From NCBI GenBank assembly GCA_022574255.1, contig JACZSK010000021.1, positions 1 through 34,808 of the forward strand: 34,808 nt of DNA, read 5' to 3'. A program made the translations under genes and the position numbers. The stretch's first letter is position 1, and each line of letters opens with the position of its first letter. Positions 1-34,808 of this stretch are shown one piece after another. Under the pieces are notes generated by a model that saw only the letters and a list, made by a program, of their open reading frames with translations, was not told the DNA's origin and made no database searches. Source of the stretch: Pseudomonadota bacterium. GTDB lineage: Bacteria; Pseudomonadota; Alphaproteobacteria; Sphingomonadales; SMXR01.

Positions 1-1
1 A

Positions 2-157
2 TCGCTGAACGGCGTCGAGGCCCATGGCGGCGCCATCGACGTGCAGGGGCCGGTCATCGCCGACGGAATGCTGTTTATCCAGTCTGGGTACGGACTGTTC
101 GGGCAAATGCCCGGCAACATATTGCTGGCGTTTCGCATTGCCGCAAACAAGAAGTGA
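2..157 (+). CDS. PQQ-binding beta-propeller dehydrogenase, C-terminal fragment (partial)
   Basis: The window opens inside this gene; only the last 51 codons and the TGA stop are present, so the start lies to the left. The reading frame gives the segments AHGGAIDVQGPVIADGML, QSGYGLFGQMPGN and LLAF. These match the closing blade typical of PQQ-type eight-bladed beta-propeller enzymes of the polyvinyl-alcohol dehydrogenase kind, which are periplasmic quinoprotein oxidoreductases. The pattern is recalled from the family; substrate and any fused cytochrome c domain cannot be judged from this stub. The ORF track misses it because it has no start in the window; the 71-aa ORF at 24-239 is a shadow in another frame. 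A strong hairpin follows the stop, consistent with the end of a transcript. Confidence 0.7.
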   Translation, partial: SLNGVEAHGGAIDVQGPVIADGMLFIQSGYGLFGQMPGNILLAFRIAANKK

Positions 158-182
158 AGCAGCGGTAACGCGGCCAAGAAAA

Positions 183-211
183 AGCCCGGAGAGGATATCC
201 CCCTCCGGGCT
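183..211. terminator. bidirectional intrinsic terminator between convergent genes
   Basis: A perfect 9-bp inverted repeat, AGCCCGGAG and CTCCGGGCT, is separated by 11 bases. On the plus strand it is followed by CGTTTTCT and on the minus strand by TTTTTCTTGG. It sits between the stop of the PQQ-type gene (157) and the stop of the minus-strand gene (236), so it can end both transcripts. Confidence 0.85.
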
Positions 212-235
212 CGTTTTCTCGTCTGCGCTCAAATC

Positions 236-2364
236 CTAAAAGGTGTCAGGATTGAGGCTGGTATCGAAGCGGCCAAGGCCGGCGGTTGCCGGGCCATTGC
301 CATAGACCTCCCAGGTCTTGCGGAAGGTATTGACCTGTTTGACCGCCGAGCTCTTCTTGCCCGGGTCCTGTTCTGCGATCAGGATAAACGCCATGGTCTT
401 GACGTCCAGAGCAGGAGCACCGTCGCCTCCAACCTGATCAATTTCGTCACCGAGAACGCCAAACACCGGTGCAAAGAGGTTGTTCCTATCAAGGAAGAAG
501 CGCGGTCCGTTGTTCGGGAACCCGCCGCCAAAGAAGTCATTGAGGCCCCAAATGTCATTGAGCGTCAAGTTGACCCGATCACCACAAAATACCAAGTCAT
601 CCTGAGGTCCAAAACCGGCGGCGAACTGAAGCGAAGTGCCACCTCTGAAGGACGGGTTGTCGACATACCAGAACTCACCGACATCATCCGAATCCAGAAG
701 CCCCATCATATATTGGTCGAGCAAAGTAAAGCCATCGACCAGTTCGTCGGGTTCCATCTGAAAAGTGTTTGCACCGACACGCTCAGCTATGGGGTTTTGC
801 TCGGTTCCGCCAGCCTCCATGTCCGGACATACGCTCGGAAGCAGGCCATGGTCGATTATGGCATTACCCTCCTCACTCGAGGCCCGCGGATCGCCGCCAA
901 ACTGCGAGTATGGTACAGTGACATTGAAGAAGAAGCTCCAATGGGCGTTCGCGCGACCCAGAAGATCCCAACTGTCCGCTGAAAAGCCGGTGTCCGGATG
1001 CAGGATCAGCGGGAAGGCGAGCCAGCGATGGCCGGCTTCCTGCGCCATGATCGACATCGCCGAATTCAGCCCCAGCGTATAGGGGCCGAAGGCGCCAAAA
1101 TCGCCGTTCAGGGTACCGGCTTGACGCGCGCGGTTGGTCACCTGGCGTGGTCCCGGAGGACCGTTGGAGGCCGCGGCGCCGGCAAAGCGGAACTTCTTGA
1201 TCGGCGGATTCTCGAGCTTCTTGGCGTCGGGCCAATAGAGACCGATACGGTTCATCATCAGGATTGATTCCAGCTCGCCGGCGCTGCCGCCAACGGAACT
1301 GGCATCAAAGACCGCGCGGTTGCCCAGCCCGAAGGTCAGGTTCTGCATGCCCTGGTGAAAAGCGAAACCGCCCTGGAGGTCGACAATCCAGTCGGTAAAC
1401 ATAACGAGGAAGTCATATTTGTCGTCATGTGTTTTGTAGAACTCATTGGCGACCGCAATGGTATCGATCTGCTTGTTGGCGACACCCGGTGAAAATTCCT
1501 CGAAAATCGCTCCGGCTTCCTTGGTTGTCGGCAGGTCGGCGCTGAGATCGACTTCATTGAAAGGCTCTTCGCCACCGCCTTCAGCAACGCCAACCACGGC
1601 GGAGCTGGCTGCCACACTGTCCAGCACCATATCAATGGTACCGTCACTGTGCAGGACAACCTGGAAGGTGTTGGAGAATCGGCGATGCCAAACTGCGGCA
1701 CGCCGGTCCAGGTGACGACCACGCGGTCACCACGCAAATCGGCGTTGACCGAACCGCCACCGCCAGTGCCCGCATCTGGATTAAGATCGACATAGAGCGG
1801 CGCTATCCTGGGCGGTCCTGAAACCAGCCGCGCGGCATCGCGCGCAACGCTGGAACCATCACCGCTGCCCAAAGTGATATTACCGTCGGAGTTCACATGA
1901 ATGCTGCTGTAGCTCTCTCCCAGGAACGGGAAAGAAAAGCCGATCACCACCTCGGTGGTGTCGTCGTCGCCCAGCCCCAGATCGCCGCCAATGCTCGCAT
2001 CCATTCCGAGGTCGGAATTCGTGAGCGTGAAGGAATCGGTTCCCGGCGCGAAAGTGATCGACGTGCCGGCCGCCAGATCGTAAAGATTCGGAGGCGTCGG
2101 CTGGATAATCATCAGGCCATTATCGACCAATATGGCAACATTGCCCTCGTCGCGGCTGACCGCAGCCTTCGGGCCGCCGGCGCCCTGGGCCATGATGTTG
2201 CGCTGATGCAGCAATATCTGCTGCGCCTCGCGCGCCGGGCCGCTGACGTCAACATGATCGAAAGGCCCGGTATCCACATATGGAATGGATTTTGGCTCAG
2301 GTGCAGCGAGTGCTGCAACGGGTAGTACAAGGGCTGCAACGCAGCCCAGTGCAATTTTCTTCAT
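236..2364 (-). pseudogene. secreted NIDO-like / metalloprotease-like protein, split by a frameshift
   Basis: Two overlapping ORFs (1336-2364 and 236-1630) together read as one protein of about 700 residues. The start at 2364 has a good GGGGAG Shine-Dalgarno and a clear signal peptide (MKKIALGCVAALVLPVAALA). Residues ~105-230 resemble an extracellular nidogen-like (NIDO) domain, with FSFPFLG, IHVNSDGNITLG and RIAPLYVDLNP. After GVPQFGIADS (~230) the frame must shift by one base near 1670-1680 to continue as NTFQVVLHSDGTI, which completes the domain. The C-terminal half contains MAQEAGHRWLAF, which looks like a zinc-protease HExxH helix with Gln (codon CAG) at the first His. Either the gene is broken or the assembly lacks one base. 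The protein would be exported; its role is unknown, and proteolysis is only an inference. Confidence 0.65.
1670..1680 (-). other. frameshift point
   Basis: On the minus strand the sequence GATTCTCCAACACC carries the reading frame from GIADS into PTPSR, which is followed by low-quality protein. Shifting by one base gives NTFQVVLHSDGTIDMVL, which fits the NIDO-like domain and leads into the 464-aa downstream ORF. A missing base here, real or from sequencing, explains both ORFs. Confidence 0.7.
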
Positions 2365-2741
2365 CGTGAACTCCCCAATTTATTCGCGACGCGCCTGAAA
2401 GTTTTTCAGCACGTATTATGGGCCAAGCTGGCACAAGAAAAGTGACCCGGCAAGACGGTTGAAAAACTTATGGTTAACGGAATGTCAACTATAAGGGTCA
2501 CAGCGACGCAGAGCGGATTGGTCCAAATTCCGGCCAACGCGTCCATAAAGCGTTGAGCGTCGTTTTTTTGCATCTTCCGGTAATGAGTCGCTGCCGGATT
2601 GTCCTGCTGCGAGGTCCGGTATGCCGGCGCGCGAGCCGGCCTGGCGGTTGATCGGCTGTTTAAATCCTGCACCCTGTTCCCCAAAACTGCGGCCGCGGCG
2701 GTAAAACCAACCCTTCCGAAGCCTTTGGTCGCCGTGGCCCC

Positions 2742-2760
2742 GTTAACTATTTATGGTTAA
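2742..2760. promoter_or_regulatory. candidate CtrA-like binding site upstream of the gsp operon
   Basis: GTTAAC and GGTTAA lie close together in GTTAACTATTTATGGTTAA, just upstream of the proposed -35 box. ATGGTTAA is the reverse complement of TTAACCAT, an alternative motif described for the alphaproteobacterial cell-cycle regulator CtrA. The same ATGGTTAAC string occurs at 2470-2478 and 16325-16333. Assignment to CtrA is inference and depends on the organism being an alphaproteobacterium. Confidence 0.3.
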
Positions 2761-2771
2761 AATTCAAATAC

Positions 2772-2799
2772 TTGCACGCAAAGGTTTGCCTGATACTGT
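2772..2799 (+). promoter_or_regulatory. candidate sigma70 promoter for the gsp operon
   Basis: TTGCAC (2772-2777) and TACTGT (2794-2799) are spaced by 16 bases, and the -10 is preceded by TGA, an extended -10 (TGn) feature. Transcription would begin near 2806, about 35 bases before the chosen GTG start of the prepilin peptidase gene. Weak match; no experimental support. Confidence 0.35.
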
Positions 2800-2840
2800 A
2801 AATATCGGCTACACTGATTCTCTTGGGGAGAGTCGAACCT

Positions 2841-3473
2841 GTGGACATAGGTAGGCGTTATAATCAACCGATCCACAAGAACAGCAGCGGGGGGCAGAAG
2901 TCCAGTAACTGGCGCGCCGGTCCTGCAATCGTTTTTGGGGTCATTCTGGTTCCGGCGTGGAGCGTCGGGGTCGCCGGTCTTTCGTGGGCCGGCCTGTTGG
3001 GCACAGCGCTCGGCTGGGCGCTTCTGCGGCTTGCCGTTATTGATGCGCGCCACCTCATTCTCCCGGACAAGATAACATTGCCACTCATCGCCGGCGGGCT
3101 GATTGCCGGCTATGCGCTGCACCCGGCGATGCTGCCGGATCATCTGATTGGCGCCATTGCCGGATATCTGGCCCTGTGGGGGGTCGGCGCGGCCTTCCAG
3201 GCGCTTCGCGGCCACGCCGGTCTGGGTCTGGGCGACGCGAAATTATTTGCCGCCGCCGGGGCCTGGCTGACTTGGGTTGGCCTGCCGACGGTGCTGGCGA
3301 TCGCATCCTTTGGCGGATTGGCGCTGGCGCTGGCCAGCCGCGTAATCAGTGGCCCAGGGGACAAGAACAAACCCCTGCCCTTCGGTCCGCCGTTGGCGCT
3401 GGGCATATGGCTGGTCTGGCTCTATGGACCAATTCAATGGGGCGTACCGGGCATCTGGGGGGGCGCGCCATGA
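2841..3473 (+). CDS. gspO: prepilin peptidase (A24 aspartic protease), short form
   Basis: Inner-membrane aspartic protease that cleaves the leader of the pseudopilins encoded just downstream. The two catalytic aspartate motifs of the A24 family are visible: IDARHLILPD (residues ~67-76) and GLGDAK (~129-134), set among several hydrophobic helices. At ~210 aa it is shorter than the usual GspO/PilD (~280-290 aa): the N-terminal cytoplasmic domain with its paired CxxC motifs, linked to N-methylation, is absent, so it resembles the short CpaA/peptidase-only type. The ORF track starts at a TTG (2823). I prefer the in-frame GTG at 2841 because GGGGAGAG lies 8 bases before it. The stop overlaps the gspE start as ATGA, so the two are translationally coupled. 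Membership in the operon supports the role in type II secretion. Confidence 0.85.
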   Translation: MDIGRRYNQPIHKNSSGGQKSSNWRAGPAIVFGVILVPAWSVGVAGLSWAGLLGTALGWALLRLAVIDARHLILPDKITLPLIAGGLIAGYALHPAMLPDHLIGAIAGYLALWGVGAAFQALRGHAGLGLGDAKLFAAAGAWLTWVGLPTVLAIASFGGLALALASRVISGPGDKNKPLPFGPPLALGIWLVWLYGPIQWGVPGIWGGAP

Positions 3474-5188
3474 CGCGGCAGGAGCATATTTCCAGCGAGG
3501 ACAGCGAGCAGATCCTGATCGACGAACTGCTGGAGGCAGGGGTCATAGATTCCGCCAGCCTTGAGCGGGCCACCCAGGTGGCGCGGGGCGAGGGCGATCC
3601 TGTGTGGCGAATCCTGCCCCGGCTGGGGCTTATGTCGGAAGAGCAGCTGGCCAAAACCATGGCCAAGGCGTTCGGCATGAAGCTGGTTTTGATGGGTGAT
3701 TTTCCCAAGGAGTTGCCGTTTCGCGACAAGATCAGCAGGCGATTCCTGATGGAGCATCAGGTGTTGCCGCTGGGCGAAAAAAAGGGCGTCGTACAGGTCG
3801 CTGTGGCCGACCCCGACAGCGACTATGCGCTGAGGGCTGTCGAGCAGGCGCTTGACTCCACCGTAATTGCCCTGCTTGCCTCGCCGGCCGATATAGCCAC
3901 CAAGCTGGAGGAATATTTTGCCGAGGGCATCTCGGCGATGGCGCGAATTACGACCGGCGAGGACGCCGGGCCGGCCCGGCTTTCCGACGACGACCTTGAT
4001 GTCTTGCGCGACAGCGCCTCCGGCGCACCGGTCGTGAAGCTGGTCAATCTGATTATCGAACGGGCGGTAACCGCGGGCGCATCCGATATTCATATCGAGC
4101 CATTTGAAAACAATCTGGTCGTGCGCTATCGCATCGATGGCGTGCTGCAGGCGGTTGAATCGCCGCCGCCGCATATGAGCAACGCCATAATTTCGCGCAT
4201 CAAGCTGCTGTCCAATCTCAATATAGCCGAGCGCCGTTTACCCCAGGATGGCCGCGCCAAGGTGGCGGTGCGGGGCACGCCGATCGATATGCGGGTTTCC
4301 ACCATGCCGGCCCTGTTTGGTGAAAGCGTGGTGCTGCGCATCCTCGACCAGTCCAGCGTGGCGCTGGACCTGGCCGAACTCGGATTCGCGGCGGATGATA
4401 TACAGCGCATCGAAAAACTGGTGCATCGGCCCAGCGGAATCGTACTGGCGGTTGGTCCCACGGGCAGCGGTAAAACAACCACGCTGTATGCGGCACTGAG
4501 CCTGATCAACACCGTCGACCGCAAGATCCTGACCGTCGAGGATCCGGTGGAATACCAGATTCAGGGAATAGTCCAGTCGCAGGTCAAACCGGGCATCGGG
4601 CTGGATTTTGCCACTGTGCTGCGTTCCCTGCTGCGCCAGGATCCCGACATAATCATGGTTGGCGAGATCAGGGATACCGAGACCGCTAAAATAGCGGTGC
4701 AGGCGGCATTGACGGGCCATACGGTATTTTCGACTCTGCATACCAATTCGGCGATTGCCACGGTCACGCGGCTGGTGGATATGGGAATCGAGCCGTTCCT
4801 TCTGGGCGCGACGCTGGGCGGCATCATTGCCCAGCGGCTGGTACGGCGCCTGTGCCCGGAATGCCGCGAACCCACCAAGGTTGACCGCGCGGCGCTGGGT
4901 GCCGCCCGCATACCCGAATTACCGAAGAGCGGCCCGGTCAAGCTGTGGCGGGCAAAGGGCTGTGCCGCCTGCCACCAGACCGGTTATCGGGGGCGCACGG
5001 TGATATGCGAAATCCTGGAAATCAGCGAAGAGCTTCAGCACGCGCTGTCCCAGTTTAGCAACGAAAACGAGTTGGCCGGGATTGTCCGGAAAGACGGTTT
5101 CCGTTCATTGTTCGATTCGGGCATCGGCAAGGTGCTCAGCGGAGAAACCTCTCTGGAGGAAATTCTCCGGGTGACCCTCGAGAAATAG
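3470..5188 (+). CDS. gspE: type II secretion system ATPase GspE
   Basis: Cytoplasmic hexameric ATPase that drives pseudopilus assembly. The start is the ATG at 3470 (MTRQEHISSEDSEQ), overlapping the peptidase stop; the track's 3176 start is an extension into another frame of that gene. At 572 aa it has the family's usual length. Visible elements in order are an N-terminal GspE_N/MshEN-like domain (~20-150), SASGAPVVKLVN before the N2D domain, GASDIHIEP, Walker A GPTGSGKTT (~329-337), Asp box VEDPVEY, Walker B DPDIIMVGEIRD, His box GHTVFSTLHTN, and a zinc-binding CPEC (~462) with CAAC (~498) followed by HQTGYRGR. The tetracysteine CM domain marks it as GspE/PilB-type rather than PilT. gspF follows after one base. 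Confidence 0.96.
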   Translation: MTRQEHISSEDSEQILIDELLEAGVIDSASLERATQVARGEGDPVWRILPRLGLMSEEQLAKTMAKAFGMKLVLMGDFPKELPFRDKISRRFLMEHQVLPLGEKKGVVQVAVADPDSDYALRAVEQALDSTVIALLASPADIATKLEEYFAEGISAMARITTGEDAGPARLSDDDLDVLRDSASGAPVVKLVNLIIERAVTAGASDIHIEPFENNLVVRYRIDGVLQAVESPPPHMSNAIISRIKLLSNLNIAERRLPQDGRAKVAVRGTPIDMRVSTMPALFGESVVLRILDQSSVALDLAELGFAADDIQRIEKLVHRPSGIVLAVGPTGSGKTTTLYAALSLINTVDRKILTVEDPVEYQIQGIVQSQVKPGIGLDFATVLRSLLRQDPDIIMVGEIRDTETAKIAVQAALTGHTVFSTLHTNSAIATVTRLVDMGIEPFLLGATLGGIIAQRLVRRLCPECREPTKVDRAALGAARIPELPKSGPVKLWRAKGCAACHQTGYRGRTVICEILEISEELQHALSQFSNENELAGIVRKDGFRSLFDSGIGKVLSGETSLEEILRVTLEK

Positions 5189-5189
5189 A

Positions 5190-6407
5190 ATGGAACGGTT
5201 TCGCTTCATAGCTCTCGACGCCGCCGGCCATGTTCAGCAGGGCGTGCTGCCGGCCAGCAGCGAGGACGCCGCGCGCAGTCGTCTGGAAGCAAAAGACCTT
5301 ACCCTGGTCCGCCTTGACCGGGCGCGCGGCTTTTCTCTGGGTGATATCCTGAACAAGGACATTTCCTTCGGGCCCGCAATGAGTCGCGGCGAGCGGGCGG
5401 TTTTCATCGACAGCCTGGCCAGCCTGCTGGACGCAGGCATAACCCTGGATGTGTCACTGAATATTCTGGCCGGCATGCAATCGCGCCAGACCGCCAGCGA
5501 CACCGTTGAAAATCTGCTCAAACTGGTGCGCGAGGGGCAAAGCTTCTCGGACGCGCTGGACGCGCATGCCAACCTGTTCCCGCGTGAGATGATTGCCATT
5601 GTGCGCGCCGGCGAGGAAAGTGGCCGCCTGGCCGCCGCGCTGAGTGAACTTTCCAGATACCTGAGCCGCGCCAACGCTCTCAGGCAAAAGGTCATCGCCT
5701 CGCTCTATTACCCCGCCTTTCTGATTACCGTGGCGCTGGCCGCCATCGTTGTTATCGTCACCCTTGTTCTGCCCGAATTCGAACCGATCTTTGCCTCGGC
5801 GGGCCAGGAATTGCCGTTGCTGACGCGGATCGTGCGCAGCTTCGGCAGGGCGCTGGTGGATTATTACTGGGTGGCGCCGTTTCTGCTTGGCGCCGTTGTG
5901 CTGGCGCTGGCCCATGCGCGGCGCGACCCGGCAATGCGTCTGCGTCGGGATCGGCTGTTTCTTGCCATGCCACTGGTCGGGCGGCTGGTCCTGATCGGCC
6001 AGACCGCCATGCTGGCGCGTGTCCTGGGGGCGCTGCTGCGCGGCGGTGTTGGCATTGTACGGGCACTGGATATTGTCGAGGGTACGCTGTCGAACGCGGT
6101 TCTGGCGGGCAAGCTTCGCGATGTCAGGAACGAGGTGAAACGCGGAGCCGGGCTGGCGCGCTCGCTGTCCGGCGCCGGCGGCTTTCCCATATTGTTTTTG
6201 CAGTTAGCGCAGGTTGGCGAGGAAGCCGGATGTCTGGACGACATGCTGGTTAAAGTCGCCGACATTTATGACGAGCAACTGAGCCTTTCCCTCGATCGCC
6301 TGGTGGCGATCCTGGTGCCGGCGATAACCCTGGTCATGGGACTGGTTGTGGGGGCCATTGTGTTCGCGGTTCTGGGCGCCACTCTCGGCCTCAACCAATT
6401 AATCTGA
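5190..6407 (+). CDS. gspF: type II secretion inner-membrane platform protein GspF
   Basis: Polytopic inner-membrane protein that forms the assembly platform contacted by GspE. At 405 aa it is the standard length. It has two T2SSF repeats: the first around residues 65-190 (SRGERAVFIDSLASLLDAGI, then REMIAIVRAGEESGRL) ending in a membrane helix at ~172-195, and the second around 270-400 (QVGEEAGCLDDML) ending in the long helix at ~371-400. Another helix lies at ~228-242. The duplicated G-E-E-(S/A)-G signature is diagnostic. It starts one base after the gspE stop and is followed by gspG. Confidence 0.95.
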   Translation: MERFRFIALDAAGHVQQGVLPASSEDAARSRLEAKDLTLVRLDRARGFSLGDILNKDISFGPAMSRGERAVFIDSLASLLDAGITLDVSLNILAGMQSRQTASDTVENLLKLVREGQSFSDALDAHANLFPREMIAIVRAGEESGRLAAALSELSRYLSRANALRQKVIASLYYPAFLITVALAAIVVIVTLVLPEFEPIFASAGQELPLLTRIVRSFGRALVDYYWVAPFLLGAVVLALAHARRDPAMRLRRDRLFLAMPLVGRLVLIGQTAMLARVLGALLRGGVGIVRALDIVEGTLSNAVLAGKLRDVRNEVKRGAGLARSLSGAGGFPILFLQLAQVGEEAGCLDDMLVKVADIYDEQLSLSLDRLVAILVPAITLVMGLVVGAIVFAVLGATLGLNQLI

Positions 6408-6436
6408 TGCGCTGGCAGGCCAGCAAGGAAAATGAA

Positions 6437-6886
6437 ATGAAGCTGTACAGAGACAGAATTATTGGCGATCCGCGGCACGGCGAGGGCGGCTATACGCTGA
6501 TGGAAATCCTGATCGTGCTGGCGCTGCTGGCATTGATCGCGGGTTTCGCCGTGCCCAACCTGATGAAGGTTTTTGGCGGCGCGAAGACCGACGCAGCGGC
6601 GATCCAGATCAATAACCTTGGCGCCGTGCTGGATATATATCGTCTGGAAAACGGCGCCTACCCGACCAGCGAACAGGGTCTCAAGGCGCTGGTCACCAAG
6701 CCGGCCGATGCCAAGACCTGGAACGGACCGTATCTGGACAAGGAAAGCGCGCTCACTGACCCGTGGAACAATGCATATCGCTACAGGGTTCCGGGCCAGC
6801 GCTCCTCTCGCGGTTACGATCTCTATAGCTACGGCGCTGATAACGCCGAGGGCGGCGAAGGGGAGGACAGTGACGTCTGGCAGTAA
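6437..6886 (+). CDS. gspG: major pseudopilin GspG
   Basis: Main subunit of the type II secretion pseudopilus. The ORF track starts at 6407, but the ATG at 6437 has AAGGAAAA placed correctly before it and gives MKLYRDRIIG, a normal prepilin leader. The predicted cleavage is GEGG|YTLMEILIV with Glu at +5, followed by a ~20-residue hydrophobic helix. The C-terminal part shows the GspG signature: YRLENGAYPTSEQGLKALV, NGPYL, DPWNNAYRYR, and GYDLYSYGAD(N) near the end, the calcium-binding region of the family. Position +1 is Tyr instead of the usual Phe. The gene's 3' end overlaps gspH by 17 bases. Confidence 0.95.
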   Translation: MKLYRDRIIGDPRHGEGGYTLMEILIVLALLALIAGFAVPNLMKVFGGAKTDAAAIQINNLGAVLDIYRLENGAYPTSEQGLKALVTKPADAKTWNGPYLDKESALTDPWNNAYRYRVPGQRSSRGYDLYSYGADNAEGGEGEDSDVWQ

Positions 6887-7391
6887 ACATAGGGGCGATG
6901 GATTTTCGCGCCAGCGCGGCTATACGCTGCTGGAAATGCTCATAGTCATGGCGATTTTCTCGCTGATGCTGGGCTTTGCCGTGCCGTCGCTGCGCTCGTC
7001 ATCGGCTGCGGGCACCGTGAAGCACGCGGAGGCCGTATTGGTCAGCGCCTTCCGCGAAGCCCGCGCCCGGGCAGTGGCCACCAATCAGCAGGCCGGCGTG
7101 CGCCTGGACCTGACGGCGAACCGGCTGAGCCAGGGCCCGGCTTTCAGCGCCGCCGATGCCGAGATTCTCGGCGACCAGTCTCTGCAAATTCAACTGACCA
7201 CGGCGCGGGCACTGGTGGCCGGGGAAAGTGATGGAGCGATCGTCTTCTTTCCCGACGGCACCTCCAGCGGCGGGCGCGTCATTCTGCAAAGCGGCAGTGC
7301 AATCAGCGTTGTCGAAGTAGACTGGATGACCGGGATGACCCGTATCAGCACCGGCGATGCCGCCAATGCCGGGGGAGGGCGCGATGGCTGA
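6870..7391 (+). CDS. gspH: minor pseudopilin GspH
   Basis: Minor pseudopilin of the tip or shaft of the type II pseudopilus. The track begins at 6573 inside gspG in another frame; the credible start is the GTG at 6870, preceded by GAAGGGGAGG, giving a 17-residue leader and cleavage RQRG|YTLLEMLIV with Glu at +5. The mature protein begins with a hydrophobic helix (MAIFSLMLGFAVPSL) followed by a FREARARAVATNQQ segment and a GspH/FimT-like beta domain (IVFFPDGTSSGG, VEVDWMTGMTRI). Length is 173 aa, as expected. It overlaps gspG by 17 bases and gspI by 8, typical of a tightly coupled operon. Confidence 0.9.
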   Translation: MTSGSKHRGDGFSRQRGYTLLEMLIVMAIFSLMLGFAVPSLRSSSAAGTVKHAEAVLVSAFREARARAVATNQQAGVRLDLTANRLSQGPAFSAADAEILGDQSLQIQLTTARALVAGESDGAIVFFPDGTSSGGRVILQSGSAISVVEVDWMTGMTRISTGDAANAGGGRDG

Positions 7392-7821
7392 CCATCAGCA
7401 AGGCTTCAGCCTGATCGAAACGCTTGTGGCACTTGCTCTTTTGGGGTTGGTGTCAGGAACAGTGTATTCGTCCTACACCGCCAGCATGTTGGGCAGCGAA
7501 GAAAGCGCGCAAACCGCGCTGGCCACCCGTTTTGCCAAGTCGAAGCTGGATGAAATATCGGCAATCGGCGTTCTTGATGAGAGCAGACATCAGGGCACGA
7601 CCGGCGATGGCTTTCGCTGGCGTGTTGAGGTGACCCCGATTGAAGATCAGGAAACTTCCGCGGCCCAGGCCCGGCAGCAGCCCCGAGGGCAGCGCACAGC
7701 GGCGCTGGCGGCGCTGGTGACGGTCACCGTTAGCTGGCAGGGGCGCAACGCGGATCGCTCCGTGGAGCTTACCACGGTGCGCCTGATCGCCGCCCAGACC
7801 TCCGGGGAGCGAGAAGGATGA
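7384..7821 (+). CDS. gspI: minor pseudopilin GspI
   Basis: Minor pseudopilin that with GspJ and GspK makes the pseudopilus tip. I start it at the ATG at 7384 (MADHQQ) because it gives a very short leader and cleavage QG|FSLIETLVALALLG with Glu at +5, and GGGGGAGGG precedes it. The track's 7357 start would give a longer leader in the same frame. At 145 aa it fits the family. SKLDEISA and the closing beta strand RSVELTTVRL are like the GspI fold. Unlike its G, H and J neighbours it keeps the standard Phe at +1. It overlaps gspH by 8 bases and gspJ by 4. Confidence 0.9.
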   Translation: MADHQQGFSLIETLVALALLGLVSGTVYSSYTASMLGSEESAQTALATRFAKSKLDEISAIGVLDESRHQGTTGDGFRWRVEVTPIEDQETSAAQARQQPRGQRTAALAALVTVTVSWQGRNADRSVELTTVRLIAAQTSGEREG

Positions 7822-8558
7822 GCGCGCAAGGTTATCTGACCCGGCAGGGTGGCTATACCCTGATTGAGATGCTGGTGGCGCTGAGCCTGACCGGCTTTCT
7901 CTCGACCGCCCTTCTGGCGAATGTGGGCATGGGCGCGCGGGTTTGGGATACCATCGAGGATCGCAGCCGGCAGAGCGCCAACGGTAATGTTCTGGAGAAG
8001 GTCTTGCGCCGGCATATCGAGCTGGCGGTGCCGCTGAGTGTGACCGCCGGAGAAGGCAGCGTCATGGGCGGCGGACAGCCGGTTTATTTCGAGGGCAGCA
8101 GCCAGAGCCTGCGCTTCTTCACTGAAGCGGGGGCGGGCGCGCTGCCACCCGGAATATACGGCGTCGAATTCGCCATTTCCGAAGGCACGGCCATTTCCGA
8201 AGGCAGGGATGAACAGGACAGTCCGGTGCTCACCGTGCGCCGTGCGCGCACCGCCATCGGCGGCCCTGGCGAAGACCAGCACGTGATTTGGGATGAGAGC
8301 CGCCTGCCGCTGAACGGCAGTGGCGCGGTCTTTGAATATTATAGCGGACCGGGTGGTTCGGCTGGCCGGGGCGCGACCGGGATTTCGGGATGGCGCCGGG
8401 AGTGGACCGGACAGCGGGCACTGCCAGAGCTGGTGCGGCTTTCCTTCGGAGATGGTGAGCTTGCAGAAGTTATCGTGATCGCCCCGGCGCTGGATTATTC
8501 GACGGCGACAATGTCTGCCCGCGCGTTCGAACAGTATTTCGCGAATATTCGCGGCTGA
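7818..8558 (+). CDS. gspJ: minor pseudopilin GspJ
   Basis: Minor pseudopilin of the tip complex. Its ATG overlaps the gspI stop as ATGA, with AGAAGG before it. The leader is MSAQGYLTRQGG, then YTLIEMLVALSLTG with Glu at +5 and the usual hydrophobic helix. At 246 aa it is somewhat longer than many GspJ proteins (~200), as expected for the larger tip pseudopilins. Residues after ~70 are rich in beta-strand-like sequence (SQSLRFFTEAG, LPELVRLSFGDG). The assignment rests on the prepilin signature and on position after gspI; sequence outside the N-terminus is poorly conserved in this family. Confidence 0.87.
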   Translation: MSAQGYLTRQGGYTLIEMLVALSLTGFLSTALLANVGMGARVWDTIEDRSRQSANGNVLEKVLRRHIELAVPLSVTAGEGSVMGGGQPVYFEGSSQSLRFFTEAGAGALPPGIYGVEFAISEGTAISEGRDEQDSPVLTVRRARTAIGGPGEDQHVIWDESRLPLNGSGAVFEYYSGPGGSAGRGATGISGWRREWTGQRALPELVRLSFGDGELAEVIVIAPALDYSTATMSARAFEQYFANIRG

Positions 8559-8576
8559 AATGGAGAAACGGCACCA

Positions 8577-9608
8577 ATGAGCGAGACCGGCGGCATAGTA
8601 ACAACCTATGTATTCAGAATTGCCTTTCGGCAGTTCTGGACATGGTGGACGGCGCGTCTTGTCGAGGTGCTTCCACGCGCGCTGGTTCGTGGCTCCGGGT
8701 TGGAAACCCGCCCGGACTACCCTGAAATCGATATCGCCGATGGGAATGTTTCGCCACCTGCCGGTGAGGGTGCAGGCAAGATCGTGCTGATCCGGCTACC
8801 GGCCAGGAATGTCCTGGTCCGCTCCACCCGCTACCCCTTTCACGCAGCAAATATCATCCCGGATTTGCTGGCTGCCGAAGTTGATCGCTTTACCCCGTTT
8901 GATGCGGCGGATGTGGTCCTTGCTCATCAAGTTGTGGAATATGATTGGGCGGCCAAGGAAATTACCGTTCTTTTCGCCGCAATTCGGCGCGATATCCTTA
9001 GCCGTCTATTTGAGCAGGCCCTCGCGGCTGGATATATGCCAGCGGGAGCCGTGACCGGCGAAAGAGACCTGCCACTGCTTTTCGCCAAGCCGGGATCAGC
9101 CGGGAGCTTCGGCAGGACGCGGGCCCGGTTCAACGGGTGGATGGCGGCGGCGGCGTTGGTTTTCCTGGTCGCACTCGCCCTGCCGTCGCTGCTGATGGAG
9201 CGCGAATACACGGCGTTATCGGCGCGTTTGTCGGAGGTCCGGGCCAGCGCCGAAGCAGGCGCGGGGTCTGTCGAGCAGGCCAACCGAATTGAAAATACGC
9301 GCCGCTTCATGGACCAGCGGCTTGGTGAGACCGTGCCCCCCCTGGTTCTTCTTTCCGAACTGTCCAGATTGATGCCACGGGATTCATGGATTACGTCCCT
9401 GAACCTGCAGGGCGACAAACTGACCTTGCAGGGTAATGCGCCAAAAGCCTCGGATGTGGTCACAGTGCTTGTGGGCTCCTCAATGCTCAGCGAGGTTCAG
9501 TATCAATCAAGCATCACGCGCGATCCCCGCAGCAATCTCGAGCGATTCTCGATTTCCGCTGTCATAACAACGGGTGACGCCACCAGAAGCGGGGGTGCCG
9601 GCGAATGA
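8577..9608 (+). CDS. gspL: GspL-like type II secretion platform protein with PilN domain
   Basis: Single-pass inner-membrane protein that links the GspE ATPase to GspM. The cytoplasmic half (~60-175) resembles the actin-like GspL/PilM fold (VLIRLPARNVLVRSTRYPF, AEVDRFTPFDAADVV). One membrane helix follows at ~187-205 (MAAAALVFLVALALPSLL), then a periplasmic coiled-coil and PilN-like region (RLSEVRASAE, LSELSRLMPRDSWITSLNLQGDKLTLQGNA). At 343 aa it is a normal to short GspL. It lies 18 bases after gspJ, and gspM overlaps its stop by 4 bases. A gspK gene, expected between J and L in most operons, is missing here and appears after gspD. Confidence 0.85.
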   Translation: MSETGGIVTTYVFRIAFRQFWTWWTARLVEVLPRALVRGSGLETRPDYPEIDIADGNVSPPAGEGAGKIVLIRLPARNVLVRSTRYPFHAANIIPDLLAAEVDRFTPFDAADVVLAHQVVEYDWAAKEITVLFAAIRRDILSRLFEQALAAGYMPAGAVTGERDLPLLFAKPGSAGSFGRTRARFNGWMAAAALVFLVALALPSLLMEREYTALSARLSEVRASAEAGAGSVEQANRIENTRRFMDQRLGETVPPLVLLSELSRLMPRDSWITSLNLQGDKLTLQGNAPKASDVVTVLVGSSMLSEVQYQSSITRDPRSNLERFSISAVITTGDATRSGGAGE

Positions 9609-10216
9609 GCGCCCGGATCAACATTGCGATCAAGCCTCGCATGGAGCAGTTAGCGGCCTTGCTGATACTCGCCGTAATCGTCTCGGGTGTTTTCTGGGCC
9701 ACCTTTGGCACCGCCTATTCAAGCTTTGCCGACCAGCGCGCCAAAGCCGCACGGGTGCAAAACATTTTGAACAGACTGGAGAGCGTTATCGAGCGGCAAA
9801 ACAAGCTTGCCGACTATTTTGCCACCGGCAGCGATGCCGACAGGCTGGACGTCATTTTCCTGGATGCTCCGCAGCCGGGAATTGGAACCGCGCGTCTGCA
9901 GGAGCAGATCGGGTCACTGGCCAGCGCCAGCGGCATGGAGATTCGCCGGGTATCCGCGGTCAGCAGCGGCGCAAGCAACCGGATTTCCCTACAGATACAG
10001 GCGACCGGCAGTGTGGTGACCTTCTCCAGTTTCCTGGTGGGACTGGAACAAAGCCAGCCTTGGTTGTTCGTGGATTCGATGAACGTATCGCAATCATTCA
10101 GGCGGCGCGGTCGCGACGGCAAGCGGGCCGACCCGGCGCTGACGGCATTGCTGACAATTTCCGCCTATACGGGGCCAGATGATAGCCCGGCGACCGGTCA
10201 GGGGGGGGCAAAATGA
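9605..10216 (+). CDS. gspM: GspM-like type II secretion protein
   Basis: Bitopic inner-membrane protein that partners GspL. It has a short cytoplasmic N-terminus, one hydrophobic helix at ~17-35 (LAALLILAVIVSGVFWATF), a coiled-coil-like stretch (QRAKAARVQNILNRLESVIERQNKL) and a small periplasmic ferredoxin-like domain with TARLQEQIGSLASASGMEIRRV and a VVTFSSFLVGLEQSQPWLFVDSMNV segment, the last being typical of the GspM/PilO-type fold. At 203 aa it matches the type II secretion GspM_II family. ATGA overlap with gspL and a 4-base overlap with the next gene show tight coupling. Confidence 0.85.
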   Translation: MSARINIAIKPRMEQLAALLILAVIVSGVFWATFGTAYSSFADQRAKAARVQNILNRLESVIERQNKLADYFATGSDADRLDVIFLDAPQPGIGTARLQEQIGSLASASGMEIRRVSAVSSGASNRISLQIQATGSVVTFSSFLVGLEQSQPWLFVDSMNVSQSFRRRGRDGKRADPALTALLTISAYTGPDDSPATGQGGAK

Positions 10217-10857
10217 ACCGCCCGATAGCAACCAAACCCCTCGATCTTGCCGCCGCCGTGGAACCGCGGGCGTCCGCGCGCTCACCGCTTTCAGCGATCA
10301 TGCTGCTCTTTTTCGCGGCGACCATCGTTTTCGAGTTTCAGTTCGACTGGGGCGGGCTGATCAGGGATGCGGCCGAGGCCCCTGCGAGCGGCCAATCGGC
10401 GGATTTTACGGCGCTGGAGCCAGCGCGCATCGACCGGCGCTCCGACTATTCCGAATATCTTCGCGCACCGATTTTTCTCGCCACCAGGGAGCCGATTTCC
10501 CTGCCCAACATGGGACGAACGGCGGCAGTTGGCCGCTCCCGCGATCTCGGGCTCGAGCTGTTCGGCACCATACTGTCCGAGGGCGAGCCGGTCGCCCTGA
10601 TGAAGACCATCCCCAACGGTGATGTGGTCCTGCTGAGGCGAGGCGAGGAACTGGGCGGCTGGACCCTGCTTGAAATAGAGGATCGGCTGGTCCGGCTGCA
10701 GCGTGGCGGTGAGCTTTTCGAACTATACCTCGACCCGGATCGCGGCCCCGAACAAACGGGGCCAGGCGGCGCCGGCGATACCAGTCTGCTTCTGGGGGCG
10801 GGCAGGAAATTAATACCAATGCAAAGCACAACAGACAGGAAGCGCAGTCATGAGTAA
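10213..10857 (+). CDS. GspC/GspN-like type II secretion protein (HR-domain, no PDZ)
   Basis: Probable inner-membrane connector to the secretin. A single membrane helix lies at ~27-44 (LSAIMLLFFAATIVFEF), followed by a linker and a small beta domain: LGLELFGTILSEGEPVALMKTIPNGDVVLLRRGEELGGWTLLEIEDRLVRL is one continuous segment of which the GTILSEGEPVAL and WTLLEIEDRLVRL parts match the homology region (HR) of GspC. No PDZ or coiled-coil follows, and the protein ends at 214 aa. In Xps-type operons a protein of this kind sits between gspM and gspD and is called GspN/XpsN; I therefore leave the symbol open. Its stop overlaps the secretin start by 8 bases. The role is inferred from the domain and position. 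Confidence 0.75.
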   Translation: MNRPIATKPLDLAAAVEPRASARSPLSAIMLLFFAATIVFEFQFDWGGLIRDAAEAPASGQSADFTALEPARIDRRSDYSEYLRAPIFLATREPISLPNMGRTAAVGRSRDLGLELFGTILSEGEPVALMKTIPNGDVVLLRRGEELGGWTLLEIEDRLVRLQRGGELFELYLDPDRGPEQTGPGGAGDTSLLLGAGRKLIPMQSTTDRKRSHE

Positions 10858-13015
10858 TAAATTTTCAGCGAGCAACCGGTCCGGATCCAAACGGGTCGTC
10901 CGGTCTTTGTCACGCCTTTTGCTGACGCTCGCCATGGCAGGCGGGCTGACGGCATGCGAATCATTGGGGCTGGACGGCCAACGTCCCGGCGCGGGCCGGC
11001 CTGTGGCAGATGCCGCAACCTTTCGTGGCGCGCCAGCGGACGACCAGACCCCCGCAGAGGATGCAGGCAGCGCCGACACGGCGTCCGATGCCCAGCGTTT
11101 TGTACGCCGGGGCACAGGAATATTCATCAACCCCAATGCCGTGGCACAGCCTTCCATCACCACCAGCGCGGAGAACAGGACGGCGATCAATTTCCGGGAC
11201 GCGCCTCTGGCCACGGTGGTGCAGGCTATTCTGGGCGATATTCTGGACCTGCCCTATGCCATAGACCCCAGCATTCAGGGAAATATTAGCCTGCAGACCA
11301 GCGACGACCTGCCCCGTGACGCCCTGATCCCTATCCTCGAAGGCGCGCTTCGCCTGAACGGACTGGTGCTGTTCCGCACCAACGGCATTTATCAGATTGC
11401 CCCCAGTGAGACGGTGGCCCGGAATTTGGGCGTGGGGCCGGTATACGCGGCGCCGGGGCGCGGCGATCCCGGCTTCGGCATCAGCGTGATTCCGCTGCGC
11501 TACGCATCGGCCCTCGAGGTGGACAAGCTGATCCGACCGTTCCTGAACGGTGCGGTGACCGTGCAGGCCGACGCCAACAGGAACCTGTTTCTGGTTGCCG
11601 GTTCAGGGCCAGCCAGGGCCAACACCTACGACCTGATCAAGACCTTCGATGTGGACTGGATGGCGGGTATGTCGATGGGCATGTTCCCGCTGCAGACCGC
11701 CGACGCGGTGACGGTGGCCGAGGAACTGCAGACTATTCTGCTCGGCGAGACGGCGTCGATGTCCGGTATCATTCGCTTTGTGCCGGTTGAGCGCCTGAAT
11801 TCTGTTTTGGTGATTACCCACGAGGCCAGCTACCTGGAGATGATCGAGGAATGGATCGACCGCCTGGACAGGGGCGCCGGCCAGACAGATGGTCGCAGCC
11901 TGCATGTCTACCGGATTCAGAATGGACGCGCCACGGACCTGGCTTTCGTGCTGAGCCAGCTTTTTGATGCGACGCCGCAGGCTGCGCGCGGCGGGCAGGT
12001 GAGCCCCGGCCTGGAACCGAAAACGATCTCCACCAGCGGCTTCCAGAGCAACACTGGAACCGCGCAGGAGCCCACCGTTGTGCAGAGGAGCGCACCGGCA
12101 ATCAATGGTTTTTCCACCGGCGAGGGCGGCCTGCGGATTATTGCTGACGACACCAACAACGCGCTGGTCATTCTTGGTACGGAATCCGACCACCGCCTGA
12201 TCCGCTCGGCGCTGAGAGACCTCGACGTGGCCCCGCTGCAGGTTCTGATCGAAGCAACCATCGCGGAAGTTACGCTGACCGACGAACTGCGGTTCGGCCT
12301 GCAATGGTTTTTCAACTCTGGCAACAGTGATGTCACTCTCAGCAGTTTTTCCGATGGCACGGTCGGCCCGGTATTTCCCGGCTTCAATTATGTGTTCGAT
12401 AACAATAGCGACGTCCGGATCGTGCTCGATGCTTTGGAAGACATAACGGACGTGCAGATTATTTCGTCGCCGCAGTTGATGGTGCTGAACAACCATTCGG
12501 CGCTGCTGCAGGTTGGCGATCAGGTGCCGGTGGCTGTACGGTCTTCGGTAAGCACGCTTGACGACACCGCCCCGGTGGTCAATTCCATCGAGTTCAAGGA
12601 TACCGGCGTCATCCTTAGGGTCACGCCCCGGGTGAACGCCGGCGGGCTGGTGATGATCGAGATCGAGCAGGAAGTCTCCTCCGTCGTTTCGACCACCACT
12701 TCGGGCATCGATTCCCCCACCATCCAGCAGCGCCGCATTAAAAGCACCGTTGCGGTACGCTCGGGCGAGACAGTGGCCCTTGGCGGACTGATCCAGGAAA
12801 AGGTCCAGAGACGGGAGAGCGGCATACCCTATCTCTCGCGCATCCCGATCCTCGGTAACTTGTTCAAGACAAACAAGGACATAAACATCAGAACCGAGTT
12901 GCTGATCCTTATCACGCCGCGGGTTATCGCCAACTTTGAGGAGGCGCGTGAGGTCACCGCGGAATTGCGTTCGCGGCTGCATGCGATCGAGGGCATGACG
13001 ATTAGCACCGATTAG
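10850..13015 (+). CDS. gspD: type II secretion system secretin GspD
   Basis: Outer-membrane channel of the type II system. At 721 aa it is the usual length. The N-terminus is a lipoprotein signal (LLTLAMAGGLTAC), so this secretin is probably lipidated and may self-target to the outer membrane. An N0 domain follows (NFRDAPLATVVQAILGDIL, ~105-185), then N1-N3 repeats (VIPLRYASALEVDKLIRPFL; MFPLQTADAVTVAEELQTIL; VYRIQNGRATDLAFVLSQLF), and the secretin core from ~450 (VLIEATIAEVTL, QIISSPQLMVLNN, VGDQVPV, NSIEFKDTGVILRVTPRV, AVRSGETVALGGLIQ, ELLILITPRVI). The stop codon TAG is also the first three bases of the mobile element that follows, so the last codon context may have changed at insertion. 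Confidence 0.96.
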   Translation: MSNKFSASNRSGSKRVVRSLSRLLLTLAMAGGLTACESLGLDGQRPGAGRPVADAATFRGAPADDQTPAEDAGSADTASDAQRFVRRGTGIFINPNAVAQPSITTSAENRTAINFRDAPLATVVQAILGDILDLPYAIDPSIQGNISLQTSDDLPRDALIPILEGALRLNGLVLFRTNGIYQIAPSETVARNLGVGPVYAAPGRGDPGFGISVIPLRYASALEVDKLIRPFLNGAVTVQADANRNLFLVAGSGPARANTYDLIKTFDVDWMAGMSMGMFPLQTADAVTVAEELQTILLGETASMSGIIRFVPVERLNSVLVITHEASYLEMIEEWIDRLDRGAGQTDGRSLHVYRIQNGRATDLAFVLSQLFDATPQAARGGQVSPGLEPKTISTSGFQSNTGTAQEPTVVQRSAPAINGFSTGEGGLRIIADDTNNALVILGTESDHRLIRSALRDLDVAPLQVLIEATIAEVTLTDELRFGLQWFFNSGNSDVTLSSFSDGTVGPVFPGFNYVFDNNSDVRIVLDALEDITDVQIISSPQLMVLNNHSALLQVGDQVPVAVRSSVSTLDDTAPVVNSIEFKDTGVILRVTPRVNAGGLVMIEIEQEVSSVVSTTTSGIDSPTIQQRRIKSTVAVRSGETVALGGLIQEKVQRRESGIPYLSRIPILGNLFKTNKDINIRTELLILITPRVIANFEEAREVTAELRSRLHAIEGMTISTD

Positions 13016-13310
13016 GGTCAGGACCCATTAATCCGGTGCAATTCTGTTTGACAAGGAAGAGCGAATGCAAGAATACAGCCCGCTGACAGGGCCACACCCT
13101 TTCAAGAGCTGGATCCGCAGCAGTCGGGCTTCCTTGTCAAACCCGGACCGGTCGGCTATTTCCACTCGAAACTTCAAAGGGCTGCGTTCCTTTGCGGCTG
13201 GGAATGCGTCGGAACCCCTTGAAAACCATGAAGGTTTCCTGCGGAGTGCCTCCTGTTCCAGCCAAAAAGGCAAGCAGCAGAATGGATCGTATTAATGAGT
13301 CCTGACCCTA
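13013..13310. mobile_element. non-autonomous MITE-like element between gspD and gspK
   Basis: About 298 bp bounded by imperfect terminal inverted repeats. The left end reads TAGGGTCAGGACCCATTAAT (13013-13032); the reverse complement of the right end (13291-13310) reads the same with one mismatch, and weaker similarity extends to ~33 bases. The terminal GGGTCAGGACCC is itself a small hairpin. Inside is a perfect 14-bp inverted repeat, GTTTGACAAGGAAG (13046-13059) with CTTCCTTGTCAAAC (13129-13142). No transposase is present; the 76-aa ORF inside is not convincing. Ends of this kind recall elements moved by IS200-like/REP-associated tyrosine transposases, but that is from memory. It provides the gspD stop and the predicted gspK start. 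Confidence 0.75.
13046..13142. repeat. internal 14-bp inverted repeat of the mobile element
   Basis: GTTTGACAAGGAAG at 13046-13059 and its exact reverse complement CTTCCTTGTCAAAC at 13129-13142 enclose 69 bases. As RNA this would form a long hairpin between the gspD and gspK messages. Confidence 0.8.
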
Positions 13311-14134
13311 GGTCATATCGCAGCCGCCTGGGCGGCAATCATTCCGGTTTCGCGGGCAGGGATTTGCGCCAGCGTGGCATCGCGCTGGTGATGGTATTGT
13401 GGCTTACCCTGGTCTTGTCGGTAATGGCCGTCTCGGTGGTCAGGATCGCGCGCGGCGATGTACGCATTGCCTTCAACGTGCAGGAGGCAGCCAAGGCAGG
13501 GGCGCTGGCCGACGGCGGGATTTACCTGGCCGTTGCGGCGCTGATGAAGCCAGAGGCAGATGACCCATGGCCCCTCGATGGGTCACCACGGGATTTCATC
13601 ATTGCCGGCGAACTGGTCACCATATCCATCCGCGACGAAGGCGCCAAGATCGACCTGAATACAGCGAATTATGAAATGCTGGAAGCAGCCGCCCTGGCGG
13701 TGGGGATGGACGGGCAAGAGGCGTCAAAGGTTGCCGACGCCCTTATTGCCGAACGCCTGGCCCGTATCGAGCCGGTCGAGGCAAACCTATCGATGAGGCC
13801 GCCAAGGCCGACTGGCCGGTTTGCAACCATAAGGGAACTTCAGCCGGCGGCGAACCTGAACAGGGCGGACTACAAGCGTCTGAGGAATCTTGTCACTGTT
13901 TATGTGGGCCAGCGCGCACCGAGCGGCATCACCCCCGCCCTTGTCCGGCGATCAACGCTTACCCCCCCGGCCCAGGTCCTGAACAGCGCCCAATCCCGCT
14001 TCCGGGCCAGGTCCAGCACCTTTGCCATCATATCCAGAGTGAGGCTGGGCAGCGGCGCCAGCCATGAGCGCTTTGCAGTGGTTCGGCTGTCGGCAGGGAG
14101 CGCCGCCGGCTACCAGGTCTTGCACTGGGACTAA
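13295..14134 (+). CDS. gspK: minor pseudopilin GspK
   Basis: Largest minor pseudopilin, capping the pseudopilus tip. The prepilin site is RQRG|IALVMVLWLTLVLSV; as is known for GspK, the +5 residue is not Glu (here Met). The large soluble domain includes the helix-hairpin-helix-like region with KIDLNTANYEML and a later ANLNRADYKRLRNLVTVYV. Length 279 aa is at the short end for GspK. The only ATG before the hydrophobic helix lies inside the right terminal repeat of the upstream mobile element and has no clear Shine-Dalgarno; a TTG at 13364 is an alternative but has its purine run too close. Expression may therefore depend on the element. Its place after gspD, instead of between gspJ and gspL, is also unusual. 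Confidence 0.88.
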   Translation: MSPDPRSYRSRLGGNHSGFAGRDLRQRGIALVMVLWLTLVLSVMAVSVVRIARGDVRIAFNVQEAAKAGALADGGIYLAVAALMKPEADDPWPLDGSPRDFIIAGELVTISIRDEGAKIDLNTANYEMLEAAALAVGMDGQEASKVADALIAERLARIEPVEANLSMRPPRPTGRFATIRELQPAANLNRADYKRLRNLVTVYVGQRAPSGITPALVRRSTLTPPAQVLNSAQSRFRARSSTFAIISRVRLGSGASHERFAVVRLSAGSAAGYQVLHWD

Positions 14135-14158
14135 AGCGCGAGGGCCCCGGCAGCGCTA

Positions 14159-14725
14159 TTATCCGCCCGAATTCTCGGTATTTTCCGCCGGGCGATCAGG
14201 ACGGAAAACCGTGAAATTCTGCTCGGTCATCATTTCCCCCTCGTACCATAGCTGGAACGTCCAGGTGCCATCGACCAGTTCATAATCCTCCGTAAGGGCA
14301 TAGCCGTCACTACCAAAGACTTCGTTCCTCTGTACCTTTCCGGGGATCATGAAATCCGAGCCGGTGGTTTTCGTTCCATCGGGCAATGTCATTTCAGGAT
14401 GGATCAGAACGCGGCGAAAATGGGCCCGCAGCGGCTGGTCGGGCAGGTTCGAAATTCTGTACTGATAGGCGAAATAAGTATTCAGCTTCATGGGAATCCG
14501 GTCGGTCTGCTGAACCATCCTGATGGTCGGCTTTTCGATGGCCTTGCCGGTGGTGGTCTCAGGTGTTTCCCTTATCTTGCCCGCCTTCACCAGTTCCCAA
14601 ATGCCGTATTTAAGAATACGACCGCTGGGCGAAGCGGTCTCGGCGTCAGAGGCCTCACCGTCGTCCGGGGCCTGGTCGCAGCCGGCCAGCGAAAGAATCA
14701 AGGCCACAGCCATTACGCATTTCAT
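14159..14725 (-). CDS. DUF3859-like lipoprotein
   Basis: A 188-aa exported lipoprotein of unknown function. The signal peptide ends in a lipobox (LILSLAGC, Cys at ~15), followed by a disordered acidic linker. The body matches the DUF3859 pattern as I remember it: ILKYGIWELV at the start, IRMVQQTDRIPMKLNTYFAY in the middle, and DYELVDGTWTFQLWYEGEMM near the end, suggesting a beta-sandwich domain. The start is supported by AGGGGAAT just upstream. It is convergent with gspK (24 bases between stops) and lies downstream of the propeller-like gene on the same strand, separated by a terminator-like hairpin. No role can be assigned. Confidence 0.75.
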   Translation of the reverse strand: MKCVMAVALILSLAGCDQAPDDGEASDAETASPSGRILKYGIWELVKAGKIRETPETTTGKAIEKPTIRMVQQTDRIPMKLNTYFAYQYRISNLPDQPLRAHFRRVLIHPEMTLPDGTKTTGSDFMIPGKVQRNEVFGSDGYALTEDYELVDGTWTFQLWYEGEMMTEQNFTVFRPDRPAENTENSGG

Positions 14726-14759
14726 TGAGATTCCCCTGCTCGTTTGGCGTTCAATGCGA

Positions 14760-14789
14760 AACCGGCGGGCGATTACTCACCCGCCGGTT
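14760..14789 (-). terminator. intrinsic terminator after the propeller-like gene
   Basis: A perfect 10-bp stem, AACCGGCGGG and CCCGCCGGTT, with a 10-base loop lies 23 bases beyond the stop of the minus-strand gene ending at 14813. The T-run after it is short (TTT), so termination may be partial, with read-through to the DUF3859 gene possible. Confidence 0.65.
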
Positions 14790-14812
14790 CCAATTTTACT
14801 CAGCGCTCTTGA

Positions 14813-16066
14813 TTATTGCACAAAAGCTTCGTGAATGGTCATCAGCATCCTGGGGTCCAGCTCGCCGCTGAAGAATTCGGCGATAGGCTGGGCACATCCG
14901 GTATTATCGTCCCGGCAAGTGGGCCCGTCCCAGTTCTCTTCGCCGATCAGATACTCCAGCACAGTGCCCGTACCGGTGGACGCCACATAGAGCGTCTCAT
15001 AGTCGCAGGCATTGCCAGGGTCGGCTACGCGTACGGCATCGCAGCCGGGGCCCGAAATGCGGTTGGTGCGAATACCGGCGATGATCTGCACGCCGTGGTC
15101 CATGGCAATAGTGCCCGCCGGACCCTCTTCGCCCCATGGCACGACCGCAATATGCTGGCGGGCGTTAGCCAATCCGGCGACACCCTCAACCGCGCGCGCG
15201 CGGTTTGTCGCATACAGGTTGCCGTCAGCATCCAGGGTAATGGCCCGCAGCGAATCACGCCGCCTCTCATCGTCCATGGCGGCTCCGGGATACATGTCGA
15301 TGACCCGGATAACCTTGGCCTGGTTGCTGCCCTTGCCAAGCTGCAATGAGAACTTGGTGTTGTTCGACCCGAAGCCCGCGGAGTTCTTGTCTACACCGGC
15401 TTTCCAGTCGATCACGAAGACCGCGGCGCCGTGGAACATGGACACATACATGCCCTCTTCCGAGAAGATGATACCGGCCATACAGGTCCAGCGCGGATCG
15501 TCCGGCGCGTTATATTCGTCAACTTCGCTCAGCGTACCCTGATCGAAGACCAGAAGGCGGCTGTTCTGCGCCCGCTCGTAGGTCGAGGATACCGGCGGCC
15601 AAACGCTGGTGTCACCGAATACGGCGTCACAGACCGCCTGAATGATATTACCGTTGGGCATAAACTGCGAACCCAGCAGGCGTGGCATCTGACCGAAGGG
15701 CGGGCCCTGCGGCGGAGCAGTGATCGGCGTGATGGTGCGGATCAATGTACCGTCGCGGTGAAACTCGGAGATCCTGTGCTGGGCCGCCGAGCTGATAAAG
15801 GCATGGCCGTTGACACCGCCGGAAAGAACACCGGTGGGCTTCCACGGCACGAACGGCGGGTCAACAATAATGCCGATTTCGCCGGTCATGATATTCATTT
15901 CCACAACCCTGCCCGGACCGGTGGCGTCCGCCACCATGAAATTGCCTTCCAGGCAAACCGGCTGGCCGGCGCCCGCCAAATCGTGGGCCGAAGCGCTTCC
16001 AGTGAACAAAACCAGGCTCGCCAACGCGGCCAGTCCTGCCCCAATAATTTGTCTCATTCTTGTCAT
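14813..16066 (-). CDS. secreted beta-propeller-like hypothetical protein
   Basis: A 417-aa exported protein of unknown function. I start it at the ATG at 16066 because GGGGGAG precedes it and it gives a clean signal peptide (IIGAGLAALASLVLFTGSASA); the track's 16246 start adds 60 unlikely residues. The mature part has repeated strands like those of NHL/SMP-30-type propellers (NIMTGEIGIIVDPPF, ISEFHRDGTLIRTI, LDADGNLYATNRA, YVASTGTGTVLEYL) and several cysteines (CLEG, CDAVFG, CMAG, CDAV, CDYE, CRDDNTGC), suggesting disulfides in the periplasm or outside. It has its own terminator. Being exported and close to the gsp operon, it is a possible type II substrate; that is inference only. Confidence 0.7.
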   Translation of the reverse strand: MTRMRQIIGAGLAALASLVLFTGSASAHDLAGAGQPVCLEGNFMVADATGPGRVVEMNIMTGEIGIIVDPPFVPWKPTGVLSGGVNGHAFISSAAQHRISEFHRDGTLIRTITPITAPPQGPPFGQMPRLLGSQFMPNGNIIQAVCDAVFGDTSVWPPVSSTYERAQNSRLLVFDQGTLSEVDEYNAPDDPRWTCMAGIIFSEEGMYVSMFHGAAVFVIDWKAGVDKNSAGFGSNNTKFSLQLGKGSNQAKVIRVIDMYPGAAMDDERRRDSLRAITLDADGNLYATNRARAVEGVAGLANARQHIAVVPWGEEGPAGTIAMDHGVQIIAGIRTNRISGPGCDAVRVADPGNACDYETLYVASTGTGTVLEYLIGEENWDGPTCRDDNTGCAQPIAEFFSGELDPRMLMTIHEAFVQ

Positions 16067-16112
16067 AATCTCCCCCATACAACTTGATTTAAGAAACTTA
16101 GGTTTATTCTGG

Positions 16113-16136
16113 TATTGGCATATTGGCGATATTGGC
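16113..16136. repeat. three direct TATTGGC repeats
   Basis: TATTGGC occurs at 16113-16119, 16121-16127 and 16130-16136, spaced 8 and 9 bases, beginning 47 bases upstream of the start of the minus-strand propeller-like gene. The near-regular spacing suggests a protein-binding array, but it does not follow a full helical turn. Confidence 0.45.
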
Positions 16137-16275
16137 GTTGCCATTTTTACGCGCGCAAAGCATTGCATTGCGCACCAACATCCCGGTTTTTCAAGAATTT
16201 TCCCCGAATCCAGAACCCCCTCGAACAGAAACAACCGTAGTGACAACTATTAATTGCAACAGGCAATCACCTACA

Positions 16276-16298
16276 TGCATATATGCAAATGTTTGCAT
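16276..16298. promoter_or_regulatory. overlapping palindromes, candidate operator
   Basis: TGCATATATGCA (16276-16287) is a perfect 12-bp palindrome and ATGCAAATGTTTGCAT (16283-16298) a perfect 7-bp inverted repeat with a 2-base centre; they share five bases. Such clustering is uncommon in this GC-rich sequence and fits a dimeric repressor or activator site for either divergent gene. The regulator is unknown. Confidence 0.45.
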
Positions 16299-16324
16299 GA
16301 TCAACGGGCTGCGGCGCAGAATTT

Positions 16325-16333
16325 ATGGTTAAC
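16325..16333. promoter_or_regulatory. ATGGTTAAC motif (CtrA-like candidate)
   Basis: Same nine bases as at 2470-2478 and close to the 2753-2760 site. All three are in intergenic DNA in front of genes. Possible CtrA-type site; inference only. Confidence 0.22.
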
Positions 16334-16676
16334 GTCTTGTTATCCAACACTATCAAGCTGTTGGAAGTGTTCAGGCGCGGCGAAATTCACGGAAATTCAG
16401 ACGCGCGGCGACGGGTAATACCGATAATCTGAATTTCTCCTGCCGTCTGGCTGCGATGAGTCGCTGGCCGATACTGCGCTATTCCCGGTCACTCACTTGC
16501 CGCACCAAGCCATCCTCAAGTCATGCATTGTGAATTGCACCGAATTGCGGCATATGTGCTGGCCTGATGGCAATAACCGCTGCCGGGAGGCAGGCCCTGA
16601 TGACAGCCACTGCAACCGGTCTGCTGTGCCGCGACGACGCAAAAATGCCATACGGCAGATGCCCCGGATGCTTGTG

Positions 16677-17933
16677 ATGACCCACAAAACCTATGGATTT
16701 CGGCGCTGGCTGCCGTTCGCCATCGTCAGCGCCGTCTTTTTCCACATCACGGGCTCCACCTTCACCTCGCTGGGCGTGGTGCTGCCATTCATGATCGAGG
16801 ATATGTCCTGGAACTGGTCCCGGGCGGGAGCCGGCTTTTCCTTGCTGGCGCTGATGGTTGGCCTGGCGTCAACGGTACCCGTCTGGACCCTGCGAAAGTT
16901 TGGCATACGGGCGACCTTTGCCGCCGGCGGTCTCTTGATGGCCAGCGGGTTTGCCCTCTTGGCCCTGACCCAGGGCCTGAACCAATATTTTCTCGCCATG
17001 GGGCTCCTGGGCGTCGGCTATACGCTGTGCTGCATGGTCCCCGCCATCCATATGATCAACAACTGGCTGCCTGACAGGCGGTCCTTCGCCATTGGCCTAT
17101 ACATGACCATTGGCGGCCTCGGCGGCGTCGCCGGACCGATAATTGTCACCAGCATCATCGGCGCAACGGATTCATGGCGCGTGCATTGGTGGGCGATGGC
17201 AGCATCCATCCTTCTTCTGGTGCTGATCGCCGCCATATTCGTGCGCAGCCAACCGCCCGAAATGCGGGCCGGCAGCGAAAATTTCACGCCGCCCAGGGAA
17301 GAAAAACGCTCGCACCGCGTATTCAAGGCGGAAAGCGACTGGCATTTCCACGAGCTGGTTCGTACGCCCCAGTTCCATGTGATCGTAGCCTCCCTGACAA
17401 TAACGCTGCTATGCGGCCTGACCGCCAACAGCTGGGCGGTTACTCATATGGTTTCCCTGGGTATTCCACTGACCATGGCCGCAGGGGCGTTGAGCGCCCA
17501 CGCCGCTATCAATTCCCTGTCACGGGCACTGGGCGGTGTTCTGGGGACACGCATCGACCCCAAATGGCTGTTGGTGTCCGGTCTGGCAGCGGAAATTGTC
17601 GGCATGCTGGCCTTGTCCGTGGCCGACGATCCGGCGACCATGTTGCTGTTCGCTCTTTTTGAAGGCTACGGCTTTGGTATGTGCCTGTTCGCGACCACCG
17701 TTTTGCTGGTCAATTATTTTGGCGCCAGCGACACCCCCGAGAGCTTGGGAACAATGAACCTGATTACCACGCTCGCCATGGTGGGGCCGGTGCTGGCCGG
17801 TTTCGTCAGCGATACTTTTGGCAGCTTTGCCGGCGCCTTCCAGGGATATTCCGTCATCCTGTTCGCGATTCTCGTCGCGGCGGTCATGATGAAGCCCCCC
17901 CGGAAAACTCCAGCCGCTTCCGATCCGCATTGA
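16677..17933 (+). CDS. MFS transporter
   Basis: Inner-membrane major facilitator superfamily permease of about 418 aa with 12 predicted helices in two halves. The first helix is WLPFAIVSAVFFHITGS; the loop between helices 2 and 3 carries RKFGIRATFAAGG, a position typical of the MFS G-x-x-x-D/R-R-x-G motif; a cytoplasmic middle loop (~190-225) is rich in charge. The pattern is like the oxalate/monocarboxylate or cyanate-type families, but the substrate cannot be told. The ORF begins at 16497; I choose the ATG at 16677 (MTHKTYGFRRW) because it places the first helix near the N-terminus, though its Shine-Dalgarno is weak and starts at 16659 or 16668 are possible. It is convergent with the next minus-strand gene. 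Confidence 0.8.
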   Translation: MTHKTYGFRRWLPFAIVSAVFFHITGSTFTSLGVVLPFMIEDMSWNWSRAGAGFSLLALMVGLASTVPVWTLRKFGIRATFAAGGLLMASGFALLALTQGLNQYFLAMGLLGVGYTLCCMVPAIHMINNWLPDRRSFAIGLYMTIGGLGGVAGPIIVTSIIGATDSWRVHWWAMAASILLLVLIAAIFVRSQPPEMRAGSENFTPPREEKRSHRVFKAESDWHFHELVRTPQFHVIVASLTITLLCGLTANSWAVTHMVSLGIPLTMAAGALSAHAAINSLSRALGGVLGTRIDPKWLLVSGLAAEIVGMLALSVADDPATMLLFALFEGYGFGMCLFATTVLLVNYFGASDTPESLGTMNLITTLAMVGPVLAGFVSDTFGSFAGAFQGYSVILFAILVAAVMMKPPRKTPAASDPH

Positions 17934-18029
17934 GATTTTGCGCCAAGGCAGAAGCTATAGCTTTGTGCCCGCTCTGTACGGCGCCGCGCGGCCAAGGCAA
18001 GTTTTCAATTTATTTGGACACCAGCCGGC

Positions 18030-18770
18030 TTAACAACCGGTCCTGTTTTCAATCATGTCGAACAGCTTTCCCGCGCCCCGGTCCATGTAAGGGCTTCGCC
18101 AACTGACCTTACCGGGCAGGATGTCCAGGAACGGATTCATGCCCATTTCCCTGAATTTCGCATGATCCCGCCGGGCGCCATCGGCCCATTCGATTTCCGG
18201 CGCGCCCGCGATCTGGACGATGCACAGGCCCCTGAGGGCCTGGTATTTCTCTTCGCCTGGCGCCCAGACATGGCCCGGGATCGCCAGTATCGACAGGAAA
18301 TAGTCCGGGTAGAATGCGGCAACCTGAAAGGCAGACAGGCCGCCAACGCCAACGCCCGCCAAATGAAACCGGTTATCCCTGATCTTGAAGTGAATTTTAA
18401 TGCGTTCAAGGAACTCCGGAATGCGGGTCCAGTTGCCTTCAATAAACGTGAGCCCGGGAGATTGCGGGCTGATGATCAAGTACCCCCTGGCTTCGGCTTC
18501 AGCCTGCCAATAATGCTTGAGGCCCCAGCCAACGCTTACTGACTGCTGATCCCCTCCAGGAAAGGCCAAAATCGCCGGAAGTGCTTTCTTCCCGTCATAT
18601 CCGTCAGGCGTGACAACGCTGTAAATAATCTCGCTGCCGTCCGACAATAGAAGGCTCTTCTTTTCGACCTTGGCTACCGCTGCGGTATTGCCGAAAATCA
18701 GCGCGATGCCCATCACTGCCGCCGCAATGGCAACGAGGGAGCGCGGGGTGATTATCTGGTGGCGGGGCAT
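18030..18770 (-). CDS. alpha/beta-hydrolase-fold protein lacking the nucleophile serine
   Basis: An exported protein of 246 aa with a signal sequence (LVAIAAAVMGIALIFGNTAAVA), starting at the ATG at 18770; the track's 18887 start adds residues with no meaning. The body resembles PHB-depolymerase/esterase-like alpha/beta hydrolases: SVVTPDGYDGKKALPAILAFPGGDQ, then YLIISPQSPG and FHLAGVGVGGLSAFQVAAFYPDYF. The last segment is the nucleophile elbow, normally GxSxG, but here GVGVGG: the serine position is Gly (GGC where AGC would give Ser). Catalysis by the usual mechanism is therefore unlikely; a binding role or decay is possible. It lies 79 bases after the MATE gene and may share its transcript. 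Confidence 0.65.
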   Translation of the reverse strand: MPRHQIITPRSLVAIAAAVMGIALIFGNTAAVAKVEKKSLLLSDGSEIIYSVVTPDGYDGKKALPAILAFPGGDQQSVSVGWGLKHYWQAEAEARGYLIISPQSPGLTFIEGNWTRIPEFLERIKIHFKIRDNRFHLAGVGVGGLSAFQVAAFYPDYFLSILAIPGHVWAPGEEKYQALRGLCIVQIAGAPEIEWADGARRDHAKFREMGMNPFLDILPGKVSWRSPYMDRGAGKLFDMIENRTGC

Positions 18771-18849
18771 AAAAATGGCAACCTTCCGGGAGAGGGAGCT
18801 CAAGTTAAACCAGCCTGAAACTGCGCGCAAGGCACCCAGGGTCCGGACC

Positions 18850-20208
18850 CTAAGGCCTAATCCGGATGTCGGCGGGGAAATGCGCACGGTACCAGTAATA
18901 GGCCATGCCCCCAGCCACCAGGTTGGACAGCGCCGAAGCGATGGCGACGCCCTGAAAGCCCATATATCTGGCCCCCAGATAGCTCAGCGGGACATAGATC
19001 GCCAGCAGCTTGACGGTGAAAAAAATCACATTGGGCCGGGGCTGGCCCAGCGCATTATAGGCGGCCGCGACAATCCGGATAATGGCAAAGAAACAGAAGG
19101 TTACGGGCACGATGATCAGGTAAATCGCAGTCGCTTCTATAATACCGGGATCAGTCTGGAACCGGGCGCCAATCCAATGCGCGAAAACGCCGAGGAACAG
19201 GGCCACCAACAAGCCGTACCCGACCGAGAAGCCCAGCGCCAGACGCATGGCCAGATGAATCCGCTCGCCCCGGCCAGCCCCGTAATTCTGTCCCACAAAG
19301 GGACCGATGATGACCGAGAGGGCATGCGGCACGATCAGCGCCAGAGCTTCAATGCGTATGGCCACGCCAAAGCCGGCAACCGCCTCTTCGCCCAGGTCCG
19401 AGACGATCCAGATGACAACGACCAGGGCCACGGGGGTTGCCAGGTTGGTCAATGCAGATGGAAGGCCAACATGCAATATGGTGCGCCAGTGCGCCGTCAT
19501 TTCAGCCAGTTCAGGCCAACGGAAATCGATCATCCGCTCGCGGAAAATCATGAAATAGCCGGCCAGCAGGGTGCCCACCAGATTAGCGCCCAGCGTCGCC
19601 CAGGCAGCGCCGGCGAAGCCCAACTCCGGCGCCCCCCAAAGGCCGAAGATAAGCAATGGATCGAGGACGATATTGACCACGGCTATCACGATCATGACCA
19701 GGCTGGCCGCCCCCGACAGGCCCTTGGCGCGCAGGCAGGCGGTGCTGGCCATGGGAAATGCCAGCAGCAGCGCGGCCGCATACCAGATGACCATATATTG
19801 GCGCACGAAGACCATGGTCTCCGGCATAGCCCCCATCAGGCGGAAGACCGGTTCAATGCTGGCCAGCCCCGCAATGGTCATGGCGGCGACGATCACAAGC
19901 GTCAGAAGGACTCCGTGGCTGGTGGTTTGCCTGACATGCCGCCATTCGCCGGCGCCAATGAGGCGTGCCAGAACTGCCGAGATTCCAATACCAAGCCCGA
20001 CAACAACACTGGAAAAGACGAGGGCCAGCGGGAAGACATAGGACATCGCGGCCAATTCATGGGAACCCAACTGGCCGACGAAATAGCTATCGACCAGAGG
20101 CTGCGAAATAACCGCGAACAGGCCCCAGACCATGGGCATGGTGAGCCGGACCAGAGTGCCGGCAACATTCCCCTCGGTCAGGAGGGCCTTTTCCTGCTGC
20201 TCCGCCAA
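18850..20208 (-). CDS. MATE family efflux transporter
   Basis: Inner-membrane multidrug/toxin extrusion transporter using an ion gradient. Two MatE repeats of six helices are visible; the first opens with LLTEGNVAGTLVRLTMPMVWG, followed by QPLVDSYFVGQLGSHELAA, the conserved helix 1-2 region, and the second with LPSALTNLATPVALVVV and VAGFGVAIRIEALALI, then IGPFVGQNYGAGR, a strong family signature. No ATG fits the start. I use TTG at 20208 (LAEQQEKALLTEG), which has GGAG 8 bases upstream and gives the usual short N-terminus and 452 aa; a TTG at 20247 with AAGGA is nearly as good. The track's 20382 start would overlap the upstream oxidoreductase gene by 116 bases. Substrate unknown. Confidence 0.88.
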   Translation of the reverse strand: MAEQQEKALLTEGNVAGTLVRLTMPMVWGLFAVISQPLVDSYFVGQLGSHELAAMSYVFPLALVFSSVVVGLGIGISAVLARLIGAGEWRHVRQTTSHGVLLTLVIVAAMTIAGLASIEPVFRLMGAMPETMVFVRQYMVIWYAAALLLAFPMASTACLRAKGLSGAASLVMIVIAVVNIVLDPLLIFGLWGAPELGFAGAAWATLGANLVGTLLAGYFMIFRERMIDFRWPELAEMTAHWRTILHVGLPSALTNLATPVALVVVIWIVSDLGEEAVAGFGVAIRIEALALIVPHALSVIIGPFVGQNYGAGRGERIHLAMRLALGFSVGYGLLVALFLGVFAHWIGARFQTDPGIIEATAIYLIIVPVTFCFFAIIRIVAAAYNALGQPRPNVIFFTVKLLAIYVPLSYLGARYMGFQGVAIASALSNLVAGGMAYYWYRAHFPADIRIRP

Positions 20209-20266
20209 ATTGACTGCTCCGTCAATGAATTCGCACCGCTGCTGCAATAGATTCCTTGCGCCGCTT

Positions 20267-21568
20267 TCAGGCCAGAACCGTCCCGCTGCCTTCCGTGTGA
20301 CTGTCGCGCTTTCGGGAAAAGAAACCCAGATCGATGGATCGTCCCAGATGGGGCAGATCGAACCGCACCGGATCATTGTCATGGTCGTGACCGGATTCGC
20401 AAGCCAGAATCAATTCCGCCATCAAGGCGCCGATCACTGGCGCATTCTTGAACTGATTGCCGCTGGTGCCAATCGCCATATAGAAACCCGGCAGTGACGA
20501 CTTGTCATAGACCGGCACCCAGTCGTCGGTCGCGTCATAAAGCCCGACAACGCCCTGCGCGGTATTGGGTATTCCCAAGCCGGGAAATCTCTGTGCGGTC
20601 CGCCACACCTGGCGCGTCCACTGCTCGGTAAAACCCTGGTTATATTCGTCGGCGTCCACATAATCCTTGCCGTCACATTCAGGGTCCAGGCTGCCGATCA
20701 GCATATGGCCCTCGCCTTCGGGACGGAAATAGACTCCGGCATCGCCATCGGCGATAACGCAACCGCCATGCTGCGGATCAAAATTCTCTGGTGCGGGAAT
20801 ATGGGCCACCTCGTGGCGCATTGGCCGCGTGGCCATGGCAATATCTGCGGTGACACCAGCCAAGGCGTTGACTTGGGAGGAATGAGGCCCCGCAACATTG
20901 ACCACGATTGGCGCGCTGACGGACTCGCCCGAAGCAGTCAAAATACCACCCGCCCGGCCATCCGGCTGATTGATCGCGGTGACCGGCAGATTGAAACGGA
21001 AGACGGCGCCAAGTGCCTCCGCCGCCCGCTGCAGGTTATGTGCGGCAAGCTGCGGATCGCCCACATACCCGGCCTCGGGAATAAACAATCCGCCCGATAA
21101 CGGGGTCTCGTTGGCCACGCCAAAGGCGGGGTCGCCAGGCAGCTTCGGTGGTCCGAAAGACTGAAGCGTGATTGTCGGCATGCGCTGGCGGATATCATCG
21201 GGTGACAGGTATTCGAAGGGCACGCCAACCTCGCGCATGGCCAGCACGCTGGGCGCAAACCGCTCCTTGTCGCCCTCGCCCATCAGCACAAGTATTCCGC
21301 ATTCGACATATTCGGCGAACCCACTTTCGTCCGCCGCATCCAGAAAATCCGCCCAACGGGTCCATTGATGGCGCGCTTCATGGGCCAGCGCACAGGTCTC
21401 CATGGCTGAGTAGAAAGGCCGGATTACGGCGGAGGAATTGGATGTAGAGCCATAACCGGCGGCCGGAAGGGCATCCACATTCAATGTGCGGCATCCCGCC
21501 CGCGACAGCCCAAGAGCAACGGATGTCCCGATAACGCCGGCGCCAATTATGATGGCATCAAAATCCAT
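20267..21568 (-). CDS. FAD-dependent oxidoreductase, DAO (sarcosine/glycine oxidase-like) family
   Basis: Flavoenzyme of the D-amino-acid-oxidase/sarcosine-oxidase fold, 433 aa. The N-terminus is a Rossmann FAD site, DAIIIGAGVIGTSVALGLSRAG, followed by the STSNSSAVIRPFYS segment that contacts the flavin in this family. Later parts include VVNVAGPHSSQVNALAG, VYFRPEGEGHMLIGSLDPE and the C-terminal FYMAIGTSGNQFKNAPVIGALMAELI. It probably oxidises a secondary or tertiary amine such as an N-methylated amino acid, but the substrate is a guess. The ATG at 21568 places the GxGxxG motif at residue ~8 and has AAGGG upstream; the track's 21622 start extends through an 18-base tandem repeat. The MATE gene follows after 58 bases. 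Confidence 0.85.
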   Translation of the reverse strand: MDFDAIIIGAGVIGTSVALGLSRAGCRTLNVDALPAAGYGSTSNSSAVIRPFYSAMETCALAHEARHQWTRWADFLDAADESGFAEYVECGILVLMGEGDKERFAPSVLAMREVGVPFEYLSPDDIRQRMPTITLQSFGPPKLPGDPAFGVANETPLSGGLFIPEAGYVGDPQLAAHNLQRAAEALGAVFRFNLPVTAINQPDGRAGGILTASGESVSAPIVVNVAGPHSSQVNALAGVTADIAMATRPMRHEVAHIPAPENFDPQHGGCVIADGDAGVYFRPEGEGHMLIGSLDPECDGKDYVDADEYNQGFTEQWTRQVWRTAQRFPGLGIPNTAQGVVGLYDATDDWVPVYDKSSLPGFYMAIGTSGNQFKNAPVIGALMAELILACESGHDHDNDPVRFDLPHLGRSIDLGFFSRKRDSHTEGSGTVLA

Positions 21569-21581
21569 GGTCCGGCCCTTT

Positions 21582-21617
21582 CCTGTGGCGAAGTCCGAGC
21601 CTGTGGCGAATTCCGAG
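21582..21617. repeat. 18-bp tandem duplication in the leader of the oxidoreductase gene
   Basis: CCTGTGGCGAAGTCCGAG (21582-21599) is followed directly by CCTGTGGCGAATTCCGAG (21600-21617), differing at one base. It lies 14 bases upstream of the chosen start codon on the minus strand and would encode SEFATG/SDFATG if translation began further up. Confidence 0.85.
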
Positions 21618-21666
21618 CGCATGGTCGGCGAGCGGGTTTCGGAAAACGGAGCAGAAGCAGGATATC

Positions 21667-23652
21667 CTACTCTCTTGCGGGAACCACGAGAGAGAGTCTG
21701 GCTTCTTTTCGGCGCTCAACGAACTTCTCCATCGGCGGTTTATAGCCAGCCACGAGGCGCTCGACAATTATCCTCAGCTCTGCTTCATCGCCAGCAGATA
21801 TTGCTTCCTTCATTTTCTCGAGGAATGGCGTCAGCTCATGCCAGGCAAGGAATTTTTCCTCGGCTTTCATGATCGCGGGATGATCCGTACCGGAGAAATT
21901 ATCGTCGATAAACAGCTCTTCGTAGAGCTTTTCCCCTGGTCTTAGCCCGGTGACCTGTATCTCGATGTCGCCATCGGGATTTTCTTCGTCGGCAATGGTC
22001 AGTCCGCTGTGGACAATCATGCGCGTGGCCAGGTCAAATATTTTTACCGGCTCGCCCATTTCAAGGACAAACACCTCTCCCCCCCGCGCCATGGCGCTGG
22101 CCTGCAAAACCAGTTGTGCCGCTTCGGGTATGGTCATGAAATACCGGGTGACTTCCTTGTGCGTAAGGGTGATGGGGCCGCCTTCTTGAATCTGCTTGCG
22201 GAAAAGAGGCACGACCGAGCCGGCAGAATCCAGCACATTACCGAACCGAACCATCGTAAATTTGGTCTCTTCCGCCCTGGAGGAGCGCAGACGGCCCGCC
22301 TCACGCTCCGCGTCCATTGCCTGCAAAACCATTTCAGCAAGCCGTTTGCTCGCCCCCATGATATTTGTCGGGCGCACCGCCTTGTCGGTGGAAATCAGAA
22401 CGAATTTTTCAACGCCGGCGGCGGATGCGGCACGAGCGCAATTCAACGTACCGAACAGATTGTTTTGCATGCCGCTGAAAATGTTGTTCTCGACCAGCGG
22501 CACATGTTTGTAAGCGGCGGCATGGTATAAGGTTTGGGTCTCGCACCGGCGCAGCTGATTTTCCACTGCGCGCTGATCCGCGCAATTGCACAGAATAGTC
22601 ACCAGCTCGGTATCCAGGTCGTCTTGCGCGATCCAGGTCGAAAGCTCTTGTTCGATCGAATAAAGCGCGAATTCAGAATTATCCAGAAGTGCCAGCCGCG
22701 CGACGCCGGCGCGCACCGCCTGGCGGCACAACTCCGAGCCAATCGACCCACCAGCACCGGTCACCATTATGGATTTGCCCTTCACCCGGGCATGCAACAG
22801 GGCTTCCACCGGCGCCCGCTTCTCGCGCCACAAGAGATCATCCACCCGAACGTCCCGGAGCTGGCTAACGGTAACCTTGCCGTCCAGCAGTTGGTCCACA
22901 CCGGGCACAACCTTGATTCTGACGCTTACCCCGGACAAACTCTCCAATATCTGTTTGCGGCGTCGCCTGGTAAGGGACGGCATCGCCAGTATCAGAGTGT
23001 CTATCCTGAGACGGCCAACGAGGCGGTCGATCTGGTCCGGCGAAAAAATACTGCGCCCCTGGATGGTGCGCCCCTGCCATTTGGGATCGTCATCGAGAAA
23101 GGCCACCACACGGAAACCAGGGGAATCGTGCATACCGTAAAAAAGTTGCATTCCGCCCTGCCCCGCACCATAAATCGCGACGCGCTCCGGGCCTTCGCCC
23201 TTGGTTCGCAGCGCCGAGTGAATTACGGATTTCGCAATCATCCGCGCGCCCGTTGTGCAGATCGTTACCGTCGCCCAGAGAAACCCGGCAATTGTCGATG
23301 GCAGGCTCTCGGCGAACAGGTATTCGGCGATCAGCCCGCTGCAAATAACCGCCGCCGCGACAGCCCCGGCAGACCTGTAAAGCATTTCCTCGCCGGCATA
23401 GCGCAGAACCTGGCTATAGAGCCCGGAGCTGGCGAACAGGATTATCAGGATCAGTTGGCCGAGAACCAGATTGCCAAAATAGGGCGACGAGATACCGGGC
23501 AAAACCAGAGCACCAGCATGCATCGCCAATATCAAATAAGCGCAACCCAAAAACACGGCCACGTCGGCCAGCGCCGTCAAAACCTGCTTTACGGGTCTGG
23601 GCAGCAAAACAGCCTGCCTTATGGCAGATGACCGGAATCGCGGCACTTTCAC
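21667..23652 (-). CDS. FlaA1/WbpM-type nucleoside-diphosphate-sugar 4,6-dehydratase
   Basis: Membrane-anchored UDP-GlcNAc-type 4,6-dehydratase that starts synthesis of deoxy-amino sugars for surface glycans. At 661 aa it has the long form: four membrane helices within residues ~25-140, a CoA-binding-like Rossmann domain (VAIYGAGQGGMQL, ~158-170), then the CapD catalytic domain with IMVTGAGGSIGSELCRQ (~295-311). Active-site elements are LISTDKAVRPTNIMGASKR (~419-437), where Met432 replaces the usual SDR tyrosine and Lys436 follows, as reported for WbpM. Also visible: YHAAAYKHVPLVE and GLRPGEKLYEEL. The start is GTG at 23652 behind AAGGAG. No glycosyltransferases flank it, so the rest of the glycan pathway is elsewhere. 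Confidence 0.92.
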   Translation of the reverse strand: MKVPRFRSSAIRQAVLLPRPVKQVLTALADVAVFLGCAYLILAMHAGALVLPGISSPYFGNLVLGQLILIILFASSGLYSQVLRYAGEEMLYRSAGAVAAAVICSGLIAEYLFAESLPSTIAGFLWATVTICTTGARMIAKSVIHSALRTKGEGPERVAIYGAGQGGMQLFYGMHDSPGFRVVAFLDDDPKWQGRTIQGRSIFSPDQIDRLVGRLRIDTLILAMPSLTRRRRKQILESLSGVSVRIKVVPGVDQLLDGKVTVSQLRDVRVDDLLWREKRAPVEALLHARVKGKSIMVTGAGGSIGSELCRQAVRAGVARLALLDNSEFALYSIEQELSTWIAQDDLDTELVTILCNCADQRAVENQLRRCETQTLYHAAAYKHVPLVENNIFSGMQNNLFGTLNCARAASAAGVEKFVLISTDKAVRPTNIMGASKRLAEMVLQAMDAEREAGRLRSSRAEETKFTMVRFGNVLDSAGSVVPLFRKQIQEGGPITLTHKEVTRYFMTIPEAAQLVLQASAMARGGEVFVLEMGEPVKIFDLATRMIVHSGLTIADEENPDGDIEIQVTGLRPGEKLYEELFIDDNFSGTDHPAIMKAEEKFLAWHELTPFLEKMKEAISAGDEAELRIIVERLVAGYKPPMEKFVERRKEARLSLVVPARE

Positions 23653-23754
23653 GCGAAATTCTCTCCTTAATCCGGGATACAGCGATCATTTGTAACCCGG
23701 CTCCGAAATAAGGCAAGGCTTCAAAAGAAATTCGGCGAGTCGCTGCGCTTCTGA

Positions 23755-23760
23755 TATAGT
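23755..23760 (+). promoter_or_regulatory. possible -10 box for the small membrane gene
   Basis: TATAGT at 23755-23760 preceded 18 bases upstream by TTCGGC, a poor -35. Transcription from about 23767 would give a 56-base leader before the ATG at 23823. Weak call. Confidence 0.25.
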
Positions 23761-23822
23761 GTTGGGCGTCTTCAAATCCGCGCCGGGCTTGATCCGGACA
23801 GTCACGCAGCAACGACGGACAC

Positions 23823-24071
23823 ATGGAAACACATCTTAAAGAGATATTGTTCGCTGCCGGCTGTGCGGCCATATATTTGTCAGTTCTGGTCCTGCTGACC
23901 CAGCGCCAGGCGCGCCGGTACGACATGCCGGTCGGCTACCACTGGCGCGGAATGGTTGGCATTTCCGTGGTCGCGGGCCTGCTGACAGTGACGATTATCC
24001 ATACGCTGGGCGTGGCGCCAATCGACATACCCCCGGAAATAGGGGATTTTCAGGTCTTGCCGGAAGGATAG
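23823..24071 (+). CDS. small two-helix membrane protein, unknown function
   Basis: An 82-aa protein I do not recognise. Two hydrophobic helices are clear: ~8-26 (ILFAAGCAAIYLSVLVLLT) and ~44-63 (MVGISVVAGLLTVTIIHTLGV), joined by a basic loop (QRQARRYDMPVGYHWRG) that would be cytoplasmic, with an acidic tail ending in VLPEG. The ATG has only a weak GGAC-type ribosome site. It stands alone between the divergent FlaA1-type gene and the class V aminotransferase gene, with ~100 bases on the latter side. The balanced amino-acid composition and helix pattern suggest a real gene. Confidence 0.55.
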   Translation: METHLKEILFAAGCAAIYLSVLVLLTQRQARRYDMPVGYHWRGMVGISVVAGLLTVTIIHTLGVAPIDIPPEIGDFQVLPEG

Positions 24072-24168
24072 GTCGTTTTGACTTCCGATAATCTCTTTGC
24101 CGCAATGGCGAATTTGGTTATTACAGCCACATCATTTGAGCAAAAAATACGGTTAGCGGATTTTCCCG

Positions 24169-25890
24169 ATGTTTTCGACGCGAAAACCCCTCGATTTTGA
24201 ATATTTGCGGCGGCAAACCGTGGGCATGGACGAGACCATCGCCACGCCCTTTGGCAAGCGTCTGATGGTTTACGGCGACTATACCGCTTCCGGACGCTGC
24301 CTCGGTTTTATCGAAGACATTATGCGGCACCATCAGGCGATTTACGCCAATACCCATACTGAGGATGACGAGACCGGCCGGACGACCTCGCTATTGCTGC
24401 AGGAAGCCGAGCAAATCATCAAGAAATCCGTTAATGCGCAGGACCACAATTGCATCGTCACCTGCGGCGCCGGCGCGACGGCCTGTATTTACAGGCTGCA
24501 ACAGATTCTGGGCATTGCGCTGCCGACCACCACATGGACCCATATCGATGACCAGTTGAAGGAATCCTTGAGTGAGGAGGGCGTCAGCGCCTTCAGGGAC
24601 CGGCTGGAGCGCACGCGGCCCGTTGTTTTCGTTGGGCCGTATGAACACCATTCCAACGAAATTTCCTGGCGCGCCGGGCTGGCCACGGTGGTGGAAGTCG
24701 ACCTTGATGAAGATGGTGGCATCAGCCTGGATCACCTCGCCAAGCTGCTGCAGGAGCCCCAATACGAAGACCGGCTGCGTGTCGGCTCTTTTTCGGCGGC
24801 CTCGAATGTCACCGGCATGCGCTCACCGGTTCATGAGATCGCAAAAATCCTGCATCACCACGATGCCCTGGCCTGCTTCGACTATTCCGCCTCGGCGCCC
24901 TACGAGGCGATTGACATGAACCCGGCCGACGACGGAAGCGGCGAAAACGCTTCGCTGGACGCCATCTTCCTGTCACCGCATAAATTCATCGGCGGGCCGG
25001 GATCAAGCGGTGTTCTCATATTCGACGAAAAAATCTATGCCCGGGACATGGCACCCAGCATCGCCGGCGGCGGCACCGTCGCTTATGTGAACCAGGTCGA
25101 GCAGGATTTTTTCAGCGACATAGAGGAACGCGAGAAAGCCGGAACGCCGGGCATCCTGCAAACCCTGAAGGCGGCGCTGGCTTTTGCTGTGAAGGATTCG
25201 ATCGCGGTCGATGAAATTGAGGCCCGTGAGCGTGAACTCCTGCTGAGAGCTTTCGACGTCTGGGGCAAGAATCCAGCCATCGAAATTCTCGGCAACCCGG
25301 ATCCGGCGAGACGCATAGCAATCGTCTCTTTCAATGTGCTGTCACCGGACGGGCGCTATCTGCATCCCAAATTCGTCACCGTGCTGTTGAACGATCTGTT
25401 CGGGGTGCAATCGCGCGCCGGATGCGCCTGCGCCGGGCCCTACGGCCACCGGCTGCTGGGGATCGACCTGGAAATGTCACAAAAATACCGTGACGCAATC
25501 AACAGCGGCATTGCCGGGGTCAAGCCGGGCTGGTGCCGGGTCAACCTGCATTTTACGATGGACGACGCGGAAGCGCAGTATCTGATCGACGCGGTGAATT
25601 TCGTTGCCTCCCACGGCCATCTTTTTCTCGAACTTTATGAATTCGACCTGGTCAGCGGCCTCTGGTCTCACCGGAACGCACTGCCTATCCAGGCCGATCT
25701 CCTGTCTGCCGGCAAGAAACGTCGCCGGTTCATGCCCCTGGTAATGCGTAAATATCTGTACCGCTCATATCTGCGTGCTGCACGTGGCTGGGCGGAGCGA
25801 CTTGGCGCGAACCCGCCGCAAGAAGAGCAGGTCTTGCCCGAGAACCTGAAGGATTTGCAATTCTTCGCCCTGCCGCCTCGGGCAACTTAA
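24169..25890 (+). CDS. class V aminotransferase-fold PLP enzyme, cysteine-desulfurase-like
   Basis: A 573-aa PLP-dependent enzyme of aminotransferase class V, longer than typical SufS/IscS (~400) because of a ~100-residue C-terminal extension. Visible elements: DYTASGRCLGFIED (~37-50), CGAGATACI (~99-107), YEHHSNE (~158-164), DYSASAP with Asp238 to bind the pyridine N, and SPHKFIGGPGSSG with the Schiff-base Lys272. The cysteine-loop reads FGVQSRAGCACAGPYG; by alignment with the RAGHHCAQP loop of SufS, Cys421 falls on the catalytic cysteine, with Cys419 as an extra thiol. This suggests cysteine desulfurase or related C-S lyase activity, but not proven. Its stop overlaps the stop of dsrN by two bases, so it is convergent with the sulfur-oxidation operon and may be functionally linked. 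Confidence 0.8.
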   Translation: MFSTRKPLDFEYLRRQTVGMDETIATPFGKRLMVYGDYTASGRCLGFIEDIMRHHQAIYANTHTEDDETGRTTSLLLQEAEQIIKKSVNAQDHNCIVTCGAGATACIYRLQQILGIALPTTTWTHIDDQLKESLSEEGVSAFRDRLERTRPVVFVGPYEHHSNEISWRAGLATVVEVDLDEDGGISLDHLAKLLQEPQYEDRLRVGSFSAASNVTGMRSPVHEIAKILHHHDALACFDYSASAPYEAIDMNPADDGSGENASLDAIFLSPHKFIGGPGSSGVLIFDEKIYARDMAPSIAGGGTVAYVNQVEQDFFSDIEEREKAGTPGILQTLKAALAFAVKDSIAVDEIEARERELLLRAFDVWGKNPAIEILGNPDPARRIAIVSFNVLSPDGRYLHPKFVTVLLNDLFGVQSRAGCACAGPYGHRLLGIDLEMSQKYRDAINSGIAGVKPGWCRVNLHFTMDDAEAQYLIDAVNFVASHGHLFLELYEFDLVSGLWSHRNALPIQADLLSAGKKRRRFMPLVMRKYLYRSYLRAARGWAERLGANPPQEEQVLPENLKDLQFFALPPRAT

Positions 25891-27287
25891 CCAGCGCCAT
25901 GACTGTCCCGGAAAGAGCGCACGAAATCGGTGAAACGCCCGACCCAAGGATTCGCCGCCGTATTGCGTTGATGGGCGAAAGTGGCAACCAGGTTGCCAAT
26001 CACCAGTCCGTCATGCGCGCCGTCGATCCCCTCGCCCCGTTTTACGCGGTAAGCGAACGTCTGCCTGTCGGGTAGATTTTCCAGCGCCGCATAATGGAAT
26101 TCATGTGCGGGTAGTTCCGGCGATGGTTCGCCAGCAACAGAAGGCCCCGCAACAGAAGACCAGAGGCCCTGCCCGCTTTCCTGCAGCAGCATATAACCGC
26201 GGCCTTTCGGTTTTCCCCCGACCACCACATCAGCGGGAATAATGCCCACCATCTCTTGGTTTTCACCCTGCCAGGCAATGCCGCGCGCCAGATACATCAG
26301 GCCGCCGCATTCGGCGTAAGCGGGCATGCCAGCGGCCAGCTTCTCTCTGATATCATTACGCAGGCTGGCGTTACCATGAAGCGCAGCCATCTGGGTTTCG
26401 GGAAAGCCACCACCGATAAACAGGCCGTCTGCCTCCGGTAGCTTGTCGTCCTGAATTGTGTCGAAGAACACGACCTCCGCCCCGGCGGCGGCGAAGGCCT
26501 CCAGATCGTCGGCGTAATAAAAGCCGAAGGCGGTATCGCGGGCGATGGCGATGCGTAAATCCGGGTCGCGCGGGGGGCTGGCCTCGGCAACCGCTTCGGG
26601 CGGCGCGGCTTTATTGCCAATCTCCAATACCCGGTCCAGGTCGACATTTTTTTCCACGGCATCGGCCAGCCGGGCGATCATCGCTTCGGCCTCGGGCGCT
26701 TCGTTGGCGGGCAGCAGGCCCAGATGGCGCTCGGGAATTTCCAGCCCCGCATCGCGCCCGATGGCGCCCAGCACCGGAAGATCGGTATATTTTTCCAACG
26801 CCGCCCTGAGCTTTCCCTCGTGGCGCGCGCCGCCAACCTTGTTCAGGATCACCCCGGCAATATGTACCTCGGGATCAAAATCCAGATAGCCGCGCACCAG
26901 TGGCGCCACCCCGCGCATGATCCCCTGGGTGTCAATCACCAGGATCACCGGTGCGCCCAGCAACTTCGCCAGCGCCGCGCTACTGTCGTTGCCCGCCACA
27001 TCCAGGCCGTCATGCAGGCCCTTGTTTGCCTCGATCAGGGATATGTCCGCCCTGGTTGCGTGGCGCGCAAAGGTATCGCGGATTTCGGCTTCGCTCTGGG
27101 TGAAGAAATCAAGATTTCGGCAAGCCCGGCCCGACGCCGCGCTGAGCCACAGGGGGTCGATATAGTCCGGGCCTTTCTTAAAGCACTGCACGCCCAGCCC
27201 GCGCCGCACCAGCGCCGCCGACAGACCGGTGGTGATCGAGGTTTTGCCGGAGGATTTGTGCGCGGCTGCGATCAAAAGGTGCGCCAT
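25887..27287 (-). CDS. dsrN: DsrN, CbiA/CobB-family siroheme (cobyrinate) amidase
   Basis: ATP- and glutamine-dependent amidase of the cobyrinate a,c-diamide synthase family, 466 aa. The N-terminal domain has the P-loop-like SSGKTSITTGL (~12-22), KKGPDYIDP and LILNK-like VAGVILNK; the C-terminal class-I-type glutaminase domain (~245-460) has GGGFPE, nucleophile YAECGGLMYL (Cys327) and HEFHYA. In sulfur oxidisers the DsrN homologue lies in the dsr operon and is thought to amidate siroheme for DsrAB. Its location two bases after the preceding gene, at the end of the dsr run, is the reason for DsrN over CobB, since no other cobalamin gene is present. A cobalamin role cannot be excluded by sequence alone. 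Confidence 0.85.
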   Translation of the reverse strand: MAHLLIAAAHKSSGKTSITTGLSAALVRRGLGVQCFKKGPDYIDPLWLSAASGRACRNLDFFTQSEAEIRDTFARHATRADISLIEANKGLHDGLDVAGNDSSAALAKLLGAPVILVIDTQGIMRGVAPLVRGYLDFDPEVHIAGVILNKVGGARHEGKLRAALEKYTDLPVLGAIGRDAGLEIPERHLGLLPANEAPEAEAMIARLADAVEKNVDLDRVLEIGNKAAPPEAVAEASPPRDPDLRIAIARDTAFGFYYADDLEAFAAAGAEVVFFDTIQDDKLPEADGLFIGGGFPETQMAALHGNASLRNDIREKLAAGMPAYAECGGLMYLARGIAWQGENQEMVGIIPADVVVGGKPKGRGYMLLQESGQGLWSSVAGPSVAGEPSPELPAHEFHYAALENLPDRQTFAYRVKRGEGIDGAHDGLVIGNLVATFAHQRNTAANPWVGRFTDFVRSFRDSHGAG

Positions 27288-27289
27288 GT

Positions 27290-28294
27290 TCAGCTCGCCA
27301 GCTTAAGCTGATCCCTGTCACGGGCCTGCCATAGCGCGCCGCCCATGCGCAATGCGTCCTCAATGGTGCCGGCTCGGCCCATCAGCTTCATCGCCACGGC
27401 CAGCGTCCCGGTAATGGCGGCGGTGGCATACTCGTCCTGCTCATCGCCGTGCCACACCGCTTTCAGGCGGTCGGCATCCATTTCCTTGTCGATGACCTGA
27501 TGGTGATGATCGAGAATGCGCGGCCATTGTTCTGAAGCGAATTCGCCGTCATGCAGCGTGCGCACCTCGAAAGGCTTGTTGGGGCGGCATTCGACCTCAC
27601 CGCCTTCGCCCCGGAAAACGGCCATATGCTGCTCGCCTAGCAGCTTTGCCGCATGCTGGTGAGTATCCATGTAGCCGGGATGAAAGATGCCCTGAAGGGT
27701 GGCGCGCGCGCCAAACGGATTGAGCATGCGCGAGATGGTATGCACCGGCGAGCGCAGCCCGAAGAGCGGCCGCATTTCGATGATTTCATGCAGCTTGGGA
27801 CTGAGATATTCGAGGGGCAGATAGGCGAACCCCGAGGCATTGATGCGGTCGGCTGCTTCTTGCAGCGAGGTTGCGACGGGCAGGCCGAGAAGTTCCAGCG
27901 TCTCGCGGGTATAAAGACGGCCCGGCGTGTGCCCCTCGGTGCCATGCATGAAAAGACGTACGCCCGACTGCACCAGCGCCAGCGCCGCCAGCAGATACCA
28001 GGGCAGCTGCCGCCGTTTTCCGGCGTAAGAACCCCAGTCCAGATCAACCGCCGGCAGCGGGTCGGGCAGTTCGAACAAAGCCTTGGCGGCCTTGGTGAAG
28101 CCGGCAATTTCCTCCGGTGTCTCTTCCTTCACGCGCAACAGCATGAGGAAAGCGCCCAGTTGTTCGGGCTCCACCTCGCGGCGCAGGATCATGCCCATGG
28201 CGTCTTCCGCCTCGGCGTGCGTCAGCGGGCGCGAACGGGTTCGACCGCGCCCCAGGGCTGCAACGTAGAGTGAAAATGGATGTGGTTCCTGCAT
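27290..28294 (-). CDS. TrpD2/YbiB-like glycosyltransferase family 3 protein inside the dsr operon
   Basis: A 334-aa protein related to anthranilate phosphoribosyltransferase (TrpD), of the TrpD2/YbiB branch. The N-terminal helical domain is clear (LTHAEAEDAMGMILRREVEPEQLGAFLMLLRVK), and the main domain has VRLFMHGTEGHTPGRLYTRE in place of the GTGGD motif of true TrpD, plus GLRSPVHTISRMLNPFGA and GIFHPGYMDTHQHAAKLLG. The altered phosphate-binding loop argues against tryptophan synthesis; some relatives bind nucleic acid. The start has AGAGGG upstream, 12 bases after dsrP, and dsrN begins two bases after its stop, so it is co-transcribed with the dsr genes. I recall relatives next to siroheme/nitrite-reductase genes, which would fit a siroheme link, but this is inference. 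Confidence 0.8.
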   Translation of the reverse strand: MQEPHPFSLYVAALGRGRTRSRPLTHAEAEDAMGMILRREVEPEQLGAFLMLLRVKEETPEEIAGFTKAAKALFELPDPLPAVDLDWGSYAGKRRQLPWYLLAALALVQSGVRLFMHGTEGHTPGRLYTRETLELLGLPVATSLQEAADRINASGFAYLPLEYLSPKLHEIIEMRPLFGLRSPVHTISRMLNPFGARATLQGIFHPGYMDTHQHAAKLLGEQHMAVFRGEGGEVECRPNKPFEVRTLHDGEFASEQWPRILDHHHQVIDKEMDADRLKAVWHGDEQDEYATAAITGTLAVAMKLMGRAGTIEDALRMGGALWQARDRDQLKLAS

Positions 28295-28306
28295 ATTGCC
28301 CTCTGG

Positions 28307-29518
28307 TTATTCCGCAGCCCTGTGATGCGGATCGATGGCCGCGTCGGCGAGACTATCGGGCAGAAAACGCAGGATTTTCATTCCCAGTAAAATGACCAGT
28401 CCGGCCAGCGCCATGCCCCCCAGCCCCAGAACGATCTCTGGCAGGCTGGGCGTATAGGGCGCCACCACACCATCAAAGAATGTCGATTGCACTTCCATTC
28501 CCGGGAACAATGTCAGGGGATAGGCTTGTCCGCCAATAATAATCACATAGACCTGCGCCATGCCGCCCAGGATCACCAGCATTGACGCCAGCGCCACCCG
28601 CGCGCCCGGTTTGTCAGTCTTGCGAAACACCAGCGCCATGGGCAGCAGGCCGCCCAGCACCACCTGCCCGCCCCAGAAAAGACCCGTGTATATGCCGCCC
28701 TCGACCAGCAGGAAGCGCTCAACGCCGGCATGCTCCGCCGCATAGAGATTGGTGAGATGCTGGACAATGGTGAAATACAGCACCGCGGCGGCAAAAATTC
28801 CCAGCAGGCGCCCCAGGCGGGCAATCAGCGCATCGCCCAGCTCGCGCGCCGCGCCCCGGCAGGCAGCCATCAGCACCAGAATGTAGATCGCAAGCCCGAA
28901 GGAGAATGACATGGCAATAAACAAGGGCGCCATGACCGCTGAATCATAGGCCTCGCGGGCCACCAGAAAGCCGAAGATCGAGCCGGTACCGGTGGTCAAC
29001 GCCAGCCGCCATACAAAGGCCACCAGCCCCGCAGCGGGAACAAAGCGGTTCATGCGGCGCTCCATCTGCATCCAGATATAAAGGGCCACAACGCCGAGGA
29101 AACCAATATAGAGATAAATGTTCCAGGCGAAGATGGATTTGAAATTATACTTGGTCATGGCGACGATCAGCCGGTCAGGCCTGCCCAGGTCCAGCACCAG
29201 CACCGTCAGACCGCCAACCAGCAGGGCAATCGCCACCAGGCTGGAAAGCCGGCCCAGCGGCTTGTACGGCGTGCGCCCGAAGACCGAGCCGATAGAAGCC
29301 ACGTTCAGCGCACCCGAGGCGGCGACGATAAGGAAAACGGCAAATACATGGGGCATGCCCCAGACAATCTGGTTGTCCATGCCGGTCACATAATGACCGA
29401 AATGCTCCATATAGCCGGCGGCGCCCAAACCAGCGGCCAGCACCGCGCCAAGCAGCAGCAAAAGGCCCCAGAAGCCGCTGCTGTTCCCTTCCAGTTCGCT
29501 GAACCTTGTTGCCTTCAT
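28307..29518 (-). CDS. dsrP: DsrP, NrfD/PsrC-family integral membrane quinone-interacting subunit
   Basis: Polytopic inner-membrane subunit of the DsrMKJOP electron-transfer complex, thought to exchange electrons with the quinone pool. The protein of 403 aa has about ten hydrophobic helices, beginning with FWGLLLLLGAVLAAGLGAAGYM and ending with MALAGLVILLGMKIL. NrfD-type features include MDNQIVWGMPHVFAVFLIVAASGALNVASIGSVF as two adjoining parts, DLGRPDRLIVAMTKYNFKSIFAWN split by a loop, and QAYPLTLFPGMEV. I use the ATG at 29518 (MKATRFSELEG), 13 bases after the dsrO stop; the track's 29635 start runs back into dsrO. No heme ligand pattern is obvious, as in the family. Confidence 0.92.
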   Translation of the reverse strand: MKATRFSELEGNSSGFWGLLLLLGAVLAAGLGAAGYMEHFGHYVTGMDNQIVWGMPHVFAVFLIVAASGALNVASIGSVFGRTPYKPLGRLSSLVAIALLVGGLTVLVLDLGRPDRLIVAMTKYNFKSIFAWNIYLYIGFLGVVALYIWMQMERRMNRFVPAAGLVAFVWRLALTTGTGSIFGFLVAREAYDSAVMAPLFIAMSFSFGLAIYILVLMAACRGAARELGDALIARLGRLLGIFAAAVLYFTIVQHLTNLYAAEHAGVERFLLVEGGIYTGLFWGGQVVLGGLLPMALVFRKTDKPGARVALASMLVILGGMAQVYVIIIGGQAYPLTLFPGMEVQSTFFDGVVAPYTPSLPEIVLGLGGMALAGLVILLGMKILRFLPDSLADAAIDPHHRAAE

Positions 29519-29531
29519 GCCGCTTGCCCGC

Positions 29532-30314
29532 CTACAGGTTCTGGTAGCGCACGCCCGGGTCGAGGCCCAGGTCGGCGCGGATTTGCGTCGTCGCATATGT
29601 GGCGATGCGCTTTGAGATTTCGCTGTCCGGATCATTCAGGTCGCCGAACATCATGGCGCCGCCAGCCTCGGCATTGCAAACCTCGACACAGGCCGGCGTG
29701 CGGCCCGCATCTATCCGGTGCACGCACATGGTGCAGCTTTCCACCGTGCCCTTGCCGCGCGGGGCGTGCGATTTCTGGTCGCTCAGTGTTTCATGGACAA
29801 AAGACCGCGCCTTGTAGGGACAGGCCAACATGCAATAGCGGCAGCCAATGCAGGTATGCTTGTCGACCAGCACAATGCCGTCGGCGCGCTTGAAGGAGGC
29901 GCCAGTCGGGCAAACGTCAACGCAGGGCGGGTCGGCGCAATGCTGGCACATGACCGGCAGTGATTTCGAGGCGCCTGATGCGGGGTCGGTGATTTCGATC
30001 TTCCTGATCCATTGGGCGTCTGTGCGGGGGCGGCCATGGCCGGTCAGGCCATTTTCCTCGGCACAGGCAGTGACACATTTATCGCAGCCCTCCTGGCAGC
30101 GATTGACGTCGATCAGCATACCCCAGCGCACCGTTGGCGAGACTGCTTCGTCCAGCGGGCGGGCCGATGCGGGCGTTGGGCGGGTAATGCCATAGAGCAT
30201 GACCCCGGGGGCCAGCGCCACTCCGGCAGCAGCCGCCGCGGTGCTGAGGAAGCGGCGGCGGACGGGATCAAAGCCCTCGGGCGCGCTATCGTTGCTTGCT
30301 GTTGTCATTTCCAT
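29532..30314 (-). CDS. dsrO: DsrO, periplasmic four-cluster ferredoxin-like subunit
   Basis: Iron-sulfur subunit of DsrMKJOP, placed in the periplasm. A Tat signal is present: RRRFLSTAAAAAGVALAPG (twin arginine at ~19-21). Cysteine groups for four [4Fe-4S] clusters follow in the NrfC/HybA order: NRCQEGCDKCVTAC (~72-84), MCQHCADPPCVDVCPTGA, TCIGCRYCMLACPYKAR and CTMCVHRIDAGRTPACVEVC. Length 260 aa is standard. The ATG at 30314 overlaps the dsrJ stop by 10 bases; a second ATG at 30308 is possible. It sits between dsrJ and dsrP as in known dsr operons and should pass electrons between DsrJ and DsrP. Confidence 0.95.
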   Translation of the reverse strand: MEMTTASNDSAPEGFDPVRRRFLSTAAAAAGVALAPGVMLYGITRPTPASARPLDEAVSPTVRWGMLIDVNRCQEGCDKCVTACAEENGLTGHGRPRTDAQWIRKIEITDPASGASKSLPVMCQHCADPPCVDVCPTGASFKRADGIVLVDKHTCIGCRYCMLACPYKARSFVHETLSDQKSHAPRGKGTVESCTMCVHRIDAGRTPACVEVCNAEAGGAMMFGDLNDPDSEISKRIATYATTQIRADLGLDPGVRYQNL

Positions 30315-30778
30315 TTCATCCCGGCCAGAGACGGTATCGCAGAAGGTTTTTCAGAGACCGCACCTGCGCCGCCCGCGGCCTGCTCGGGCCGTGAAGCGTG
30401 GCATTCGAAGCAATCAATCTTGACCGCCGCATAGAGATGGCAGGAACTGCAAAAATGCGCCGGGCTCTCGGCCTTCACCGGCAGCCCGTCCGCCCCCGGC
30501 ACAACGTGGCAGGCAACGCATTCCTTCAGGCTGTAGCGCTTTGTGCGCACGCCCTGGCGCGTGGTCTTGTCGCGCTGGTGCTCGAGCATATCCATATGAT
30601 GGCGGCGCATGAAGTCGGTGTCGGCAACGCATGTATCGCCCTTCCCTTCGCCGATAACCGGCACCGGCACCCGGCCCTGCAGTTCGGTATCGGCGGCGGC
30701 TCCGGGCACCAATGTAAAGGCGCCCGCCAGCCCCAGCAATTGGGCAATCGCAACCAGCGCTGTAAGCCGCAGAAACAT
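30305..30778 (-). CDS. dsrJ: DsrJ, triheme cytochrome c
   Basis: Periplasmic triheme c-type cytochrome of DsrMKJOP, 157 aa. An uncleaved-looking N-terminal anchor (LTALVAIAQLLGLAGAFTLV) is followed by exactly three CxxCH sites: CVACH (~87), CSSCH (~110) and CFECH (~123). The segment GDTCVADTDFMRRHHMDML (~48-66) contains the cysteine (Cys50) known in DsrJ as an unusual axial ligand to one heme, as well as candidate His ligands. The fold and length match the sulfur-oxidiser protein. It starts 3 bases after the dsrL stop with GGGGAA just before, and overlaps dsrO, so translation is coupled. Confidence 0.95.
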   Translation of the reverse strand: MFLRLTALVAIAQLLGLAGAFTLVPGAAADTELQGRVPVPVIGEGKGDTCVADTDFMRRHHMDMLEHQRDKTTRQGVRTKRYSLKECVACHVVPGADGLPVKAESPAHFCSSCHLYAAVKIDCFECHASRPEQAAGGAGAVSEKPSAIPSLAGMKWK

Positions 30779-30781
30779 GGA

Positions 30782-32710
30782 TTATTCCCCAAGCCCCATC
30801 TTGATATAGCCCGATGGACAAACGTCCTCGCAGATATGGCAGCCGATACATTTGCCATAGTCCGTATCCACATAGCGGCCCATGGTCGCCTCCGATTTCT
30901 TGACCCGGAAAATGGCATCCTGCGGGCAGTAGATGACGCAAGTATCGCATTCAAAACACATGCCGCAGCTCATGCAGCGGTCGGCTTCTTCCCGGGCCTG
31001 CTCCGGGGAAAGGCCTTTGATGCGCTCGCCGAAAAACCCCAGCACGTTCTCGGCATTAACGTCGCTTTCTCCGCGCAGCCGCCGGGCATCGTAGGAGAAA
31101 TAACCGAGGAATAATTCGTCCGCAGGCACGATTTCGGCGAAAGAACGATCCTCGTAATTATGGATGGCAAAATCCGCAGTGTCGGTGCCGGTCTGCTGAA
31201 CATGGTCATATTCGGTTGGCGCCAAGTCAGTCTCGCGCAGCTTGCTCAGCAGGCTGAAATGATGCGAATCCACTTTCGGGCGACGTGACGGCTCTTCACC
31301 CTTGAGGAACTTGTCGATGCCCTCCGCCGCCACCGAAGCGTGGCCAATGGCGGTGGTCAACAGATGCGGCTTGAGCACGTCACCGCCGACAAACATGTCT
31401 TTCTCTTCCTTCACCCGATAGAACGGGTCGGCGTCGATCAGCCCCCAGCCGTTATCGAGATCCTCCATGCCGGTGAAGTTACATTTCTGGCCAATGGCGG
31501 CGACGATAAGGTCACATTCGATATCGCGCTCGCTGCCTTCAATAATTTCCATCTTGCCGGAGGCCCAATCGACTTCAACCACACGCAAGGCCGTTGCACG
31601 GCCATTTTCGTCGAGAATCACTTCAACCGGAGCCAGCGACGCCATGATCTGGACGCCTTCCTGGGTGACATGCTCGATTTCCATCTTGGCGGCGGGCATC
31701 TTGTCGACCGGACGGCGATAGACGATGGTCACCTCCGCGCCCTCGCGCTTGGCGACACTTGCCACGTCATGGGCGGTATGGCCCAAAACCACATATTCGG
31801 GCCGGTCGTCCTCGCGCACATTGGTAATATGGCCCAGGCGCCGCGCCACGGCGGCAACGTCCATGGCCGTATCGCCACCGCCGATGACCAGCACCTTCTT
31901 GGCGGAATGCTTCAGCCTGCCGTCGTTAAAGGCCTCCAGGAAAGCGATGCCGCTGATGCAGTTGGAGGCGTCGCCGCCGGGCACCGGCAGCGCTGTTCCC
32001 GATTGGGCGCCCAGCCCCAGATACACCGCGTCAAACTCATTGCGCAGATCCTCCAGCGAAACATCGACACCGATCTTGGTGTTGTTGCGCACCTCCACGC
32101 CGAGATCGAGGATGCGCTGAATCTCGCCATCCAGCACTTCCCGCGGTGTGCGGTAGCCGGGGATGCCGTAGCGCATCATGCCGCCAAGCTCTTCGTGTTC
32201 CTCGAAAATAGTGCAGGCATGCCCCATGCGGCGCAACTGGTATGCGCAGGCCAGGCCCGCCGGCCCGCTGCCGATGATGGCCACTTTCTTGCCGGTATCT
32301 TCGCCCGCCGGATGCAGCTTCAGCCCGTGCTCCAGCGCATAATCGCCAATAAACTGCTCGACCGAATTGATGCCGACGCGGTCATCAACCTCGTTACGGT
32401 TGCAGCCGTCCTCGCAGGGCGCCGGGCAGACGCGGCCCATGATCGCGGGAAAGGGATTGGCTTCAACCACACGCTCAAAGGCGTATTTCTGCCATTCCAC
32501 ACCCTCGGGCGGCTTTTCAATGCCGCGCACGATGTTCAGCCAGCCGCGAATGTCCTCGCCTGAAGGGCAGCTACCCTGGCATGGCGGCGTGCGATGCACA
32601 TAGGTCGGGCATTTATAGGTATGATCGGCGTCGAAAATCTCTTCCTGCCACGGCAGATGCTCTCTATCACCATCCTTGTAGCGGCGCTTGGTCAAAAGTT
32701 TTTCGTTCAT
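30782..32710 (-). CDS. dsrL: DsrL, GltD-like iron-sulfur flavoprotein, NAD(P)H:acceptor oxidoreductase
   Basis: Cytoplasmic FAD- and Fe-S protein that works with DsrAB and NAD(P)H/NAD(P)+; in sulfur oxidisers it is required for the reverse Dsr pathway. The start is ATG at 32710 (MNEKLLTKRRYKDGD), giving 642 aa, close to characterised DsrL; the track's 33013 start lies within dsrK. Visible: N-terminal cysteines CPTYVHRTPPCQGSCPSGEDI in two parts, RVCPAPCEDGCNR (~94-104), FAD site AIIGSGPAGLACA (~145-156), NAD(P) site VLVIGGGDTAMDVAAV, and a C-terminal two-cluster ferredoxin (CMSCGMCFECDTCVIYCP; CIGCHICEDVCPSG). The linker before the ferredoxin carries the FFGERIKGLSPEQAREEADRC region. It separates dsrK from dsrJ, the order of oxidative operons. 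Confidence 0.94.
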   Translation of the reverse strand: MNEKLLTKRRYKDGDREHLPWQEEIFDADHTYKCPTYVHRTPPCQGSCPSGEDIRGWLNIVRGIEKPPEGVEWQKYAFERVVEANPFPAIMGRVCPAPCEDGCNRNEVDDRVGINSVEQFIGDYALEHGLKLHPAGEDTGKKVAIIGSGPAGLACAYQLRRMGHACTIFEEHEELGGMMRYGIPGYRTPREVLDGEIQRILDLGVEVRNNTKIGVDVSLEDLRNEFDAVYLGLGAQSGTALPVPGGDASNCISGIAFLEAFNDGRLKHSAKKVLVIGGGDTAMDVAAVARRLGHITNVREDDRPEYVVLGHTAHDVASVAKREGAEVTIVYRRPVDKMPAAKMEIEHVTQEGVQIMASLAPVEVILDENGRATALRVVEVDWASGKMEIIEGSERDIECDLIVAAIGQKCNFTGMEDLDNGWGLIDADPFYRVKEEKDMFVGGDVLKPHLLTTAIGHASVAAEGIDKFLKGEEPSRRPKVDSHHFSLLSKLRETDLAPTEYDHVQQTGTDTADFAIHNYEDRSFAEIVPADELFLGYFSYDARRLRGESDVNAENVLGFFGERIKGLSPEQAREEADRCMSCGMCFECDTCVIYCPQDAIFRVKKSEATMGRYVDTDYGKCIGCHICEDVCPSGYIKMGLGE

Positions 32711-32727
32711 TATTATTGTTTTCCTTC

Positions 32728-34257
32728 TTATTCCGCAGCGCTTGCTGTCGCGGTTTCCTCGTCCTCTGTCCTCTGGCCATCCAGAACAATGGCGCTGGAC
32801 ACCAGCTGATGGACGCCGACAATGCTGTCCATCTCGAAACCGTATTCGGGCATCACCTTGGCGAACTGGGTTTTGCAGATGGCACAGATCGCAGCCATGT
32901 GGGTGACCCCCTCGCTCTTGGCGACCTCGTTCAATGCCTGCATGCGCGGCATAGCGCCCTTGGCGCGAATTTCCATAAGGTCGTCGGTCAGCAGGCCACC
33001 GCCGCCGCCGCAACAGAACGTGCTTTCGCGGATAGTATCGGCGGCCATATCGACGAAATTGTTGCAGCAGGCCTTGATGATATTGCGGGGAATCTCAAAC
33101 TGGCCTCCCGGTTTGTCGCCCATGCTCGACGCCCGCGCCACGTTGCAGGAATCATGGAAAGTCAGCGTCATATGGTCGTTGGCCGATTTGTCCAGGGTCA
33201 GCTCGCCTCTCTCGATCAGGTCCCAGGTGAACTCGCAGATATGCTGGGGTACCGGGTAATCGGGGTCGAGGAAATCAAATGGCCCAACCAGCGTATTCCA
33301 GAAATTGTAAGCGACCCGCCAGGCGTGGCCACATTCGCCGACGATGATACGCCTGACACCCAGGTCGATCGCCGCCTTGCGCACCCTTTCCGCAACCATC
33401 TTCATCTGCTCGCCGGCGCCAATGAACATGGCAAAATTGGCCGCTTCCGAGGCGTAGGAACTGATGGTCCAGCTGACCCCCGCCTGATGGAATACCTTGG
33501 CATAGCCGATCAGGCTGTCCACATGGGGCTCGGCAAAAAAGTCGGCGCTGGGCGTGATCAGCAGGATTTCGGCGCCCTCTACATCCAGCGGCAGGCGCAC
33601 CGCAACGCCGGTCTCTTCCTCGATATCTTCTTCCAGACCCTCCAGCGTGTTGGCCAGGGCCTTTTCCGGCAGGCCCAGATTATTGCCGATCTTGTGCACC
33701 TTGCCGATGATCTCGTTGCAATATTTCTGGCCCTTGCCGATATGGTCCATAATTTCGCGGGCGGCCATGGAAAACTCAGCCGTGTCGATGCCATAGGGGC
33801 AAAAAACCGAACAGCGGCGGCATTGCGAGCATTGATGAAAATAGCTGTACCAGTCGTCCAGCACTTCCTGGGTCAGGTCTTCGGCGCCCACCAGCCAGGG
33901 CAGCCATTTGCCGGTCCAGGTGAAATGTTTGCGGTAGACCTTGCGCATCAGATCCTGGCGCGCCACCGGCATGTTTTTGGGATCGCCAGTACCCAGGAAA
34001 TAATGGCATTTATCAGTGCAGGCGCCGCATTTGACGCAGGAATCCATGAACACCTGCAGGGCACGCGATTCCTTCAGCAACTCGGCAAATTTGGTCAGCG
34101 CCTTGTCGTGCCAGTCGTCGACCAGTTCGCCGGGAAACCCCAGGGCCTCCTGGTGCTCCGGCGCCGCAATATAGGGCTGTGAATGGGCCATGACGTCCCG
34201 CTTGATGGGCGGGATTTCCGGATAATCCGGCAGCGCAGGAATATCGTAATCGGCCAT
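32728..34257 (-). CDS. dsrK: DsrK, HdrD-like catalytic iron-sulfur subunit
   Basis: Cytoplasmic subunit of DsrMKJOP related to the heterodisulfide reductase HdrD, believed to act on the DsrC trisulfide/disulfide. At 509 aa it has the usual size. Two [4Fe-4S] motifs are present, CVKCGACTDKCHYF (~75) and CSQCRRCSVFCPYGID (~140), followed by two CCG-type domains: CGHAWRVAYNFWN with HDSCNVAR, and CCNNFVDMAADTIRE then FCCGGGGGLL and AAICAICKTQF. The CCG motifs bind the special noncubane cluster. It begins 3 bases after the dsrM stop and is followed by dsrL after 17 bases. Confidence 0.95.
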   Translation of the reverse strand: MADYDIPALPDYPEIPPIKRDVMAHSQPYIAAPEHQEALGFPGELVDDWHDKALTKFAELLKESRALQVFMDSCVKCGACTDKCHYFLGTGDPKNMPVARQDLMRKVYRKHFTWTGKWLPWLVGAEDLTQEVLDDWYSYFHQCSQCRRCSVFCPYGIDTAEFSMAAREIMDHIGKGQKYCNEIIGKVHKIGNNLGLPEKALANTLEGLEEDIEEETGVAVRLPLDVEGAEILLITPSADFFAEPHVDSLIGYAKVFHQAGVSWTISSYASEAANFAMFIGAGEQMKMVAERVRKAAIDLGVRRIIVGECGHAWRVAYNFWNTLVGPFDFLDPDYPVPQHICEFTWDLIERGELTLDKSANDHMTLTFHDSCNVARASSMGDKPGGQFEIPRNIIKACCNNFVDMAADTIRESTFCCGGGGGLLTDDLMEIRAKGAMPRMQALNEVAKSEGVTHMAAICAICKTQFAKVMPEYGFEMDSIVGVHQLVSSAIVLDGQRTEDEETATASAAE

Positions 34258-34260
34258 GCC

Positions 34261-34808
34261 CTATTCGCCCTCTGCGCCGCCGGCCCTGGCGGCTGATTTG
34301 GCGGCAGCGCGCGCTGTCCAGCCCGCCAGATGCCGCCTGTTGCGGGCGTCATCCACCTGGTTACGGGTCGGGCTGAAGAAAATACCCGGCGCATGCAATA
34401 ATTTACTGAAAGGGAAAACAAGCATCAGCGCCGCCACCAGCCCCAGATGGATCATCAGAACGGGGTCGGCGGGCATGGGCTGCCAATCCGCATACAAGAG
34501 CCCCAGGATAAATGCCTTCAGGGCAATGATATCGGTATGCAGCACAAAGCGCATGGCCAGGCCGGACAGCGCGATACCGCCCAACAGGGCCAGCATCAGA
34601 TGATCGGAAGGGCCGGTGATATAGCGGACACGCTCAACGCTCACGCGCCGCACCCACAGCCCGCCAAGCCCCACCACCATGATGAAACCGGCGTAAAGCC
34701 CGAAGGGTTGGACCAGACCAACCCAGAACCATACCGGCTCGGTGAAATACCTGAGGTGGCGCATCAGCACCAACAGCATTGCGGCGTGAAACAGCCAGCC
34801 GAACAACC
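34261..34808 (-). CDS. dsrM: DsrM, NarI-like cytochrome b subunit (partial, runs off right edge)
   Basis: Membrane subunit that binds heme b and links DsrK to the quinone pool. About 182 C-terminal residues are in the window; the start lies beyond 34808 (the track's 34806 TTG is not a start, since the frame stays open). Hydrophobic helices are LFHAAMLLVLMRHLRYF, PFGLYAGFIMVVGLGGLWV, HLMLALLGGIALSGLAM and LMIHLGLVAALMLVFPF, with histidines in HAAMLLVLMRH and HLGLVAALMLVFPFSKLLH placed as in the NarI-like heme-b domain. The tail is a basic, alanine-rich segment. The stop is 3 bases from the dsrK start. Upstream, beyond the window, dsrABEFHC would be expected. Confidence 0.9.
   Translation of the reverse strand, partial: LFGWLFHAAMLLVLMRHLRYFTEPVWFWVGLVQPFGLYAGFIMVVGLGGLWVRRVSVERVRYITGPSDHLMLALLGGIALSGLAMRFVLHTDIIALKAFILGLLYADWQPMPADPVLMIHLGLVAALMLVFPFSKLLHAPGIFFSPTRNQVDDARNRRHLAGWTARAAAKSAARAGGAEGE

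Follow-up and report, generated by a model that had tools for sequence, protein, structure and literature searches.

An IS427-type MITE lies in the stop codon of gspD and probably provides a new start codon for gspK

Introduction

The RUP element of pneumococcus, a MITE related to IS630-Spn1, and the Correia/NEMIS elements are described as small, non-autonomous, hairpin-forming, multi-copy and mostly intergenic, and the pneumococcal repeats as enriched between convergent genes (PMC2229807, PMC3049150). Some MITEs are already known to fuse to reading frames (review PMC10969869). For MITEAba12 of Acinetobacter, stops in all frames were noted, as were start codons close to the ends, from which a fusion with adjacent genes could arise (PMC6382973), and QMITE2 of Coxiella can change the end of a coding frame, that of enhC, by adding C-terminal residues (PMC5896051). 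The insertion sequences of the IS427 group, such as IS1248 and ISPpa6 of Paracoccus, have short terminal repeats, and most of them are flanked by 2-bp target repeats (PMC3281130 Table 2). Autonomous copies are approximately 830–865 bp long, 832–865 bp in Paracoccus, and contain two overlapping transposase frames (PMC3281130).

Here we analyse an element at the gspD–gspK junction of a type II secretion operon of a Sphingomonadales bacterium. The window is the whole stretch of DNA that was analysed, 34,808 nucleotides long. The element is very probably an IS427-type MITE of about 298 bp, which lies in the native TTAG stop of gspD, re-forms the TAG, and most likely provides an ATG from its terminal repeat as the new start of gspK. 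It shares its general build with RUP and Correia/NEMIS, which belong with another transposase family and for which exact stop-codon placement is not described in the available portions of the reports (PMC2229807, PMC3049150). MITEAba12 has comparable start codons, but it generates 9-bp duplications, no sequence preference was reported for it, and start fusion was only suggested (PMC6382973), whereas here three genes have probably had their starts replaced, two of them with comparative support. Unlike QMITE2, the window MITE re-forms the native stop without a change of the protein. It differs from the IS427-group insertion sequences in its length and in the lack of a transposase. In the literature searched, which comprised titles open without subscription, we found no account of IS427-type elements that are placed in stop codons or replace start codons.

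Results and discussion

Structure of the element at the gspD–gspK junction

The gap between gspD and gspK is 279 nt, whereas the other neighbouring genes of the operon that were checked overlap or are less than 20 nt apart. The original prediction placed a mobile element exactly at this junction, in an operon with spacings otherwise under 35 bases, and both statements are borne out. The segment 13013–13310 is a 298-bp MITE copy without a transposase gene, and the open-reading-frame list of the window contains no frame of at least 100 residues inside it. Its ends, GGGTCAGGACYCATTAAT, belong to terminal inverted repeats of 28 nt that are 86% complementary (Table 1). The window contains two occurrences of the end motif, whereas 0.04 would be expected by chance. 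A search of the organism's own genome for further ends, proposed together with the prediction, returned 21 matches, and none for a reversed control. The 298-base unit is present in about 13 copies with identities of 74–98%, some of them cut by contig ends, which rules out an ordinary spacer whose repeats occur nowhere else.

For the RNA of the element, the predicted fold is one long hairpin with an energy of −125 kcal/mol (z = −5.9), and an Rfam search with the MITE gave no match. The element is short, lacks a transposase, and has terminal inverted repeats, dispersed copies and a target-site duplication. This bacterial MITE is of a known type, and its unusual property is that its ends would keep both adjacent reading frames intact.

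Table 1 Features of the gspD–gspK junction
Feature	Position	Strand	Evidence
gspD (secretin), ends with TAG 13013–13015	10850–13015	+	Pfam Secretin 2e-49; C-terminus position as in G004
Left copy of the TA target duplication	13013–13014		Flank pattern common to 40 elements
Left terminal inverted repeat, TA included	13013–13040	+	Repeat analysis
MITE body, GGGTC...GACCC, no transposase gene	13015–13308		Multi-copy in own genome; end-motif matches
Internal hairpin, arms 13046–13068 and 13120–13142	13046–13142		Repeat analysis
Right terminal inverted repeat, TA included	13283–13310	−	Repeat analysis
Putative start codon in right repeat, ATGAGTCCTGACCCTA, M-S-P-D-P in frame with gspK	13295–13310	+	Sequence reading
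gspK frame (pseudopilin)	13295–14134	+	Pfam PilX_N 2e-7; start analysis
Right copy of the TA target duplication, followed by G	13309–13310		Flanks read directly

Target site and transposase partner

Ends very similar to those of the MITE are present in Pelagimonas, Sulfitobacter and other Rhodobacteraceae, in Phyllobacterium, Sphingopyxis and Sphingomonas, and in one Desulfovibrionaceae metagenome-assembled genome. The insertion rule was derived from 40 paired elements of six other genomes (80 strand-normalised flanks). In 79 of the 80 flanks, TA is preceded by C or T, according to the pattern YTA-GGGTC...GACCC-TAR, and TA is present on both sides of 35 of the 40 elements. The left and right flanks are unlike each other outside the TA; the duplication is therefore TA, and a 4-bp duplication of YTAR is ruled out. 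Thus, the target of the family is YTAR, the duplication TA, and the element GGGTC...GACCC. Two other arrangements were observed in the organism's own genome. At L008 (contig C173, 12398–12540), two element ends stand back to back, GGGTCCGGACCC adjoining TAGGGTCAGG, which suggests that one copy inserted beside another. At L046 (contig C174, ~32223), a solo end remnant is located directly upstream of a small-terminase-like phage gene; its repeat ATG is in frame, but the phage gene has its own GGAGG and ATG.

Three transposase-containing elements link the family to a partner. The end of L123 is identical to that of the MITE over 18 bases (96% over 24) and is followed by a frame for a DUF4096 transposase of the IS4/5 family. 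L112 of Pelagimonas is a degenerate 834-bp element with ends similar to those of the MITE and a DDE_Tnp_1 frame. The third, L164, is an IS427-type insertion sequence of about 830 bp in the organism's own genome (contig C151, region 1516–1920), which encodes DUF4096 and DDE frames and is flanked by CTA...TAG. Because of these transposase genes, and of the lengths and 2-bp repeats of the Paracoccus IS427 group, the MITE family is assigned to an IS5-family, IS427-type DDE transposase as its probable partner, which would move the MITE in trans. As for the specific enzyme that moved the gspD–gspK copy, L164 is a loose candidate, since its ends, GGGTGTGGACTCAATTGA and GGGTCTGAACCCAATTT, are only loosely similar to those of the MITE. 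The outward codon of L164 is TTG instead of ATG at both ends.

IS630 elements are also known for a TA or CTAG target. An IS630 partner was considered for this reason and dropped, since the linked transposases are the DUF4096 and DDE_Tnp_1 proteins of IS5. The original prediction looked for a Y1 transposase as the partner, and the small, hairpin-rich, intergenic element does resemble single-strand elements of the Y1/REP type, which would have inserted beside a tetranucleotide. Nevertheless, the long terminal inverted repeats, the TA duplication and the linked IS5-type DDE and DUF4096 genes contradict it and make such an origin exceedingly improbable. Members of IS200/IS605 (Y1) or REP/RAYT have subterminal hairpins without terminal repeats and no target duplication, which is not the organisation found here, and membership in these groups was rejected.

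The stop codon of gspD is native

When the flanks of the MITE are joined, the empty site reads GAT-TAG-GTC, and the C-terminus of GspD has the position found in G004, a relative from the same family. The original prediction that the element supplies the gspD stop is thus wrong or imprecise: the TAG at the left end does close gspD, but the stop is native, with the TA duplicated and the G contributed by the element. The target was the native TTAG; the G that opens the element restores TAG at the left junction, so that GspD is unchanged. A target of YTAR in a gene frame that reads TAR at the site implies that the codon was already a stop.

Stop codons as insertion sites across the family

Insertion into a stop codon is not particular to gspD. 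The prediction regarded the junction as the one place where the element does no harm, yet about half of the examined copies from other genomes are located in stop codons. Genes were called with our own simple codon model, and according to it 19 of the 40 elements (21 of 80 ends) from the six other genomes are exactly in a stop codon. At all 21 ends, the base on the opposite side of the element is A or G, which makes their stops native, 14 of them inferred as TAG and seven as TAA. Incoming open frames of at least 100 codons are in the stop phase in 26 cases, versus 6 and 8 in the other two phases. In 400 kb of Pelagimonas (G065), 835 YTAR sites are available, of which 83 are at stops, 385 coding and 367 intergenic. 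Elements of this genome are at stops in 11 of 22 cases, compared with 10% of all YTAR sites (83/835, P = 2e-6) and 18% of the non-coding ones (83/450, P = 8e-4).

An excess over the available sites, even the non-coding ones, is what would be expected if the transposase actively recognised the context of stop codons. We consider such stop-codon targeting quite unlikely, since some elements are located inside 5' coding regions, the loss of harmful insertions explains the remainder of the excess, and full-length insertion sequences of G062, whose termini are similar and whose target is the same, have 2 of 27 ends at stops (Fisher P = 0.056 versus the MITE ends). The lack of a clear stop excess in these full-length elements, although a weak comparison, makes it seem likelier that the excess results from the choice of YTAR targets combined with survival than from recognition of stop codons.

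Several individual copies were inspected. L011 (contig C90 of the own genome, 62261–62528) occupies a junction that resembles one within an operon; its TAG is exactly the end of the upstream gene, and the ATG of the downstream gene starts one base past the right TA. L049 (genome G007, C126, ~1165–1431) is a diverged copy between convergent genes, one of them MazG-like by eye, and both of its ends are their stop codons. Similarly, L138 (G065) and L152 (G062) lie between convergent genes that both end exactly at the two TAGs of the element. The empty site of L138, the cmk-like copy of Pelagimonas, had no match across the junction in 40 relatives, where only one gene side was matched.

A putative new start of gspK, with parallels in rnr and rlmN

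The right repeat encodes ATG-AGT-CCT-GAC-CCT (MSPDP) followed by A, in frame with gspK, and the ATG at 13295 opens the PilX_N frame, as had been predicted. In G004, which belongs to another genus of the same family and whose GspK is 41% identical, the gspK start is located within gspD, 26 bases upstream of the end of that gene. From an in-frame TGA as far as TTG 13364, the gspK frame of the empty site contains no ATG, GTG or further TTG. The ATG of the MITE is most likely the new gspK start, to judge from the reading of the frames (MSPDP-RSYRS...).

The only other canonical gspK start before the hydrophobic segment is TTG 13364. It is a real, though less probable, possibility that gspK is translated from this native codon, the element being only a spacer and the repeat ATG in frame by chance. 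A start at TTG 13364 would give MRQRG/IALV, a prepilin leader of normal length, and some copies (L002, L158) are located just upstream of genes that have their own start. The ribosome site of the TTG is stronger than that of the repeat ATG but too close, with AGGGA only 1 nt before the codon. The 18 codons upstream of the TTG form an open, Arg-rich frame, as in G004. Furthermore, in rnr and rlmN an element stands between the gene and the start of the relatives, with the corresponding repeat ATG in frame.

These two genes were named from reading of the proteins and on strong same-frame matches to relatives, and topA was named by eye. One copy (L006, contig C99, ~11847–12146) separates topA from the body of rnr (RNase R), which its repeat ATG opens as MSPDP-KSAPFPTK. 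In the same-family relative G002, rnr begins with GTG ten codons before a conserved PSK motif; the own genome has CTG exactly at this position, beyond the element. The GTG of G004 is within two codons of it. Another copy (L009, contig C57, 5987–6285) lies within the first codons of rlmN, with the native ATG across the element, and its repeat opens MNLDP-SFTDPK in frame. The empty site reads ATG-CAA-CAG-ACT-AGT-TTT, matching the rlmN start of G002 (MQIPGPIDP).

The parallel separation of rnr and rlmN from their native starts by other copies strengthens the replacement of the gspK start that was originally predicted, the use of the starts being read from sequence. Since the frames are intact and the native starts missing, we infer that at least rnr and rlmN, and probably gspK, now begin in a MITE repeat. 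Three such starts are a small number; one in three would be in frame by chance, and their shared frame could reflect selection among survivors. A systematic search at elements in the other genomes found no clear in-frame start, and most outward open frames there were antisense shadows.

Proposed sequence of events and expression of gspK

Based on these observations, a course of the insertion can be proposed. The MITE would have inserted into the TTAG that holds the gspD stop, duplicating TA. This would have cut gspK off from the translation start that it used before. As in G004, that earlier start probably overlapped the end of gspD. The native start would then have been lost, and the ATG of the right repeat would serve as the gspK start.

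The ribosome site before gspK appears poor, and it is plausible that the hairpin occludes the start. Since a strong predicted hairpin encloses the region of the start, the expression of gspK may be reduced. A more severe outcome would be that the insertion silenced gspK, perhaps with the whole secretion system decaying. The start lacks a good ribosome site, and a consensus scan of the element found no sigma-70-like promoter or terminator. However, gspK and its neighbours are open frames, and the core genes rnr and rlmN tolerate the same arrangement with intact frames; we therefore regard silencing as doubtful.

Implications for the family

The terminal repeats of the IS427-type MITE family may act as a frame-preserving adaptor. 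The target rule and the initial G would always re-form the stop of a gene that ends at the site, and the start of a gene that is cut would be replaced with an ATG plus four codons. This would account for the survival of the elements in operons and even among the opening codons of core genes (rnr, rlmN, gspK), whose N-termini would be rewritten; we consider the evidence for and against this proposal evenly balanced. Small transposons would persist in operons because, owing to their ends, those insertions that most often survive hardly alter the protein sequence, which offers a countable reason why some of them persist in tightly packed bacterial operons. Where automatic annotation places a gene start next to such an element, the start may be a true replacement and not a mistake of the annotation. 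Mobile elements may also be able to create new N-termini in core genes.
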